DNA of 64,000 nucleotides, taken from positions 558,001-622,000 of the forward strand of contig NZ_JAJNCX010000001.1 of NCBI RefSeq assembly GCF_021026315.1, given 5' to 3'. Origin of the DNA: Rhizobium sp. C4. Its GTDB lineage: Bacteria > Pseudomonadota > Alphaproteobacteria > Rhizobiales > Rhizobiaceae. Positions 1 through 64,000 of the stretch are shown piece by piece. A program made the translations under genes and the position numbers. The notes under the pieces were generated by a model that saw nothing but the letters and a program-made list of their open reading frames with translations, was not told the DNA's origin and did no database searches. How positions within the stretch are numbered: the stretch's first letter is position 1; every line of letters begins with the position of its first letter.

Positions 1-1
1 C

Positions 2-2401
2 AATGCGGACACGCAGCGCACCAATGCCGACCAATTCCGCACGCTGATCATTGCCACCCCCGGCGGACGCATCGTCCGCCTCGGCGATGTTGCCGACGTT
101 CAGGACAGCATTGAAAACAAGCAGCAGGGCAGCTGGCTCGACGGCCAGCCGACGATTGCCGTCGCCGTCTATCGCCAGCCGGATGCCAATACGGTGGACG
201 TGGTGGACCGCGTGAATGCGCAGATCCCGCAGCTGGAAGCCAACCTGCCGGCCGGCATGCATCTGAAGGTCGTCAACGACGCCTCCAACTCGATCCGCGA
301 AGCCGTGTGGGACGTGCAGAAGACGCTGGCGATCACCATCGCGCTCGTCGTTCTGGTCATCTATCTCTTCCTGCGCCGCTTCTGGGCGACGATGATCCCT
401 GCGCTCGCCGTGCCGCTCTCGATCGTCGCCACCTTCGGCTTCATGTACTGGCTGAACCTTTCGATCGACAATATCTCGCTGCTCGGCCTGACGCTCGCCG
501 TCGGTCTCGTGGTGGACGACGCGATCGTCATGCTCGAAAACATCGTGCGCTATGTCGAAGAGGGGATGAGCCCCTTCGAGGCTGCCATCAAGGGCAGTAG
601 CGAAGTGACGGCAACCATCGTCTCGATGTCGCTGTCGCTGGTCGCGGTGTTCCTGCCGATCCTGCTGATGGGCGGCGTGGTCGGGCGCGTTCTCAACGAA
701 TTCGGTGTCGTCGTCTCGCTCTCGATCCTCGCCTCGGCGGTCGTGTCGCTGACGGTCACCCCGATGCTGACGGCGCGCCTGCCCGACACGGTTCATCACC
801 ATTCGGACAAGAAGAGCCTCTTCGACCGGATCAACGATGGCTACGGCCGCTCGGTGGGCTGGTGCCTCAACCACAAGGTCATCGTCACCGTCGTCTTCCT
901 GCTCTCCTTCGCAGGCTCGGCCTATCTCTTCGCCACCCTGCCCCGAAGCTTCTTCCCCAGCGAAGACAACGGGCTGCTGACGGTATCGACCCAGGCGCGC
1001 CAGGACATTTCCTACGAGGCCATGGCGAAGCTGCAGCAGCAGGCTGCCGCGGTGATGTCGGAAAACCCGGCCGTGCTGCACGTCACCTCGTCGCTCGGCG
1101 GCGGGCCCGGCGGCTCGACCTTCAACTCGGGCTCGATGTTCGTGCAGCTGAAGGAACGCGACCAGCGTCCGGCGCTTGAGATCACGCTTGCCCAGATGCG
1201 GCGCGCGCTCAACGATGTTGCGGGTCTGAAGACCTTCATCGTGCCGGTGCAGAGCCTGCGCTTCGGCGGCCGCAGCACGCAGAGCCAGTATCAGGTCGTG
1301 CTGAAGTCGCTGAACGCCGACGACACGCGCCAATGGTCGACCAAGCTGCAGAACGCAATGGCCGCCGACAGCGCCCACTACGTCGACGTGGCGACCGACC
1401 TGCAGAACAACGCGCTGCAGGCGAACATCAAGATCGACAATGACCGCGCCAATGCGCTCGGCATCACCTCGGCCTCGATCCGCAACATTCTGGAAGCCGC
1501 CTTTGGCACGCTGGACGTGACGCAGATCCAGACGACGGGCAACAGCTACAACGTCATTCTGGAGCTCGACCAGAGCCGGCAGTGGGATGAAACGGATCTC
1601 GGCGCACTGCTGGTGCCGACGACGACCGGCACGCAGGTTCCGCTGTCGAGCATCGCCACGATCAGCCGGACGGCTGGTCCGGTAACCGTCAACCAGACGG
1701 GACAGCTCACCGCCGTCACGTTGTCGTTCAACCTGCCGCAGGGCGTTTCCCTCGGGACGTCGACGGACCGGCTGAACGAGCTGCGCCGCGAAATCGGCAT
1801 GCCGGAAACGGTGACGACGGAACTGGCCGGCTCGGCGCAGATCTTCGCCCAGTCGACCGGCAATACCGGTCTGCTGATCGCCACCGCCATCCTGACCATC
1901 TATGTGGTTCTGGGTGTGCTCTACGAGAGCTTCATCCACCCGCTCACCATCCTGTCGGGTCTGCCGTCGGCTGCTCTTGGCGCACTTCTGGCGCTGAAGC
2001 TCTGGGGGCTGGACTTCTCCATCGTGGCGCTGATCGGCCTTCTGATGCTGATCGGTATCGTGAAGAAGAACGCGATCATGATGATCGACGTGGCGCTGAC
2101 GCTGATGCGAGACGACGGGATGGACCCCGGGGAGGCGATGCATATCGCCGCCGTCCGGCGCTTCCGCCCGATCATGATGACGACCTTCTGCGCGCTTCTG
2201 GCTGCAGTTCCCGTCGCACTCGGCAGCGGCCCCGGCTCGGAACTTCGCCAGCCGCTCGGCGTGGCCGTGGTCGGCGGTCTGCTGATCTCCCAGGTGCTGA
2301 CGCTGTTCATCACGCCGGTGATCTTCACGCAGGTGGAATGGATCTCGCGGACGCTGACCCGTCGCAAGCCCCGCCAGCCGGCAACCGCTCCGGCGGAATG
2401 A
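2..2401 (+). CDS. RND multidrug efflux permease (HAE1 family, MdtB/MdtC/MuxB-like), 5' truncated
   Basis: Inner-membrane, proton-driven pump subunit of a tripartite RND efflux system. The frame is open from base 2 and has no start in the window, so about 800 C-terminal residues of a usual 1020-1050 are visible. The motif VVDDAIVMLENI carries the two adjacent aspartates of the RND proton relay. GIVKKNAIMMIDVAL supplies the partner lysine and is typical of the MdtB/MdtC/MuxB branch. Several hydrophobic stretches flank two periplasmic porter regions. The adaptor gene is expected upstream, outside the window. The next gene is convergent, 24 bp away. The family is certain; the substrate is unknown. 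Confidence 0.93.
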   Translation, partial: NADTQRTNADQFRTLIIATPGGRIVRLGDVADVQDSIENKQQGSWLDGQPTIAVAVYRQPDANTVDVVDRVNAQIPQLEANLPAGMHLKVVNDASNSIREAVWDVQKTLAITIALVVLVIYLFLRRFWATMIPALAVPLSIVATFGFMYWLNLSIDNISLLGLTLAVGLVVDDAIVMLENIVRYVEEGMSPFEAAIKGSSEVTATIVSMSLSLVAVFLPILLMGGVVGRVLNEFGVVVSLSILASAVVSLTVTPMLTARLPDTVHHHSDKKSLFDRINDGYGRSVGWCLNHKVIVTVVFLLSFAGSAYLFATLPRSFFPSEDNGLLTVSTQARQDISYEAMAKLQQQAAAVMSENPAVLHVTSSLGGGPGGSTFNSGSMFVQLKERDQRPALEITLAQMRRALNDVAGLKTFIVPVQSLRFGGRSTQSQYQVVLKSLNADDTRQWSTKLQNAMAADSAHYVDVATDLQNNALQANIKIDNDRANALGITSASIRNILEAAFGTLDVTQIQTTGNSYNVILELDQSRQWDETDLGALLVPTTTGTQVPLSSIATISRTAGPVTVNQTGQLTAVTLSFNLPQGVSLGTSTDRLNELRREIGMPETVTTELAGSAQIFAQSTGNTGLLIATAILTIYVVLGVLYESFIHPLTILSGLPSAALGALLALKLWGLDFSIVALIGLLMLIGIVKKNAIMMIDVALTLMRDDGMDPGEAMHIAAVRRFRPIMMTTFCALLAAVPVALGSGPGSELRQPLGVAVVGGLLISQVLTLFITPVIFTQVEWISRTLTRRKPRQPATAPAE

Positions 2402-2425
2402 CGGTCTGGAATATCGGATAAAGCC

Positions 2426-4558
2426 TCAGCCTGCCCGGGCCATCCGCCCGGGCAGGCTGTCGAAATCTTCGGCGCTCATCGGCTTGCCGAAATAGTAGCC
2501 CTGCATGAACTGGCAGCCAAGCTGGCGCAGATGGCCGGCCTGTTCGGGCGTTTCAACTCCTTCGACGATCACCGGAATTCCCAGCGCCTCGGCCAATGAG
2601 ACCGTGGCGTTGAGCAGTGCCCTGCCCCGTTCGCTGTCCAGCCCCTGGACCAGCGAACGGTCGAGCTTGAGGCGGTCGAAGGTGAAATGATTGAGCGTGC
2701 CGATGCTGGCATAGCCGGTGCCGAAGTCATCCAGCGCAAAGCGGATGCCCATGGCCCTCAGCGCGTCGATAGCGCGCCGCGCCTGCAGGGGGCTGTCGAA
2801 GAGCACGCCCTCGGTCACCTCGAGAATCAAGCGGCGGGGATCGAACGCCTCCGCGGCCAGGGTCGCGGCAACACTGTCGGCGAAATCCGGCGAGCAAAGC
2901 TGCGTCGGCGACACGTTGACGGCAATGTCGATCCCCGGCCGGGCCTTGGCGAAGCTGATCGAGCGTTCGAGCACGATCTGACCCAGCTGAAAGATCAGCC
3001 CGGATTTCTCTGCCAGCGGAATGAAGACATCCGGAGAAACTGGGCCCTGTGGCGGGGACCAGCGCGCCAGCGCCTCGACGCCGGCAACGGCCCCGTTTTC
3101 GGATGAGACGACCGGCTGGAAGGCGACGGAGAGTTCGCCCCGGTCAAGCGTCTCGCGCAGCTGCTCTTCGAGTTCGGCGACCACCTCGCGGTCCCGGTCC
3201 ATCTCGGGCGTGAAGGCAATGCACTGCCCCCGGCCCGCTTCCTTGGCGCCATAGAGCGCCATGTCGGCTCGCCGGATCAGCTCAAACGTGTCCATCTCCG
3301 GGGCATGGGTTGCATAGCCGACGCTCGCACCGACTTCCGTCGTGTGCCCGGCGACGTGGAACGGCTGCTTCAGCGCCAGAAGCACCGCTTCGGCCACCTC
3401 GGCTGGATCCGTGCCGGGCCGGCTTGCAAGCGCAAACTCGTCGCCGCCAAAGCGTGCTGCAAATTCGAGGCGCGGATGACAGGTAACGAGGCGCGCTGCG
3501 ACGGCGCCAATCAGTTCGTCGCCCACCAGATGGCCCCAGGTGTCGTTGACCGCCTTGAAGCCGTCGAGATCGATCAGATGGAGGGTGAGACCCGCGCTTT
3601 CCCGGGCATTGCCGAGATGCGCCTGCAGCGCCCGGATCATGCCTTTTCTGTTGAGCAAGCCGCTCAGCGGATCGCGTGTCGCTTCCCGGTCCGCCGCGAG
3701 CGCGAGACGCCTGAGGGACTGCAGCTCGGCGTATCCGGCAAAGACGGCGGTTGCCAGCAGGATTCCGAGGGCAACGAGCGCGCCAGTCAGCGCCGGACGC
3801 ACCTCGTCGTAAAGGCGGGTGCCGAGGTTGCGGCCGGGCCAGGCCAGATAGGCCAGCGTATCGCCATCAATGGATGTCAGCGGCAGGCTGAGCTCTCCCG
3901 GCGGCCTGGTGACGGCAAGATGAAGATCGGGAAGGAAATAGTCAGACGCGACCGAATCGACCATCGCCGGCGTCAGCAGCTTGAACATGGTGACGACGTT
4001 GTAGCGGCCACCGGGCGGCATGTTGCGGTCCGGCTGAAGCGCACGGGAGCCGACGATGGCAACGCTCTCGTGGATCTTGAAAACATTGGTGATCGGCGGC
4101 TTGTCGGGTTCGGCGGCAGCCCGGGCCTGCCTGACAAATGTATCGCCAAAGGCGGCAACCGCATCGAATTCTGTGCCCTTGAAATAGCTGGCGATCAACC
4201 GCCCCTCCGGATCCGTCACCGCCACGCCGTCATAGAGCTGGTAGTCAGCCGAGATCGAACCCCAATTGGTCCACATCCACTCCTTGCGGTTCTGGGACTG
4301 GAGCGCGATGAAGGCCTCGCGCCAGACCGCATTGTCTTCCAGCGTGCCGGACAGGCGCCGCCGAACGGAGGTGAGCGCCGTCTGCGCCGCACTCATCGCG
4401 CGGGTATCGTCGATCTCATTGGCCTTGTCGCCCATGGCTTCCAGAACCATGACCACAAGGAACGCCAGAAAGAGCGCGACGACGAGCGTCCCGGCGATCG
4501 CCGCGGGAGCCACCCAGTTCCGCCAGTCCCCGAAATATTTCCCAGGCGTCAAAATCAA
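2426..4558 (-). CDS. Membrane GGDEF-EAL protein with CHASE4-like sensor domain
   Basis: A predicted c-di-GMP turnover enzyme of 710 residues. A membrane segment lies at about residues 15-40 and a second at about 257-280. Between them is a periplasmic region of CHASE4 type. A GGDEF domain follows from about 295 with an intact RFGGDEF signature. The EAL domain runs from about 465 to the end, with EALARW, NVSPTQL, EVTEG, DDFGTGYAS and KLDRS all present. Both the cyclase and the phosphodiesterase signatures are therefore intact, so dual activity is possible, although in such proteins one domain is often only regulatory. A 7-bp inverted repeat lies just upstream of the ATG. Confidence 0.93.
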   Translation of the reverse strand: MILTPGKYFGDWRNWVAPAAIAGTLVVALFLAFLVVMVLEAMGDKANEIDDTRAMSAAQTALTSVRRRLSGTLEDNAVWREAFIALQSQNRKEWMWTNWGSISADYQLYDGVAVTDPEGRLIASYFKGTEFDAVAAFGDTFVRQARAAAEPDKPPITNVFKIHESVAIVGSRALQPDRNMPPGGRYNVVTMFKLLTPAMVDSVASDYFLPDLHLAVTRPPGELSLPLTSIDGDTLAYLAWPGRNLGTRLYDEVRPALTGALVALGILLATAVFAGYAELQSLRRLALAADREATRDPLSGLLNRKGMIRALQAHLGNARESAGLTLHLIDLDGFKAVNDTWGHLVGDELIGAVAARLVTCHPRLEFAARFGGDEFALASRPGTDPAEVAEAVLLALKQPFHVAGHTTEVGASVGYATHAPEMDTFELIRRADMALYGAKEAGRGQCIAFTPEMDRDREVVAELEEQLRETLDRGELSVAFQPVVSSENGAVAGVEALARWSPPQGPVSPDVFIPLAEKSGLIFQLGQIVLERSISFAKARPGIDIAVNVSPTQLCSPDFADSVAATLAAEAFDPRRLILEVTEGVLFDSPLQARRAIDALRAMGIRFALDDFGTGYASIGTLNHFTFDRLKLDRSLVQGLDSERGRALLNATVSLAEALGIPVIVEGVETPEQAGHLRQLGCQFMQGYYFGKPMSAEDFDSLPGRMARAG

Positions 4559-4569
4559 TCTCTTCCCCT

Positions 4570-4587
4570 AACGCAGTATCCTGCGTT
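4570..4587. promoter_or_regulatory. Inverted repeat upstream of the GGDEF-EAL gene
   Basis: AACGCAG-tatc-CTGCGTT is a perfect 7-bp inverted repeat 12 bases upstream of the start codon of the minus-strand GGDEF-EAL gene. It could be an operator or an mRNA hairpin covering the ribosome binding region. The remaining sequence from 4588 to about 4825 is AT-rich and holds an 8-bp palindrome ACTTAAGT. I see no gene in it. Confidence 0.35.
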
Positions 4588-4825
4588 CAAACGGAATCTC
4601 CCCCAAAGAGACCCGGATGATCCAAGGAGTAGCAGGGACAGCATAAAAATACATTAATCAATCCATATCTACTTAAGTATCATTCGCCCATTTGGGGACC
4701 TGGAATACAAATCCTGCACATTTGAAGACTTCTCGCCTGAAACGTAATGCAACCATACCAACTCTTCTTTGTCTCAGAGCAAGTCGAGAAAAGACCATGC
4801 AAGAAGCGCTGCCTTGCCTCAGCCC

Positions 4826-4853
4826 TTGCAATCGGCGCCAAAATGCGTATAAG
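4826..4853 (+). promoter_or_regulatory. Candidate sigma-70 promoter of the rpsF operon
   Basis: TTGCAA (4826-4831) and TATAAG (4848-4853) are separated by 16 bases. They match the alphaproteobacterial housekeeping promoter pattern and lie upstream of the ribosomal protein operon on the same strand. Transcription would start near 4860 and leave a 5' leader of about 220 nt. Confidence 0.6.
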
Positions 4854-4859
4854 CCGCGC

Positions 4860-5079
4860 TTGATCGTTTAACCCGGTCTTATGGCTGGTGGCTGAACGGA
4901 GGGTCCGGACATTCGTGTCCGACATGGAAGCAGAAGCTTTCCGGCCTCCCGTGTCTCCGCTCTCGACCGTATGAGACAAAACGCTTTTCTTGCCGCCCCG
5001 TCAAAAGGGCCACTGAACAGTCGTTGAGGCTTGGCGCCATGCCCGGGTTTTGATCGAAACGCAAGAAAGGCAAAATACA
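4860..5079 (+). promoter_or_regulatory. Long 5' leader of rpsF-rpsR mRNA with UUCG hairpin
   Basis: The predicted leader holds CGGACA-TTCG-TGTCCG (4906-4921), a six-base-pair stem capped by a UUCG tetraloop. No convincing reading frame is present. Known S6:S18 autoregulatory leaders occur upstream of rpsF in many bacteria, so this is a reasonable place for one. I did not identify the conserved S6:S18 binding element itself. Confidence 0.4.
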
Positions 5080-5526
5080 ATGGCACTTTACGAACATGTA
5101 TTCCTTGCCCGCCAGGACGTTACCCCGCAGCAGGTCGAAGGCCTTGTAGAAAACTACAAGGGCGTGATCGAAGCAAACGGTGGCAAGGTCGGCCGGGTCG
5201 AGAACTGGGGCCTCAAGTCCCTCACCTACCGCATCAAGAAGAACCGCAAGGCTCACTACGTCCTGATGGACATCACGGCTCCGGCTGCAGCGATCCAGGA
5301 AATGGAACGCCAGATGCGCATCTCGGAAGACGTTCTTCGCTACATGACCGTTTCGGTCGAAGCACACGAAGAAGGCCCGTCTGCCATGATGCAGAAGCGC
5401 GACCGTGACGACCGTCCGCGTCGTGATGGCGACCGTCCCGATCGTGGCCCGCGTGAAGGCGGCTTCAACCGCGATCGTGGTGACCGCGACGACCGTCCGC
5501 GCCGTCCGCGCGAAGACCGTGCATAA
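5080..5526 (+). CDS. rpsF: 30S ribosomal protein S6
   Basis: S6 binds 16S rRNA together with S18 in the platform of the small subunit. The start [13 protein letters not shown] is the family N-terminus and has an AGAAAGG ribosome binding site 8 bases upstream; an in-frame ATG at 5050 would add ten unrelated residues. The protein is 148 residues long. The first ~100 form the S6 fold, and the last ~45 are a tail dominated by Arg and Asp (for example [17 protein letters not shown]), as in other rhizobial S6 proteins. rpsR follows after 12 bases, so the two are co-transcribed. Confidence 0.97.
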
Positions 5527-5538
5527 GGAGATATGACC

Positions 5539-5784
5539 ATGGCTGATGCATCTTCCCCGGCACGTCGCCCGTTCCACCGCCGTCGCAAGACGTGCCCCTT
5601 CTCCGGCGCCAACGCTCCGAAGATCGACTACAAGGACGTCCGTCTCCTGCAGCGCTACATTTCCGAGCGCGGCAAGATCGTTCCGTCCCGCATCACGGCT
5701 GTTTCGCAGAAGAAGCAGCGCGAGCTGGCCAAGGCCATCAAGCGCGCCCGCTTCCTCGGCCTGCTGCCCTACGTTCTGGCCTAA
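5539..5784 (+). CDS. rpsR: 30S ribosomal protein S18
   Basis: S18 is the partner of S6 in the 30S platform. The protein has 81 residues with the family core [20 protein letters not shown] followed by a basic C-terminus. Two in-frame ATGs are present (5533 and 5539). The ribosome binding site AAGGAG at 5525-5530 lies only 2 bases from the first but 8 from the second, so 5539 is chosen. The gene follows rpsF directly in the operon, and a stem-loop follows it. Confidence 0.97.
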
Positions 5785-5798
5785 GCCAGTCTGAAGTC

Positions 5799-5829
5799 CG
5801 GCGGAGGCTTCTGAACGAGGCCTCCGCCG
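5799..5829 (+). other. Intercistronic stem-loop between rpsR and the DUF2232 gene
   Basis: CGGCGGAGGC (5799-5808) and GCCTCCGCCG (5820-5829) form a perfect 10-bp stem with an 11-nt loop. No T-run follows, so it is more likely an mRNA processing or stability element than a full terminator. It would separate the high expression of rpsF-rpsR from the membrane protein gene downstream. Confidence 0.55.
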
Positions 5830-5939
5830 ATCCCTTCCGCGATGGGCGCGGATCGGAACCAAACAAAACCCATGTTGGGATTGAATGGCGAAAGCCCCTT
5901 CCCTAACTGCCTGAGCAAGAGCAACGGCAGGACAGCGAG

Positions 5940-6938
5940 ATGAAGATGAACCCGGACTTTAAATCGATCGCGATCGGCGCACTCGCCGGATTGACGTCAG
6001 CGCTTCTGGTGCTGGCCGCGACGTCGCATCTGTCCGCCTCCATCGTCTTCCTCATTCTCGCCGGCATGCCGGTCTTCATCGCCGGCCTCGGCTTTGGCAT
6101 CGTTGCCGCCGGCTCCGCGCTTGCCGCGAGCTTCATCGTTCTTTCCTTCACCGTTTCCCCGCTCTTCGCCGTGTCCATCCTCGCCCTGCCGCAGCTGCCG
6201 GCTGCCTGGATGTCGCGACTGGCGAATTTTGCGCGTCCCGCCGAAGAGCTCGGCGGTCCGGCCAATGTCATGGCCTGGTATCCGCTCGCCGACATGATGA
6301 TGCGGCTTTGCACGCTGGTTGCCGTCGCCGTCGCCCTGACGCTGTTCGTGACCGGCTACAGCCGCGGCACCGCTTCGGACATCATCGGCGCCGCCATGAA
6401 GGCGCTCAGCGCGCAGGACCCGACCTTCAGCATGGACGCCGCCGTTCTCGCCCAGGTCACGGCCTTCTACTATTACCTGCTGCCGCTCAATCAGGCCGTC
6501 ATGTCGGTCATCACGATCTTTGCCGCCTATTACTTCTCGGCCATCATCGTGCGCACGACCACCACGGCGCTGCGACCGCGCGAAGACATGCCCTCGGCAC
6601 TGCGCATGAACCGCGACAGCATCTATGTGCTGGGCGTCGGCCTCACCCTGCTGATTGGCGGCATGGTCTCGCACAACAACGTGCTGACGATCGTCGGCTC
6701 GTCGATCTCCGGCGCCTTCGGCGGCGGCTTCCTGCTGGCGGGGCTTGCAGCCTTCCACCTGAAGAGCCGTGGCAAGTCCTGGCGGATGCCGGCGCTGATC
6801 CTCGCCTATCTCACCATTTCGCTGACCGGCGTCATCTTCCTGATCGTCGGCCTGCTCGATACCCGCCGCGCCATTGCGCTCACGCCTGTGGCCGGCACAC
6901 CCACAGACAAGACCCCAACAGACACCTCGAACACCTGA
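5940..6938 (+). CDS. DUF2232 family integral membrane protein
   Basis: A 332-residue, strongly hydrophobic protein with about eight predicted membrane segments (for example [18 protein letters not shown] and VYVLGV-type stretches through the second half) and a short Pro/Thr-rich cytosolic tail. Its position between rpsR and rplI is conserved in Rhizobiales, where the family is annotated DUF2232 and has no assigned function. The start ATG is preceded by GACAGCGAG. rplI follows after 13 bases, so it is co-transcribed with ribosomal genes although it is not one itself. Confidence 0.8.
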
Positions 6939-6951
6939 AAGGAACATCACG

Positions 6952-7530
6952 ATGGAAGTCATTCTTCTTGAGCGCGTCACCAAGCTCGGCCAGATGGGCG
7001 AAACCGTAAAGGTTCGCGACGGCTACGCTCGCAACTATCTCCTGCCGCTCGGCAAGGCGCTGCGCGCCAACGCTGCCAACAAGGCACGTTTCGAATCCGA
7101 GCGCGCAACGCTCGAAGCCCGCAACCTCGAGCGCAAGTCGGAAGCCCAGAAGGTTGCCGAGTCTCTCGACGGCAAGTCCTTCATCGTCGTCCGTTCGGCT
7201 GGCGAAACCGGCCAGATGTACGGCTCGGTTGCTGCCCGCGACATCGTTGAAATCCTCGCCAACGAAGGCTTCACGATCGCCCGCAACCAGGTTGAACTGA
7301 ACAACCCGATCAAGGCCATCGGCCTGCACAAGGTTGAGCTGCACCTGCATGCAGAAGTCGCCGTTTCCATCGAGCTGAACGTTGCCCGTTCGGCCGAAGA
7401 AGCCGAGCGCCAGGCCAAGGGTGAAGACCTCACCTCGGCTGAAGCCATCTACGGCGTCGACGAAGACGCACTGCGTCCGGAAGACTTCTTCAACCCGGAA
7501 GCTGAATACGAAGACGAAGACGAAGCCTGA
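6952..7530 (+). CDS. rplI: 50S ribosomal protein L9
   Basis: L9 binds 23S rRNA at the base of the L1 stalk and helps to maintain the reading frame. The start [16 protein letters not shown] is the family N-terminus and has GAAAGGAA upstream; longer in-frame starts run into the end of the preceding gene. The product has 192 residues: an N-terminal domain, a connecting helix rich in Ala/Glu/Arg, a C-terminal domain, then an acidic tail (EYEDEDEA). L9 is usually ~150 residues, and the acidic extension is common in Rhizobiales. A strong terminator follows. Confidence 0.97.
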
Positions 7531-7555
7531 TCGCTTCCTGTCTGGAGCATTCTCG

Positions 7556-7585
7556 AAGGCCCGGGTGGAAACACCCGGGCCTTTT
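7556..7585 (+). terminator. Rho-independent terminator of the rpsF-rplI operon
   Basis: GGCCCGGGTG (7558-7567), a GAAA loop and CACCCGGGCC (7572-7581) form a perfect 10-bp stem, extended by AA/TT pairs and followed by TTTT. It lies 25 bases after the rplI stop codon. Confidence 0.92.
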
Positions 7586-7968
7586 GCGTTCGGCGCCCCA
7601 TCCGACAGGCTCTCTTTTGAGCATTCCCGGCACCCGGCGAAAATTTAATCACTCGTTAAGAAATCCAGTTGATTCGCGGCGGAAAGTTTGTAATCCTTAG
7701 TATCAATACCGGTGAATAAGTTTGGGATTGCGTAATTCTGATCCGCGCTGGTGAGAGCGGCTCCCGCTCCTCGGTCAGGCGTCTGCCGTCCGGCAGACAA
7801 CTCCCCTCCAGTGCTACAGCGGTCGACCCCGTTGCAAAAGGACGGACCTGCGCGGACCGGTGTTGCGACCGTTCAACGCGGCCGGCCAGCCAAGGATCAT
7901 GGTTATCTGAGCGGGACTCTGGCGAGACCGTCCACCCTTCGCCGCCCCGCTTTCGCGCGGAGGCAAGC
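7586..7968 (+). other. Intergenic region before cfa with GC-rich hairpins
   Basis: No credible gene is seen in these 383 bases. A possible weak promoter is TTGATT (7669-7674), 16 bases, TAATCC (7691-7696), which would leave a leader of about 270 nt before cfa. The leader contains GTCTGCC-gtcc-GGCAGAC (7781-7798) and a GAGCGG...CCGCTC hairpin just before it. I do not recognise a known riboswitch. A small RNA or a structured 5' UTR is possible. Confidence 0.35.
7645..7659. promoter_or_regulatory. Candidate CtrA box (TTAA-N7-TTAA)
   Basis: TTAA (7645-7648) and TTAA (7656-7659) are separated by exactly 7 bases and followed by G. This is the spacing of the full CtrA recognition site in alphaproteobacteria. 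It lies 310 bases upstream of cfa, about 10 bases before the candidate -35 element. A chance match in this AT-rich spot cannot be excluded. Confidence 0.4.
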
Positions 7969-9225
7969 ATGTATCGATTTCTAGACAGATTTCTTTCCCG
8001 ATCTATTCTCAAGGGCAACCTTTCCATCACGGCATCGGACGGGAAGACCTATCGCTACGGCGACGGAACGGGCGAACCCGTTCACGCACGCCTCACCGAT
8101 GCCGCAACTGAAAACCTGCTGATGCTCGACCCGGCCCTGAAGCTCGGCGAATGCTACATGCAGGGCTCCCTGCAGATGCTGGAAGGGTCGATCTACGACT
8201 TCCTCAAGGTGACGCTGACGAACATGCCCGGCAGCGTGGAGACGAAGAACTCGTTTGCGCGGCTGGCGCTTTCCATGCGCAATTTCGGCCATCTGGTCTC
8301 GCGCGGTAACGACTTCATGCGCGCCCGGCGCAACGTGCAGCACCATTACGACCTTTCGGGCGCGCTTTACGATCTCTTCCTGGATGACGACCGGCAATAT
8401 TCCTGCGCCTATTTCCCGACCCCGGAAACGACGCTGGAAGAAGCGCAATTCGCCAAGAAGCGCCACATTGCCTCCAAGCTCAACTTCGACCGGCCTGGCC
8501 TTTCGACCCTCGACATCGGCTGCGGCTGGGGCGGGATGGGACTTTATCTGGCCGGGACGTTCGGGGCAAATGTGACGGGCGTCACGCTGTCGGACGAGCA
8601 ATGGGCGATCGCCAACAAGCGGTCGGTCGCCAACGGCTTGTCCAGCCGGGCGGAATTCCTGCTCAAGGACTATCGCCATCTCGACCGCAAGTTCGACCGC
8701 ATCGTCTCGGTCGGCATGTTCGAACATGTCGGCAAGAAGGGCTTCAACGAGTATTTCGAGAAGGCGGCGGCGCTGCTCGATGACGACGGCGTGATGCTGA
8801 TGCACACGATCGGCCAGGCCTCGCCGCCATCGGCGACGAACCCGTTCATCGAGAAATACATCTTCCCCGGCGGCTACATCCCCTCCATGTCGGAAGTGCT
8901 GCCCGCCATCGAGCGGTCGGGCCTGATGCTGACGGATATCGAGATCCTGCGCTATCATTATGCCGAAACGCTGAAGCACTGGCGCGCCCGGTTCCTCGCC
9001 CATTGGGACGACGCGGCGAAGCTCTATGACGAGGACTTCTGCCGGATGTGGGAGTTCTACCTCGCCTCGTCGGAAGCCGCCTTCCGCTTCCTCGATCTCA
9101 ATGTCTTCCAGTTCCAGCTGGTCAAGCGCCGCGACGCCCTGCCGATGACGCGCGACTACATGGTCGACACGGAACGCGCGCTGATCGCATCGGAACGGAC
9201 GGATATGCGCGAAGCGGCCGAATAG
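7969..9225 (+). CDS. cfa: Cyclopropane-fatty-acyl-phospholipid synthase
   Basis: Transfers a methylene group from S-adenosylmethionine to the double bond of unsaturated membrane phospholipid acyl chains, typically at the onset of stationary phase or acid stress. The 418-residue protein has an N-terminal lipid-binding region, the family motif HHYDLSGALYDLFLDD followed by QYSCAYF, and the SAM-binding glycine motif LDIGCGWGG. Length matches the family (380-420). GGAGG lies 5 bases before the ATG. It is transcribed alone, with a terminator at both ends. Rhizobia often carry two cfa genes, and I cannot say which copy this is. Confidence 0.93.
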   Translation: MYRFLDRFLSRSILKGNLSITASDGKTYRYGDGTGEPVHARLTDAATENLLMLDPALKLGECYMQGSLQMLEGSIYDFLKVTLTNMPGSVETKNSFARLALSMRNFGHLVSRGNDFMRARRNVQHHYDLSGALYDLFLDDDRQYSCAYFPTPETTLEEAQFAKKRHIASKLNFDRPGLSTLDIGCGWGGMGLYLAGTFGANVTGVTLSDEQWAIANKRSVANGLSSRAEFLLKDYRHLDRKFDRIVSVGMFEHVGKKGFNEYFEKAAALLDDDGVMLMHTIGQASPPSATNPFIEKYIFPGGYIPSMSEVLPAIERSGLMLTDIEILRYHYAETLKHWRARFLAHWDDAAKLYDEDFCRMWEFYLASSEAAFRFLDLNVFQFQLVKRRDALPMTRDYMVDTERALIASERTDMREAAE

Positions 9226-9250
9226 GCCGTCTTCTGCCAAAACGACATCC

Positions 9251-9280
9251 GGCCTCGCCCGTCAGCGGCGGGGCCTTTTT
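9251..9280 (+). terminator. Rho-independent terminator of cfa
   Basis: GGCCTCGCC (9251-9259) pairs with GGCGGGGCC (9267-9275) with one G-T wobble and is followed by TTTTT. It ends just before the convergent PACE gene and may also slow transcription from that side. Confidence 0.85.
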
Positions 9281-9286
9281 GTCGGA

Positions 9287-9706
9287 TCACTGCGCCGATT
9301 GCGGCAGGCCGAAGATCGAGTCGAAGGTGAGGTTGAAGAGATAGGTGTAGCAGAGGAAATAAAGCGCGAAGGAAATCTGGTAGACCAGCGCTTCGGCAAG
9401 CGGGATGGCGAGCCACCAGCTCATGAACGGGATGAAGAGCGCCAGCAGTCCTGTCTCGAAGCCGATAGCATGCGCCGCGCGGCGACGCTTCGAGCGGCCC
9501 TTCACCGTCTGCCGTTCCTCCCACCATTCGAAGCCGGTGGTGTAGACATAGTTCCAGCCGACCGCGATCAGCGAGGTCATCAGGGCAAAGCTGCCGGTGT
9601 CGAAGAACGGCTTGCCGAGCAGGACCGACAGCGCGAAGCCGACCGACAGTATGGCGAAGAACTCGTAAGAGGCAACATAGACCACGCGCCTGACCTTCGG
9701 TGTCAT
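9287..9706 (-). CDS. PACE-family antimicrobial efflux protein
   Basis: A 139-residue protein of four predicted membrane helices arranged as two repeats of the bacterial transmembrane pair (BTP) domain. The first pair ends in WNYVYTTGFEWWEER, the second in YLFNLTFDSIFGLP, and both halves start with a basic residue plus HA/YV and a glutamate (YEFFAIL; GFETGLLAL). This is the AceI-type pattern of chlorhexidine and biocide exporters, usually 140-150 residues. The start MTPKVRRVVY is chosen because the 56 residues before it are not membrane-like. It is convergent with cfa and divergent from the EamA gene. The substrate is unknown. Confidence 0.82.
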   Translation of the reverse strand: MTPKVRRVVYVASYEFFAILSVGFALSVLLGKPFFDTGSFALMTSLIAVGWNYVYTTGFEWWEERQTVKGRSKRRRAAHAIGFETGLLALFIPFMSWWLAIPLAEALVYQISFALYFLCYTYLFNLTFDSIFGLPQSAQ

Positions 9707-9888
9707 CAATTGCCCTGCTCCGCGCTCGTTCGACAGACCCTGTCTACATGAGGGGCCATGCCCAGGAAATGGGCGCAGCGCAGAATTTATCGCTGCGGCG
9801 CAAATGGAATAGCAATATGCGGTGAACCGGCCTATAGAGCCTCCCATCAGTCCGGCGTCCGCGCCATTTTCCAAATTCCGGTGCCATC

Positions 9889-10815
9889 ATGTATCTCGGC
9901 ATTCTCGCGGGCCTGACGACCTGTGCGCTCTGGGGCCTGACCTTCGTCGCGCCGCGCGCCGTCATGCCCTTTTCCGCCTTCGACCTCGCCGCCACGCGCT
10001 ACGGCGTCTTCGGCGTGACCTGCATTCTTCTGATGTTCCATCGCCGCTTCCGCCCGACAGGATTGTCGCTCCGGCTCTGGATCTTCGGCATTCTGCTGGG
10101 CAGCGTCGGCTATGCGGGTTACTTCCTGCTGGTCTCCTTTGCCGTGAAGGATGCGGGCGCCGTGATCCCGCCGCTGATCACCGGGCTGATGCCGGTCCTG
10201 TTGCCCATCATCGCGAATTTCCGCGAGAATGCCCTGCCCTGGCGCGCGCTGGCTTTTCCGCTCAGTCTGATTGTCGTCGGGCTCGTCGTCGCGAATGCCT
10301 CCTCCATCGCCCATATCGACGTCGCAGGCACTTCGGTCGTGACGGGTGTGCTCTGGTCGACCGTGGCGCTGATCGTCTGGATCGGCTATGGCATCGGCAA
10401 TGCAGCCGTCATGCGCCGGCCGGATGCGCCCGACGGGTTGCACTGGACCGGCGTTCAGGGCGTCGGCTCGGCGCTGTCTGCCATTCTGCTGCTTCCGACC
10501 CTCTCCTATGACCTGTTCACGACCGCCTCCACCGGCGAGATCGTCAATTTCGCAACCTGGTCGATCTCGATGGGGCTTGCCGCATCCTGGATTGCCACAT
10601 GGTGCTGGGTCTATGCGTCAAAGCATGTGCCGCTGTCGCTGACCTCGCAGCTGATCATTGCCGAAACCGTCTTCGGCGTCGCCTTCGGGCTGATCTACGA
10701 ACAGCGCCTGCCGACCGTCACCGAGGCCGCCGGCGCAATCCTGCAGGTCCTTGGCGTTGCCATGGCGGTCTATGTGTTCGGACGGGGCCAAAAGGTGGAA
10801 GTGGCAGCGCTTTAG
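9889..10815 (+). CDS. EamA/DMT-family transporter
   Basis: A 308-residue inner-membrane protein with about ten hydrophobic helices in two EamA repeats. The first begins ILAGLTTCALWGLTFVAPRA, the typical DMT N-terminus with a WG..F element. The second begins around residue 160. The C-terminal half contains the usual L..PV/G.. helix with GVAFGLIYEQRLP. DMT proteins export metabolites or amino acids; nothing here fixes the substrate. The gene stands alone between a divergent efflux gene and a convergent diguanylate cyclase. Confidence 0.85.
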   Translation: MYLGILAGLTTCALWGLTFVAPRAVMPFSAFDLAATRYGVFGVTCILLMFHRRFRPTGLSLRLWIFGILLGSVGYAGYFLLVSFAVKDAGAVIPPLITGLMPVLLPIIANFRENALPWRALAFPLSLIVVGLVVANASSIAHIDVAGTSVVTGVLWSTVALIVWIGYGIGNAAVMRRPDAPDGLHWTGVQGVGSALSAILLLPTLSYDLFTTASTGEIVNFATWSISMGLAASWIATWCWVYASKHVPLSLTSQLIIAETVFGVAFGLIYEQRLPTVTEAAGAILQVLGVAMAVYVFGRGQKVEVAAL

Positions 10816-10852
10816 GCCGGCAGAGGGCGCGCGGCAGCCGGACAAAGCGCTT

Positions 10853-11980
10853 CTATGCGGCGGCGGAAGAATAGGCGTTCAGATCCAGCGTGGCCGGAAT
10901 TTCCCGATCCACCCCACCGCCCTGCCGCTTCACGCGGTAGGAGGCGGCGTCAGCCAACCGCATCATGTCGCCAAGATCGGCTGTCGAAGACGGTGCGATC
11001 GTGTAGCCGAGGCTGATGCCGATGGTGATGGGCCTGCCGGAGATGACATAGGGCATGCCGAGCGTGCCGAGAATTCTGGCAGCAAGCGCATCCGCATCGT
11101 CGGGATGGCTGAGCGTCGACTGGAGCATGACGAACTCATCCCCGCCGATGCGGACCGGAATGTTGCCGGGGCCTTGAAGCTCCTGCAGCCGCGTCCCGAT
11201 CGCAGCCAGAAGCTCATCGCCAATGGCATGGCCGAAACGGTCGTTGACCGTCTTGAAGCCGTCGAGGTCGAAGCAATGGACACAGGTCAGCGTGTCTTCG
11301 TCCCGCTTCAGCGCCTGGAACGCCTCGGTCAATGCGATGCGGTTGCAAAGCCCGGTCAGCGGGTCGCGGCGGGCCTGCTGCTCGATTTCAAGCCGCAGGG
11401 AAATCTGTCTGGTTGCCATGCGATAGACATGCCAGACGCTCTGCATGGCGGCGCCGATGAAGACGGCAAAGATCGTCGCCAGGATCAGGTGGGCCGTATC
11501 GCCCTGCAGCGCGACCACGATGGTCGGCGGCACGGACGCAATCACGATGGCGGAGGCTGCGATATAGGGTCGAACCGACACTCGGCTGGCAACGCCGGCG
11601 CAATATCCATAGAGCAGCGCAGTTGCCAGGATCTGCACGGAGAGGTCGTGATAGATGAACATCAACGACCCCAGCCAGCAAATCGATGCAGCGGCGATGA
11701 ACGTATGAAGCGCGTGGATCAGTTCCCATCTGACGGCTTCGTCAATGGTCGCCTGCCTCGTCGCGTTGAAGCGCTTGTGCGCCCGCATGACGAAAATCTT
11801 GGAAATCGAGATGCTGACGCCGCTGCCTACGGCCAGCAGAATTTGAATGTTTCCAATGCTGTCATAGGCAAACAGGCCGATCACGGCGATTGTCAGGCAG
11901 ATCACCACCGAGGGCATGACGGTGTAGGCAAGTTCCGACACCAGGATCCTGAAAACATCATCCGGTTCTCTCGATGGCAC
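10853..11980 (-). CDS. Membrane-anchored diguanylate cyclase (GGDEF)
   Basis: Makes c-di-GMP from two GTP. The N-terminal ~190 residues form several membrane helices (for example VMPSVVICLTIAVIGLFAY). The C-terminal domain carries RDPLTGLCNR, DLDGFKTVNDRFGHAIGDE and RIGGDEFV, all intact; the position of a usual RxxD inhibitory site was not identified. The frame is open up to 12133, but a GTG at 11980 has GAGG six bases upstream and places the membrane region at the N-terminus, so it is preferred (375 residues). Alternative starts at 12085 or 12133 would add ~35-51 residues without clear ribosome binding sites. Confidence 0.88.
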   Translation of the reverse strand: MPSREPDDVFRILVSELAYTVMPSVVICLTIAVIGLFAYDSIGNIQILLAVGSGVSISISKIFVMRAHKRFNATRQATIDEAVRWELIHALHTFIAAASICWLGSLMFIYHDLSVQILATALLYGYCAGVASRVSVRPYIAASAIVIASVPPTIVVALQGDTAHLILATIFAVFIGAAMQSVWHVYRMATRQISLRLEIEQQARRDPLTGLCNRIALTEAFQALKRDEDTLTCVHCFDLDGFKTVNDRFGHAIGDELLAAIGTRLQELQGPGNIPVRIGGDEFVMLQSTLSHPDDADALAARILGTLGMPYVISGRPITIGISLGYTIAPSSTADLGDMMRLADAASYRVKRQGGGVDREIPATLDLNAYSSAAA

Positions 11981-12173
11981 GTCAAACCTCGCGGCGGAAA
12001 AGTGGGATGCAGGCAGGCAATATAGCGCGGCATAGTAGGGGGAACTGATTAATACTCCGTCGCCCGGCCGCGGCAGATCTATCATGCGAGCCACCCGGAC
12101 TGGCGAATTCCGGGGGAATCGGGCGCGCCTCAATGAACACTGTCAATCCAAAAACATGGCTTTTCCACCCATG

Positions 12174-12203
12174 TTCACGCGTGCTGTGGGAATCATCTAT
12201 AAG
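12174..12203 (+). promoter_or_regulatory. Candidate promoter of dnaB
   Basis: TTCACG (12174-12179) and TATAAG (12198-12203) are 18 bases apart. The -10 matches well and the -35 less well. Transcription would start about 50 bases before dnaB. Confidence 0.4.
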
Positions 12204-12260
12204 GGCGACTCCGCTCCGAAGAGGGCGTAAGAGATAAAGATTCCGCATGACAGATATTGG

Positions 12261-13766
12261 ATGCCGACAATGAACGAAGCCGCGCGCAAGCTTGAAATGG
12301 TCAAACCGGGCGAGCCGCAGTACCGCGAGGCCCCGAACAACGTTGAGGCCGAGCAGGCGCTGCTGGGCGCCATTCTCATGAACAACGACGCGTTCTATCG
12401 CGTTTCGGACTTTCTGAAGCCCGCCCATTTCTATGAAGGGCTGCACCGCAAGATCTTCGAGGTCGCCGGCGATATCATCCGCATGGGCAAGACCGCGAAC
12501 CCGGTGACGATCAAGACCTTTCTGGCCGCCGACGACCGCGTCGGCGACATGACCGTCGCGCAATATGTGGCGCGTCTTGCCGTCGAAGCCGTGTCGATCA
12601 TCAATGCGGAAGACTATGGCCGGGCGATCTACGATCTGGCGCTGCGCCGCGCCCTGATCGGCATCGGCGAGGAAGTCGTCAATGTCGCCTATGACGCGCC
12701 GCTGGACATGCCGCCGCAAAAGCAGATCGAGGATACCGAACGCCGCCTGTTCGAACTGGCCGAAACCGGCCGCTACGATGGCGGCTTCCAGTCGTTCAAC
12801 GATGCCGTTGCGCTGGCCATCGACATGGCCGGCGCCGCCTTCGAGCGCGACGGGCACCTGTCGGGTATCTCAACCGGCATCGTCTCGCTCGACAGCAAGA
12901 TGGGCGGGTTGCAGCGCTCGGACTTGATCGTGCTTGCCGGACGTCCGGGCATGGGCAAGACGTCGCTGGCCACCAACATCGCCTACAACATCGCCGCAGC
13001 CTATGAGCCGGAAGTTCTGCCCGACGGCTCGTTCAAGGCGAAGAATGGCGGCGTCGTCGGCTTCTACTCGCTCGAAATGTCGGCCGAACAGCTGGCCACC
13101 CGTATCATCTCCGAACAGACGGAAGTCTCGTCCTCGAAGATCCGCCGCGGTGACATCACGGAAGCCGATTTCGAGAAGCTGGTCGCCTGCAGCCAGATGA
13201 TGCAGAAAGTGCCGCTCTTCATCGACCAGACCGGTGGTATCTCGATTGCCCAGCTCGCGGCACGCGCCCGTCGCCTGAAGCGCCAGCGCGGCCTCGATTG
13301 TCTGGTGGTCGACTATATTCAGCTCATGACCGGGGCGAAGAAGTCGGGCGAGAACCGCGTGCAGGAAATCACCGAAATCACCACCGGCCTCAAGGCGCTG
13401 GGCAAGGAACTCAATGTTCCGATCATCGCGCTCTCCCAGCTCTCCCGTCAGGTCGAAAGCCGCGACGACAAGCGCCCGCAGCTCTCCGACCTTCGTGAAT
13501 CGGGTTCGATCGAGCAGGACGCCGACGTGGTGCTCTTCGTGTTCCGCGAGGAGTATTACGTGAAGAACCAGGAGCCGCGCGATATGGCCGACCCGAAGTA
13601 CCCGGAATGGGAAGCGCTGATGGACAAGGTCAAGGGCACGGCCGACGTCATCATCGCCAAGCAGCGTCACGGACCGACCGGCACCGTCAAGCTCGCCTTC
13701 CAGTCGGAATTCACGCGCTTTACCGACCTCGCCGACCCGAGCTTCATGCAATACGAAGAGCACTAG
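12261..13766 (+). CDS. dnaB: Replicative DNA helicase
   Basis: Hexameric 5'-3' helicase that unwinds DNA at the replication fork. The 501-residue protein has the N-terminal domain opening with APNNVEAEQALLGAILMNN and the RecA-like ATPase domain with Walker A GRPGMGKTS and the Walker B/H4 elements around LVVDYIQLM and ALSQLSRQVE. The frame also allows a start at the second ATG (12270); neither has a clear Shine-Dalgarno sequence. No intein is present. In most Rhizobiales dnaB is followed directly by alr; here about 8 kb lies between them. Confidence 0.97.
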   Translation: MPTMNEAARKLEMVKPGEPQYREAPNNVEAEQALLGAILMNNDAFYRVSDFLKPAHFYEGLHRKIFEVAGDIIRMGKTANPVTIKTFLAADDRVGDMTVAQYVARLAVEAVSIINAEDYGRAIYDLALRRALIGIGEEVVNVAYDAPLDMPPQKQIEDTERRLFELAETGRYDGGFQSFNDAVALAIDMAGAAFERDGHLSGISTGIVSLDSKMGGLQRSDLIVLAGRPGMGKTSLATNIAYNIAAAYEPEVLPDGSFKAKNGGVVGFYSLEMSAEQLATRIISEQTEVSSSKIRRGDITEADFEKLVACSQMMQKVPLFIDQTGGISIAQLAARARRLKRQRGLDCLVVDYIQLMTGAKKSGENRVQEITEITTGLKALGKELNVPIIALSQLSRQVESRDDKRPQLSDLRESGSIEQDADVVLFVFREEYYVKNQEPRDMADPKYPEWEALMDKVKGTADVIIAKQRHGPTGTVKLAFQSEFTRFTDLADPSFMQYEEH

Positions 13767-13798
13767 GCCGAAGCGGCACATTCCAGATCGCTTGATGC

Positions 13799-13843
13799 AA
13801 ATGCCCCGGAGCGCGGTTCACGCATTCCGGGGCATTTGTCTTT
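13799..13843. terminator. Bidirectional terminator between dnaB and the PhnM-like gene
   Basis: AAATGCCCCGGA (13799-13810) pairs perfectly over 12 bp with TCCGGGGCATTT (13826-13837), followed by GTCTTT. The A-rich left side gives a T-run on the other strand, which suits the two convergent genes it separates. Confidence 0.88.
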
Positions 13844-13884
13844 CCTGGAGGGCGCTCTCCGCCCCTCCCCACCGTCCGCGGCGA

Positions 13885-15111
13885 TCAGCCGGCCGGCGTC
13901 GTGTCATAGGCCGTGCGGCCGGCAACCCAGGTACGACGCACGACGGGCGTCCCCTGCTCCGGCCATTCGATGGCCACGAGGTCGGCCCGCTTGCCAAGCT
14001 CGATCGAGCCGCGATCATCCAGTCCGAGCGCGCGCGCCGGATTGCCGGAGACGAGCGGCCACAGTCCCGGCACCGTGCCGACACCGTCGGCGGCGAGCCG
14101 CGCCAGACCGATCAGCATGGCGGGATAATAGTAGTCCGAGGCGAGCACATCGCACAGGCCTTCGCGCAGCATTTCGGCCACGACCGGCGAACTGCCGAGA
14201 TGGCTGCCGCCACGCGCGGCATTCGGCGCGCCGAAGACGATGGCGTCGCCGGCTTCGCGGGCGGCACGCGCCACCCGGCGGTTCATCGGGAATTCGCTGA
14301 TGCGCGCACCCTGCCCGCGGAAATAGTCGCGCGTTTCGGTCTGGCTGTCATCGTGGGAGAGCATCGGGGCTCCGGCGGCGCGGCCGAGGCTCGCGACGGT
14401 GTCGATCACGCCCGGCACCTGCGGACGGCGCTCCCATATTGAGGCGATCAGCGCAATCATGTCATCGAGAGACATCTTCGCCCGCTTGGCACGCTCGCCC
14501 ATCTTCGCGGCAAAGGCCGGGTCCTTCAGATCGACGACGGGAAAGTCGGGCGAGAATTCGAACGGGCGCTCCTGCATGGTGACGGACGGATCCAGCAGCG
14601 CCATGGACGTGTGGTCGTTGAAGGCGATGGCCGGCGTGAATTGACCCTGCAGGGCATCGCGGATGAGGTCCACCGCCTCGAAGCAGAAGCTTTCCCAGCG
14701 CAGCTGCAGGCGGTTTTCGACCAGAAGACGCGGCTGAAGCCTCGTCAGAGCATCGAAGATGGCACGGCCCATCTCCACGGAGCGGAGGCCAGGCTCCCAG
14801 CTCAGCGTCAGGGCGTGATAGGTGGTGGCGATGCCGTTGGCGGCCAGTTGGCGGTCGGTTTCAAGAAGCGCTGCGTCGACCGGAAACATCGTGCCCGGAC
14901 GCGGCATGATCTGGCGCTCGAAGGCGTCGCCGTGGATGTCGATGAAGGCCGGGCCGACAAGAAGGCCGTGGCCGTCGATGACCATCGCCCCGTCGCGCGC
15001 ACCGTCGATCGCCGTGATCCGCCCCGCCTCGAAACGCAGGCTGGCGCGCTCCAGCCGGCCGTCGATGACCAGCGTTGCGCCTTCGATCACGGTTGCCGCA
15101 TTCTTCTCCAT
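13885..15111 (-). CDS. PhnM-like amidohydrolase (alpha-D-ribose 1-methylphosphonate 5-triphosphate diphosphatase family)
   Basis: PhnM removes pyrophosphate from the phosphonate-ribose triphosphate in the C-P lyase pathway. This 408-residue protein keeps the family landmarks FIDIHGDAFERQIMPRPG, LSHDDS, EFPMNRR, GAPNAARGGSH and SDYYYPAM. The start MEKNAAT has AAGGG 7 bases upstream. E. coli PhnM has about 378 residues. No other phn gene is in the window, so it is a solitary member; its true substrate may be a related phosphonate or another compound. A minus-strand neighbour lies 132 bases upstream. Confidence 0.8.
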   Translation of the reverse strand: MEKNAATVIEGATLVIDGRLERASLRFEAGRITAIDGARDGAMVIDGHGLLVGPAFIDIHGDAFERQIMPRPGTMFPVDAALLETDRQLAANGIATTYHALTLSWEPGLRSVEMGRAIFDALTRLQPRLLVENRLQLRWESFCFEAVDLIRDALQGQFTPAIAFNDHTSMALLDPSVTMQERPFEFSPDFPVVDLKDPAFAAKMGERAKRAKMSLDDMIALIASIWERRPQVPGVIDTVASLGRAAGAPMLSHDDSQTETRDYFRGQGARISEFPMNRRVARAAREAGDAIVFGAPNAARGGSHLGSSPVVAEMLREGLCDVLASDYYYPAMLIGLARLAADGVGTVPGLWPLVSGNPARALGLDDRGSIELGKRADLVAIEWPEQGTPVVRRTWVAGRTAYDTTPAG

Positions 15112-15243
15112 CGACAGGCCCTTTCCCTGAAACCATCGCGGACGCCTCACGGATCACGAGTCCTCAATGCGCCCGCGCCGGTCCTAGGCCGGTCGTGTGA
15201 CAATTTGACGAAGATCGCGCTGCCGGCAAGGCGCCAGTTCGGT

Positions 15244-15891
15244 TCAGAGCCGGGGATCCGCAAAGCCCGGCCACGGTGGGGCGCCTGCCGAGGCGAGTGC
15301 CGCGAGGACGGCAACCGACGGCGACGGCGTCAGGACGGTGCACGATGCCGAGCGGGCCACCTGCCGGGGTGCACCGTAGCCATCATGGGTCCAGGGATGC
15401 AGCTGCTGCCTCCAGAGAAGAAGCGGTGTCGCCGGCGCATCGGCCATCGTCACCATGACGCCGTCGGGCAAATCGCCGATGAGCGCCTGCGTCATGCGCT
15501 TGCTTCCGTCCCGTCCGATGCGGGCGGCATGGAGTGCAGCATCCATCTCTGCCGAGGACGGCTTGATGCCGAAGGCAAGACGCCAGCCCTCCTGCCAGGC
15601 CTTGTAATCCTCGCGCCGGCACTCGGCGCAGGGCCGATGGCCGGCGGCCAGCGCCGTCGGCTCGTCGGCGAAGAAGAGCGGCGTGTAGCGGCCGGGTTTG
15701 TCAAAGGTCACCAGCAGGCCGCGCGGATGGGTGAGCCGGCAGGCAATCCAGCGCGGGACTTTCCAGTCGCGGACGATCGCGCCGGACCGGTCGCGAAGGT
15801 CGCCGCGATTGCCCATCAGCTGCCCGCGCGCCGGAACCGCCTCGAGCCGGCCGAAGGGTGTCACGCGGTTCCGCCTTGGCTCTGCCGGCAT
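15244..15891 (-). CDS. Conserved protein of unknown function with Ada-like Cys motif
   Basis: A 215-residue soluble protein, start supported by GAGGAG 8 bases upstream. It contains GHRPCAECRREDY, which resembles the GYRPCKRC zinc-ligand turn of the Ada N-terminal domain, but the rest of that domain is not evident. Other recurring-looking elements are TPFGRLEA, GRYTPLFF and ADEPTALAAGHRPC. I recognise it only as a conserved rhizobial hypothetical with possible metal binding. It lies upstream of the PhnM-like gene on the same strand and could share its transcript. No function is assigned. Confidence 0.6.
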   Translation of the reverse strand: MPAEPRRNRVTPFGRLEAVPARGQLMGNRGDLRDRSGAIVRDWKVPRWIACRLTHPRGLLVTFDKPGRYTPLFFADEPTALAAGHRPCAECRREDYKAWQEGWRLAFGIKPSSAEMDAALHAARIGRDGSKRMTQALIGDLPDGVMVTMADAPATPLLLWRQQLHPWTHDGYGAPRQVARSASCTVLTPSPSVAVLAALASAGAPPWPGFADPRL

Positions 15892-16079
15892 GGCAATCGC
15901 TCCTCTTCATCCCGTGCCAGACTAGGTGTGCCTCGCGCTTGCCGCAACCCGTTTCCGCACACCACCGTCCTCCCCGCCGGCGGCATGGCAGAGGGGCGAA
16001 TTGCGCAAGCCTTGGTCCCTTGAATTGCCGCGCCGCTGGCGATTAAATCAGGGCGGGAGGCAAAGCACCGGGAACGACC

Positions 16080-16589
16080 ATGAGCCTCAGCGTGACCATC
16101 CGTGACATTGCCTTCGTCCTGCGCTGCTCGGGCGCGGCCACCCTCGCCTACATGCTGGCCTCATCCGTCTTCGGGCTGACACATCCGGTCTGGGCTGCCG
16201 TTTCGGCGATCGTGGTTTCGCAGGAGAAGCTGTTCCAGACCCGCAATGCCATGCTCTGGCGCTTCGCCGGTACGATTGTCGGCATTGTCGTGGCGGTTGC
16301 CGCCGGCACATTCACCACGACGCTCGGCTGGGACATCGCCGTACAGATGGGGCTCAGCGTCGCCATCTGTGCCGCGCTTGTCAGACGCTGGCCGGACCTG
16401 AAGGTGGCGATGTGGACGGCCCCGATCGTCTTCTTCTCGCTCGAACCCGGGACTTCGCTCGTCGTGGCCGGCTATGCGCGCGGCAGCGAGGTTATCCTCG
16501 GCGGCGTGATCGGCGCGATCGTCCACTGGATCGCGGAGCGCATCATCGCCCCTCAGGAGCGAAACTCCGACGGTGCCCCGCCGCCCTGA
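16080..16589 (+). CDS. FUSC-family inner-membrane protein
   Basis: A 169-residue protein with about five membrane helices. The segment THPVWAAVSAIVVSQEKLF and the following TRNAMLWRFAGTIVGI match the FUSC/aromatic-acid-exporter pattern, in which a P.WA.......... helix is followed by a basic turn and a G.....GA glycine-rich helix. It is short compared with full AaeB-type exporters (over 600 residues) and lacks a soluble domain, so it belongs to the small membrane-only FUSC proteins. The substrate is unknown. It stands alone before the chemoreceptor gene. Confidence 0.7.
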   Translation: MSLSVTIRDIAFVLRCSGAATLAYMLASSVFGLTHPVWAAVSAIVVSQEKLFQTRNAMLWRFAGTIVGIVVAVAAGTFTTTLGWDIAVQMGLSVAICAALVRRWPDLKVAMWTAPIVFFSLEPGTSLVVAGYARGSEVILGGVIGAIVHWIAERIIAPQERNSDGAPPP

Positions 16590-16670
16590 AGCCTGCCGGT
16601 CCCGCCCCGCCTGCTGCCGCCGCGTGCTCGCGTGGCGGCTTACGACATCCCCATTCCTCCTCATGAAGAA

Positions 16671-16678
16671 TTAACCAT
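16671..16678 (+). promoter_or_regulatory. Candidate CtrA half-site (TTAACCAT)
   Basis: TTAACCAT is the 8-base CtrA half-site known from Caulobacter. It lies 50 bases before the chemoreceptor start codon. Chemotaxis and motility genes are common CtrA targets in alphaproteobacteria, but a single 8-mer is weak evidence. Confidence 0.3.
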
Positions 16679-16727
16679 GTTTGACTAATTGTTAGCGGGC
16701 ATAGCAATTGCGGGAGGTCGTACAATC

Positions 16728-18467
16728 ATGTCGTTTGCAAGTCGTCTTTTCGGTCCGGCAGTTCCAAGACAGATCGGCGATCTGAGCAATCTCGCAGCCC
16801 TCGCCGTCGTGGATGACAGCGGCAGGATCATCTGGGCGAACGACGCATTTGCAGACCTTGCCGGATGTTCCGCCACAGGCGAGACCCTGCCCCGGCTGCT
16901 GTCCCGAGGCGCGCAGGAAACTTCGTCCGCGCTTGCCACGGCAAAGACCGGGCAGATCAACGCCACTCTCAACGGCCATGATGTCGTGCTGCGTGTTGCC
17001 GGCTCGAAGGCCGGGCAGCGGCTGGTGACTGTCGAGCCTGCCGCGCCGGAAACAGCACCCTATGGCAGCGCCTTTGACGTCATCTGGAACGTGCAGGCGG
17101 TTGCGGTCTTCGCCAGCGATGGCAAGCTTCTGGATGCAAGCCCGCTCTATGTTGCGGTGACCGGCTACAGCCTCGCGGAACTGAAGACGATGTCGGCGGC
17201 GCGGCTTGCCGATCCGCAGGAGATCAAGAGCGGCGCGCATGCGCAGTTCTGGCAGCGGGTGGCGCAGGAGGCCCGGGTCTCGCAGCTTGTCAGGCAGGTG
17301 AGCAAGACGGGAGACATTCTGTTCCTTCAGAGCAGCTTCTACCGCATCCCTGCTGAGGACGGGCAGCCTGAGAAAATTCTGCAATTTGCCGACGACACCA
17401 CATACCGGATCAACTCGATTGCCAGGCTCGATGGCGCGATCCGCACGCTGTCCGAAGGCGATCTCATGGCAGACATCAAGGAGACGCTGTTCCCGACCGT
17501 CGACGGGACACGGCTTCTCTTCAATCAGGCGCTCAAGAAGCTGCGCAACGCCTTCCATGCCGCACAGGCGACAGCCGATGCGGTGAGCGCCGCCACCGGC
17601 GAAATCACGGATGCCGCGCGCAATTTCTCGCAGCGTGCAGAGCAGCAGGCCGCCGCCATCGAGGAGACGGCAAACTCGCTGAACCAGGTGACCGAGGCCG
17701 CCTCAGCCGCCTCCATGCGCGCCGAGGAAGCCGGCCGGGTGGTGAACGCGACGCGTCGCGAGGCCGAGCAGTCCTCCAGCATCGTCACCCGCGCCATCGA
17801 CGCCATGGGGCGGATCGAGCAATCCTCCGCCGAAATCGGCAATATCATCGGGGTCATCGACGAGATCGCCTTCCAGACCAACCTGCTGGCGCTGAATGCC
17901 GGCGTCGAAGCCGCGCGTGCCGGCGACGCGGGCAAGGGCTTTGCCGTCGTTGCCCAGGAGGTTCGCGAACTGGCGCAGCGCTCGGCCAATGCCGCCAAGG
18001 AAATCAAGGCACTGGTCGGGGCGTCGGGTGAAAATGTGCGCACCGGCGTTTCGCTCGTTGACGAGACGGGCCGTGCGCTCACCAATATCGCCAGCCAGAT
18101 CGCCATCATCGATTGCCATGTGGATGCCATCGCCACCGCGACCGGCGAACAGGCACGCAGCATCCGCGACATCAATGGCGTCGTCGACCGCATGGAAGGC
18201 GGCACGCAGCAGAATGCCGCGATGGCCGAAGAGACCACCGCCTCCATCCAGTGTCTGAACGACGAGATCTCCAACCTGGTGAGCATGCTGTCGCAGTTCC
18301 GCACCGGCACTGCCGCAGGCAGTCATGCGCCGCGCCCTGCAATCCGGGCGGCCGTCACGACACGACCGGCCGCGGCTCCTGTCCGCCGACCGGCTGCTCC
18401 CCCCTCCCGGCCGGCTTACTCGCGCACCGCGACCGCAGCCAAGCAGCAGGACTGGGAAGAGTTCTGA
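16728..18467 (+). CDS. Soluble methyl-accepting chemotaxis protein with PAS domain and C-terminal CheR-binding pentapeptide
   Basis: A 579-residue chemoreceptor without membrane segments, so probably cytosolic. A degenerate PAS-like region lies at about residues 20-110, and a clearer PAS domain at about 125-235 (VTGYSLAEL). A HAMP-like linker follows, then the signalling domain with the hairpin tip IDEIAFQTNLLALNAGVEAA. A Pro/Ala-rich linker ends in QDWEEF, matching the aromatic-x-x-aromatic pentapeptide that tethers CheR/CheB. The start MSFASRLF has GGGAGG upstream; a longer frame from 16689 lacks one. The PAS domain could sense redox, oxygen or energy state; the ligand is not predictable. 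Confidence 0.92.
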   Translation: MSFASRLFGPAVPRQIGDLSNLAALAVVDDSGRIIWANDAFADLAGCSATGETLPRLLSRGAQETSSALATAKTGQINATLNGHDVVLRVAGSKAGQRLVTVEPAAPETAPYGSAFDVIWNVQAVAVFASDGKLLDASPLYVAVTGYSLAELKTMSAARLADPQEIKSGAHAQFWQRVAQEARVSQLVRQVSKTGDILFLQSSFYRIPAEDGQPEKILQFADDTTYRINSIARLDGAIRTLSEGDLMADIKETLFPTVDGTRLLFNQALKKLRNAFHAAQATADAVSAATGEITDAARNFSQRAEQQAAAIEETANSLNQVTEAASAASMRAEEAGRVVNATRREAEQSSSIVTRAIDAMGRIEQSSAEIGNIIGVIDEIAFQTNLLALNAGVEAARAGDAGKGFAVVAQEVRELAQRSANAAKEIKALVGASGENVRTGVSLVDETGRALTNIASQIAIIDCHVDAIATATGEQARSIRDINGVVDRMEGGTQQNAAMAEETTASIQCLNDEISNLVSMLSQFRTGTAAGSHAPRPAIRAAVTTRPAAAPVRRPAAPPSRPAYSRTATAAKQQDWEEF

Positions 18468-18594
18468 CCGCTCGGACCATCTGTTGCTCCGTCTGCATAA
18501 CCACGATGCACGGGGTGCTGCATCTTTCGGCATAAAACTGGCAAACGTCAGTCTTTGATGGGGCGACGCCTGTTTTGTCCGCATCTGCCTCTCA

Positions 18595-18610
18595 TGGCAT
18601 GGTGCTTGCA
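18595..18610 (+). promoter_or_regulatory. Sigma-54 (RpoN) promoter of the amino acid ABC transporter
   Basis: TGGCATGGTGCTTGCA has the -24 GG and -12 GC exactly 10 bases apart and closely matches the consensus TGGCACG-N4-TTGCW. It lies 33 bases before the start codon of the binding-protein gene. Expression would need RpoN and an activator such as NtrC, whose upstream site I did not find. Confidence 0.82.
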
Positions 18611-18642
18611 TTTCGCTGAGCAGATCACAACAAGGAGTGACC

Positions 18643-19431
18643 ATGCTCAGAAGACAATTCATCGCCATCGCCGCCGCAACGTTTGCAGCCACCGCAGCAC
18701 TGACGGGCGCCGCCCATGCCGATGCGCTGGCCGACATCACCAAGAGCGGCACGCTGAAAGTGGCCGTCCCGCAGGACTTCCCGCCGTTCGGCAGCGTCGG
18801 TGCGGACATGGCCCCGCAGGGCTATGACATCGACATGGCGAAGCTGATTGCCGAAAAGCTTGGCGTGAAGGTCGAACTCGTGCCGGTCACCAGCGCCAAC
18901 CGCATTCCCTATCTCCAGACCAAGAAGGTCGATCTCGTCATTTCGAGCCTCGGCAAGAACCCGGACCGCGAAAAAGTCATCGACTTCTCCTCAGCCTATG
19001 CGCCCTTCTATAACGGCGTCTTCGCGCCGGCTGACGCCGCCATCAAGTCGGCAGCCGACCTTTCGGGCAAGACGATTGCCGTCACGCGCGGTGCCGTCGA
19101 GGATCTGGAACTGACCAAGGTTGCGCCTGCTGACGCGACGATCAAGCGCTATGAGGACAATAACGGCACGATCTCCGCCTTCCTCTCGGGCCAGGTCGAT
19201 GCGGTTGCCACCGGCAACGTCGTTGCCGCCGCGATCATCGCCAAGAACCCGCCGAAGAAGCCGGAAATGAAGTTCCTCATCAAGAACTCGCCCTGCTTCG
19301 TCGGTCTCAACAAGGACGAGCCCGCCCTTCTCGAAAAGCTGAACGCGATCATCGCGGAGGCCAAGAAGGACGGTTCGCTGAACAAGATCGCCGAAAAGTG
19401 GCTGAAGGCCCCGCTTCCTGCCGATCTCTGA
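18643..19431 (+). CDS. Amino acid ABC transporter, periplasmic substrate-binding protein
   Basis: A 262-residue binding protein of the polar amino acid (HAAT) class. It has a signal peptide (LRRQFIAIAAATFAATAAL, cleavage probably after AAHA) and the family opening SGTLKVAVPQDFPPFG. Further landmarks are GYDIDMAKLIAEKLGV and DLVISSLGKNPDREKVIDFS. AAGGAG lies 5 bases before the ATG; a GTG two codons earlier would overlap that site. It heads the operon of two permeases and an ATPase behind a sigma-54 promoter. The amino acid bound cannot be told from sequence. Confidence 0.93.
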   Translation: MLRRQFIAIAAATFAATAALTGAAHADALADITKSGTLKVAVPQDFPPFGSVGADMAPQGYDIDMAKLIAEKLGVKVELVPVTSANRIPYLQTKKVDLVISSLGKNPDREKVIDFSSAYAPFYNGVFAPADAAIKSAADLSGKTIAVTRGAVEDLELTKVAPADATIKRYEDNNGTISAFLSGQVDAVATGNVVAAAIIAKNPPKKPEMKFLIKNSPCFVGLNKDEPALLEKLNAIIAEAKKDGSLNKIAEKWLKAPLPADL

Positions 19432-19440
19432 TCGGCGCAT

Positions 19441-19482
19441 GCGGGTCGGCCCTCCTCCCGATTTTCTCCCGGGCCGGCCCGC
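19441..19482 (+). other. Intercistronic stem-loop after the binding-protein gene
   Basis: GCGGGTCGGCCC (19441-19452) and GGGCCGGCCCGC (19471-19482) form a 12-bp stem with one wobble pair and an 18-nt loop, followed by a pyrimidine-rich run. Such stem-loops after a binding-protein gene usually protect its mRNA and lower expression of the permease genes downstream. Confidence 0.7.
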
Positions 19483-19537
19483 CTCTCTTTCTCTTCTGTC
19501 TTGGTGATACCGGCGCTCGGCCGGCATGAGGTGAGGC

Positions 19538-20209
19538 TTGGCCTACCATTTCGATTTTTCCTGGATCCCCGACTATTCGGGCGTGATCCTCAAGGGGCTG
19601 GCGATCACGGTCGAGCTGACGGTTGTCGGCGGGCTGGTGGGGCTGACGCTCGGCACTTTCTGCGCCTGGGGCCGCGCGCTCGGGCCCAACTGGCTGAAGC
19701 CCATTGTCGGTGCCTATGTGGAGCTGATCCGCAACACGCCCTTCATGATCCAGCTCTTCTTCATCTTCTTCGGCCTGCCCTCCATCGGCGTTCACATGAA
19801 CGAGCTGCTGGCCGCCAATATCGCCATGGTGATCAATCTCGGAGCCTATAGCGCCGAGATCATCCGCGCCGGCATCCAGGCGACGCCGCGCGGGCAGTTC
19901 GAGGCGGGGGCGAGCCTTGCCATGTCGCCGATCCAGACCTTCCGCCATGTCATCCTTTTTCCGTCGCTACAACGCATCTGGCCGGCGCTGTCCTCGCAGG
20001 TGATCATCGTCATGCTGGGCTCGGCCGTCGTGTCGCAGATTGCGGCGGAAGACCTGACCTTCGCGTCCAACTTCATCCAGTCGCGCACCTTTCGGGCGTT
20101 TGAAGCGTATCTGCTGACGACGGTCGTCTACCTGGCGCTCGCGGTCCTCCTGCGCGCCGCCATGCGCGGCATCGGCGTGATCATCTTCCCGAGACGGAGG
20201 CGCGCATGA
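19538..20209 (+). CDS. Amino acid ABC transporter permease (first subunit)
   Basis: One of the two inner-membrane subunits of the polar amino acid importer, 223 residues. The family motifs ELIRNTPFMIQLFFIFFGLP and the cytosolic EAA-type loop GQFEAGASLAMSPIQTFRHV, which contacts the ATPase, are present. The start codon is TTG: GAGG at 19528-19531 is 6 bases upstream and no in-frame ATG precedes the first helix. The stop overlaps the start of the second permease by 4 bases (ATGA), which indicates translational coupling. Confidence 0.92.
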   Translation: MAYHFDFSWIPDYSGVILKGLAITVELTVVGGLVGLTLGTFCAWGRALGPNWLKPIVGAYVELIRNTPFMIQLFFIFFGLPSIGVHMNELLAANIAMVINLGAYSAEIIRAGIQATPRGQFEAGASLAMSPIQTFRHVILFPSLQRIWPALSSQVIIVMLGSAVVSQIAAEDLTFASNFIQSRTFRAFEAYLLTTVVYLALAVLLRAAMRGIGVIIFPRRRRA

Positions 20210-20865
20210 GCGACTTTTCCACCTGGGACATCCTGCGCAACCTGCTGCTCGCCGCGCGCTGGACCGTCGTGCTCTCGCTCGTCTCCTTCATCGGCGGCGG
20301 CCTGCTCGGCACGCTCCTGCTCTTCATGCGGATCGGCAAGGTCTCGGCCGCCCGCGCATTCGCACGCTATTATGTCGAGCTCTTCCAGGGCACGCCGCTG
20401 CTCATGCAGCTCTTCCTCGCCTTTTTCGGCCTCGGGCTTTTCGGCGTCGATGTGCCGGCCTGGCTGGCCGCCGGTCTCGCGCTCGTCTGCTGGAGTGCGG
20501 CCTTCCTGATGGAAATCTGGCGCGGCTGCGTCGATGCCGTCGCCAAGGGGCAATGGGAGGCCTCGGCCAGCCTCGGCATGGGCTATCTGCAACAGATGCG
20601 CCACATCATCCTGCCGCAGGCGATCCGCATTGCCGTGCCGCCGACCGTCGGCTTCTCCGTGCAGGTCGTCAAAGGCACCGCGCTCACCTCCATCATCGGC
20701 TTCGTCGAACTGTCGAAGGCCGGAACCATCGTCACCAACGCCACCTTCCAGCCCTTCACGGTCTACGGGTTCGTGGCGCTGATCTATTTCGCCCTGTGCT
20801 GGCCGCTGTCGAAGAGCGCCCAGGTGCTCGAAAGGAAACTGAATGTCGCTCATCGAAATCACTGA
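20206..20865 (+). CDS. Amino acid ABC transporter permease (second subunit)
   Basis: A 219-residue HisM/GlnP-type permease that pairs with the preceding subunit. Motifs are YYVELFQGTPLLMQLFLAFF and the EAA loop GQWEASASLGMGYLQQMRHI. It starts inside the stop codon of the first permease. Its last 23 bases overlap the ATPase gene. The two permeases share the fold but are clearly diverged, as expected for a heterodimer. Confidence 0.92.
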   Translation: MSDFSTWDILRNLLLAARWTVVLSLVSFIGGGLLGTLLLFMRIGKVSAARAFARYYVELFQGTPLLMQLFLAFFGLGLFGVDVPAWLAAGLALVCWSAAFLMEIWRGCVDAVAKGQWEASASLGMGYLQQMRHIILPQAIRIAVPPTVGFSVQVVKGTALTSIIGFVELSKAGTIVTNATFQPFTVYGFVALIYFALCWPLSKSAQVLERKLNVAHRNH

Positions 20866-21568
20866 AGTCCGCAAAGCCTTCGGCGACAACGAGGTGCTGA
20901 AGGGGATCAATCTCGATGTCCAGCCCGGCGAAGTCATCGCCATCATCGGCAAGAGCGGTTCGGGCAAATCCACGCTGCTTCGCTGCATCAACGGGCTGGA
21001 GACGATCAATGCCGGCTCGATTGCCGTTGCCGGCGCACAGCTTCTCCCCGACGAGCTGCATCTCAGGGCCCTTCGGCTGAAGGTCGGGATGATCTTCCAG
21101 CAGTTCAACCTCTTTCCGCATCTCACCGTCGGCGGCAATGTCATGGTCTCGCAGACCGTGGTGAAGAAGACCGGCAAGGCGGAAGCCGAGACCATGGCGC
21201 GCAAGATGCTCGACCGGGTCGGTCTCGGACACAAGTTCGATGCCTATCCGGACGAGCTTTCGGGCGGCCAGCAGCAGCGCGTGGCGATCGCCCGCGCGCT
21301 TGCCATGGAGCCGATCGCGCTTCTTTGCGACGAGATCACCTCGGCGCTGGACCCGGAACTGGTGCAGGAAGTGCTGGCCGTGGTACGCGAGCTTGCCGCC
21401 GAAGGCATGACGCTGATCATGGTGACGCATGAGATGAAATTCGCCCGCGACGTCTGCTCGCGCGTCGTTTTCATGCATCAGGGCCGCGTTCACGAAATCG
21501 GCCCGCCGGAGGAGGTCTTCTCCAATCCGCAGACCGCCGAACTGAAGCAATTTCTCGGCATGCTGTGA
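20843..21568 (+). CDS. Amino acid ABC transporter ATP-binding protein
   Basis: The 241-residue ATPase of the importer. Walker A GKSGSGKST, Q-loop MIFQQFNLFPHLT, signature LSGGQQQRVAIARALA, Walker B LLCDEITSALDPE and the switch histidine in VTHEMKFARDV are all intact. It belongs to the GlnQ/HisP class. The start ATG has GAAAGGAA upstream inside the permease gene. It is the last gene of the sigma-54-controlled operon; alr follows after 81 bases. Confidence 0.95.
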   Translation: MSLIEITEVRKAFGDNEVLKGINLDVQPGEVIAIIGKSGSGKSTLLRCINGLETINAGSIAVAGAQLLPDELHLRALRLKVGMIFQQFNLFPHLTVGGNVMVSQTVVKKTGKAEAETMARKMLDRVGLGHKFDAYPDELSGGQQQRVAIARALAMEPIALLCDEITSALDPELVQEVLAVVRELAAEGMTLIMVTHEMKFARDVCSRVVFMHQGRVHEIGPPEEVFSNPQTAELKQFLGML

Positions 21569-21649
21569 GCGCAAAAATGCGGCACGCACCTGTGCGACAT
21601 GCATCCGACGCGATTGCCTTCGCAGGTGCGAGATAGTAAGCCTTGCGGC

Positions 21650-22810
21650 ATGACCGACGAATTCGACGACGACCTCATGTTCACGCCTTTCGAGGCGGCC
21701 CCTTCACGCCTGACGATCGACCTTGGCGCGCTTGCCGACAACTGGCGCATGCTGGCCAAGGCGTCGGGAAAGGCGCGCGCGGGCGCGGCCGTCAAGGGTG
21801 ACGGCTATGGTCTCGGCATCGAGGCCGTCGTGCCTGCCCTCTACGATGCCGGCTGCCGCGACATGTTCGTGGCGACGCCGGACGAAGGCATGCTGGCGCG
21901 GCAGTTTGCGCCCGAGGCGCGCATCTTCGTGCTAGCAGGCGTCTGGCCGGGCGTCGAAGCTCAGTGCTTCAGCCACGATCTCGTTCCGGTCCTCGTCTCC
22001 GAAGAGCAGATCGCCTGCTGGACGAATGCGGTGGCCTTCGACGAGGAGCGCCCCTGCGCGCTGATGGTCGATACCGGCATGAACCGGCTCGGGCTTTCGG
22101 TCGAGGAAGCGCTGGCGCTGGCGGGCGATCCGACGCGGCCGGCAAGCTTCTCGCCGGTTCTGATGCTGAGCCATCTGGCCTGCGGCAGTGACCCGTCGCA
22201 TCCGCTCAACCGCAAGCAGCTTGAGTCTTTTCAAACCGTTGCCGCGGCCTATGAAGGCGTTGAATCAAGCCTTGCGAATTCGCCCGGCATCCATCTCGGG
22301 CCGGACTACCATTTCGACCTGACGCGCCCCGGCATCGGCATCTATGGCGGCGAGGCGCTGGATGGCGTCAGGAACCCGTCCCGGCCGGTCGTCACCGCCG
22401 AGACCCGCATCCTGCAGATCCGCCACGCCAGGGCCGGCGAACCGGTGTCCTACGGCGCGACCCATGTGCTGACGCGCGACAGCCGTCTCGCCATCGTGTC
22501 GACGGGTTATGCCGACGGCTACCACCGCGCCCTTTCCGGCAGCGGCATCCCGTTGCGGGAGAACATCCGGCAGGGCGGCTTCGGCTTCGTTGCCGGGCGC
22601 CGCGTGCCGGTCGCAGGCCGGATCACCATGGACCTGACGATCTTCGACGTCACCGATGTTCCGGAAGGCGATATCCGCGCCGGCGACTATATCGAGCTCT
22701 TCGGCGAGAACATCCTTCTGGACGATGCCGCGCGCGCGGCCGGAACAATCGGCTACGAGCTGCTGACCAGCCTCGGCAATCGCTACCAGCGGGCCTATAT
22801 CGACGGGTAA
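21650..22810 (+). CDS. alr: Alanine racemase
   Basis: PLP-dependent interconversion of L- and D-alanine, needed for peptidoglycan. The product has 386 residues. The PLP-binding lysine is K49 in AAVKGDGYGLG (usually KANAYGHG). The C-terminal domain carries PVSYGATH and STGYADGYHRAL. The conserved MVDTGMNRLG and HLACGSDPSHPLNRKQ are present. Starts at 21599 or 21677 are also possible; no strong ribosome binding site decides. In related genomes alr lies between dnaB and radA, as here but with insertions on both sides. A bacterium often has a second, catabolic racemase (dadX); alr is the more likely identity by position. Confidence 0.9.
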   Translation: MTDEFDDDLMFTPFEAAPSRLTIDLGALADNWRMLAKASGKARAGAAVKGDGYGLGIEAVVPALYDAGCRDMFVATPDEGMLARQFAPEARIFVLAGVWPGVEAQCFSHDLVPVLVSEEQIACWTNAVAFDEERPCALMVDTGMNRLGLSVEEALALAGDPTRPASFSPVLMLSHLACGSDPSHPLNRKQLESFQTVAAAYEGVESSLANSPGIHLGPDYHFDLTRPGIGIYGGEALDGVRNPSRPVVTAETRILQIRHARAGEPVSYGATHVLTRDSRLAIVSTGYADGYHRALSGSGIPLRENIRQGGFGFVAGRRVPVAGRITMDLTIFDVTDVPEGDIRAGDYIELFGENILLDDAARAAGTIGYELLTSLGNRYQRAYIDG

Positions 22811-22925
22811 ATGCCGCTGAGGCGCATCGCTTCACGTAAGGCAAGACTCTAATATTGCTGGCAATATTCGTTCCTGAACCGTTTCTGAAACACATTTTCA
22901 ATATATATGTGTTCGAATAGGTATC

Positions 22926-23396
22926 ATGCGAACTCGATGGCGCATTCCTGCACGAAACGGCATGCCGATGGACTCCGAAGACAAGACACCGCCCCCGCCG
23001 ACAGACGATCCCATGGAGCGTCCCCGGCGCATGCGTGTCTTCAAGGGCGCGCATGCGGCCTTCAACCAGGAGCACAGCGCCGTTCCCTGTGTCGTCCGCG
23101 ACCTCAGCGAAACCGGCGCCAAGATCGAATTCAATCTGGGCTGGATCGTGCCGTCGAATTTCACGCTTTTCGTCGAACTCGACAGTTTCAAGGTCGAGTG
23201 CGAGAAGGTCTGGCACAAGGGCGACCTCTACGGCGTGCGCTTTACTGGCCCGCGCATCCCGACAGACGTCGTGCGCAAGCAGCGCGTCGATCTCTATGAC
23301 GCCCGCAACGCCGTCGACGAGACGGAGACGACACAGGCGCCCACTCCGAGCACCAGCCGGCATCCGAAGAAGCCGGTCTTCGGCAAATTCAAGTAA
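22926..23396 (+). CDS. PilZ-domain protein
   Basis: A small soluble protein of up to 156 residues, predicted to bind c-di-GMP. The domain begins at RPRRMRVFKGAHAAFN and includes CVVRDLSETGAKIEF, the DxSxxG half of the PilZ binding motif. The upstream arginines do not fit an exact RxxxR spacing, so binding is likely but not certain. The tail is Pro/Thr-rich. The start is uncertain: ATG at 22926, 22962 or 22968, none with a good ribosome binding site. It is near two c-di-GMP synthesis genes in the same window but not in an operon with them. Confidence 0.78.
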   Translation: MRTRWRIPARNGMPMDSEDKTPPPPTDDPMERPRRMRVFKGAHAAFNQEHSAVPCVVRDLSETGAKIEFNLGWIVPSNFTLFVELDSFKVECEKVWHKGDLYGVRFTGPRIPTDVVRKQRVDLYDARNAVDETETTQAPTPSTSRHPKKPVFGKFK

Positions 23397-23412
23397 GCCC
23401 CCCGCGTGAGGC

Positions 23413-25650
23413 CTATTCCGCGGCCTCGATGACCGGCACGGCCACCGTCTTCAGCGAAATCGCCACACCATTCAGCACCGAGTTGCCCGAAAGCGGATCG
23501 CGCGTGTCTTCAGGAATGAGAGCATTGACGTTGACGCCTGGGTTGCGCGCGGCCAGCCCCAGTCTTGCGCCATCAGCATTGTGCCCCCAGCCATGCGGCA
23601 GGCTGACAACGCCCGGCATCATGTCGTCGCTGATCTCGACCGGCACCAGAAGGCTGGTCCCGTTGCCCGTCACCTCCGCCAGCGCGCCATTGGCAAGGCC
23701 GTAGCGCGCGGCATCCGCCGGATGGACCAGCAGCTTGCAGCGGTTCGGCCCCTTGGCGAGCGTCGGCAGATTGTGCATCCAGCTGTTGTTGGTGCGCACA
23801 TCGCGGCGGCCGATGAGGACGAGATCGGAGGCAGGCTCGTCGAGTGCTGCATCGACACGGGCGAGATCGGCAATGAAATCCGCCGGCGCGAGTTCGATCC
23901 GGCCGGAGGGCGTGCGCAGGATTTCCGGAATGCGTGGCTCGTGAAGGCCGAGATCGATGCCGTAGCGCGTTGCCTTGACCTTGGCGAGCGTCAGCCCTTC
24001 CGGCTTGCGGCCGAAGCCGTCGCCATAGGGGCCGCTGCGCAGCTCCAGTTCGACAAGGCGGTCCGGCCCCCTGAGACCGGAGACCAGCTGCATGAGCTGG
24101 TCCGTCATCGGGCCGGCGAGCTTTTCGACTTCCGCTCGGGTCATCTCGTCATCGAGCGCCTGCGGGTCGACATTCGGCCCCCTGCCCTGGACGAGGCCGG
24201 TGAAGCGCATGATCGCCTGCCATTCCGACAGCCGCCCCTCCTCGATCTCGAAGGTGGCGGGCGAATAGCGCGCCGTGTTGCGCCAGGCAAACTGGCTGAA
24301 GAGCACGTCCCAGTGGCTGTCTTCCAGCGGCGAGGTGCCGGGCAGGATCACATTGGCGTGGCAGGTCGTCTCGTTGATGTAGATGTCGAGGCTGACCATG
24401 AAGTCGAGCGTCTCCAGCGCCTTCGACAACTTCTCGCCGTTCGGCGCGGAGAGGATCGGATTGGCGGCCACCGAGATCATCGCGCGGATGCCCTTGTCGC
24501 CCGCCCGGGTGATTTCGTCGGCGATGGTGCTCACCGGAAACTCGCTCATGATTTCCGGAACCGGGCCGGATTTCATGGTCCTGCGGCCAACCTTGATGCC
24601 GCGGCCGGAGCCCGGCGCGCCCTTGGTGTTGGCCGCAAAGGCTGCGGCCTTCGGGAACATCATGCCGCCCGGCTCGTCCATATGGCCGGTGAGGATGTTG
24701 ACGACGTCGATCAGCCATGAGTTCAGCGTGCCGAAGCCCTGAACGCAGGTGCCGATGCGGCCATAGAGGGCGGCGCGCTCCGTGTTGGCAAGGTCACGAG
24801 CCAGCCTGCGGATATCCTCCGCCGCAATGCCGCAACGCGGTGCCATGCGCCCGGCGTCATAAGGCGCGACGGCCGCTTTCAGGTCAGCAAGGCCGTTCAG
24901 GTAATCGCCAAGCCGGCCTGTCTTCACCAGACCTTCGGCAAACAGCGTGTTGACGAGACCGAGCAGCAGGAAGACATCCCCGCCGGGGCGGATGAAGAGA
25001 TGTTCGTCCGAGACCTTCGCCGTTTCGGTGCGGCGTGGGTCGATGGTCACCATGCGCCCGCCGCGCGCCCGAAGCGCCCTCGCCTTGCCGCGGAAATCCG
25101 GCACCGTCCAGAGGCTGCCATTGGAGGCCATGGGGTTCGCACCGAGGATGACAAGGAGGTCCGTGCGGGTGATGTCCGGCACGGCAATGCTCATCCAGCT
25201 GCCAAACATCTCGCCAACGGCGCGGTGCTTGGGCATCTGGTCGACGGTGGAGGACGAGAAGATGTTCGGCGTACCGAGCGCTCTCAAGAGGCGCTGCGAG
25301 AACAGGTTGATGCCATAGCGATGCGACGCCGGATTGCCGAGCACCGCGCCCACCGCCTCGCGCCCGTGCGTCTCGATCACCGGCATCAGGCCACGCTCGA
25401 TCTCGGCGAAGGCCTCGTCCCAGGACGCCTCCTCGAAACGTCCGTTGCGCTTGATCATCGGCATGCGCAGACGGTCCGGATCGTCATGCAGATCGGCCAG
25501 CGCCACGCCTTTCGGACAGATATAGCCCTGCGAAAACGGGTCGTTCTCCGCGCCACGCACCGAGACAACGCGTCCATCCTCATGCGCAACCTCGAGGCCG
25601 CAGCAGGCCTCGCAGAGCGGACAAATGCGGTAGCTTGTTTCGACGGCCAT
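23413..25650 (-). CDS. Molybdopterin-dependent oxidoreductase with [4Fe-4S] cluster
   Basis: A 745-residue member of the DMSO reductase family. C10, C13, C17 and C45 (CPLCEACC ... GYICPKG) bind a [4Fe-4S] cluster. The molybdopterin-binding core follows, with ILGANPMASNGSLW and TIDPRRTETAKVSD. The C-terminal domain includes LVLIGRRDVRTNNSWMHNLP and SLPHGWGH. No twin-arginine signal is present, so it is cytoplasmic. No small subunit or membrane anchor is adjacent. The electron partner and substrate are unknown. GGGAGGAG precedes the ATG. Confidence 0.87.
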   Translation of the reverse strand: MAVETSYRICPLCEACCGLEVAHEDGRVVSVRGAENDPFSQGYICPKGVALADLHDDPDRLRMPMIKRNGRFEEASWDEAFAEIERGLMPVIETHGREAVGAVLGNPASHRYGINLFSQRLLRALGTPNIFSSSTVDQMPKHRAVGEMFGSWMSIAVPDITRTDLLVILGANPMASNGSLWTVPDFRGKARALRARGGRMVTIDPRRTETAKVSDEHLFIRPGGDVFLLLGLVNTLFAEGLVKTGRLGDYLNGLADLKAAVAPYDAGRMAPRCGIAAEDIRRLARDLANTERAALYGRIGTCVQGFGTLNSWLIDVVNILTGHMDEPGGMMFPKAAAFAANTKGAPGSGRGIKVGRRTMKSGPVPEIMSEFPVSTIADEITRAGDKGIRAMISVAANPILSAPNGEKLSKALETLDFMVSLDIYINETTCHANVILPGTSPLEDSHWDVLFSQFAWRNTARYSPATFEIEEGRLSEWQAIMRFTGLVQGRGPNVDPQALDDEMTRAEVEKLAGPMTDQLMQLVSGLRGPDRLVELELRSGPYGDGFGRKPEGLTLAKVKATRYGIDLGLHEPRIPEILRTPSGRIELAPADFIADLARVDAALDEPASDLVLIGRRDVRTNNSWMHNLPTLAKGPNRCKLLVHPADAARYGLANGALAEVTGNGTSLLVPVEISDDMMPGVVSLPHGWGHNADGARLGLAARNPGVNVNALIPEDTRDPLSGNSVLNGVAISLKTVAVPVIEAAE

Positions 25651-25757
25651 GGTACTCCTCCCGGGCTGGCGACATACCGACGAGTATGTGGCAAATGGCA
25701 GATTTGTACAAGCGTGAACGGATGGCGATTGATCGCGAGGGAAAGGGCCTGCGGCGA

Positions 25758-25786
25758 TTGCAGCGGCGGCGCGGGGTCGCTAAATA
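25758..25786 (+). promoter_or_regulatory. Candidate promoter of radA
   Basis: TTGCAG (25758-25763) and TAAATA (25781-25786) are 17 bases apart, 36 bases before the radA start codon. Confidence 0.5.
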
Positions 25787-25821
25787 GAGCCCTTGATTCT
25801 ACTTTTGTTCCGGGGTTGATG

Positions 25822-27225
25822 ATGGCCAAAGCACGCGCACAATTTGTCTGCCAGAATTGCGGCACCGTTCACTCCCGCTGGGCCGGCAAATGCGAAGGCT
25901 GCGGCGAGTGGAACACGATCATCGAAGACGACCCGACGGGCGGCATTGGCGGCGGGCCGGGCAAGGTGCCGAAGAAGGGTCGCGTCGTCGCTCTGACCGC
26001 GCTGTCCGGCGAGATCGAGGAAGCGCCCCGCATCGAGACCGGCATTTCCGAGCTTGACCGCGTAACGGGTGGCGGCTTCGTGCGCGGCTCGGCCGTGCTG
26101 GTCGGCGGCGATCCCGGCATCGGCAAGTCGACGGTCCTGATGCAGGCGGCGGCAGCCCTGTCGCGGCGCGGACAGAAGGTCATCTATGTCTCGGGCGAAG
26201 AGGCCGTCGCCCAGATCCGGCTGCGCGCGCAGCGGCTGGGCGCCGACAAGACCGACGTGCTGCTCGCTGCCGAGACCAATGTCGAGGATATTCTGGCGAC
26301 GCTGGCCGACAGCGGCAAGCGGCCGGACCTTGCGATCATCGATTCGATCCAGACGCTCTGGTCAGACACCGCCGATTCGGCCCCCGGCACGGTGACGCAG
26401 GTGCGCGTCGGCGCGCAGGCGATGATTCGCTTTGCCAAGCAGACGGGCGCGGCCATCGTTCTCGTCGGCCACGTCACCAAGGAAGGTCAGATCGCCGGTC
26501 CCCGCGTCGTCGAGCACATGGTCGATGCGGTTCTCTATTTCGAGGGCGATCGCGGCCATGACTACCGGATTCTGCGCACCGTCAAGAACCGCTTCGGGCC
26601 GACCGACGAGATCGGCGTCTTCGAAATGTCCGACAAGGGCTTGCGCGAAGTCTCCAATCCCTCGGCGCTTTTCTTAAGCGAACGCAATGCGAAATCGCCG
26701 GGTGCTGCTGTCTTTGCCGGCATGGAAGGGACGCGCCCCGTTCTGGTGGAAATCCAGGCGCTCGTCGCGCCCACCTCGCTTGGTACGGCGCGGCGTGCCG
26801 TCGTCGGCTGGGATTCGGCGCGGCTCTCGATGATTCTCGCGGTGCTGGAGGCCCATTGTGGCGTGCGGCTCGGACAGCACGATGTCTATCTCAATGTCGC
26901 CGGCGGATATCGCATTTCCGAGCCCGCAGCCGATCTGGCTGTGGCTTCCGCACTGGTTTCATCGCTTGCCGGTATTGCCCTTCCGCCCGATTGCGTCTAT
27001 TTCGGCGAAGTCAGCCTCTCAGGCGCCGTGAGACCCGTTGCGCAGGCCGCGCAGCGCCTCAAAGAAGCCGAGAAGTTGGGATTTACGAAGGCCGTTCTGC
27101 CGGTCTCGGGCGACGCACTCAAGGGCGCGGGCGGCCAGTGGACGGAAATCGAGAGCCTGCCGGATCTCGTGGCGCGCATTGCGGGCTCGAAGCTGAAGGC
27201 CAGGCAGGACCAGGACGAAGAATAA
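25822..27225 (+). CDS. radA: DNA repair protein RadA (Sms)
   Basis: A RecA-like branch-migration ATPase used in recombination repair, 467 residues. The N-terminal zinc finger is C10-x2-C13 ... C24-x2-C27. Walker A is GGDPGIGKST, the RadA-specific motif is KNRFGPTDE, and a Lon-protease-like C-terminal domain follows from about residue 290. The frame is open far upstream (from 25000), but that stretch lies antisense to the oxidoreductase gene and does not look coding. An ATG one codon earlier (25819) is equally possible. cvpA follows after 81 bases. Confidence 0.96.
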   Translation: MAKARAQFVCQNCGTVHSRWAGKCEGCGEWNTIIEDDPTGGIGGGPGKVPKKGRVVALTALSGEIEEAPRIETGISELDRVTGGGFVRGSAVLVGGDPGIGKSTVLMQAAAALSRRGQKVIYVSGEEAVAQIRLRAQRLGADKTDVLLAAETNVEDILATLADSGKRPDLAIIDSIQTLWSDTADSAPGTVTQVRVGAQAMIRFAKQTGAAIVLVGHVTKEGQIAGPRVVEHMVDAVLYFEGDRGHDYRILRTVKNRFGPTDEIGVFEMSDKGLREVSNPSALFLSERNAKSPGAAVFAGMEGTRPVLVEIQALVAPTSLGTARRAVVGWDSARLSMILAVLEAHCGVRLGQHDVYLNVAGGYRISEPAADLAVASALVSSLAGIALPPDCVYFGEVSLSGAVRPVAQAAQRLKEAEKLGFTKAVLPVSGDALKGAGGQWTEIESLPDLVARIAGSKLKARQDQDEE

Positions 27226-27306
27226 GACCGCCGGAAGCGGTCTCATGGGGAAACGGGCCACGGCATCGCGAAGGTCCGTGGTTCTTGAAAGGTGGAGTGA
27301 CACTCA

Positions 27307-27978
27307 ATGCCCATTACGCTTCTCGACGGCATCGTGCTTGGCGTGGCGCTGTTCTCGGCTGTCCTTGCCATGGTGCGTGGTTTCTCGCGCGAGGTGCTCT
27401 CGGTCGCCAGCTGGGCAGGCTCGGCGTACGCCGCCTACAAGCTCTATCCCTTCGTGCTGCCCTATGCGCAGCAATATACGAGCTCCAAGACGGTGGCTCT
27501 CGCCGGTTCTGCGGGTGTCGTCTTCCTTGTCGCGCTCATCCTGCTTTCCTATATCACGATGAAGATTGCGGATTTCATCATCGACAGCCGCATCGGCGCG
27601 CTGGATCGCACGCTCGGCTTCCTCTTCGGGGCAGCGCGTGGCGTTCTGATCGTCGTCGTCGCCATGATGTTCTTCAACTGGCTGGTCGAGCCGACCAAGC
27701 GTCCGGACTGGATCTCGAACGCCAAGTCGAAGCCGCTGATCGACAATCTGGGCAACCGGCTGATCGCCATGATGCCAGACAATATCGATGCGACGCTGCT
27801 TGAGCGCCTGAAGGGTGTCATGCCTCAGAAGGCCAATGAAGAAGCGCCGGATGACGGTGCTGCCAATGACGACGGCACTGCGCCCGACAATGCAGCGCCG
27901 ACAGATGCGAAGACGCCCGATGCAACAAAGGCGCCTGACACAACCAAGGCGCCGCGGAAAAACGGCACAAACGGATAA
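27307..27978 (+). CDS. cvpA: CvpA family membrane protein
   Basis: A 223-residue inner-membrane protein with four predicted helices in the first ~130 residues, opening with ITLLDGIVLGVALFSAVLA and containing DRTLGFLFGAARGVLI, the CvpA signature. The last ~60 residues are a low-complexity tail rich in Asp, Ala, Pro and Thr. GGAG lies 9 bases before the ATG. CvpA is linked to colicin V export and envelope integrity; its mechanism is not settled. Its place before purF is conserved across proteobacteria. Confidence 0.92.
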   Translation: MPITLLDGIVLGVALFSAVLAMVRGFSREVLSVASWAGSAYAAYKLYPFVLPYAQQYTSSKTVALAGSAGVVFLVALILLSYITMKIADFIIDSRIGALDRTLGFLFGAARGVLIVVVAMMFFNWLVEPTKRPDWISNAKSKPLIDNLGNRLIAMMPDNIDATLLERLKGVMPQKANEEAPDDGAANDDGTAPDNAAPTDAKTPDATKAPDTTKAPRKNGTNG

Positions 27979-28034
27979 ATCTGCCTGCGGCCCCCGAACG
28001 GGGCCGCAAATGATTTTGCCGAGGAGCAAACGGA

Positions 28035-29513
28035 ATGAACCATCTTGAACATGAGGCCATGGTAGACGACGACAGCCCGGAGGCAGACGCATTCCGCGAC
28101 GAATGCGGCGTGTTCGGCATTTTCGGCAAGTCGGAAGCCGCCTCGCTCTGCACGCTCGGCCTGCATGCGCTCCAGCATCGCGGCCAGGAAGCGGCAGGTA
28201 TCGTTTCCTATGACGGCAAGCAGTTCTATGTGGAACGCCATGCCGGCCTGATCGGCGATACGTTCACCAAGACCTCGGTGCTCGAGCGCCTGCCCGGCAA
28301 TCGCGCCATCGGCCATACCCGCTATGCCACGACCGGCGGCGGCGGCATGCGCAACGTCCAGCCCTTCTATGCCGAATATGACGGCGGCGGCTTTGCCATT
28401 GCGCACAACGGCAACCTGACCAATGCGCTGACCGTGCAAAAGGCGTTGCAGAAGCGTGGCGCGATCTTCTCCTCGACCTCGGATACCGAAACCTTCCTGC
28501 ATCTCATCGCCATGAGCGAGGGCAAGGATTTCCTCGACCGCTTCATCGATGCGCTGAAGCAGGTGGAAGGCGCCTATTCGCTCGTCGGCCTGTCCGAGAA
28601 GAAGCTGATCGGCGCGCGCGACCCGCTGGGCATTCGCCCGCTCGTGCTCGGCGATCTCGACGGTTCCTACATTCTCGCCTCCGAGACCTGCGCGCTCGAC
28701 ATCATCGGCGCGCGCTATGTCCGCGACATCAAGGCTGGCGAAGTCGTGGTCATTACCGGCAAGGGCATTGAAAGCCATTTCCCCTTCGCCCCGGTGCCGA
28801 CCCGTTTCTGCATCTTCGAATATGTCTATTTCGCCCGTCCGGATTCCAATCTGGAAGGCCGCAACGTCTATGACGTGCGCAAGCGCATCGGTGAAGAGCT
28901 GGCGCTGGAAAGCCCCTGCGACGCCGATATCGTGGTCCCCGTGCCGGATTCCGGCGTTCCCGCCGCCATCGGCTTTGCGCAGGCATCCGGCATTCCCTTC
29001 GAGCTCGGCATCATCCGCAATCACTATGTCGGCCGGACCTTCATCCAGCCGTCGCAGTCGATCCGCCACATGGGCGTCAAGCTGAAGCACAATCCGAACC
29101 GCAAGATGATCGAAGGCAAGCGTGTCGTGCTGGTCGACGATTCGATCGTGCGCGGCACGACCTCGCAGAAGATCGTGCAGCTGGTGCGCGACGCGGGTGC
29201 GAAGGAAGTGCATATGCGCATTGCCTCTCCGCCGACCATGTCGCCCTGCTTCTACGGCGTCGACACGCCGGAAAAGGCGAAGCTGCTCGCCTCGCGCATG
29301 TCGATCGAGGACATGGCCGATTTCATCAAGGTGGATTCGCTCGGCTTCCTCACCATCGACGGGCTCTACCGCGCCGTGCGCGAACCGCAGCGCAATGCGG
29401 AATGTCCGCAGTTCTGCGACGCCTGCTTCAGCGGCGAGTATCCGACCCGCCTGATGGACCAGGAAGTCGATTCCAAGATCCGCAGCCTCTCGCTGCTGGC
29501 CAGCAACGGTTGA
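28035..29513 (+). CDS. purF: Amidophosphoribosyltransferase (glutamine PRPP amidotransferase)
   Basis: First committed step of purine synthesis: PRPP plus glutamine to phosphoribosylamine. The 492-residue protein has a 23-residue propeptide ahead of C24 in ECGVFGIFG, the N-terminal nucleophile of class II amidotransferases, exposed after cleavage. The phosphoribosyltransferase domain carries VVLVDDSIVRGTTS, the PRPP-binding loop. GAGGAG precedes the ATG. Cysteines in the last ~35 residues (CPQFCDACF) could be iron-sulfur ligands as in some PurF proteins. The SDR gene follows after 12 bases. Confidence 0.97.
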   Translation: MNHLEHEAMVDDDSPEADAFRDECGVFGIFGKSEAASLCTLGLHALQHRGQEAAGIVSYDGKQFYVERHAGLIGDTFTKTSVLERLPGNRAIGHTRYATTGGGGMRNVQPFYAEYDGGGFAIAHNGNLTNALTVQKALQKRGAIFSSTSDTETFLHLIAMSEGKDFLDRFIDALKQVEGAYSLVGLSEKKLIGARDPLGIRPLVLGDLDGSYILASETCALDIIGARYVRDIKAGEVVVITGKGIESHFPFAPVPTRFCIFEYVYFARPDSNLEGRNVYDVRKRIGEELALESPCDADIVVPVPDSGVPAAIGFAQASGIPFELGIIRNHYVGRTFIQPSQSIRHMGVKLKHNPNRKMIEGKRVVLVDDSIVRGTTSQKIVQLVRDAGAKEVHMRIASPPTMSPCFYGVDTPEKAKLLASRMSIEDMADFIKVDSLGFLTIDGLYRAVREPQRNAECPQFCDACFSGEYPTRLMDQEVDSKIRSLSLLASNG

Positions 29514-29525
29514 GGTTAGACGATC

Positions 29526-30269
29526 ATGGGGGGAATTCTGGACGGTCGTGTCGCGCTGGTCACCGGCGCATCGCGGGGGATCGGCTATTTCACGGCCATC
29601 GAGCTTGCCAAGGCCGGCGCGCATGTCATTGCCTGCGCGCGCACGACCGGCGGGCTCGAAGAGCTGGATGATGCGATCAAGCGGGAGACGGGCGAAGGTG
29701 CGACGCTCGTGCCCTTCGACCTCGCCGACATGAACGCCATCGACGCGCTCGGCCAGGCGATCCACGATCGCTGGGGCAAGCTCGACGTGCTGGTGGCCAA
29801 TGCCGGCATTCTCGGCGTCATCTCGCCGATCGGCCATGTCGAGGCCAAGGTGTTCGAGAAGGTCATGCTGCTGAACGTCACGGCGACATGGCGGCTGATC
29901 CGCTCGGTCGAGCCGCTGCTGACGAAGTCGGACGCCGGACGCGCCGTCATTCTCTCCTCGGGCGCTGCCCACAAGTGCCGGCCGTTCTGGGGTCCCTACT
30001 CCGCCTCCAAGGCCGCCGTCGAGGCGCTGGCGCGGACATGGGCGGGCGAGCAGCAGAATTTCACGCTCCGCGTCAATGCCGTCGACCCGGGCGCGACCCG
30101 CACCGCGATGCGCGCGCAGGCCATGCCGGGCGAAGATCCGGATTCGCTGCCGCATCCCTCCGACGTCGCCAGGGCGATCCTGCCGCTCACCGATCCGGCG
30201 ATGACCGAGACCGGCCGGCTCTATTCGGTGCGCGAGAAGCGGTTCCTGACGTATCATATGCCGGACTGA
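29526..30269 (+). CDS. SDR-family NAD(P)-dependent oxidoreductase
   Basis: A classical short-chain dehydrogenase of 247 residues: cofactor motif TGASRGIG, NAG in VANAGILG, catalytic Ser in LSSGAAH and YSASK. It lies immediately after purF on the same transcript, an arrangement that recurs in Rhizobiales. The substrate is not predictable. The C-terminus (TGRLYSVREKRFLTYHMPD) is unusual for the family and probably substrate-specific. A terminator follows. Confidence 0.88.
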   Translation: MGGILDGRVALVTGASRGIGYFTAIELAKAGAHVIACARTTGGLEELDDAIKRETGEGATLVPFDLADMNAIDALGQAIHDRWGKLDVLVANAGILGVISPIGHVEAKVFEKVMLLNVTATWRLIRSVEPLLTKSDAGRAVILSSGAAHKCRPFWGPYSASKAAVEALARTWAGEQQNFTLRVNAVDPGATRTAMRAQAMPGEDPDSLPHPSDVARAILPLTDPAMTETGRLYSVREKRFLTYHMPD

Positions 30270-30313
30270 CAGGCGCTCGCACGGGCGTTCTCCTTCGGGT
30301 CAAGCTACGGGTT

Positions 30314-30344
30314 CGGCGCATCCGCTTCGCGGCTGCGCCGTTTT
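30314..30344 (+). terminator. Terminator of the purF-SDR transcript
   Basis: CGGCGCA (30314-30320) pairs with TGCGCCG (30334-30340), with an inner CCGC-TTC-GCGG helix, and TTTT follows at once. Confidence 0.8.
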
Positions 30345-30381
30345 CCTTTCGCACTTGCGTTAAGTCAAAGACAAAAAGCCA

Positions 30382-30395
30382 AAAAATCGATTTTT
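30382..30395. promoter_or_regulatory. 14-bp palindrome upstream of the CoA-transferase gene
   Basis: AAAAATCGATTTTT is a perfect palindrome about 84 bases before the start codon. It may be an operator. I found no clear -35/-10 pair nearby. Confidence 0.3.
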
Positions 30396-30406
30396 CCTTG
30401 TCCTGA

Positions 30407-31999
<1,593 letters not shown>

Positions 32000-32021
32000 G
32001 GGGGCATCGCCGAACCGCCGA

Positions 32022-32879
32022 TCACTCCTTGTGATCGTCCTGCGGATAGAAGGCGTGAATATCGCCCTCTTCCGGGGCGGAGAACGCGCCATCACCATAT
32101 TTACGCTGCCAGGCGCGGGCGCCGAAGGGCAGGCTCAGGAGATAGACCACGACGGCCGCCGACAGCGTCTGCCACGGGTAGACGCTGAGGGTTGCGACCA
32201 GCAGGACGACACCGAGGATGATGGGCATCATGTAGTTGCGCGGAACGCCGCCACCCGTCTTGCCGGACCAGACCGGCACGCGGCTGATGAGAAGGGCGGC
32301 AATCAGCAGCGTATAGGCGGCGGAAAACAGCGCCATCGTGTTGTTCGGCGCGACGCCGAGGAAGCTGACATAGACCGGCAGCAGCACGAGGAAGGCGCCG
32401 GCAGGCGCCGGCACGCCGACGAAATAGGACGATTGCCAGGGCGCCTTGATGTCGCGCTCGGACATGACGTTGAAGCGTGCGAGGCGAAGACCGGCGGCGA
32501 TCGTGTAGATGAGCGCTGCGATCCAGCCGAGCGAACGGGCCTGATCCAGCACGAAAATGTAAAGCACCATCGCCGGCGCGACGCCGAAATTGATGATGTC
32601 GGCAAGCGAATCCATCTGCGCGCCGAATTTCGACGTCGCCTTCATCATCCGCGCAATGCGTCCGTCGATGCCGTCGAGGAAGGCGGCAATCAGCACCATC
32701 TGAACCGCCATTTCATAGCGGAACTCGATGGCATAGCGGATGCCCGTCAGGCCAGCGCAGATGGCCAGAACCGTGATCAGGTTCGGCACCATCAGGCGCA
32801 GCGGGATTTCCTTCAGCCGTGGACCACGGGCTGCATCGGAGCTCTTGGGTGTGGTCACGTCCGGCGCATGTTCCGCCAT
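32022..32879 (-). CDS. pssA: CDP-diacylglycerol--serine O-phosphatidyltransferase
   Basis: Makes phosphatidylserine from CDP-diacylglycerol and serine in the inner membrane. The 285-residue protein has about eight hydrophobic segments and the complete CDP-alcohol phosphotransferase signature, DG-x-DGRIAR-x8-G-x3-D-x3-D, in the stretch starting FLDGIDGRIARMM. The start MAEHAPDVTT lies 10 bases after the psd stop; upstream in-frame codons fall inside psd and are rejected. psd directly precedes it, so the two steps from CDP-diacylglycerol to phosphatidylethanolamine are co-expressed. Confidence 0.95.
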   Translation of the reverse strand: MAEHAPDVTTPKSSDAARGPRLKEIPLRLMVPNLITVLAICAGLTGIRYAIEFRYEMAVQMVLIAAFLDGIDGRIARMMKATSKFGAQMDSLADIINFGVAPAMVLYIFVLDQARSLGWIAALIYTIAAGLRLARFNVMSERDIKAPWQSSYFVGVPAPAGAFLVLLPVYVSFLGVAPNNTMALFSAAYTLLIAALLISRVPVWSGKTGGGVPRNYMMPIILGVVLLVATLSVYPWQTLSAAVVVYLLSLPFGARAWQRKYGDGAFSAPEEGDIHAFYPQDDHKE

Positions 32880-32889
32880 GGGCTGATCC

Positions 32890-33588
32890 TTACGTGCGAC
32901 GGCTGACGACGGGGCCGCGGCCCGTGCCGAATTCGGCCAGAACCGTTTCGCCGGCAATCGCCGTCTGGCCGAGCGAGACGCGGGCGACCGCACCTTCCGG
33001 CAGGAACACATCGAGGCGTGAACCGAAGCGGATGAGGCCGAAGCGCTCGCCGGCTTCGAGATTTTCGCCGGCCGTCGACCAGCAGAGAATGCGGCGGGCG
33101 ACAAGGCCGGCGATCTGCACGACGCCGAGATCGCCATGCTTGGTTTCGATGATCAGGCCGTTGCGCTCGTTGTCTTCGCTGGCCTTGTCGAGCTCGGCAT
33201 TGAGGAACTGGCCCTCGCGATAGACGACCTCGCGGATGCGGCCGCGCATCGGGGCGCGGTTCACATGGCAGTTGAAGACATTCATGAAGACAGTGATGCG
33301 CAGGCGTGGTTCGACGCCGAGGCCAAGTTCGGCCGGCGGGGAATACATGCCGATGGAGGACACGCGGCCATCAGCCGGCGAGATCACCAGATCCTCGTCC
33401 TGCGGCGTGACGCGCTCGGGATCGCGGAAGAAATAGGCGCACCACAGCGTGAGAATGAGACCGACCCAGAACAGCGGCTCCCAGATCCAGCCCAGAATCA
33501 GCGACGCCACGAAGAAGGCGATGACGAAAGGATAGCCTTCCTTGTGCACCGGGACGATCGTGTTGCGGATCGTGTCGAACAAATTCAT
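32890..33588 (-). CDS. psd: Phosphatidylserine decarboxylase proenzyme
   Basis: Converts phosphatidylserine to phosphatidylethanolamine with a pyruvoyl cofactor made by self-cleavage. The 232-residue protein is of the short, PSD-A type. The cleavage site is the Gly-Ser in [11 protein letters not shown]. Membrane-interacting segments lie at about residues 20-60. The ATG at 33588 has AGAGG 9 bases upstream; a TTG three codons earlier is less likely. It forms an operon with pssA. Confidence 0.95.
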
Positions 33589-33661
33589 GGGTCTCAACCT
33601 CTGTCTCTTTACCGCGATTGTCTAGCCCCATCGGGGACAAAGGGCAACCGTCAGCGCGGGG

Positions 33662-35431
33662 TCATGCACCGTTTGGCCCACCGAGCCAGGACGGGAGCGC
33701 GGCAGGCGCAAGGCCGGAACAGGCCGCCTCGACACAGTCGGCGAGGCTGCCGAAGCGGAACTTGCGTCCTGTGAGGCCCGGCCCGTAATGGACATATTTG
33801 CCCGAATTCGTCATAATGACGCGGGCGCTTCTCGGAATGACGGGCTCCTCGATCATGCACCAGCAGGTGTCAGTGAGGAACGTGACCCCGAACGCCTCAA
33901 GCCGGGCCACGGCGCCCGTGGCTGCCGCGCGCGCGTGCATGGCGCGTCCGCAGGTGACGATGAGGGAGACGGCCTCGTGCTTGCGGCGCCCTTCCGTCAA
34001 GGCGGCCAGCCGCTCGATTTCACGGGCCGAGAAATGCGGATTTCCGAGCGAGACGAGATCGATGCGCTCCTCGCCGGCCGCATTCAGTTCTTGCCAGGAT
34101 TGCACGAGTTCGCTCACGCCGATGCGGATCATCGGGAGACCTGCCGGGTCGTGCCCATCCGCCTCCGGCGTCACGCCAGCGATGTGAAACATGGGGGCGG
34201 CCGAAACGGTGGCGAAGGCCGCGCCGAATGCCTTCAGGTCGTCAACGCCGGGCTTGAGGGCCGCAAGGCCGGCAACCAGCGGGATCTCGCTGGCGGCACG
34301 GGCGCCGACGCAATAGCCGAGAAGCGGATAGAGCGCATCGTCCGCACCATCGATGCCGGACACGTCGAAGAGCACCTGCGGCCTCCGCTGCGGCTCGAGA
34401 TGCGGGCCACTCAGCGGCGCGCGGCCGGTCAGCGCGATGCAGAGATCAAGAAAGTCGGGGTATTTGTTGGTCCGCGCGCCGATGACGCTGTTGGCATAGA
34501 CGACCGCGTTCGATTCCGCCCAGGCGATCTGTTCGCCAAGCACGGGCGCGCCATCAAGCAGATAGGGTGCGCAGGTGAAGGTAGGTTCGGCGCCCATGTC
34601 GACATAGGCATCGGCGAGGGCCGCCGCCGCCGCGCCGAAGGCGGGATCGACATTGAGCGATCTCCAGCGGCGATGGTCCACCGAAATGGCATTGAGCGTA
34701 GTCGGAACCGCCACGCGGCCGCCAAGGTCGCGAAGCTTCTGGGCAAAGGCCAGCGAGCCGGGACCGGTATAGATGCAGCCATCGATATGGACGCGCGACA
34801 CGTCCATCAGCGCAGCCGCCCCCTGCAGGCGGGCCATGCGCAGAATGATCCGCATTGCGGCGGCAACGGCCGGCCCCTTTGCGCCTTCCAGCGTGGCGCG
34901 ATCTTCCGGGGTGAGCGTGATATCGGGATCGGCGGCAGCCCCCTCGCCCGCGTCGTCCGGCAGGTCGGGCAATTGCTCTGCCGTCGGTGCCAGCGCGACG
35001 CGATGACCGCTGATGCGCGCATGGCCGCCGGCGAGAACGCAGCGGAAATCCGCCGGAGAAAGCGCGACGACGGGAATGGATTTGCCGAAGATCTCCTCGG
35101 CGATGATGACGCCGAGCGTGATGATATCATCGGCGCGCTCGACGATCATCGCCTTGGGCGCATGGCCGCCGAGGATCAGTTCGAGAATGACCGCGCTGCC
35201 CGTGCAGGAGCCGCGTCCGCCGGGAATGGCCAGGATGCGGCCGGCGATCGTCTGGCCGCTCAGCGGGTGATGGCGGTCGATGATCTCCCCGGTCGCCGGA
35301 TTGACGCCGCCCCAGAAGCTCAGCTCGACATCGCTGCCGATGACTGCACCCGTGCAGTGCCCGGCGACGAAGACCGTGCCATCGAAAAGGCCGGTCTTTG
35401 TCTGGACGGCCATGCCCGGGGCCTCGTTCAC
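33662..35431 (-). CDS. Aconitase X family protein (AcnX type I; candidate cis-3-hydroxy-L-proline dehydratase)
   Basis: A 589-residue fusion. Residues ~10-140 are the small swivel domain (former DUF126; PGGRGSCTGSAVILELILGG), and residues ~170-585 the catalytic domain (former DUF521). The catalytic part has DVSRVHIDGCIYTGP, VPTTLNAISVD, ESNAVVYANSVIGARTNKYP and the C-terminal TDTCWCMIEEP. Known bacterial AcnX proteins with this fused layout dehydrate cis-3-hydroxy-L-proline. No hydroxyproline catabolic gene is adjacent, so the substrate is an inference. The GTG start overlaps the stop of the ABC exporter by 4 bases; an internal ATG at 35413 is possible. Confidence 0.82.
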   Translation of the reverse strand: MNEAPGMAVQTKTGLFDGTVFVAGHCTGAVIGSDVELSFWGGVNPATGEIIDRHHPLSGQTIAGRILAIPGGRGSCTGSAVILELILGGHAPKAMIVERADDIITLGVIIAEEIFGKSIPVVALSPADFRCVLAGGHARISGHRVALAPTAEQLPDLPDDAGEGAAADPDITLTPEDRATLEGAKGPAVAAAMRIILRMARLQGAAALMDVSRVHIDGCIYTGPGSLAFAQKLRDLGGRVAVPTTLNAISVDHRRWRSLNVDPAFGAAAAALADAYVDMGAEPTFTCAPYLLDGAPVLGEQIAWAESNAVVYANSVIGARTNKYPDFLDLCIALTGRAPLSGPHLEPQRRPQVLFDVSGIDGADDALYPLLGYCVGARAASEIPLVAGLAALKPGVDDLKAFGAAFATVSAAPMFHIAGVTPEADGHDPAGLPMIRIGVSELVQSWQELNAAGEERIDLVSLGNPHFSAREIERLAALTEGRRKHEAVSLIVTCGRAMHARAAATGAVARLEAFGVTFLTDTCWCMIEEPVIPRSARVIMTNSGKYVHYGPGLTGRKFRFGSLADCVEAACSGLAPAALPSWLGGPNGA

Positions 35432-37314
35432 CGCGCGGGCTCCTTGCGGATGACGACGCCGAGATCGTCGCTCTCGCGCACTTCCTTGAGCTTGGCTTCA
35501 GCCTGAACGGCCTCGCGCTGGCGGTTCCACATGCGCTCGTAGAGCCCCTTCTGTTCCAGAAGGCCGGCATGCGTGCCGCGCTCGGCAATCGCCCCGTCCT
35601 TGAGCACGATGATCTCGTCGGCATTGATGACGGTCGACAGGCGGTGGGCGATGATGAGCGTTGTGCGGTTCTTGGCGACCTCGTCAAGAGCGGCCTGGAT
35701 TTCCTGTTCGGTGCCGGTGTCGAGCGCGGAGGTCGCCTCGTCCAGCATCAGGATCGGCGGGCTTTTCAGGATCGTGCGGGCAATGGCCACGCGCTGCTTT
35801 TCGCCGCCCGAGAGCTTCAGGCCGCGCTCGCCGACCATGGTCTTGAAACCCTCCGGCAGCGAGCGGATGAAATTGCCGACCTGGGCGATTTCCGCCGCCT
35901 GCTCGACCTCTGCCTCGCTGGCGGCGGGGCGGCCATAGCGGATATTGTAGGCAATCGTGTCGTTGAAGAGCACGGTGTCCTGCGGGACCATGCCGATGAC
36001 GGCGCGCAGCGACGTCTGCGTGACATCGCGGACATCCTGCCCGTCGATCTTCACCGACCCGCCCTGCACGTCATAAAAGCGATAGAGCAGCCGCGAGATC
36101 GTCGACTTGCCCGCGCCCGAAGGGCCGACAACGGCAATGGTCTTGCCGGCAGGCACCTTGAAGGAAATGCCCTTCAGGATCGGGCGCTGCGGATCATAGG
36201 CGAAGTGCACATTGTCGAACTCGATCTCGCCCTGCGCGATCTTGAGATCCACCGCGCCCGGCTTGTCGACGACTTCGGCCTTGACGTCGAGAAGCTCGAA
36301 CATCTGCTCGATATCGGTCAGGCCCTGCCGGATTTCGCGGTAGACGAAGCCGATGAAGTTCAGCGGCACGGAAAGCTGCATCAGCATGGCATTGATGAAG
36401 ACGAAGTCGCCGATCGTATGCGTGCCGTTCTGCACCGAGATCGCCGACATGACCATCATGACCGCCGTGCCGAGGCCGAAGATGACGGCCTGGCCGAAGT
36501 TGAGCCAGCCGAGCGATGTCCAGACCTCCGTCGCCGCCTTCTCGTAGCGTTCCATGGAGGCGTCGAAGCGCTTGGCCTCCATGTCCTCGTTGCCGAAATA
36601 TTTGACCGTCTCGAAGTTCAGCAGTGAGTCGATCGCCTTGGTGTTCGCCTCGGTGTCGGAATTGTTCATCGTGCGGCGGATGGCGATGCGCCAGTCGCTG
36701 GCCCGCACGGTGAACCAGATATAGAACCACACGGTCATCGCCGTGACGAAGAGATAGGAGAAGCCGTAGCCCCACCAGAAGATGATCGCCGTCAGCAGGA
36801 ACTCGATCAGCGTCGGGATCGAGTTGAGGATGGTGAAACGGACGATCGTCTCGATGCCCTTTGTGCCGCGCTCGATGATGCGCGAGAGACCGCCGGTGCG
36901 GCGTTCCAGATGGAAGCGCAGCGACAGCTGGTGCATATGGACGAAGGTGCGGAAAGCGAGCTGGCGCACGGCATATTGGCCGACACTGGCAAAGAGCGCG
37001 TCGCGCAGCTGGTTGAGCCCGGCCTGGACGAGCCGGAACAGATTGTAGGCCAGCACCAGCATGACCGCGCCAAGCAGGATCTGCGGCAGGAAGTTTGGCG
37101 CCGAACTCTTGCCGTTCAGCGCGTCCGTCGTCCATTTGAACAGATAGGGCACCATGATCAGTACCGCCTTGGAGGCGATGAGGAAGACGGTTGCCCAAAC
37201 GACGCGCATCTTCAGGTCGGGCCGCTCGGAGGGCCACATGTAGGGCCAGAGATTGCGAAGTGTCCCCAGCGGATTGCTGTCATCCGCCGAGACGGTTTTC
37301 TGTTCGCCTGCCAT
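35428..37314 (-). CDS. Atm1-type ABC exporter (ABCB7/HMT1 family)
   Basis: A 628-residue half-transporter acting as a homodimer in the inner membrane. Six membrane helices lie in residues ~35-340. The ATPase domain carries GPSGAGKST, LSGGEKQRVAIAR, ILMLDEATSALD and AHRLST. NNSDTEANTKAIDSLLNFET and KYFGNEDMEAKRFD are typical of the Atm1 branch, whose bacterial members export glutathione-bound metals or related sulfur compounds. It is the first gene of an operon with the aconitase X gene, by a 4-base stop-start overlap. Confidence 0.92.
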   Translation of the reverse strand: MAGEQKTVSADDSNPLGTLRNLWPYMWPSERPDLKMRVVWATVFLIASKAVLIMVPYLFKWTTDALNGKSSAPNFLPQILLGAVMLVLAYNLFRLVQAGLNQLRDALFASVGQYAVRQLAFRTFVHMHQLSLRFHLERRTGGLSRIIERGTKGIETIVRFTILNSIPTLIEFLLTAIIFWWGYGFSYLFVTAMTVWFYIWFTVRASDWRIAIRRTMNNSDTEANTKAIDSLLNFETVKYFGNEDMEAKRFDASMERYEKAATEVWTSLGWLNFGQAVIFGLGTAVMMVMSAISVQNGTHTIGDFVFINAMLMQLSVPLNFIGFVYREIRQGLTDIEQMFELLDVKAEVVDKPGAVDLKIAQGEIEFDNVHFAYDPQRPILKGISFKVPAGKTIAVVGPSGAGKSTISRLLYRFYDVQGGSVKIDGQDVRDVTQTSLRAVIGMVPQDTVLFNDTIAYNIRYGRPAASEAEVEQAAEIAQVGNFIRSLPEGFKTMVGERGLKLSGGEKQRVAIARTILKSPPILMLDEATSALDTGTEQEIQAALDEVAKNRTTLIIAHRLSTVINADEIIVLKDGAIAERGTHAGLLEQKGLYERMWNRQREAVQAEAKLKEVRESDDLGVVIRKEPAR

Positions 37315-37344
37315 GCAGCGCCCTGCCCTGTTTGTTTGTTTTTA

Positions 37345-37390
37345 CGCAGTCCCGGACGGAAAACCGGCACCCACTTTTCCTGGAACTGCT
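37345..37390. repeat. RIME-like rhizobial palindromic repeat, copy 1
   Basis: A 46-bp unit beginning CGCAGTCCCGGACGGAAAAC and ending TTTTCCTGGAACTGCT. The ends and the GGAAAA/TTTTCC core pair with each other. The pattern matches intergenic palindromes widespread in Rhizobium, Sinorhizobium and Agrobacterium. It differs from copy 2 at three positions. Confidence 0.8.
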
Positions 37391-37403
37391 TGCCTGTCTG
37401 TGT

Positions 37404-37449
37404 CGCAGTCCCGGACGGAAAACCGGTGCCCACTTTTCCTGGGACTGCT
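37404..37449. repeat. RIME-like rhizobial palindromic repeat, copy 2
   Basis: Second 46-bp unit in the same orientation, 13 bases after copy 1 and identical at 43 of 46 positions. Here the outer arms GCAGTCCC and GGGACTGC pair perfectly. The changes in copy 1 weaken that pairing. Confidence 0.82.
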
Positions 37450-37478
37450 CTGGAATATTTTTGCTGTTTTGAATGCGG

Positions 37479-37513
37479 AAAGCGCGGCTCCCATCCCCGG
37501 GAACCGCGCTTTT
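37479..37513 (-). terminator. Terminator of the LysM protein gene
   Basis: AAAGCGCGG-c-TCCC (37479-37492) pairs with GGGA-a-CCGCGCTTT (37499-37512). Read on the minus strand, it follows the LysM gene by about 50 bases and ends in TTT. The stem is long and GC-rich. Confidence 0.75.
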
Positions 37514-37562
37514 CACATAAGGTCTACCGTAGCGGCCTGCAATCCCGCAGGCCCACTTAAAT

Positions 37563-39707
37563 TCAGTGCTTCTTGCGAAGCTCGCGATTGGCCTTTTCGG
37601 CATCCTCATCCGATTGCGAGATCTTGCCCGGGACGCCGAAGACCTGGCCGGGTGCAATCCGGTTCGGATTGTTGATCAGATCCTGGTTGGCGAGATAGAT
37701 CGTGGTGTAGCGCACGCCACGGCCATAGACACGGCGGGAGATCTGCCACAGCGTGTCGCCCTTGCGGATGATGACGCTGTCCTTGCTCTCCTTCAGCGGG
37801 GCCTGCTCGATCGACTTCGGCTGATCGGCGGCCGGTGCGGCTGTCGCCGGCGCGTTGGCGGCCTGTTGCGTCGTCGTGGCTGACGCCGCAGCGGAGCTCG
37901 TTTCGGCAGCAGCCGGGGCAGCAGGCGCTGCAGGCTTGGCAACATCCGGCATCGCCTCGCGTGCGGCGGCTTCGATCGAGGCGATGGCCGCACCGACGCC
38001 CTTCGGATCGTCGCCTGCTGCCTGCAGGAGCTTCAGCGCATCGGCGGCCGACTTGCCGACCTTGGCGGCGAGTGCTGCGACATCGGGGCCGGCTTCGGCA
38101 GCGGGCTTGAAATCGGCCAGCGCCTTGAGGGCAAACTGCGTTGCCGAGCGCGCTGCGGCCAGCTGGTCCTTTGCCGGCGTCTTCCCGTCGGCAAACAGGC
38201 CCTTGAGCAGGACAAGCGCCTTGGCGGCCTCTTCGCGCAGCTGCTCAAGCTGGCCCATGGCGGGCTGCGAGGCGGCACTTGCGCCATTGTTGCCAGCAGG
38301 CTTGGCCGTATCGGCCACGACCGAGACCTGATCTCCGGCCGGGCGATTGAACGGAACCGAGGCGCGAACGACGACCTTCGACCCGGACTGATCCATTAGG
38401 TCGGCCCGGATGATGTGATTGCCGGTGGAAAGCGGCATGGTGTTTTCAGCTTCGAAATGGCCGCTGTCGGCGGACTTCGTCGTTTCGATCAGCTTGTCGT
38501 CGGCAAAGACCTGAACGGTCGCCTGCGGACGCGTGCTGCCGGCCACGAAGATCTTGTCGCCCTCGATCTCCACCGCATCGATGCGGATGGCGGCGGCTTC
38601 GGCGGGCTTCTGCATGGCATCGGCTGAGGCCGTCTGAGCCTGCTGGGCCGCCGGGACCGCCGGCGCGCTGCTCGCCAGCGTCTTCGAAGCGTCAGGCAGC
38701 GGCGGCAGGGTCGTTGCCGAAGCACCTGCGGCGGCAGGCTGGGCGTCCGTCGCCTGCGCGACCTTGTTGTCCGCATCGGGCTTGGTCAGAATTCGGCTTG
38801 CCTCGCCGGGCTTGGTGACCATGGCGAGCAGCTTGCCGTCCTTGCCATTCGGAACCGAAACGGTGGCGACTTCGGCCGATGCCGACGTCTTGCCATCCGC
38901 GCCGGTCGCTCTGAGCACCAGCGAGTGGTCGCCCGGCTCCAGCGGCTTGTCGAGGGCAATGGCGAAATCGCCGCTCGGGCCGGCGACGGCCGAGCCGATG
39001 ACCTTGTCGCCATCGAGAACCTCGACCTTGGCCTTCGGCGACGCGCCGCCGGCAATCACGGTGGAACCGTCCTTTTCGACGCGCAGCACGTCGAAATTCG
39101 GAAGGGTCGCTTCAATCGCGTCGGGGGCTGCCGGCTTGCTGGGTGCCGTGGCGGCAGGCGTTGTCCCATTTCGCGCGGTCTTGTCGCTGAAGAGAGCGGC
39201 AATCTGAGCGGCGGCGTCTGCGGCCTTGCCGGCATCCTCGGGCATCGACTTCAGTGCCGAAAGCGCCTTGGTGGCGCTGGCCGAAAGGCCGGTCACCAGA
39301 CCGCCAACGGTCGCATCAGCGCCTTCCGGGGCCTTGAAGTCGGCAATGGCCTTGAGGGCAGCCTGAAGCTTCGTCTTGGCATCGGCCAGTTCGGCATCCG
39401 TCGGCACCTTGCCATTGGCATAGAGCGCGCGCAGGCTCTCGGAGGCGGCACTCGCATCGGCCTTCAGCCGGTTCATCTTCTGCAGGAGTTCGGCACCGGA
39501 GGCAGCGCCCGTTGCCTTGCTCGCCGTGTCGACGGGGCTGCCTGCAGGCGTGTTCGCGGCTGGCTGGGTGGTTTCAGGCACCGTCTTTGCCGCATCGCCG
39601 GCGACATCCTTTCCGCCATTGATTTGCGGCAGGACGAAAAAGATCATGACGGCCGATGCAATCACAAGCACCAGGATCGCGAGCCAGACGGCGCGATTGT
39701 TCTGCAT
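37563..39707 (-). CDS. Membrane-anchored LysM protein with duplicated helical and Ig-like modules
   Basis: A 714-residue envelope protein. A single N-terminal membrane segment (WLAILVLVIASAVMIFFVL) anchors it with the rest outside. A helical module lies at ~72-174, two Ig-like domains at ~201-286 and ~374-454, and a second helical module at ~485-586. Ala/Pro linkers and a C-terminal LysM domain at ~644-694 (DSVIIRKGDTLWQISRRVYG) follow. The two helical modules are paralogous: both share G-K-x-P ... Q-x-ALKA-x-ADFK. LysM binds peptidoglycan. The ATG has GGAG 6 bases upstream; the frame extends four codons further to a TTG. Similar proteins are common in Rhizobiales, with no defined function. 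Confidence 0.85.
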   Translation of the reverse strand: MQNNRAVWLAILVLVIASAVMIFFVLPQINGGKDVAGDAAKTVPETTQPAANTPAGSPVDTASKATGAASGAELLQKMNRLKADASAASESLRALYANGKVPTDAELADAKTKLQAALKAIADFKAPEGADATVGGLVTGLSASATKALSALKSMPEDAGKAADAAAQIAALFSDKTARNGTTPAATAPSKPAAPDAIEATLPNFDVLRVEKDGSTVIAGGASPKAKVEVLDGDKVIGSAVAGPSGDFAIALDKPLEPGDHSLVLRATGADGKTSASAEVATVSVPNGKDGKLLAMVTKPGEASRILTKPDADNKVAQATDAQPAAAGASATTLPPLPDASKTLASSAPAVPAAQQAQTASADAMQKPAEAAAIRIDAVEIEGDKIFVAGSTRPQATVQVFADDKLIETTKSADSGHFEAENTMPLSTGNHIIRADLMDQSGSKVVVRASVPFNRPAGDQVSVVADTAKPAGNNGASAASQPAMGQLEQLREEAAKALVLLKGLFADGKTPAKDQLAAARSATQFALKALADFKPAAEAGPDVAALAAKVGKSAADALKLLQAAGDDPKGVGAAIASIEAAAREAMPDVAKPAAPAAPAAAETSSAAASATTTQQAANAPATAAPAADQPKSIEQAPLKESKDSVIIRKGDTLWQISRRVYGRGVRYTTIYLANQDLINNPNRIAPGQVFGVPGKISQSDEDAEKANRELRKKH

Positions 39708-39870
39708 TTCTGTCTCCAAACGAGCGCCTGCGCCGACGTTGCGGGCAGCATATCCCCATCGTTAAAGAGCTAAACTCTTCTCCATGGTTTCACAAGGTAT
39801 ATCAACGAAATCCGGTTAACGAGACGGCCGGTTCTTGACGGGCGGGACGGCGAAAGTCCATGCTCGCGGC

Positions 39871-40482
39871 ATGACAGAAAACAGATCCGAGATTCGAAAC
39901 ATCTGCGTCTATTGCGGCTCCCAGCCCGGACGCGATCCAGCCCACCTTGCTGCCGGCCGCGCACTTGGCAAATCGATTGCCGAACATGGCCTTCGCCTCG
40001 TCTATGGCGGCGGCATGCGCGGCATCATGGGGGCGGTTGCCTCCGGAACCATGTCGCATGGTGGAAAGGTGCTTGGAATTATTCCCGAATTCCTGATGGA
40101 CAAGGAAGCCTCCAAGCACGAACTGACCTCGCTGACCGAAGTCATCGTGACGTCGGACATGCACCAGCGCAAGCATCGCATGTTCGAGGAGGCGGATGCC
40201 TTCGTGACGCTGCCCGGCGGCATCGGCACGCTGGAAGAGATCGTCGAGATCATGACCTGGGCGCAGCTCGGCCGCCACCGCAAGCCGATGGTGTTTGCCA
40301 ATATCAACGGCTTCTGGGACCCGATGCTGAGCCTCATCAACCACATGCGTGGCCAGGGCTTCATCCACACCAGCCACCTCGTCCAGCCGCTGGTGATCGA
40401 CCGCGCCGAAGACATCGTGCCGGCGATCCTCGCCGCAGGGTCCGGCAACGGGGCGGATCAGGACATCATCGAGAAGCTGTGA
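39871..40482 (+). CDS. LOG family protein (TIGR00730; possible nucleoside-monophosphate phosphoribohydrolase)
   Basis: A 203-residue Rossmann-fold protein with the LOG motif PGGIGTLEEI and the upstream MHQRKHRMFEEADAFV. Members release cytokinin bases from their riboside monophosphates or act as AMP/pyrimidine nucleosidases. The start MTENRSEIRN is chosen over an upstream TTG at 39835. The last 17 bases overlap the 3' end of the convergent DeoR-type gene. Activity is likely, but the physiological nucleotide is not known. Confidence 0.88.
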   Translation: MTENRSEIRNICVYCGSQPGRDPAHLAAGRALGKSIAEHGLRLVYGGGMRGIMGAVASGTMSHGGKVLGIIPEFLMDKEASKHELTSLTEVIVTSDMHQRKHRMFEEADAFVTLPGGIGTLEEIVEIMTWAQLGRHRKPMVFANINGFWDPMLSLINHMRGQGFIHTSHLVQPLVIDRAEDIVPAILAAGSGNGADQDIIEKL

Positions 40483-41242
40483 GGGCTTCGGTCTTTCGCA
40501 CCAATACTCCGGCCTGTTCAAAAACAGCCGTTTCGCTTTCGGTGACGGCGGCGTCGAGAACGACGCCCGTCGCCTCCGCAAGCGGCATGATCGAAAACGG
40601 CGACTGCAGCCCGACCTTTTCGGCCGTGAGAAGCACCCAGACGTCGCGCGATTGCCGCGCGATCAGCCGCTTGATGGAGGCCTCTTCCGCGTCGCCCGTG
40701 GAGAAGCCGGCATCTGCGGTCGCCGCTGTCGCGCCCATGAAAAACAGGTCCGGCCGGATGGCGCCGATTGCCAGTGCGGCATCCGTGCCCACCGCAACCA
40801 TGGAATGGCGGTAAAGCCGGCCGCCAATCAGCGTTACCTCGACATTCTTCAGCCGCTCGAATTCGGCGGCGATGGTCGGACTATGCGTGATGGCCGTGAA
40901 GGCGATCGTCTCCGGCAGCGCCCGGATGAGTTCCGCATTGGTCGTCCCGCCATCGAAAAAGACGGTGCCGCCCGGTTCGATGAGGGTAGCGGCGGCCCGG
41001 CCAAGCGCGCGCTTCTCGCCATGGGCGAGCCCCGTTCTCGCCGCGAAATCCGGCAAGGGGCTGGAGAGCGGCAGCGCGCCGCCATGAACGCGCGCCAGCA
41101 GCCCTTCGGCTGCCATCTCCCGCAGGTCCTTGCGGATCGTGTCCTCCGAAAGCGCAAGCTGGCTCGCGAATGTCTTGGCGACAATGCGGCCTTCTCGACG
41201 CAACGTTTCAAGGATGAGGCCTTTTCTTTCCGTCGTCAGCAT
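40466..41242 (-). CDS. DeoR/GlpR-family transcriptional regulator
   Basis: A 258-residue repressor-type protein. The N-terminal helix-turn-helix spans TTERKGLILETLRREGRIVA and LSEDTIRKDLREMAAEGLL, followed by the family HGGA. The effector domain has FFDGGTTN and the lysine-containing DLFFMGATA region typical of sugar-phosphate-sensing members. It is transcribed divergently from the DUF4406-like gene, across a 108-bp AT-rich spacer with repeated boxes. It therefore probably controls that gene and itself. Confidence 0.9.
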   Translation of the reverse strand: MLTTERKGLILETLRREGRIVAKTFASQLALSEDTIRKDLREMAAEGLLARVHGGALPLSSPLPDFAARTGLAHGEKRALGRAAATLIEPGGTVFFDGGTTNAELIRALPETIAFTAITHSPTIAAEFERLKNVEVTLIGGRLYRHSMVAVGTDAALAIGAIRPDLFFMGATAATADAGFSTGDAEEASIKRLIARQSRDVWVLLTAEKVGLQSPFSIMPLAEATGVVLDAAVTESETAVFEQAGVLVRKTEALTASR

Positions 41243-41259
41243 GGGTCTTGACTCTTCAC

Positions 41260-41329
41260 GAATAATCACGATTTATCGTATTTAATCGCGTTTATGGAGA
41301 TATTCAATCCATATCGAGATTTATCGTGA
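41260..41329. promoter_or_regulatory. Candidate operator region of the DeoR-type regulator
   Basis: GATTTATCG occurs twice as a direct repeat (41270-41278 and 41318-41326). TCACGA before the first and TCGTGA in the second form an inverted pair about 55 bases apart. A further TTTAATCG lies between them. Spaced repeats in the divergent spacer are usual for DeoR-family operators. Confidence 0.5.
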
Positions 41330-41350
41330 CGAGTTCAAAAGGAGTGAGAC

Positions 41351-41710
41351 ATGCTGATTCTGATCGCCGGCCCCTACCGTTCCGGAACCGGGGACGACCC
41401 GCAGAAGATGGAAGACAATCTGCAGCGGCTGGAAGCACCGTCCCATGCCCTTTTCCGGGCGGGACACATTCCGATGATCGGCGAATGGGTTGCCCTGCCG
41501 GTCTGGCGCGCGGCGGGCGGCAAGACCGTCGGAGATGCGCTTTACGAGGAGATTTTCCACCCGACGGCACATCGCCTTCTGCAACTTTGCGACGGCGTGC
41601 TGCGGCTTCCCGGGGATTCCAAGGGTGCGGACAACGATGTGCGGATTGCGCGCGAGCGCGGCATTCCGGTCTGGTTCGCGCTGGAGGATGTCCCCGGCGT
41701 CACCGCATGA
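41351..41710 (+). CDS. DUF4406-like / nucleoside 2-deoxyribosyltransferase-like small protein
   Basis: A 119-residue soluble protein opening with MLILIAGPYRSGTGDD, the glycine-containing start seen in nucleoside deoxyribosyltransferase-like proteins and DUF4406. The C-terminal half has CDGVLRLPGDSKGADNDVRIA, the usual G-x-S-x-G-x-D/A element of that fold. AAGGAG precedes the ATG. It is divergent from a DeoR-family regulator, which suggests a role in nucleoside or sugar metabolism. No enzymatic activity has been fixed for these short proteins. Its 3' end overlaps the convergent transporter gene by 11 bases. Confidence 0.68.
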   Translation: MLILIAGPYRSGTGDDPQKMEDNLQRLEAPSHALFRAGHIPMIGEWVALPVWRAAGGKTVGDALYEEIFHPTAHRLLQLCDGVLRLPGDSKGADNDVRIARERGIPVWFALEDVPGVTA

Positions 41711-42593
41711 AGATCAGCGCGCTGCCTATGACCACCAGAAACGCTCCCATCCATGCGCCGGGCGCCGGCGCTTCCTTCGTCTTCCACCAGATCAGCGGAA
41801 GCTGCAGGGCGGGTGCGGTGGCGGCGAGCGTCGAGACGATGCCGACCTTGCCGCCGGCGAGCGCGTAGAGGATCAGCGTCATGCCGAGCATCATGCCGAT
41901 AAAGCCGACAAAGGCGGTGTAGGCGGCGATTTTCGGCGTCAGCGGGCCTTTCGGCACGACCATCTCCAGCGGCGCAAGGCGGAAGAGGTTGAAGGCGATG
42001 ATGGAGATGCCGACACGGTAGAAGGAGATGAGGAACGGGTCGATGCCCGTTTCCATAACGGGTCTGGCGAGGATCGAGCCCGTCGCCTGCCCCGCAGCGG
42101 CCAGCAGCCCGAGCGCGACGCCCTGCCAGAGCGGACCCTTGATGCTTTCCCATTGATGCAGCTGCGCGCGGCGCTTGCCGAAGACGATGGCCAGCAGCAC
42201 GCCGGCAAAGGCCACGCCTGCGCCTGTCAGCGCGAGCGGGGTCAGCGCTTCGCCGAGAAACAGCCAGCCGAGCAGGATGGAGAGCGGCGCGTGCATGGCA
42301 AAGAGGATGGAGGTGCGGCGCGGGCCCATGCGGGCAAGTGTCGCGAACAGCAGGACATCGCCGATGAAGATGCCGGCAAGGCCCGAGAGCAGGACCGGGG
42401 CGACCTGCCAGCCTTCCAGCCCGTGCCATTTGCCCGTGGCCGTCAGGTAGATGATCAGCATGCCGAGCACCGCGGTCATGCGGTAGCGCGAGAAGGTGTA
42501 GGCACCGAGATGGCTAACAGGCAAGGTGGCGAGGATGCCGGTCACGGCCCACATAAACGCGCCGGCAAGGGCGGCCACTTCATGGATAGGCAT
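41700..42593 (-). CDS. EamA/DMT-family transporter
   Basis: A 297-residue inner-membrane protein with ten predicted helices in two EamA repeats (EVAALAGAFMWAVTGILA; GIVSTLAATAPALQLPLIWW). It lies 4 bases after the rarD stop, so the two transporters are one transcription unit with coupled translation. The substrate is unknown; EamA proteins often export amino acids or other small metabolites. Confidence 0.85.
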   Translation of the reverse strand: MPIHEVAALAGAFMWAVTGILATLPVSHLGAYTFSRYRMTAVLGMLIIYLTATGKWHGLEGWQVAPVLLSGLAGIFIGDVLLFATLARMGPRRTSILFAMHAPLSILLGWLFLGEALTPLALTGAGVAFAGVLLAIVFGKRRAQLHQWESIKGPLWQGVALGLLAAAGQATGSILARPVMETGIDPFLISFYRVGISIIAFNLFRLAPLEMVVPKGPLTPKIAAYTAFVGFIGMMLGMTLILYALAGGKVGIVSTLAATAPALQLPLIWWKTKEAPAPGAWMGAFLVVIGSALIFMR

Positions 42594-42597
42594 CGGC

Positions 42598-43524
42598 TCA
42601 GGCCTGCGTTGCCGGCTTGCGCGCGATCAGCGCCCGGAGCATCGGCCAGGTGAAGACGAGGAGCGCTGCCCAGATGAAGGCAAAGGCGAAGAGCTTCGAG
42701 AGGCCGAAGGGCTCCTTGAAGACGAAGATGGCGATGATGAAGATCATCGTCGGGGCGATATATTGCATGATGCCGATCGTCGTCAGCCGCAGAAGCTTCG
42801 CGCCGTTGGCATAGAGGATCAGCGGCACGGCGGTGACGAGACCGCAGGCGAGCAGCCAGAGCACATCGGCATAACCGGTATCGCCGAAATGGCCCTGACC
42901 TTGGGTTTCGACATAGCCGATATAGGCGATCGCCGGAATGGACAGCAGCATGACTTCCAGAAGGAAGCCCTGGTTCGGGCCGACCGGCAGCGTCTTGCGG
43001 AAGAAGGCATAGAAGCCCCAGGAGACGGCAAGCCCCAGCGACACCCAGGGCAGACCGCCGGCCTCGACCGTCAGGATGGCCACCGCGCAGACGGCAAGGC
43101 CGATCGCCACCCATTGCGAAGGCGAGAGCTTTTCGCGCAGCAGGACCGCGCCGAGAAAAACCGAGAAGAGCGGGTTGATGTAATAGCCGAGCGCCGATTC
43201 CAGTGCCCTGCCCGCCGCGATCGACCAGACATAGATGCCCCAGTTGATCGTGATGATCGAGGCCGTGAGCGCCGCCATCATCAGCGTGCGCGGCGACTTC
43301 AGCGCCACCTTCAGATCCGCCGTGCGGCCCGTGGCAATCAGCACTGCACCGGCCACCGGGATCGACCAGATGATGCGGTGTGCAATGATCTCGGGCGCCG
43401 GAATATGCGAGATCGCCTTCATGAACAGCGGCAGGAAGCCCCAGAGAAAATAGGCCGCAAGGGCAAAGGCAAAGCCCTTGGGGCTGTCGCCGGACTGGAG
43501 ACCGGAGGCGGGGGTGGAAGACAT
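42598..43524 (-). CDS. rarD: RarD-type EamA transporter
   Basis: A 308-residue ten-helix DMT protein. The N-terminal FALAAYFLWGFLPLFMKAI and PAPEIIAHRIIWSIP are the RarD signature, and IMQYIAPTMIFIIAIFVF lies in the last repeat. RarD was named for chloramphenicol sensitivity in Pseudomonas; its physiological substrate is not established. It precedes a second EamA gene with a 4-base gap. Confidence 0.88.
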   Translation of the reverse strand: MSSTPASGLQSGDSPKGFAFALAAYFLWGFLPLFMKAISHIPAPEIIAHRIIWSIPVAGAVLIATGRTADLKVALKSPRTLMMAALTASIITINWGIYVWSIAAGRALESALGYYINPLFSVFLGAVLLREKLSPSQWVAIGLAVCAVAILTVEAGGLPWVSLGLAVSWGFYAFFRKTLPVGPNQGFLLEVMLLSIPAIAYIGYVETQGQGHFGDTGYADVLWLLACGLVTAVPLILYANGAKLLRLTTIGIMQYIAPTMIFIIAIFVFKEPFGLSKLFAFAFIWAALLVFTWPMLRALIARKPATQA

Positions 43525-43686
43525 GCGAAGCGCTCGAATTTAAGTGGGGGTTTACTTTTTCTAGGCGGATGGATCGCAATCGACCAATTCATTCTGGTGA
43601 AGTGTTATCCCGCCCTTTGGTGTCGTCGGGGTGGAAACCGGCGACATGCGGCCCCATATGCTGAGGACATATATCTGGAGGATGGC

Positions 43687-44922
43687 ATGAAGACGACGTT
43701 GACCGCCGCAGCGATGACCCTCACCATCCTTGCCGCCTCGGGAGCGCCCCTAGCGGCCCTTGCGCAGGTCAATGGCGCGACGGTGAAGGAAAGCGCCGAT
43801 CCGCCGTTCAAGCTCTCCAGGGTCACCCAGTTCGATTATCCGTGGAAGATCGCCTTCCTGCCCGACGGGCGCATGCTGGTGACGGAAAAGCCCGGCAGGC
43901 TCTGGATCGCCACACAGAAGGGCCAGAAGGCGGAAGTTCGCGGCGTGCCGAAGGTGGAATATGAGGGACAGGGCGGATTGCTCGGCGTCTATCTCTCGCC
44001 GACCTTCGAACAGGATCGCGGCGTTTACATCACCTATTCCGAGCCCGGCGACGGCGGCTCCAGCCTGGCACTGGCGCGCGCCACGTTGAGCGAAGACGAC
44101 ACTCCGGCGCTCAAGGACCTCAATGTCATCTGGCGCGACATGCCGAAGGGCCATGGCGGACAGTTCGGCGGCGCGGTCGCCTTTTCTCCGGACGGGAAAT
44201 ACCTGTTTCTGGCGGTGGGCGAACGCCAGCGCATGACGCCGGCGCAGGACATGGATCTGCCGCTTGGCAAGGTTCTGCGCCTGACGCTGGATGGCAAGGC
44301 AGCCCCCGGCAATCCGTTCGAGACGCGCGAAGGCGCGAAGAGCGTGCCGCTCATCGCCCCGCCGCGTGATACCGAAGCGGCGAAGAAGGCCCCCGTCGTC
44401 AGCCGCTACACATTCCCCGACAAGAACCCCTACCCCGCCGAAATCTGGACGCTTGGCCATCGCAACCCTTACGGCCTCGCCTTCTCGCCCGATGGCCGGC
44501 TCTGGGGTCTCGAACATGGCCCGCGCGGCGGCGACGAACTGAACCTCATCGAGCCGGGCAAAAACTACGGCTGGCCGCTCGTCTCCTATTCGACGAACTA
44601 CAACGGCGTTCAGATCCCCAGCCCCGACACACGCCCGGACCTCACAAAACCCGTCATCTACTGGACCCCCGTCATCGCCCCCAGCGACCTCGTCTTCTAT
44701 CGCGGCGACCTCTTCAAGAACTGGAAAGGCTCAGCGCTGGCCGGTGGGCTGGGCAGCATGACCCTCTCCCGCATCACCTTCGACGGCAACGGCGGCGCAA
44801 AGCCGGCGGAGCGCTGGGATGTGGGCTTCCGCGTCAGGGATGTGGAGGAAGGGCCGGACGGGGCGTTGTGGATGATTGCGGACGACGAGCCGGGCGGGCT
44901 TTATCGGGCGTTGCCGAAGTGA
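43687..44922 (+). CDS. PQQ-dependent sugar (aldose) dehydrogenase, secreted
   Basis: A 411-residue periplasmic beta-propeller of the soluble glucose dehydrogenase/YliI class. It has a signal peptide (MKTTLTAAAMTLTILAASGA) and the propeller motifs PWKIAFLPDGRMLVTEKPGR, GHRNPYGLAFSPDGRLW and EHGPRGGDELN, which hold the catalytic histidine and the PQQ/calcium site. GGAGG lies just before the ATG; the open frame upstream of it is antisense to rarD and not coding. No pqq biosynthesis gene is in the window. Oxidation of an aldose to its lactone is the expected reaction. Confidence 0.9.
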   Translation: MKTTLTAAAMTLTILAASGAPLAALAQVNGATVKESADPPFKLSRVTQFDYPWKIAFLPDGRMLVTEKPGRLWIATQKGQKAEVRGVPKVEYEGQGGLLGVYLSPTFEQDRGVYITYSEPGDGGSSLALARATLSEDDTPALKDLNVIWRDMPKGHGGQFGGAVAFSPDGKYLFLAVGERQRMTPAQDMDLPLGKVLRLTLDGKAAPGNPFETREGAKSVPLIAPPRDTEAAKKAPVVSRYTFPDKNPYPAEIWTLGHRNPYGLAFSPDGRLWGLEHGPRGGDELNLIEPGKNYGWPLVSYSTNYNGVQIPSPDTRPDLTKPVIYWTPVIAPSDLVFYRGDLFKNWKGSALAGGLGSMTLSRITFDGNGGAKPAERWDVGFRVRDVEEGPDGALWMIADDEPGGLYRALPK

Positions 44923-44931
44923 GGGAGAACT

Positions 44932-45588
44932 TCAAGCGACCTTGAGCGGTTGATTGGCTTGTTTCGCCAGCAGCAGGATGACCTCCACCAGCGCGTTTCT
45001 GTCGCCCGAAAGCGATGTGATTTCAATCGTGATGAGGGTCGCTTTCGCCCGAGGAATGATAATCCGGCGGAGGGCCTGTGGTCCCTTCAAAACGCCCTCG
45101 AAGCCGGGCCGCATGTAAAGCGCGACCGAAGTGCCCCCACGGTTTGCGTGGCTCACTCCCGCGCGCAAAACATCGCCCCATTCGATGATACCGTCGGAGA
45201 CCCGCAAATCGAGAATGCCCTGCCGGCTTATCGTGAGCACACTCGAAGGGTAATTCTTGGCGCAATGCATGTTCCACAACAAGGAATATGCAGACACGAC
45301 AATGCCGGAAAGGAGAAAGATAAATCCTAAGATCAGGAGCACGCCCCCGATAGGGCCTAGATTTTCCGATGTCAGGAGTGACGGCCAATTCGGTGCGCCC
45401 GAAACGATAATCAAAATCAACATGATATTGGCAGGTAATGCCATTATCCATCTCGCCTTTCCCGAACCGGACACACCGTAAACGGCCGGCAAGGTGACAG
45501 CAACGGGCGGGATATTTGTTGTCTTGGTCAGCGTGGGGCTGCCGGGAACCCAGATGGTCGATTGATCGTCCTTGATCGTCTCCAACAC
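44932..45588 (-). CDS. Unrecognised membrane protein with PH-like C-terminal region
   Basis: A 218-residue protein with two predicted membrane helices (~50-72 and ~80-107) and a soluble C-terminal half rich in short beta strands (VLTISRQGILDLRVSDGIIEW). The layout is like that of STM3941-type PH-domain proteins. No function is assigned. The coding DNA is poorer in GC (about 48 % over 45241-45420 by hand count) than its neighbours, which suggests acquisition. It is divergent from another unrecognised membrane protein. Confidence 0.6.
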   Translation of the reverse strand: MLETIKDDQSTIWVPGSPTLTKTTNIPPVAVTLPAVYGVSGSGKARWIMALPANIMLILIIVSGAPNWPSLLTSENLGPIGGVLLILGFIFLLSGIVVSAYSLLWNMHCAKNYPSSVLTISRQGILDLRVSDGIIEWGDVLRAGVSHANRGGTSVALYMRPGFEGVLKGPQALRRIIIPRAKATLITIEITSLSGDRNALVEVILLLAKQANQPLKVA

Positions 45589-45742
45589 CCGGTCCTCAAC
45601 AAGCCTGCTTCACGCTACAAACGCTACGCCACCTTGGTGAAGGCGCAAAATTAAATTCCCGTAATAGTAGAGAGAGGGGATGTATTGCGCCTGATCAAGC
45701 GCATACACTCGCGTTCACAATATCGCATCGGACGGATCCAGA

Positions 45743-46264
45743 ATGCATACAATACTCTATGCCAGCGAGCAGGCCAGCGAAACCTGTGTGAGCATCGCAT
45801 TCTCCCATTTCTGGATCGGCCCGCTGGTGGGACTCGCTCTGTTGCTTCTCGTGCTGCTCCGGGCCCCGAAAGGGACCAGCCCCTATATCCTCCTCTTTCC
45901 CTTGGCGGTAGGGCTGTTTGCGGGAACTACGGCGTCCCTCTCACGCACGACAACAACGGTCTATCTCGACGGTACAGAGATCGTTCACAATGCCTGCAGC
46001 GCGGGCAAGGCGGAACAGGAACGTGCGCCAATATCGGCCACGCGATCCACTTTCAAGCTCGTCGGAAAGAGCAAGGTTCCCGTTCTTGACATCTCTTGGC
46101 CGATGCAGCCGTTCCCACTCCAAATTCCTTTGGATTCCGGTCGCTATCTGGCGAGTGTACAATGGTTTGCGCCAGATCAGGTTGGGGAATATGTGAAGAG
46201 CCTGAAGGCGAAGGGCAGTAACCTGCCATGGGGTTTGAGCGATCCAATCACGCCGCGGCAATAG
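45743..46264 (+). CDS. Unrecognised small membrane protein
   Basis: A 173-residue protein with two hydrophobic segments (FWIGPLVGLALLLLVLLRAP and YILLFPLAVGLFAGTT) and a soluble C-terminal domain of ~105 residues. I recognise no family. The start is uncertain; no good ribosome binding site precedes the ATG. The region is poorer in GC than the flanking housekeeping genes. Its divergent partner is also unrecognised. It is an intact frame of plausible composition, but could be a lineage-specific gene of no known role. Confidence 0.5.
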   Translation: MHTILYASEQASETCVSIAFSHFWIGPLVGLALLLLVLLRAPKGTSPYILLFPLAVGLFAGTTASLSRTTTTVYLDGTEIVHNACSAGKAEQERAPISATRSTFKLVGKSKVPVLDISWPMQPFPLQIPLDSGRYLASVQWFAPDQVGEYVKSLKAKGSNLPWGLSDPITPRQ

Positions 46265-46308
46265 CCCGCATTCTGCCCATTGTGCGACCAAAGGCTCGCT
46301 GCACAGTC

Positions 46309-46596
46309 TCAGACAAGATCATCCAGATCGACATTCAGCGCGTGCGCAATCCGCCGCATCGCAGCCAAACTGCCGTCCTTCTTGCCACTTTCGATCTCGG
46401 ACAGATAAGGCGCGCTGATCTCGGCCTTTTCCGCCAAATCGCGGGCGGAAAGACCACGCAGGGCACGGTAGACGCGGATCGGGTTTTCACCGGCGATCAG
46501 GCGGTTGGCGAATTCGGCGGGCACGAGTTCGTCGCGGCCGGCAGCGATATCGGCCTTCACGCGATCTGCGGCTGCGATATCGGCCTGATCGCACAT
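46309..46596 (-). CDS. XRE-family helix-turn-helix protein (antitoxin-like, no toxin adjacent)
   Basis: A 95-residue protein. Its second half is an HTH_3 domain (VYRALRGLSARDLAEKAEIS and YLSEIESGKK). The N-terminal half, with GRDELVPAEFANRLIAGENP, resembles antitoxins that partner RelE/HigB toxins. AGGAGG lies 5 bases before the ATG. Upstream on this strand there are only about 110 bases before the end of cimA, and no toxin gene is visible. It may be an orphan antitoxin or an independent regulator. Confidence 0.75.
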   Translation of the reverse strand: MCDQADIAAADRVKADIAAGRDELVPAEFANRLIAGENPIRVYRALRGLSARDLAEKAEISAPYLSEIESGKKDGSLAAMRRIAHALNVDLDDLV

Positions 46597-46706
46597 ATCA
46601 GCCTCCTGAGAACAGAAACGCGTTACGTCTAAAGTCTCTCAAGATTATGCCGGAACAATTTTTCCGTGCAATAGTGATCGGCCACCTTCTCCTCAGGGGA
46701 AAGGGG

Positions 46707-48323
46707 TCACTCCGCCGCGACCTTCCCGGCCAATTCCCGGTTCTTCATCAACTTGTAGACAATACTATCCATCAGCGCCTGAAACGACGCGTCGATGATG
46801 TTGTCCGAGACGCCGACAGTCCACCATCTGGCGCCAGTATCGTCGGCGGATTCGATGAGGACGCGGGTGATGGCTTCGGTGCCGCCATTGAGGATACGGA
46901 CCTTGTAGTCCACCAGTTCGAGATCGGCGATTTCCGGCTGGTAGCGGCCGAGATCCTTGCGGATGGCGATATCAAGCGCGTTGACCGGGCCGTGGCCTTC
47001 GGCCACCGACATGACCGTTTGGCCGTCGATGACCGTCTTCACAACGGCTTCCGACACGGTCTTCAAATGACCATTGGCGTCGAAGCGGCGCTCGACCATG
47101 ACGCGGAAACTGTCGACCTGGAAGAAGTCCGGCACGGAGCCGAGCGTGCGCCGCGCCAGCAGTTCGAAGCTCGCATCCGCGCCCTCATAGGCATAGCCGG
47201 TCGCCTCGCGCTCCTTCACGATGGTGATCAGCGTATCGAGGCGCGGATCGTCCTTGCCGACCTCGATGCCGCGGCGCTTCAGCGCATTGATGAAATTTGA
47301 CTTGCCGCCCTGGTCCGACACCATGACCTTGCGCAGGTTGCCGACCGTTTCCGGCTCGACATGTTCATAGGTGCGCGGGTCCTTCAGCAGCGCCGAGGCG
47401 TGGATGCCGGCCTTGGTGGCGAAGGCCGAGGAGCCGACATAGGGCGCCTGCGTTTCGGGTGAACGGTTCAGCAGCTCGTCGAAATCGTGGCTGAGCTTGG
47501 TCAGACCCTGCAGCGCCTCGCGGTCGATGCAGGTTTCGAAGCGCTCGCTGAAGGCCGGCTTCAGGACAAGCGTCGGGATGATGGTCACGAGATTGGCATT
47601 GCCGCAGCGTTCGCCGATGCCGTTCAGCGTGCCCTGGATCTGGCGGACGCCTGCCTCGACCGCCGCGAGCGAATTGGCGATCGCCTGCCCCGTATCGTTA
47701 TGCGCATGGATGCCGAGCCGGTCGCCGGGCACGCCTGCAGCAATCACGGCGGCGACGATCTCGCGGACTTCCGACGGCTGCGTGCCGCCATTGGTGTCAC
47801 AGAGCACGATCCAGCGCGCGCCAGCCTCATAGGCCGTCTTCGCACAGGCGAGCGCGTAAGCCGGGTTCGCCTTGTAGCCATCGAAGAAATGCTCGCAATC
47901 GATCATCGCGCCCTTGCCGGCCTCAAGCGCTGCCTTGACCGAAAGCGTGATGCATTCGAGGTTTTCCTCGTTCGTGCAGCCGAGCGCGACCTTGACGTGA
48001 TAGTCCCAGCTCTTGGCGACGAAACAGATATGGTCCGACTTGGCGCGCAGCAGTTCGTTGAGCCCCGGATCGTTGGACACCGAGACGCCGGCGCGCTTCG
48101 TCATGCCGAAGGCGACGAAGCCGGCGCGGCCGGTGCGCTTCTTGGAAAAGAAAGCTGTGTCGGTCGGGTTCGCCCCCGGATAGCCGCCCTCGACATAGTC
48201 AAGGCCGAAGGCATCCAGCATATTGGCAATAGCAATCTTGTCCTCGACGGAAAAATCCACGCCGGGCGTCTGCTGCCCGTCGCGAAGGGTCGTGTCGAAG
48301 AGGTAGATGCGTTCTTTTGCCAT
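46707..48323 (-). CDS. cimA: Citramalate synthase (LeuA-like, CimA family)
   Basis: Condenses pyruvate (or a 2-oxo acid) with acetyl-CoA; CimA gives citramalate for isoleucine synthesis. The 538-residue protein opens with RIYLFDTTLRDGQQTPGV, the metal- and substrate-binding motif of the family. It contains HAHNDTGQAIANSLAAVEAG and GIGERCGNANL and has the C-terminal LeuA dimer regulatory domain (residues ~390-530). The branch with YVEGGYPGANPTD is annotated citramalate synthase. The start MAKERIYL is chosen; the frame extends 25 codons further into the preceding gene without support. Confidence 0.92.
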   Translation of the reverse strand: MAKERIYLFDTTLRDGQQTPGVDFSVEDKIAIANMLDAFGLDYVEGGYPGANPTDTAFFSKKRTGRAGFVAFGMTKRAGVSVSNDPGLNELLRAKSDHICFVAKSWDYHVKVALGCTNEENLECITLSVKAALEAGKGAMIDCEHFFDGYKANPAYALACAKTAYEAGARWIVLCDTNGGTQPSEVREIVAAVIAAGVPGDRLGIHAHNDTGQAIANSLAAVEAGVRQIQGTLNGIGERCGNANLVTIIPTLVLKPAFSERFETCIDREALQGLTKLSHDFDELLNRSPETQAPYVGSSAFATKAGIHASALLKDPRTYEHVEPETVGNLRKVMVSDQGGKSNFINALKRRGIEVGKDDPRLDTLITIVKEREATGYAYEGADASFELLARRTLGSVPDFFQVDSFRVMVERRFDANGHLKTVSEAVVKTVIDGQTVMSVAEGHGPVNALDIAIRKDLGRYQPEIADLELVDYKVRILNGGTEAITRVLIESADDTGARWWTVGVSDNIIDASFQALMDSIVYKLMKNRELAGKVAAE

Positions 48324-48334
48324 GGTAAGCTTCT

Positions 48335-48760
48335 CTAACTGGTCAGTCCGATGGGTAAAACATCCCATCTGTTCTCTTGCGCGTAAGCGGTCGTCCAATT
48401 CATCCCCGAAAACCGGGGATCAAACCTGACTCCGCTAACTTCATATTCATCCAGCTTTTCGTTTAAACGACTCTGGCTGAAAATAAAAAACCTATTCGAG
48501 GCACCTGCAGGAACGTAAGCAAGCACATAAAATAGATTGTCAGTTGGCTCTTTCTTCTTAATCTGCCAGAAGTTTTTCGACTTCTGGCCTTTGACATCGA
48601 TCAGAAATGTCTTCTTTCTGTCCGGAGAAAGAACGAACAAATCCGCCAATGGAGTATTGTGCCCCATCGTGAAACCGACATCGCAACCCAACTTGCAGAG
48701 CTCGCTCGCGACTGCGAATTGTGCGGCCCATTGGGTTTGATGGCGTGAACCAGCGGCCAT
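48335..48760 (-). CDS. PD-(D/E)XK nuclease-fold protein of unknown role
   Basis: A 141-residue protein. E20 in a first helix, D40 in PLADLFVLSP and D55-x-K57 in FLIDVKGQ give the full set of catalytic-type residues of the PD-(D/E)XK nuclease fold. GC is about 42 % over 48421-48660 by hand count, far below the ~60 % around it, a clear sign of transfer. It starts immediately at the pip stop and ends 12 bases before cimA, so it interrupts two housekeeping genes. No methylase or specificity subunit is adjacent. It could be a solitary endonuclease or a DNA-processing protein. Confidence 0.68.
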   Translation of the reverse strand: MAAGSRHQTQWAAQFAVASELCKLGCDVGFTMGHNTPLADLFVLSPDRKKTFLIDVKGQKSKNFWQIKKKEPTDNLFYVLAYVPAGASNRFFIFSQSRLNEKLDEYEVSGVRFDPRFSGMNWTTAYAQENRWDVLPIGLTS

Positions 48761-50085
<1,325 letters not shown>

Positions 50086-50127
50086 GTCCGTCATTCCCCT
50101 GATCGAACGGAAAAGCTGTACCGCGGG

Positions 50128-50314
50128 GTACCCCCCTCTGTCACTGCGTGACATCTCCCCCGCAAGGGGGGAGATTGGAGCAAGAGGGATACACCTCGCG
50201 AGACAATAAGCGCTTCCGCTTTCCGCGAGGTCGACTGAGACGGATCGAGGGTTGCCGCGATCTCCCGATCTCCCCCCTTGCGGGGGAGATGTCACGAAGT
50301 GACAGAGGGGGGTA
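50128..50314. repeat. MITE-like element with ~47-bp inverted terminal arms
   Basis: The left arm (50128-50174, starting GTACCCCCCTCTGTCACTGC) and right arm (50269-50314, ending CACGAAGTGACAGAGGGGGG and TAT) are near-perfect inverted copies. Each arm also holds its own hairpin (TCTCCCCC-gcaa-GGGGGAGA). The middle has a further 8-bp inverted pair, ACCTCGCG (50193-50200) and CGCGAGGT (50224-50231). No gene is inside. The arm sequence is a common rhizobial intergenic repeat. Confidence 0.75.
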
Positions 50315-50330
50315 TCACACGGCAAAGCGC

Positions 50331-50807
50331 TCACCGCCCCTCCGGCCATTCATCCGTGTCGTGATCCGGATGCTGGAACGATTTCAGATCGGCGAGGAAG
50401 GGCGCATTCGGCAGGTCCTCCTCCGTCGGATGCCCCGGCAGATCTGGCAGATGATCGACATAGGAGATCTTGGCCTCCGTGCCGTATTGCAGGGTGGGCA
50501 CGATGCGTTCGGGCTCATCGAAAGCCCCGATGGCGATTGCCATGCCGTCGGGCGCCTCATAGGTCAGCGGCGTGCCGCAGGCCTCGCAGAAGCCGCGCTG
50601 AACCACGCTCGACGACTGGAAATGTTTCGGTGCGCCGCGCGTCCAGCGGAAGTTCAGGCCGCGCACGGAGGCGAGCGGCGCATAGAAGCCGCCGAACGCC
50701 TTCTGGCACATGCGGCAATGGCAAATCGAGGCATCCTTCAGGTCGCCCTCGACACGAAAGCGGATCGCACCGCACTGGCAGCCGCCGGTATGAATGGTGT
50801 CAGACAT
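50331..50807 (-). CDS. GFA-family zinc protein (second of two)
   Basis: A 158-residue Mss4-like protein of the glutathione-dependent formaldehyde-activating (GFA) family. Zinc ligands are visible in [20 protein letters not shown] and FCEACGTPLTY. It is a paralog of the gene just upstream; both end in WQ/FQHPDHDT-x-x-WPE. The start ATG at 50807 has GGAGGAG upstream; a GTG two codons earlier would overlap that site. Enzymatic formaldehyde activation is doubtful for most members, so only the fold is assigned. Confidence 0.87.
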   Translation of the reverse strand: MSDTIHTGGCQCGAIRFRVEGDLKDASICHCRMCQKAFGGFYAPLASVRGLNFRWTRGAPKHFQSSSVVQRGFCEACGTPLTYEAPDGMAIAIGAFDEPERIVPTLQYGTEAKISYVDHLPDLPGHPTEEDLPNAPFLADLKSFQHPDHDTDEWPEGR

Positions 50808-50820
50808 GCGCACTCCTCCC

Positions 50821-51291
50821 TCAATCCTCGGGCCATGTCTCCGTGTCGTGATCGGGATGCTGCCAGCTGTCTATGCCGGCGAAGAACTCCGTCATGCCGG
50901 GGCTTTCGAAGGGCGGCTTGTCGAACAGGCGGTCGATCCACGGCAGGCGCTTGGAATGGTTGACCTGGATCTGCGGCTCGAACAGTTCCGGATGGTCGAA
51001 GGCGCCGATGGCAAGCTCGATGCCTTCCGGGTGGCGATAGGTCAGCGGCGTGCCGCATTTCTCGCAAAAGCCGCGATGCACCTGCTTGGACGAGCGGAAC
51101 CAGGTCGGCTGGCCGCGCGTCCAGGTCAGATGCGCCTGATCGGCCGTCACGAAGGCGCCGAAGAACGACCCGAACGCCTTCTGGCACATACGACAATGAC
51201 AGATCGACGGCCGCCCGAGATGGCCGGCACGAAACCGGACAGCGCCGCATTGGCAGCCGCCGGAATGATAGTCTAGCGCTTCACTTCCCAT
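50821..51291 (-). CDS. GFA-family zinc protein (first of two)
   Basis: A 156-residue GFA protein with [21 protein letters not shown] and [11 protein letters not shown] as zinc ligands. It is followed after 13 bases by its paralog, a tandem duplication. Its first 19 bases overlap the end of the short CysS-tail-like gene, so all three are likely one transcript. Confidence 0.87.
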
Positions 51292-51473
51292 GTCGTCACC
51301 CGCTCCCCGGTTGTCTTGTCCTTTGAATCCTTTAGCTGGATGCCTTGAGACGCCAGTTGATCGCGCAGGCGGTCGGCTTCGGCCTCGTTACCGGCTTTCA
51401 GCATTTCGGCGCGCATGGCGATCAGCGCTTCGATGCCGGCCGTCAGGGCGCGTTGCGGATCAGCGTCAGTCAT
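51273..51473 (-). CDS. Stand-alone CysS C-terminal-like small protein
   Basis: A 66-residue frame. Its sequence ([20 protein letters not shown] followed by [13 protein letters not shown]) matches the C-terminal tail of cysteinyl-tRNA synthetases, as in the cysS upstream ([20 protein letters not shown]). It has its own ATG with GGAG seven bases upstream, and its stop overlaps the GFA start. It may be a genuine small gene or a cysS fragment that kept its frame. Whether it binds tRNA-Cys or anything else is unknown. Confidence 0.62.
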
Positions 51474-51582
51474 TGTGACGCTCCAGCGCCCAAGTGGCCG
51501 TCATCCTCGCCCCTGTGGCGAGGATCTGCTGAGCGTGCTGCGGACTGGACGGTGCGGCTTATCACGGCCAGCGCAACGGGCG

Positions 51583-51708
51583 CCCTCTTCTCCCCCTGGG
51601 GAGAAGTGCCGAGCAGCGCGAGGCGATGAGGGGTCGGGATGGCACGGCGGTTATGGGAACCCCTCATCCGACCCTTCGGGCCACCTTCTCCCCAAGGGGA
51701 GAAGAGGG
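51583..51708. repeat. Inverted pair of a rhizobial intergenic repeat
   Basis: Two ~50-bp copies in opposite orientation: 51583-51636 (CCCTCTTCTCCCCCTGGGGA onward to GATGAGGGG) and 51659-51708 (CCCCTCATCCGACCCTTCGG onward to GAGAAGAGGG). Each contains a CTTCTCCCC/GGGGAGAAG hairpin. A third fragment with CATCCTCG...CGAGGAT hairpin precedes it at about 51500-51525. The element fills the gap between the cysS relic and the CysS-tail-like gene. Confidence 0.7.
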
Positions 51709-51723
51709 AGCGCGCGGCGGCCC

Positions 51724-51765
51724 TCACCGCTTGACCTCCCACGTTATGATACGCTCGCCGGTCAT
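51724..51765 (-). pseudogene. Relic of a second cysS 3' end
   Basis: Directly after the cysS stop, in the +1 frame, the minus strand encodes [13 protein letters not shown] and a stop. The same frame continues backwards into the last codons of cysS as DLEPKE. The sequence is a typical CysS ending, close to [13 protein letters not shown] of the stand-alone tail gene, and unlike the current cysS ending [12 protein letters not shown]. It looks like the tail of the original gene left behind when the 3' part of cysS was replaced. Confidence 0.6.
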
Positions 51766-53273
51766 TTCTTTCGGCTCCAAGTCGTTGTGCGCTTTCCCGT
51801 CTCAGGGTCTTTTCCATCTTTAACTTCAATGCCTTTCGCAACCAGCGCATCCCTGATTGCATCTGCGCTCTTGAATTCCTTCTCTTCCAAGAACTGCAAA
51901 CGCTGAAAAAGCAAAAGCTCGACTGAATCAGAATCAACAAATGATCTGTCAATGGAATGACGCCGATCCCATTCGGCAATGGGAAGTCTCAAGCCCAAGA
52001 ATGTTAGGCTCTCATCCATGTACCGATTGTTGACTTGCCCCGCGAGCCCACCAAACTTCGACATGAAATGCATAGTTTTCATCAATTCAGCCGAATTTAA
52101 ATCGTCGCAAAGCGCTTCTTCGACCTTCGGATGAATCCCCTGCGGCTTCCCATCGCTTTCGTCAGCAATAGCATTCCAGCGGCGTAGCAATCCTTCCGCC
52201 TCCTCCAACCTCTTCACGCTGAAATCGATCGGCTCGCGATAATGCGTCATCAGCATGGCCAGCCGCAGCACCTCGCCCGGCCATTTGCGACCACCGAACT
52301 TCTCCGTCTCCAGCAGCTCGTTGATGGTGACGAAGTTGCCCTCGGACTTGGACATCTTCTTGCCCTCGACCTGCAGGAAGCCGTTATGCATCCAGATGTT
52401 CGCCATCACGCCGGTGTCGAAGGCGCAGCAGGATTGGGCGATTTCGTTTTCGTGGTGCGGGAAGATCAGGTCGAGGCCGCCACCGTGGATGTCGAACTGG
52501 TGCGGGCGCGCCTTTGCCTTCGGGGAAAGCCGGTCCTTGATCTCCTGCCAGAGAAAGCGGTCGGACATGGCGGAGCATTCGATATGCCAGCCGGGGCGGC
52601 CGTAGATCGAGATGGTTTCGCCATCGACCGTGAACGCGGCGTCCCAGCCAGGCTGGTCGGCGGCACTTTCCTTCCAGAGCACGAAATCGGCAGGGCTCTT
52701 CTTGTGTGCCTCGACGGCGATGCGGGCGCCGGCCTGCTGGTCCTCCAGCTTGCGCTTGGAGAGCTCGCCATAGGCCTCCATCGACGGAACCGAGAAGAGC
52801 ACTTCCCTGCCCTCAGCACCGGTCGCGACATAGGCATGACCGCGGTCGATCAGCGACTGGGCAATCGCGATCATGCCGCCGATATTCTCCGTCGCGCGCG
52901 GCTGGACGGTCGGGGACAGGCAGCCGAGGGTCGCGACATCGGCGACATATTGCGTCTCGGTTTTCTCGGTGACGCGGCGAATCGCCTCGTTCAGGGAGAG
53001 ATCGGGGAAGTCGCGCAGCGCGCGTGCGTTGATCTTGTCGTCGACATCCGTGATGTTGCGAACATAGGTGACATGGTTTTCCCCATAGACGTGACGCAGC
53101 AGCCTGAAGAGCACATCGAAGACGATGGCGGGGCGCGCATTGCCGATATGGGCATAATCGTAAACGGTCGGGCCGCAGACATAGAGCCGCACGTTTTCGG
53201 CATCGATGGGTTCGAAAACCTGTTTTTCGCGGGCGAGCGTATTGTAGAATTTCAAGGTCGGCTGTTCAGCCAT
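51762..53273 (-). CDS. cysS: Cysteinyl-tRNA synthetase, with a GC-poor 3' third
   Basis: Charges tRNA-Cys. The 503-residue protein has HIGN (H42; class I HIGH motif), KKMSKSEGN, and zinc ligands including C33 and the GWHIECSAM and HHENEIAQS regions. The start [11 protein letters not shown] has an AAGGA-type ribosome binding site. GC by hand count is about 61 % over 52261-52560 but about 47 % over 51781-52140. The anticodon-binding C-terminal part (from about residue 360) therefore seems to come from another source. A relic tail follows the stop. A 14-codon leader frame with two Cys codons precedes it. Confidence 0.93.
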
Positions 53274-53302
53274 GTCCTTCTCCCGAAAGGCAAAAATAAG
53301 AT

Positions 53303-53327
53303 GAGACACCCGGCTGGCCGGGCGTTT
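53303..53327 (-). promoter_or_regulatory. Possible attenuator hairpin before cysS
   Basis: On the minus strand, CCCGG-ccag-CCGGG, with extra outer pairs, is followed after about ten bases by TTATTTTT. It lies between the leader frame and cysS. It is weak as a terminator because the T-run is offset. Confidence 0.3.
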
Positions 53328-53374
53328 TGAGCTCTGTTCTTTCGAGAGACGAAAACGGCCGGACCAGCGAGGCG

Positions 53375-53419
53375 CTAGTCGATAATCTTTCCGCAGATGA
53401 TGCAGCGATCCGTTTTCAT
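53375..53419 (-). CDS. Candidate cysS leader peptide (14 codons, Cys-Ile-Ile-Cys)
   Basis: The frame [14 protein letters not shown] begins 2 bases after the predicted transcription start of cysS, so it would be leaderless. Its two cysteine codons (TGC-ATC-ATC-TGC) sit in the middle. A leader rich in the cognate amino acid ahead of its synthetase gene is the classic layout of ribosome-mediated attenuation. Only two Cys codons are present, and no alternative RNA fold was verified. The CxxC could instead mark a tiny metal-binding peptide. Confidence 0.4.
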
Positions 53420-53427
53420 GGCGCCTT

Positions 53428-53455
53428 TTATTACCGCTTGCCTTCATTCCGTCAA
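53428..53455 (-). promoter_or_regulatory. Candidate promoter of cysS
   Basis: On the minus strand, TTGACG (53455-53450) and TAATAA (53433-53428) are 16 bases apart, a good match to the housekeeping consensus. Transcription would begin near 53421, leaving a leader of about 148 nt. Confidence 0.6.
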
Positions 53456-53495
53456 GCTGCCGCCGGGATCGAAATGTAGGGTTGATTTCGATCAG

Positions 53496-53523
53496 TTTAC
53501 TTAAGTCGAAACTGACGTAGAAT
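53496..53523 (+). promoter_or_regulatory. Candidate promoter of the 51-residue protein gene
   Basis: TTTACT (53496-53501), 16 bases, then TAGAAT (53518-53523), about 100 bases before the ATG. The sequence ACTTAAGT, also seen upstream at 4.66 kb, overlaps the -35. Confidence 0.4.
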
Positions 53524-53621
53524 ACACGCCGTCTTTCCGCCGTAATTTGCGGCGACAGGGCGCGCAACATAACGACACGTGCACAATAACAACACGTCCA
53601 AATGGGGCAAAGGAAACAACC

Positions 53622-53777
53622 ATGGCTGACAAGGCCGCGAGCAACGTCAACATCAACCTGGTCGATCAATACAAGCCGGTCGGCCTGAAGGCCGTTCTGG
53701 CGGCTGCATTGATGTGCGCCAACGACCCGAAGAAGAAGGGCGACCAGCCCGCCAAGACGGCCGGCAAGGTCGCCTGA
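53622..53777 (+). CDS. Small conserved protein (51 residues)
   Basis: A short basic protein, [20 protein letters not shown] followed by [20 protein letters not shown] and a Lys/Ala tail. AAAGGA lies 6 bases upstream of the ATG, a promoter is visible and a terminator follows, so it is a real transcription unit. I believe similar small proteins occur in Rhizobiaceae, but I know of no function. The longer frame from 53547 has no ribosome binding site. Confidence 0.72.
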
Positions 53778-53823
53778 GGCTCAACTCGCGGCGATCACGC
53801 CGGGGGATGATCAATCAAAAGCA

Positions 53824-53860
53824 GGGCTGCCCGACGGAATGGTTGGGCGGCCCTCTTTTC
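53824..53860 (+). terminator. Terminator of the 51-residue protein gene
   Basis: GGGCTGCCC (53824-53832) pairs with GGGCGGCCC (53845-53853) with one wobble and is followed by TCTTTTC. Confidence 0.8.
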
Positions 53861-53894
53861 ATATGGAGCGAAGCCGGGCTGCACTGGAGCGAAT

Positions 53895-54578
53895 TCACCA
53901 GTATTCGGGCTTTCGCGCCGGCTTCTTGCGTGTCGCCACACGGTCGGGAAATTGGTGCGCTGACAGCTCTTTCGTCGTCACGTGCCGGCGAATCCAATCA
54001 GCATTGACCGTCAGCGAGCCCGGCGGCGGGCGATGGGCAGTCTCCCGGTGTGGAAGAATGAGGCCGAGCCGCATTTCTGGAAAATCCTCCCGTATCGCCC
54101 GAACAGCGGGGGCAAAATCGGTATCGGCGGAGACGAGGACAATCTGCTCTATACCGGCCTCCGGCATCGCCCCTGATCTGGACGCCGCGCGATACATCTC
54201 GATTGCAAGGCTGACATCCGTCTCTTTTTCTTCCAGCTTCCAGATGTCCGTCATGTTCAGCCGCGATGCCGGCGCATCGGACTGAAAGGCGGGTGCACGG
54301 GCAGGCTCCAGCTGATGCCGCCCTTCGTGGACAAGAACACCCTTTGCCAGCAAGGCCCGCAGATAGGCGCGCTGCGCATGAAGTGACGCTTCACCGCGCG
54401 ACGCAAGAGCCGGCTTTACAGGCGCCGTGAAGTAGGAAATCTGAACGAGATCGAAACCCGGGTCTTGAACACGCAGGATGTGACGCAAGAGCGCTGGAAG
54501 GTCGAGCCACTTATATGGCGTGCCGGCAACCAGACCGTAATAGAGATTGTAACCGTCGACAAAGCAATGGGTTCTCAC
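53895..54578 (-). CDS. NYN-domain (PIN-like) protein
   Basis: A 227-residue protein of the NYN/LabA nuclease superfamily. Acidic motifs are FVDGYNLYYG near the N-terminus, EEKETDVSLAIEMY in the middle and LVSADTDFAPAVRAI, the three conserved aspartate sites of the fold. A basic C-terminal tail (RKKPARKPEYW) may bind nucleic acid. The GTG at 54578 has GGAG 7 bases upstream; a longer frame would run through a terminator hairpin. RNase activity is likely from the family; the target is unknown. Confidence 0.83.
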   Translation of the reverse strand: MRTHCFVDGYNLYYGLVAGTPYKWLDLPALLRHILRVQDPGFDLVQISYFTAPVKPALASRGEASLHAQRAYLRALLAKGVLVHEGRHQLEPARAPAFQSDAPASRLNMTDIWKLEEKETDVSLAIEMYRAASRSGAMPEAGIEQIVLVSADTDFAPAVRAIREDFPEMRLGLILPHRETAHRPPPGSLTVNADWIRRHVTTKELSAHQFPDRVATRKKPARKPEYW

Positions 54579-54596
54579 GCCCAAACTCCGGATACG

Positions 54597-54622
54597 AAAA
54601 AACCGGCCAAGGCCGGTCTTTT
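54597..54622 (-). terminator. Terminator of the SRAP gene
   Basis: On the minus strand, ACCGGCC-tt-GGCCGGT is followed by TTTTT. It lies about 100 bases after the SRAP stop and just before the NYN start. The plus strand also has a TTTT after the hairpin. Confidence 0.78.
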
Positions 54623-54717
54623 CACCCTGATCGATGCCGAACTGAATCAACACTCTCAAGGTTGAGTAGTGTGATAATACTAGCCTGAAGCGCGCAGTTT
54701 GTCAAAGTTCGCAGACT

Positions 54718-55506
54718 TCAAAACAAATCCATCTGGCCGCCGTCGCTTTCGCGTCTGGCGGCCTTGGTTTTTGGTGGCTTCGGTTGGGCGACGTCTGCGG
54801 AAGGCTGGACGCGGTCCTGGATGTCCGGGCTGGTATTGGCGACCTTGTTGACGCGGTCGGAGACCGGTATCGCCTCGAAGATGTCTTCCGGCGGGCTCAC
54901 CATCAGGTCTTCGATGTCGCGCGGTTCCTGCGTCTTGCAGTCGAGCCAGCGAGAGAACTCCTCCGGCGGGATGACGACCGGCATGCGGTCGTGGATCGGC
55001 GCGAAGGACGGGTTGGCGGGCGCGGTCAGGATGCAGGCGGTGTCGACTTCCGAGCCGTCGGCGGAGGCCCAGGTCTCCAACAGCCCGGCGAATGCTACGA
55101 TCTTGCCGTGTTTCGGGCGCACCCAATAGGCCTGCGATTTCTGCTTCGATCCCTTTTCCGGGCGATGCCATTCATAAAAGCCCGACGCCGGGATGAGAAC
55201 GCGGCGGTGGCGCATGGCGGCGCGGAAGGAGGCCTTTTCAATGGCCGTCTCCGAGCGCGCATTGACCAGAAGCGGAAACTCGCGCGGGTCCTTGACCCAG
55301 CCGGGCATGAAGCCCCAGCGGGCGAGCATCGCGCGCCGCTTCGGCTGGTTGGAGCCCGGCACGCCGCCGCCTTCCGCTTCCACAACGATGAGGATCGGCT
55401 GGGTCGGCGCAATGTTGAAGCGGGCAGGGAAATCTTCGATCAATGCGATCGAGAAGAATTCCAGCACCTCGTCCGCCGTAACTGTCAGCGCATATCGTCC
55501 GCACAT
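54718..55506 (-). CDS. SOS-response-associated peptidase family protein (SRAP, YedK/HMCES-like)
   Basis: Members form a stable thiazolidine crosslink with abasic sites in single-stranded DNA and so protect stalled forks. The 262-residue protein begins MCGRYALT; after Met removal C2 is the catalytic cysteine. The active-site regions ARFNIAPTQ, LVNARSETA, ASGFYEWH and IHDRMPVVIP are present. The last ~45 residues are a disordered tail ending in GGQMDLF, which matches the Q-x-x-L-F sliding-clamp-binding motif. E. coli YedK has 222 residues and lacks such a tail. Confidence 0.92.
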   Translation of the reverse strand: MCGRYALTVTADEVLEFFSIALIEDFPARFNIAPTQPILIVVEAEGGGVPGSNQPKRRAMLARWGFMPGWVKDPREFPLLVNARSETAIEKASFRAAMRHRRVLIPASGFYEWHRPEKGSKQKSQAYWVRPKHGKIVAFAGLLETWASADGSEVDTACILTAPANPSFAPIHDRMPVVIPPEEFSRWLDCKTQEPRDIEDLMVSPPEDIFEAIPVSDRVNKVANTSPDIQDRVQPSADVAQPKPPKTKAARRESDGGQMDLF

Positions 55507-55562
55507 GTTTCCGCTTCCCTGGGCCTTGCATGCCCGCCTTCCAGACGACCAATATAGGCGGC

Positions 55563-55988
55563 ATGACTACACAATTGAAACCCGCCTCCTCCGCAATCGT
55601 CATCGATGGCGACCGTTATCTTCTCATCCGCCGCGCCAATCCGCCGGCGCAGGACCTCTTCGCCTTTCCGGGCGGACGGGCCGAGCCCGGCGAAACGCCG
55701 GCCGAAACGGCGCTGCGGGAACTGGAGGAGGAAACCGGCCTGAAGGCTTATAACCCGCGCCTGTTTGCCACCTATGAACTCCCCGGCAGGAGCGGCGGCG
55801 GCTTTTTCCTCTCGGTGTTTCTGGTGAACTGCGAGGATATCCGGGATGTCAGGGCGCTGGAGGATGCGCTGGAGGCCGGGTGGTATTCGGCGGCGGAGCT
55901 TGCGACGATTGCCGTGCCCGACAGCGTTGCCGATTGCATCGCCCGGCTGGAGGTCTGGCGGCTCGGCACAATGGTGCCCGAGATTTAA
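55563..55988 (+). CDS. Nudix hydrolase
   Basis: A 141-residue pyrophosphohydrolase with a complete Nudix box, GRAEPGETPAETALRELEEE followed by TGL (G-x5-E-x7-RE-x2-EE-x-G). It resembles the short ADP-ribose pyrophosphatase-like members, but the substrate is not fixed. The start MTTQLKPASS is preceded by AGGCGG; a frame 11 codons longer overlaps the promoter region. It is divergent from the SRAP gene. Confidence 0.88.
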   Translation: MTTQLKPASSAIVIDGDRYLLIRRANPPAQDLFAFPGGRAEPGETPAETALRELEEETGLKAYNPRLFATYELPGRSGGGFFLSVFLVNCEDIRDVRALEDALEAGWYSAAELATIAVPDSVADCIARLEVWRLGTMVPEI

Positions 55989-56026
55989 CTTGCAATAGTG
56001 CATGATTCGGCGTTGTAGATGGCCTC

Positions 56027-56461
56027 ATGAAGCGCCGTTTGTCTTTCGCTATTGTCCTTGTTGCTCTCTCTCAGCCTCATCCCTTGCTGGCTGCGGGATC
56101 GATCCAGCAGATCAAGACCGAAAAGTCCGAGACGGCGCCTGCCGCGACATTCAAGCCGGCCCCCTATGACGACAAGCTGGTGCAGCTTTCGGAGATCCTC
56201 GGCAGCCTCGATTTCATCCGCAACCTGTGCGAACGCGACAGCGAGCCGCAATGGAAGGCGATGATGGGCCAACTGCTCGACAGCGACGCCAAGGACGAGC
56301 CGGCGCGGCGCGAAAAGCTGACGGCCGCCTATAATCGCGGATACCGCACGTTCTCGGCGATCCAGACAACCTGCAGTGCGCAATTGCGCACAACGGCGGA
56401 GCAATACCGTATCGAAGGAGCAACACTCGCGACCGAAATTACCACGAGATATGGAAATTAA
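56027..56461 (+). CDS. TIGR02301-like secreted protein
   Basis: A 144-residue protein with a signal peptide (MKRRLSFAIVLVALSQPHPL, cleaved near LLAAG). The core matches the alphaproteobacterial family TIGR02301: PYDDKLVQLSEILGSLDFIR, NLCERDSEPQWKAMMGQLL, YNRGYRTFSAIQTTCS and the ending EITTRYGN. Two cysteines may form a disulfide in the periplasm. The function is unknown. It lies 38 bases after the Nudix gene and may be co-transcribed with it. Confidence 0.8.
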   Translation: MKRRLSFAIVLVALSQPHPLLAAGSIQQIKTEKSETAPAATFKPAPYDDKLVQLSEILGSLDFIRNLCERDSEPQWKAMMGQLLDSDAKDEPARREKLTAAYNRGYRTFSAIQTTCSAQLRTTAEQYRIEGATLATEITTRYGN

Positions 56462-56567
56462 CGAATAATTCACCTCTTTTCGTGGCAAGCCGTGTCGTAT
56501 AGGAAAAAGGCTGCTAATGTTGTTAAGAGAGCGGTAAGGAATGCACCCTGCCGCCAGGGACTGCGAA

Positions 56568-56825
56568 ATGGAACAAAGCCTTTCCGAACTTGACGACATG
56601 ATCGTCCACGAAAAAATGCAGGCAGCGCTCGAGTATCAGAACGAGGCCTGGGCAGATGGCATGGCAGACGGCATCGAGCCGGAAATCATCGCCGACGCCG
56701 CCATCGCTCTTGCCATGCGCGAGACGGTACGGCTGCTTGGCGAAAGCGGTGCGGAAGCCCTGCTGGAGAATTTGCGCGAGCGCATGCTTGCCGGCGAATT
56801 CTCGCCCGAGCGCACGCTGCAATAG
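56568..56825 (+). CDS. Small acidic protein of unknown function
   Basis: An 85-residue soluble, mostly helical acidic protein (MEQSLSELDDMIVHEKMQAA onward). The ATG at 56568 has CAGGGA seven bases upstream. The earlier ATG at 56541 has AAGGA touching it, which is too close. I recognise no family. It lies between two genes for exported proteins on the same strand and may be part of their transcript. Confidence 0.6.
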   Translation: MEQSLSELDDMIVHEKMQAALEYQNEAWADGMADGIEPEIIADAAIALAMRETVRLLGESGAEALLENLRERMLAGEFSPERTLQ

Positions 56826-56899
56826 CGCAGCAACAATCCGGCGATAACATACAAGGGCCTTACGCTCCCAGAAGGCCTCGATTCAGATAGGACATTCCC

Positions 56900-57607
56900 A
56901 TGCAGATCGCATCCGGTCGCACACGACGCTCCCGTATTCTCAAGTCCTCTCTCGCAGCAGCACTCGTCCCCGCATGGCTGGCGCTTGGCGCCCCCGCCTA
57001 TGCGCTGAGCGATCTCCAGCAGACGCCGCCGGCCGCCAACGCGCCGGCAGCCACTGCACCGGCAGCACCTGCCGCAACCGACAACAAGCCGGCCGCCTCC
57101 AGCACGGCCCCCGCCGCGGGCGCTGACGCATCCAAGAGCAAGGTGCCGGCCGAGATTTCATTCGACATCACCAAGGCACCCGCCGCCGTGCAGAAGACGC
57201 GCCAGGAGATCGTTGACGCCGCAAGCGCTGGCGACGTGAAGAAGGTTGCCGCCCTTCTCAAGGCCAGCCAGGCCGATCTCGGCCCCGACAACACCAATGC
57301 CGACCCCGAATCGGCACTCAAGGACATGTCGGGCGATGGCGATGGGCTGGAAGTGCTCTCCATCATGCTCGACGTGCTGTCGACCGGCTACGCCCATGTC
57401 GGTGCCGGCACGGCCAACGACATGTATGTCTGGCCCTATTTCACCGAAAAGCAGCTGACCGCGCTGACACCGGCCGAGAAGGTCGACCTGATGCGTCTCG
57501 TCACCGCCGGCGACTTCGCCGACATGCAGGAATATGGCAGCTACAATTTCTATCGCGTGGGCATTGCTGCCGATGGCAAGTTGAAGCAGTTCCTGTCCGG
57601 CAACTGA
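56900..57607 (+). CDS. Secreted protein with Ala/Pro-rich linker
   Basis: A 235-residue exported protein. The signal peptide is long and basic at its start (RTRRSRILKSSLAAALVPAW, cleavage after AYA). A low-complexity Ala/Pro linker spans ~40-80. The globular part from ~85 has TRQEIVDAASAGDVKKVAAL, helical-repeat-like, and ends YNFYRVGIAADGKLKQFLSG. Related proteins occur in Rhizobiales without assigned function. ygfZ starts 1 base after its stop. Confidence 0.68.
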   Translation: MQIASGRTRRSRILKSSLAAALVPAWLALGAPAYALSDLQQTPPAANAPAATAPAAPAATDNKPAASSTAPAAGADASKSKVPAEISFDITKAPAAVQKTRQEIVDAASAGDVKKVAALLKASQADLGPDNTNADPESALKDMSGDGDGLEVLSIMLDVLSTGYAHVGAGTANDMYVWPYFTEKQLTALTPAEKVDLMRLVTAGDFADMQEYGSYNFYRVGIAADGKLKQFLSGN

Positions 57608-57608
57608 C

Positions 57609-58439
57609 ATGGCCCGCGCGTTCCTTGCGACACGCGGCTGGATCGCAGTCTCGGGGCCTGAGGCTTCCGACTTCCTGCAAGGGCTGATCACCACCGATCT
57701 CGACCATCTTGAAGCGGGCGCGGCCGCGCCCGGCGCTCTCCTGACGCCGCAGGGCAAGATCATGTTCTTCTTCATGATCTCGAAGACGGACGACGGCTTT
57801 CTGATCGAGACGGATGCCGAGATGGTGGATACGCTGGTCAAGCGCCTCACCATGTACAAGCTGCGCGCCAAGGTCGATATCGGCAAACCGGCCGAGACCG
57901 GCGCAACCGTCGTCTGGGCCGAGGCACAGCTGGCAGGCTCGGTCAAAGACCTGCGCTTCGCCAAGGCCGGCATCGATCTCTATCGCCTGCCCGGCGGCAG
58001 CGGCGCGCCTGACGGATACGATGCGCTGCGGGCAGAGGCCGGCGTTCCGGAAGCGGGCGCGGACTTTGCCCTGCAGGACGCCTTTCCGCACGATATCCTT
58101 TTCGACAAATCCGGCGGCGTCTCCTTCAAGAAGGGCTGCTATGTCGGCCAGGAAGTGGTGTCGCGCATGCAGCATCGCTCCACCGCACGGCGGCGCTTGG
58201 TGACGGTTTCGTCCGACACGACGCTCCCCGCCACCGGAACCGAGATCCGCACCGGCGGAAAGGTCATCGGCGCGCTCGGCACGGTCACGGGCCGGACCGG
58301 GCTTGCCATCATCCGCATCGACCGCGCAGGTGCAGCGCTCGCTGCAGGAACACCGATCCTTGCCGGCGAGACGCCGGTGACGGTGACGCTTCCAGCCTGG
58401 TCCGGCCTCGAATTCATCACGGCCGAGAGCGAGGACTGA
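57609..58439 (+). CDS. ygfZ: YgfZ/GcvT-like folate-binding iron-sulfur maturation factor
   Basis: A tetrahydrofolate-binding protein that helps to repair or assemble certain iron-sulfur enzymes. The 276-residue product has the GcvT fold and the family motif KKGCYVGQEVVSR with the conserved cysteine C177. It starts 1 base after the preceding gene, and an HD-domain gene follows after 3 bases, so the cluster is tightly packed. Confidence 0.9.
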   Translation: MARAFLATRGWIAVSGPEASDFLQGLITTDLDHLEAGAAAPGALLTPQGKIMFFFMISKTDDGFLIETDAEMVDTLVKRLTMYKLRAKVDIGKPAETGATVVWAEAQLAGSVKDLRFAKAGIDLYRLPGGSGAPDGYDALRAEAGVPEAGADFALQDAFPHDILFDKSGGVSFKKGCYVGQEVVSRMQHRSTARRRLVTVSSDTTLPATGTEIRTGGKVIGALGTVTGRTGLAIIRIDRAGAALAAGTPILAGETPVTVTLPAWSGLEFITAESED

Positions 58440-58442
58440 GCC

Positions 58443-59048
58443 TTGGCGGCGGAGAAGGATGTTCGCGCCTGGCAGCGCATGCTTTCGGGTCGGAGACTCG
58501 ACCTGCTAGACCCCTCGCCGCTCGACGTGGAACTTGTCGACATTGCGCACGGGCTTGCCCGCATGGCGCGCTGGAACGGGCAGACGCGCGGCGCTCATGC
58601 GTTTTCGGTGGCGCAGCATTCGCTCTGCGTCGAAGCCATTTTCCATCGGCAGAACAGGGCGGCCAGCGCCGACGAGCTGCTGACGGCTCTGCTGCATGAC
58701 GCGCCGGAATATGTAATCGGCGACATGATCTCGCCGTTCAAGGCGGTAGTCGGCGGCGGCTACAAGGTGGTGGAAAAGCGGCTGGAGGGCGCCATCCACA
58801 TGGCCTTCGGCCTGCCGGCGGAGACCGCGCGTCCTTTGAAGGCGGCCATCAAAAAGGCAGATACCGTGTCGGCCTATTTCGAGGCGACGACGCTTGCCGG
58901 CTTCACCTCCGAGGAAGCGCGCAGGTTCTTCGGTCAGCCGCGCGACATCACCGCCGACATGCTGATCCTCGATCCGCTGCCCGCCACGGAGGCGCAGACG
59001 CTGTTTGCCGCGCGCTTCGAGGCGATCTGCGCAATGCGCGGCAAGTGA
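58443..59048 (+). CDS. HD-domain hydrolase, YfbR-like
   Basis: A 201-residue metal-dependent phosphohydrolase. The histidine and HD residues are visible in HAFSVAQHSLCVEAI and LLHDAPEYVIGDM. YfbR-like members are dNMP 5'-nucleotidases. The start codon is TTG with GAGG 8 bases upstream inside the end of ygfZ; the first ATG lies 13 codons later, at 58482. It is coupled to ygfZ (3-base gap) and to the phosphatase gene after it. Confidence 0.83.
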   Translation: MAAEKDVRAWQRMLSGRRLDLLDPSPLDVELVDIAHGLARMARWNGQTRGAHAFSVAQHSLCVEAIFHRQNRAASADELLTALLHDAPEYVIGDMISPFKAVVGGGYKVVEKRLEGAIHMAFGLPAETARPLKAAIKKADTVSAYFEATTLAGFTSEEARRFFGQPRDITADMLILDPLPATEAQTLFAARFEAICAMRGK

Positions 59049-59058
59049 GGCCAGACCC

Positions 59059-59574
59059 GTGCCGGTAATTGCCGTTTCCCCCCTCTCCCGCATCGCCGAA
59101 GTCGCCGTGAAGATGAAGGCGCGGGAAATGATCTCGCTGCTGGCCGAGAACCAGCATTTCCACCGCCCCGGCGTGATCGATGCCAGCCGGCATCTGAAGC
59201 TCGGCGTCAACGATGTGGCAAACCCGGCGCGCGGCCTCGTGCATCCGCAGGAAGAGCATGTGGCGGCGATCATCGACTTCGCGCGCGGCTGGGACCAGTC
59301 CGCGCCGCTTCTCGTTCACTGCTGGTATGGCGTCTCGCGCTCGCCGGCGGCGGCCCTCATTGCAGCCCTCGCCGTCCGGCCCGATCTCGATGATGCGGAG
59401 CTTACCCGCACGCTGCGCGCTGCCTCGCCCCAGGCGAGCCCCAACACACGGCTGATCGAAATCGCGGATGGACTTCTCAGCCGCGAAGGCCGGCTTGTCG
59501 AGGCCGTCCGGGCGATCGGTCGCGGGGCCGAATTTGTCGGCGAAAAGCCATTCGTGTTCAGCTTCGGGGAATAG
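59059..59574 (+). CDS. Tyrosine/dual-specificity phosphatase-like protein
   Basis: A 171-residue protein with the active-site loop HCWYGVSRS (HC-x5-R) and a preceding LKLGVNDVANPARG region that could hold the general acid. It follows the HD gene by 10 bases. The GTG at 59059 has GAGG 8 bases upstream and fits better than the longer frame from 59005, which overlaps the HD gene. Similar proteins are conserved next to this gene group in Rhizobiales; the target is unknown. Confidence 0.8.
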   Translation: MPVIAVSPLSRIAEVAVKMKAREMISLLAENQHFHRPGVIDASRHLKLGVNDVANPARGLVHPQEEHVAAIIDFARGWDQSAPLLVHCWYGVSRSPAAALIAALAVRPDLDDAELTRTLRAASPQASPNTRLIEIADGLLSREGRLVEAVRAIGRGAEFVGEKPFVFSFGE

Positions 59575-59583
59575 GCGCGACGG

Positions 59584-59931
59584 TTACGGCAGGTCGCTCA
59601 GGTGGCGGTCAGGCTCCATGCGTTCGTGCAGGATGCGTAGCACCGTGATCCTCCATCCCTGTCCGCTTTGCTCGCCGATATGGTAGACCACGATATGCGC
59701 CGCACCACTCCTGCGCCCGGCGGCGCTGCCGAGATGAAACATGCGCACATGGGGACCGAACTGCTCCAGCACGCGGCTTCCCGGCCGCATCGGATCATCA
59801 TCGATCATCCCGAAGGCGCGCCGAATGAAGTCCCTGTATCTTGCTGTCTGGGGGAGGCCGAATTCGTCGCGCGTGTAGCGGAGGATATCGGCGATATCCG
59901 CGTCCGCGTCACGGGTTAGGCGGATCGTCAA
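59584..59931 (-). CDS. parE: RelE/ParE-family toxin
   Basis: A 115-residue protein. MTIRLTRDADADIADILRYT is the usual ParE opening, and the C-terminal strand ITVLRILHERMEPDRHL follows. ParE toxins poison DNA gyrase; RelE-type relatives cut mRNA, and the fold alone does not separate them. Its ATG overlaps the antitoxin stop by 4 bases. It is slightly longer than usual (90-100) because of a Gly/Arg insert in the centre (SAAGRRSGAAH). Confidence 0.88.
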   Translation of the reverse strand: MTIRLTRDADADIADILRYTRDEFGLPQTARYRDFIRRAFGMIDDDPMRPGSRVLEQFGPHVRMFHLGSAAGRRSGAAHIVVYHIGEQSGQGWRITVLRILHERMEPDRHLSDLP

Positions 59932-60191
59932 CGCTCTACCTCGGAAGCCACGTCGTTGAAGATGTCATCGAGCGAGCGCGTCGAGAACTCGCCCCGCTCC
60001 ATCTGGCCGAGACCCGACTCAACGGCACTTCTCAACTGCGCCAGCCGGAGCGCCCGCTCCTCCCGCCCCGTCTGCAGCAGCCTGAGCGCATCGCGCACCA
60101 CTTCGCTGGCGGAGGCATATGCACCGCTTTCCACTTCGCCTTCGATGAAGCGGACGAATTCGGGGGTGAGGGAGACATTCATCGTGGGCAT
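59928..60191 (-). CDS. parD: ParD-like antitoxin
   Basis: An 87-residue antitoxin. The N-terminal ribbon-helix-helix (TMNVSLTPEFVRFIEGEVES and SASEVVRDALRLL) binds DNA, and the acidic C-terminal tail (FSTRSLDDIFNDVASEVER) wraps the toxin. GAGG lies 7 bases before the ATG. It forms a two-gene operon with parE, and an inverted repeat overlaps its promoter, consistent with self-repression. Confidence 0.9.
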   Translation of the reverse strand: MPTMNVSLTPEFVRFIEGEVESGAYASASEVVRDALRLLQTGREERALRLAQLRSAVESGLGQMERGEFSTRSLDDIFNDVASEVER

Positions 60192-60208
60192 GACATGACC
60201 TCGAAAGG

Positions 60209-60250
60209 TTGACGTGTGCGCATTCTACACGCGTTGTCAAAAATTGCCAA
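60209..60250 (-). promoter_or_regulatory. Promoter and operator of the parDE operon
   Basis: On the minus strand, TTGGCA (60250-60245) and TAGAAT (60227-60222) are 17 bases apart. The -10 is covered by an inverted repeat: CGTGT with ACACG, and outer TTGAC (60209) with GTCAA (60240). Binding of ParD there would block transcription. Confidence 0.7.
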
Positions 60251-60337
60251 TCATCGAACAGCTGCTTTGCAAACAAGAAGGCCGACCGCCCTTTCGGGCG
60301 ATCGACCTTGCGTGACATGATCTGTGGAACCCGTCGC

Positions 60338-60526
60338 TTACATGTAAGCGGCGGGGCTCTTTTCGATGTGGCGACGGATGGCCCGGCGTGCCTCTTCGGC
60401 GTCGCGATAGCGGGCTCCATCCAGATCGATGACCGGGAATTTGACGGCGATGAACTTCATCGCATCACCATCGGGAATCACGATCCCCACCGGAATACCG
60501 GCGTGCTCAATGACCTGCTTGTTCAT
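60338..60526 (-). CDS. Small conserved protein (62 residues)
   Basis: A short soluble protein, MNKQVIEHAGIPVGIVIPDG followed by MKFIAVKFPVIDLDGARYRD and AEEARRAIRRHIEKS. GGGAGA lies 7 bases before the ATG. The shape, a small beta-rich half and a helical end, is like other 60-residue proteins of Rhizobiales. I know of no function. Confidence 0.7.
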   Translation of the reverse strand: MNKQVIEHAGIPVGIVIPDGDAMKFIAVKFPVIDLDGARYRDAEEARRAIRRHIEKSPAAYM

Positions 60527-61054
60527 AGGTATTCTCCCGCAGCAGAACGCTGCTTGATCTCAAGTCTTCATTTGCGAATTGAATTGCAGACGAACCGGGC
60601 GACCCGGGTCACATTCGGCAAAGCTGGCGGCAAAGCTGGCGACACCTCGCGCCAGAGATCATCGTCACGCGGGATACACGCCAGGAGAGAACATCACGAA
60701 CGTTGTTGTCGAACACCATACATTCCTCCAAACGGCTTGACCGGCCCCTCAGGATCACGGTCCGCAAGCCGCTCAAGGGCTCTTCCGAACCACTCCGACT
60801 TGCGTGGCCAAAAGGTAGGATTCGACCCCGCTTTCGTCAACGGGTCCAATGTGAAATTTAGAATAAAATTTTTTCCATCTGCGAATATTACGGATTGAAG
60901 ACAAATTCTGTTCCGCCTGCCATAATTAGGGAAATCAGAATCTCCAAATCGCCATACTTCTTTATTGCGGCGCACACCGGATATGGAGCTTTTTTTTCGC
61001 AGCCGCGAGCGGCCTTGCGGGCCTCGCAGACCGGCCCGCGCGGAATGAAACGAT
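60527..61054. other. Gene-poor, partly AT-rich intergenic region
   Basis: No convincing gene is seen in these 528 bases. An exact tandem repeat of GGCAAAGCTGGC occurs at 60617-60628 and 60629-60640. Bases 60841-60900 are only about one-third GC. Open frames cross the region in both directions but resemble no family. It may be the remains of a decayed gene. Confidence 0.5.
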
Positions 61055-61897
61055 TCACCGCAGCTTGAAGGGCCACGCCTCGCCGCGGGTCTCCACGACC
61101 GCGACCTTGTCGCCCGCACGCAACTCAACCTGGCCGCGCGGAACCGCGTTCCAGCCGAAGATCGGTCCGGGCGCGCGGCGGTCGGTGGAAAAATGCAGCT
61201 GGCGCATCGCCGGCATGGGATCGCCCTTGCCCTGCTCGCCCGTCCGCTGATCCTGCGTCGTCATCACGCAGCGCTCGCAGGGCTTGACGAGATCGAGCCG
61301 CTCGCCGCCAATCTCGATCGCGCTCCACATATCCTCTGCCCATTCGTCCTCGCAGTCGATGACGATGTTGGGGCGGAAACGGTCCATGCCGACAGGGACC
61401 TGGCCCTGTTCGGTGAGATAGCGATTCAAGGCGGCGAGCGAGCCGGTCGTCGTCACGAGAACGGGATAGCCATCGGCAAATCCCATGGGCACGTCCTCGC
61501 CCGCCCATTCGGGATTGGCGACGCGCTCCGCCTGCGCATCGGCAAAGACCAGCTTCGCGTCGCGGCCAATCCAGCGCGACAGCGTTTCATTGACGCTATC
61601 AGCTGCCACGGCAACATCGACAATGGAGCGCCAGACGGCGACCTTCATGCGCGGACCGGAGGGGATCGCCACCATGGCCTCTTCGTCGCCCTTGCGCAGC
61701 AGCAGATAGCCCGCCTGCGGCAGCGGCTGGATCTGCGCCAGCAGCGGGCATTCACGCTGGGTGATGAATTGCCCGTCCGGGTCCACGACCATGAAGCGGC
61801 GGTCACCCAGCAGGCCGGAGGCGGTGAGGATCGTGCGCTCGACCGGAATGCCGCGCATGCTCTTCACCGGATAGATATGCATGCTTTCGATGCGCAT
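61055..61897 (-). CDS. MOSC domain protein (YcbX/mARC-like)
   Basis: A 280-residue molybdenum-cofactor-related oxidoreductase. The N-terminal MOSC barrel domain (residues ~1-110) opens with IESMHIYPVKSMRGIPVERT. The MOSC domain proper has RFRPNIVIDCEDEWAED and the cysteine-bearing KPCERCVMTTQDQRTGE, where one cysteine binds the Mo cofactor. Members reduce N-hydroxylated compounds. Its ATG shares one base with the stop of the upstream HD gene, so translation is coupled. Confidence 0.88.
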   Translation of the reverse strand: MRIESMHIYPVKSMRGIPVERTILTASGLLGDRRFMVVDPDGQFITQRECPLLAQIQPLPQAGYLLLRKGDEEAMVAIPSGPRMKVAVWRSIVDVAVAADSVNETLSRWIGRDAKLVFADAQAERVANPEWAGEDVPMGFADGYPVLVTTTGSLAALNRYLTEQGQVPVGMDRFRPNIVIDCEDEWAEDMWSAIEIGGERLDLVKPCERCVMTTQDQRTGEQGKGDPMPAMRQLHFSTDRRAPGPIFGWNAVPRGQVELRAGDKVAVVETRGEAWPFKLR

Positions 61898-62547
61898 CAG
61901 GCAATCTCCTCGAGGAAGTCATTGTAGAAGGCAACAAGGCGGTCGTGGCGCTCGGCAGCCATGCGGCGGCCTGTTACGGTCTGGAAGCCATCCGCCAGCT
62001 TGAAGAGCTTGATCGGGAAATGGTCGATGGCAAAGCGCTTGTCGTCGAGCTCGCGCGTCTCGGCCCCCGGGTCGGCCACGTCATGCAGGCCGGAATTCAT
62101 CCGCCCGCCGATATAGAAGCAGCGCGCTACGCCAATCGCGCCGATCGCATCCAGCCGGTCGGCATCCTGCAGGATCTTCGCCTCGATGCTCTCCGGCGTG
62201 ATGCCGGCGGAGAAGGAATGCGTGGTGATCGCGTGCGCCACGGCGGCGATCTCGTCCGCCTGCCAGCTCAGGTCCGCCAGAAGGCCGGAGGCCTTTTCGG
62301 CCGCCAGCCGCGAGGCCTGGCTGCGCAGCGGCGAGTTCTTTTCCACCGACACGCAATCATGCAGCAGCACAGCCGCCGCCAGCACGGCGCCGTTGCCGCC
62401 CTCTTCCGCATGGATGCGCATGGCATTGCGGAAGACGCGCAGGATATGGGCGATATCGTGCGAACCATCATCGGATTCGCATGCATATGGAATCAGTTGG
62501 GCCGCAAGGCTCTCATGCGGCTTGAAGGCATCGGCAAGGCTGGACAT
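61897..62547 (-). CDS. HD-domain phosphohydrolase
   Basis: A 216-residue HD superfamily protein with DGSHDIAHILRVFRNAM (His and HD-type ligands) and VLLHDCVSVEKNSPLRSQAS. The later part holds QDADRLDAIGAIGVARCF, the usual C-terminal aspartate region. This is the YedJ-like class of putative (p)ppGpp or nucleotide hydrolases, without a proven substrate. It overlaps the MOSC gene by one base. Confidence 0.87.
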   Translation of the reverse strand: MSSLADAFKPHESLAAQLIPYACESDDGSHDIAHILRVFRNAMRIHAEEGGNGAVLAAAVLLHDCVSVEKNSPLRSQASRLAAEKASGLLADLSWQADEIAAVAHAITTHSFSAGITPESIEAKILQDADRLDAIGAIGVARCFYIGGRMNSGLHDVADPGAETRELDDKRFAIDHFPIKLFKLADGFQTVTGRRMAAERHDRLVAFYNDFLEEIA

Positions 62548-62565
62548 GGTCTCTCCTGAGGGGTG

Positions 62566-64000
62566 TCAGGAAGAGGTATCGCCCGGCGCCTCCGCTGACA
62601 ACCCGGTTTCTTGGCCGATTTCTGGGCCGCCTTCCTGGCCGGTCTCCGGCCCGTTTCCGACAGCCGGCTTTTCCATGGTCCGCAGCACCTTCTGATAGAA
62701 GAGCCCGATGCCGATCAGCACCGCGCCGAGCCCGATGAATGAGGCTGCACGGAAGATGCCTTCGAGGTTCGACATGTCGATGAGGAAGACCTTGAGCACC
62801 GAGGCGAAGACCAGCACGGCAGACGCCAGACGCAGGCTCTTCGCCTGGAAGCGCGAGCCGGCGACCAGCAGCCCGACACCAAGGATCAGCCAGACGACGG
62901 AATAGGCATACATTTCGCCCTGTTCGAAGCCCTTCCAGTCAGCAAGCCCGGGCCCCTGCCACAGCCGGCGGACGGAAAGCGTCACCCAGGCAAAGGCCAT
63001 GACCGCGCCCCCGGCAGCAAGGCCGTAGACATAAGGCTCCGGCCGCTTGCCGCGCGCATAGTAAGCCAGCCCGAAATAACCGAGCGCCGGCAGGAGATAG
63101 CCGAGCAGCAGCAGGTTGAAGAAGGGCCATTCGCCGGTGAGCTCGCCGGTAAAGTAAGGGTTCAGCGTCATCAGATGCGCGAAGAGTGCCGACAGAAGCG
63201 AGATCGTGCCGACGATCATCGAGCCTGCCCTGAAGACCGGCGACGGGCTCTTCATGTCGAGCGTCATCAGCACGGCCGAACCGCCAACGGCGATCAGCGT
63301 ATAGATCGACTGTTCGCCGAGCGTCGGATCGTTGCCGGCCAGCGACCCGCCATTCAGCGCATGGCGCGTCAGGATCGCCACCGTCATCAGGCCGAGAAGG
63401 CTGGCGAGCGCCTGCAGGAAATTGCGCGCCCGGATCGAAGGTCCGTCCTTGATCATATAGGCGCCGAGACCGGCCAGCAGGGCCGGAATGCCATAGCCCG
63501 GCAGAAGCTGGTTGAAGAAGGGCGTCTTCGACAGCGTCATGTCGCCGACAAGGCTTGGTTGCCAGGCGATGCGGGCGAGCACGACAACGCCGGCAAGGCC
63601 CATCATCCAGGTGAGCGCCGGCCAGGGCTTGATGCGCGACGCCATGAGATAGGCGAAGCCGGCAACGGCGACGAGGATCGTTGTGACGACCGAATGCACC
63701 AGCGTGTGCAGCACCAGCACGACGCTCAGATAGGAGCCTGTGACGAGGCCGCCGATGACGGCATCGCGCCAGCGCATCCCGTCCATGCGCTTTTCCACCC
63801 AGACGGCGAGCGCGAGGAACAGAGCCGCATAGCCGATGCCGGTGCCGCCATGTTTCAGGTCGAATGTGAAATTGCCGAATTCGAGGAAGCTCAGCATGGC
63901 GAGCGTCAACGGCACGAACCACATGAGATGCGACCACATGACCGCATAGGCAGGCTGGCTACGACCATGGCGGTGAAGCGCCAGCACGCCAAGCGCGGCA
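62566..64000 (-). CDS. DUF2339 multi-pass membrane protein, N-terminal part outside the window
   Basis: The visible 478 codons are the C-terminal part; the frame is open to the window edge with no convincing start (a GTG at 63987 is internal). At least fourteen hydrophobic segments are present, with repeated short GLA, LG.. and YAR loops. DUF2339 proteins usually have about 900 residues and up to 25-30 helices; their role is unknown. The tail (SAEAPGDTSS) is hydrophilic. It ends 18 bases before the HD gene and may be co-transcribed with it. Confidence 0.85.
   Translation of the reverse strand, partial: AALGVLALHRHGRSQPAYAVMWSHLMWFVPLTLAMLSFLEFGNFTFDLKHGGTGIGYAALFLALAVWVEKRMDGMRWRDAVIGGLVTGSYLSVVLVLHTLVHSVVTTILVAVAGFAYLMASRIKPWPALTWMMGLAGVVVLARIAWQPSLVGDMTLSKTPFFNQLLPGYGIPALLAGLGAYMIKDGPSIRARNFLQALASLLGLMTVAILTRHALNGGSLAGNDPTLGEQSIYTLIAVGGSAVLMTLDMKSPSPVFRAGSMIVGTISLLSALFAHLMTLNPYFTGELTGEWPFFNLLLLGYLLPALGYFGLAYYARGKRPEPYVYGLAAGGAVMAFAWVTLSVRRLWQGPGLADWKGFEQGEMYAYSVVWLILGVGLLVAGSRFQAKSLRLASAVLVFASVLKVFLIDMSNLEGIFRAASFIGLGAVLIGIGLFYQKVLRTMEKPAVGNGPETGQEGGPEIGQETGLSAEAPGDTSS

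Follow-up and report, generated by a model that had tools for sequence, protein, structure and literature searches.

Can one half of an essential tRNA synthetase be replaced while the other half stays in place? Synthetases are usually regarded as conserved enzymes that are transferred as whole genes, and it is the cysS gene of the window (the whole 64-kb stretch of DNA analysed here) that raises the question. A sequence-only reading had counted a fall in GC content inside one intact reading frame of this gene. It had proposed that homologous recombination brought in a foreign C-terminal (anticodon-binding) part and kept the host tail as a relic. The gene (51762–53273, minus strand) encodes a CysRS of 503 aa; its translation runs uninterrupted across the GC drop, and recounting at the same coordinates gave 61.3% GC at 52261–52560 and 47.2% at 51781–52140. 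When GC was calculated along the 64 kb in 360-nt segments (step 60), 4 of 1061 segments had 47.5% or less, the C-terminal part of cysS (hereafter the module) among them, and the GC content at third codon positions fell from 81% in the catalytic part to 55% in the module and 50% in its last 40 codons. The lowest-GC 360-nt segment of the window is another one (44.2% from 48301, within 48181–48840). The protein scores 391.3 bits as a whole with TIGR00435 (curated cut-off 340) and 331 bits with PF01406 (cut-off 27), and carries HIGN at residues 42–45 and KMSKS at 306–310, which we take to be its catalytic motifs.

Comparison of the cysS 3' end with the nearest relatives revealed an abrupt break. 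Relative to cysS of the same-genus genome G003, segmentation divides the protein into residues 1–364 and 365–503 (delta lnL 111), and the identities on the two sides (Table 1) bear out the view that a divergent, AT-rich anticodon-binding half is joined to a resident catalytic half. The modules of four close same-genus genomes (G001, G003, G004 and G005) are 89–95% identical to one another, whereas that of the window gene is 43–44% identical to them. In a fifth same-genus gene, that of G002, the module is itself divergent and low in GC, with 29% identity to the window gene.

As a control, 51 ORFs of the window were compared with G003, with a cut-off of at least 0.85 identity outside and less than 0.5 inside a divergent block. 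Four ORFs were retained, namely cysS, 17706–18809, 46710–48398 and 4882–5862. The block of 17706–18809 is larger than that of cysS, and this ORF looks like a spurious antisense frame; in 46710–48398 and 4882–5862 the divergent block consists of the first 40 columns. Weaker blocks were present in 37566–39719 (57 columns, 0.44 vs 0.84) and 60209–60895 (70 columns, 0.26 vs 0.69). Among the real-looking genes of these 51 ORFs, a block as large (139 residues) and sharp as this is unique to cysS.

Table 1. Features of the cysS locus (positions in the window)
Feature	Position	Strand	Evidence
cysS 5' part, residues 1–364, resident catalytic half with HIGN and KMSKS	52182..53273	-	351/364 identical to G003; Pfam tRNA-synt_1e 9.5e-99; GC 61.1% (52191–53273)
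cysS 3' part, residues 365–503 and stop, divergent half low in GC, made up of the anticodon-binding helical bundle and a CysS_C-like tail	51762..52181	-	48/139 identical to G003; GC 48.0% (51762–52190)
Relic B, 12-codon end with stop from another CysRS ([12 protein letters not shown])	51724..51762	-	nt matches: 31/36 with several other genera, 26/36 with the four close same-genus genes, 29/36 with G002
Dispersed repeat (imperfect palindrome) between tails	51583..51712	-	DNA fold z -3.8 (51571–51725)
Tail C 5' part: start codon, GGAG 7 nt upstream, GNE for conserved KN[FW], unlike same-genus genes	51378..51473	-	at most 68% nt identity to any of 144 cysS (75 nt, ungapped)
Tail C 3' part, 34 codons and stop, displaced resident cysS tail	51273..51377	-	last 102 nt 91–95% nt identity to four close same-genus genes

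The module is followed by remnants of other tails. A second CysS-type ending immediately after the stop, in the +1 frame, had been described from the sequence, and an ending is indeed present: directly after the cysS stop, the other frame reads ...[14 protein letters not shown]. The CysRS-like part is confined to the last 12 codons (relic B); DLEPKE is the divergent 3' end translated out of frame. The frame, which begins one base before that of cysS, is -1 (or +2) instead of +1. Relic B and the cysS stop codon share one base, the first of the former and the last of the latter. Since it matches other genera better than the close same-genus genes, relic B is probably not of the host-tail type, although 36 nt are little evidence. 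The idea that old 3' ends were left behind stands, but the ending named as the host tail is probably not the host's, which is found instead in a 66-aa ORF further downstream (51273–51473). For the palindromic repeat between the tails, at least 24, 49 and 40 matches were found in the window genome (G000), G002 and G003, respectively (40 candidates scored per genome). As an indication that the G000 and G002 loci share an origin it was judged weak, another G000 copy being equally similar (88%). Rfam gave nothing above the gathering score at the locus.

The 66-aa ORF, on the minus strand, is a third CysRS tail (tail C) that the first reading had missed. It scores 39.5 bits with CysS_C (5.9e-10; cut-off 23), compared with 21.2 bits for the enzyme itself. 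Its 3' part overlaps the start of a GFA-family gene, and because the same junction is found in G004 and G005 and the DNA identity to the close same-genus genes is so high (Table 1), this part is, as judged from the alignments, the displaced resident tail. Two adjacent ORFs at this end, 50331–50813 and 50821–51291, are about 70% alike in DNA, the second being GFA by Pfam. By the same kind of comparison, tail C is itself mosaic, with a resident-type 3' part and an unrelated-looking 5' part. One clean displacement thus does not explain it; either the incoming DNA already had two tails, or there were two successive events.

Tail C might also be a working small gene instead of a relic, encoding a trans-acting, free-standing CysRS tail. 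The ORF is intact, with an ATG and, upstream of it, a GGAG motif (Table 1), and the GN[EQ] form is common to the free-standing tails of the window genome, G002 (GNQ) and G250 (GNE), whereas a pattern search over all 144 in-gene tails found it in none of them; these carry a basic residue and an aromatic one (the exact pattern in 90 of the 144, the other 54 being without GN[EQ] when read by eye). Between the 25-codon 5' parts of the G000 and G002 tails, 15 of 26 differences fall at third positions. However, the comparison of the G000 and G250 tails gives no such third-position signal (7, 7, 9), the relic of G681 keeps KNW, and adjacent free-standing tails are rare, occurring in 4 of 394 family genomes in a tail search that scraps as short as relic B escape, with one of the four (G261) a truncated 45-codon frame. 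A trans-acting role is therefore, in our opinion, improbable. Purifying selection on tail C was considered and dropped, the codons being too few.

The sequence-only reading had expected a swapped anticodon-binding end to be unusual. On the contrary, the same block has been switched in 6 of 9 genera compared, each with at least one pair of genes more than 75% identical in the catalytic part but less than 50% identical in the module. The extreme pairs (catalytic/module identity) are L164/L179 (96%/38%), L192/L210 (96%/36%), L195/L196 (97%/43%) and L001/L003 (97%/43%), and pairs with 96–97% catalytic and 36–43% module identity occur in g1, g108, g65 and g17. The choice of genera was partly non-blind (the window itself belongs to g1, a relic led to the choice of g108, and variation in open frames to that of g65, g30 and g20); among the other four (g99, g78, g17 and g29), a switch was seen in one (g17). 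For 7 of 9 pairs, segmentation put the two borders at a shared pair of anchors or only a few residues away, the right-hand anchor being the conserved tail RL..KN[FW]xEADRIRDEL..., whereas the window gene has the left anchor only; L192/L210, with an N-terminal extension, had no usable segmentation. Relatedness among low-GC modules extends across genera (L075/L165, 70%; L031/L192, 49%; L053/L204, 33% over 201 aa) and, in one case, across families (L177/L027, 49%); modules shared by related genera may have been inherited rather than exchanged.

Relic tails were present at 4 of 141 loci scanned (those of the window genome, G002, G250 and G261), and all 4 belong to a set of 14 loci, out of 90, in which GC falls by more than 8 points in the module (Fisher p 4e-4, with a cut-off set after seeing the data). 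Further relics lie behind low-GC modules in other families (G681 and G688), so that relic tails after cysS were found in 6 genomes in all, every one with an AT-rich block. The G261 relic, which the Fisher test includes, is a frame of 45 codons; it lies in tandemly repeated sequence containing an N and may represent local duplication. Downstream of cysS, this locus (L165) shows tandem cysS tail pieces and palindromic repeats, with N in the assembly. Since G250 and G261 were fetched for their second tail and some genera for varying frames, the frequencies of swaps and relics are biased. Second tail matches in G148 and G246 (within long frames of 1164 and 654 aa), G187 (a 22-codon scrap on another contig) and G610 (a 61-aa frame at a contig end) were not counted.

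Separate trees of the two halves, suggested earlier as a check, settled the position of only one of them. In a quick tree of the catalytic part, the window cysS groups with the four close relatives (99*). In the tree of the C-terminal module, the end branch of the window gene is 2.18, compared with 0.015–0.046, and the AU test does not reject sisterhood of this module with the same-genus modules (p-AU 0.50). As this placement is indecisive, it is the sharpness of the border, the relics present in the DNA and the recurrence of the swap that make the case for replacement, rather than topology. Both the AU result and the identity of 43–44% still shared with the four close modules would agree with a resident C-terminal half that evolved in place, very fast and towards low GC. 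Against this, the end branch of the same gene in the catalytic tree is only 0.027, the border is sharp, point mutation could not produce the 12-codon relic B or the separate tail of resident type found downstream, and in one case a low-GC module is related across families (L177/L027). We consider evolution in place to be highly improbable. An assembly chimera or contamination, conceivable in a draft of 50 contigs, is scarcely credible, since the locus is inside a contig of 720,630 bases and comparable anatomy was seen in G002, G250 and G681.

Because a genome search of the draft found a single cysS, the hybrid has to serve. Its swapped half corresponds to the region after the catalytic domain, which we take to consist of the helical bundle and the C-terminal tRNA-binding region. 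Structure prediction gave a model of the whole chain with a mean pLDDT of 92, and the best PDB match was the E. coli CysRS-tRNA complex (1u0b_B, 5.5e-37). Compared with this bacterial CysRS (1LI5/1U0B), the window protein aligns over nearly its full length, the swapped half included, but its C-terminal half is highly divergent, and CysS_C (PF23493) scores 21.2 bits with the whole protein and 23.3 bits with the C-terminal 143 aa, around the cut-off of 23. Residues D390, D391, L392, R458, D471 and L477, invariant in a 37-sequence alignment, are kept in the swapped half. The tRNA-Cys is identical in the window genome, G001, G003–G005, G250 and G112, and that of G002 differs at 3 of 74 bases; co-evolution with the tRNA was therefore rejected for the window gene. 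Since this is the only CysRS found, the invariant residues are kept, the model is good and the tRNA-Cys is that of the close relatives, the hybrid is presumably functional.

The explanation that we favor, and consider very probable, is recurrent replacement of the cysS C-terminal half anchored in conserved cysS sequence, which here occurred by horizontal transfer with the right-hand join past the tail. A single-copy cysS would have received a new 3' half, i.e. anticodon-binding bundle and tail, through a left crossover in or just after the conserved sequence [17 protein letters not shown]. It is just after this sequence that the identity break with G003 is observed, and a homologous crossover at this point is likely. 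In a clean module swap, the right border would fall at the conserved tail, as in the 7 pairs above. In the window gene, the divergent tract runs to the gene's own stop, which abuts relic B, and the join to resident DNA would be further down, in or near the second tail copy; identity breaks a second time within the conserved tail sequence of tail C, where a homologous joint is possible. The gene would thus end on the new tail, with the remnants B (12 codons) and C (66 aa) behind it, the old tails having stayed because the right-hand join missed the tail. Plain homologous recombination, as first proposed, agrees with the left border at conserved sequence, but the right join does not appear to come from simple homologous exchange within the tail of the gene itself. 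It may be accounted for by homology-facilitated illegitimate recombination or by the transfer of a locus already holding two tails, in one or more steps.

Homology-facilitated illegitimate recombination, as outlined in PMC3240628 and PMC5361080, resembles the present case in that one end is anchored by homology, the other is joined without a matching crossover and the old sequence is shifted downstream. The window case differs in lying within a synthetase gene with its frame intact, and its illegitimate joint is only presumed. Such recombination, with displaced old ends, has been proposed for T6SS arrays (PMC5361080). The displaced immunity genes and orphan 3' ends of T6SS and Rhs loci (PMC5361080) likewise combine a constant 5' part with a variable 3' part and displaced old ends downstream, but cysS is a single-copy housekeeping enzyme gene without a known toxin or immunity role. 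The mosaic synthetase and its relics are real, and the window case is a variant of known recombination patterns. A literature search by titles and abstract openings, covering few subscription journals, found no publication on swapped CysRS C-terminal halves.

The collections searched for a donor contained no close match to the module. The best match in a plasmid collection was 37%, in 5 chromosome-sized records, and none was found in phages and viral contigs. Identities were at most 49% among the matches listed for 297 genomes of the family sample, and mostly 29–45% (49–52% over short pieces) among those listed for the order sample. A scan of genome contigs yielded at least 80 loci, all with no more than 67% among the matches listed.

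Why this block is exchanged so often may be explained in two ways, each of which would do: structural tolerance between two conserved anchors, or diversifying selection. In the latter case, which would come in addition to the replacement, something that attacks or binds CysRS or tRNA-Cys (a toxin, phage protein or inhibitor) would favor rare modules, and these would be exchanged in the manner of surface antigens. The same block is exchanged recurrently, the 51 window ORFs compared with G003 contain no equally large sharp block elsewhere (the spurious-looking antisense ORF aside), and cysS is closely followed by a PIN/MazE-type pair in G001 and, by eye, in G002, G003 and G250. However, this pair is absent at the same place in G000, G004 and G005, no attacker was identified, the tRNA-Cys of G000 is unchanged relative to its close relatives, and structural tolerance with conserved anchors could yield the same pattern in a comparison that covers cysS alone among synthetases. 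We therefore regard selection as a tentative and rather unlikely addition. It and the trans-acting tail are compatible with replacement as the best explanation, and the likelihoods given to the several readings do not sum to one. Doubtful, too, is the wider proposal that CysRS in this order carries an actively exchanged hypervariable tRNA-recognition cassette whose diversity is kept by an attacker and which may travel with a trans-acting free-standing tail.

In several genera, then, the tRNA-binding half of an essential synthetase has been exchanged, at the same conserved anchors, for modules less than 50% identical. Relics record some of these events, and the tRNA-Cys that the window gene serves is unchanged. 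Two questions become testable: the extent to which CysRS-tRNA recognition can vary, and whether rare modules are selected. Whole cysS is best avoided as a tree marker in this order. In G001, the PIN-domain toxin and MazE-type antitoxin pair is at L079 2440–3122, between cysS and the GFA gene. In the order sample, two matches to the CysRS-tail query were seen in all 11 listed genomes of genus g185, and a second match also in G754 and G610; of 7 stretches fetched from g185, 6 were parsed as cysS, with modules of 151–322 aa.
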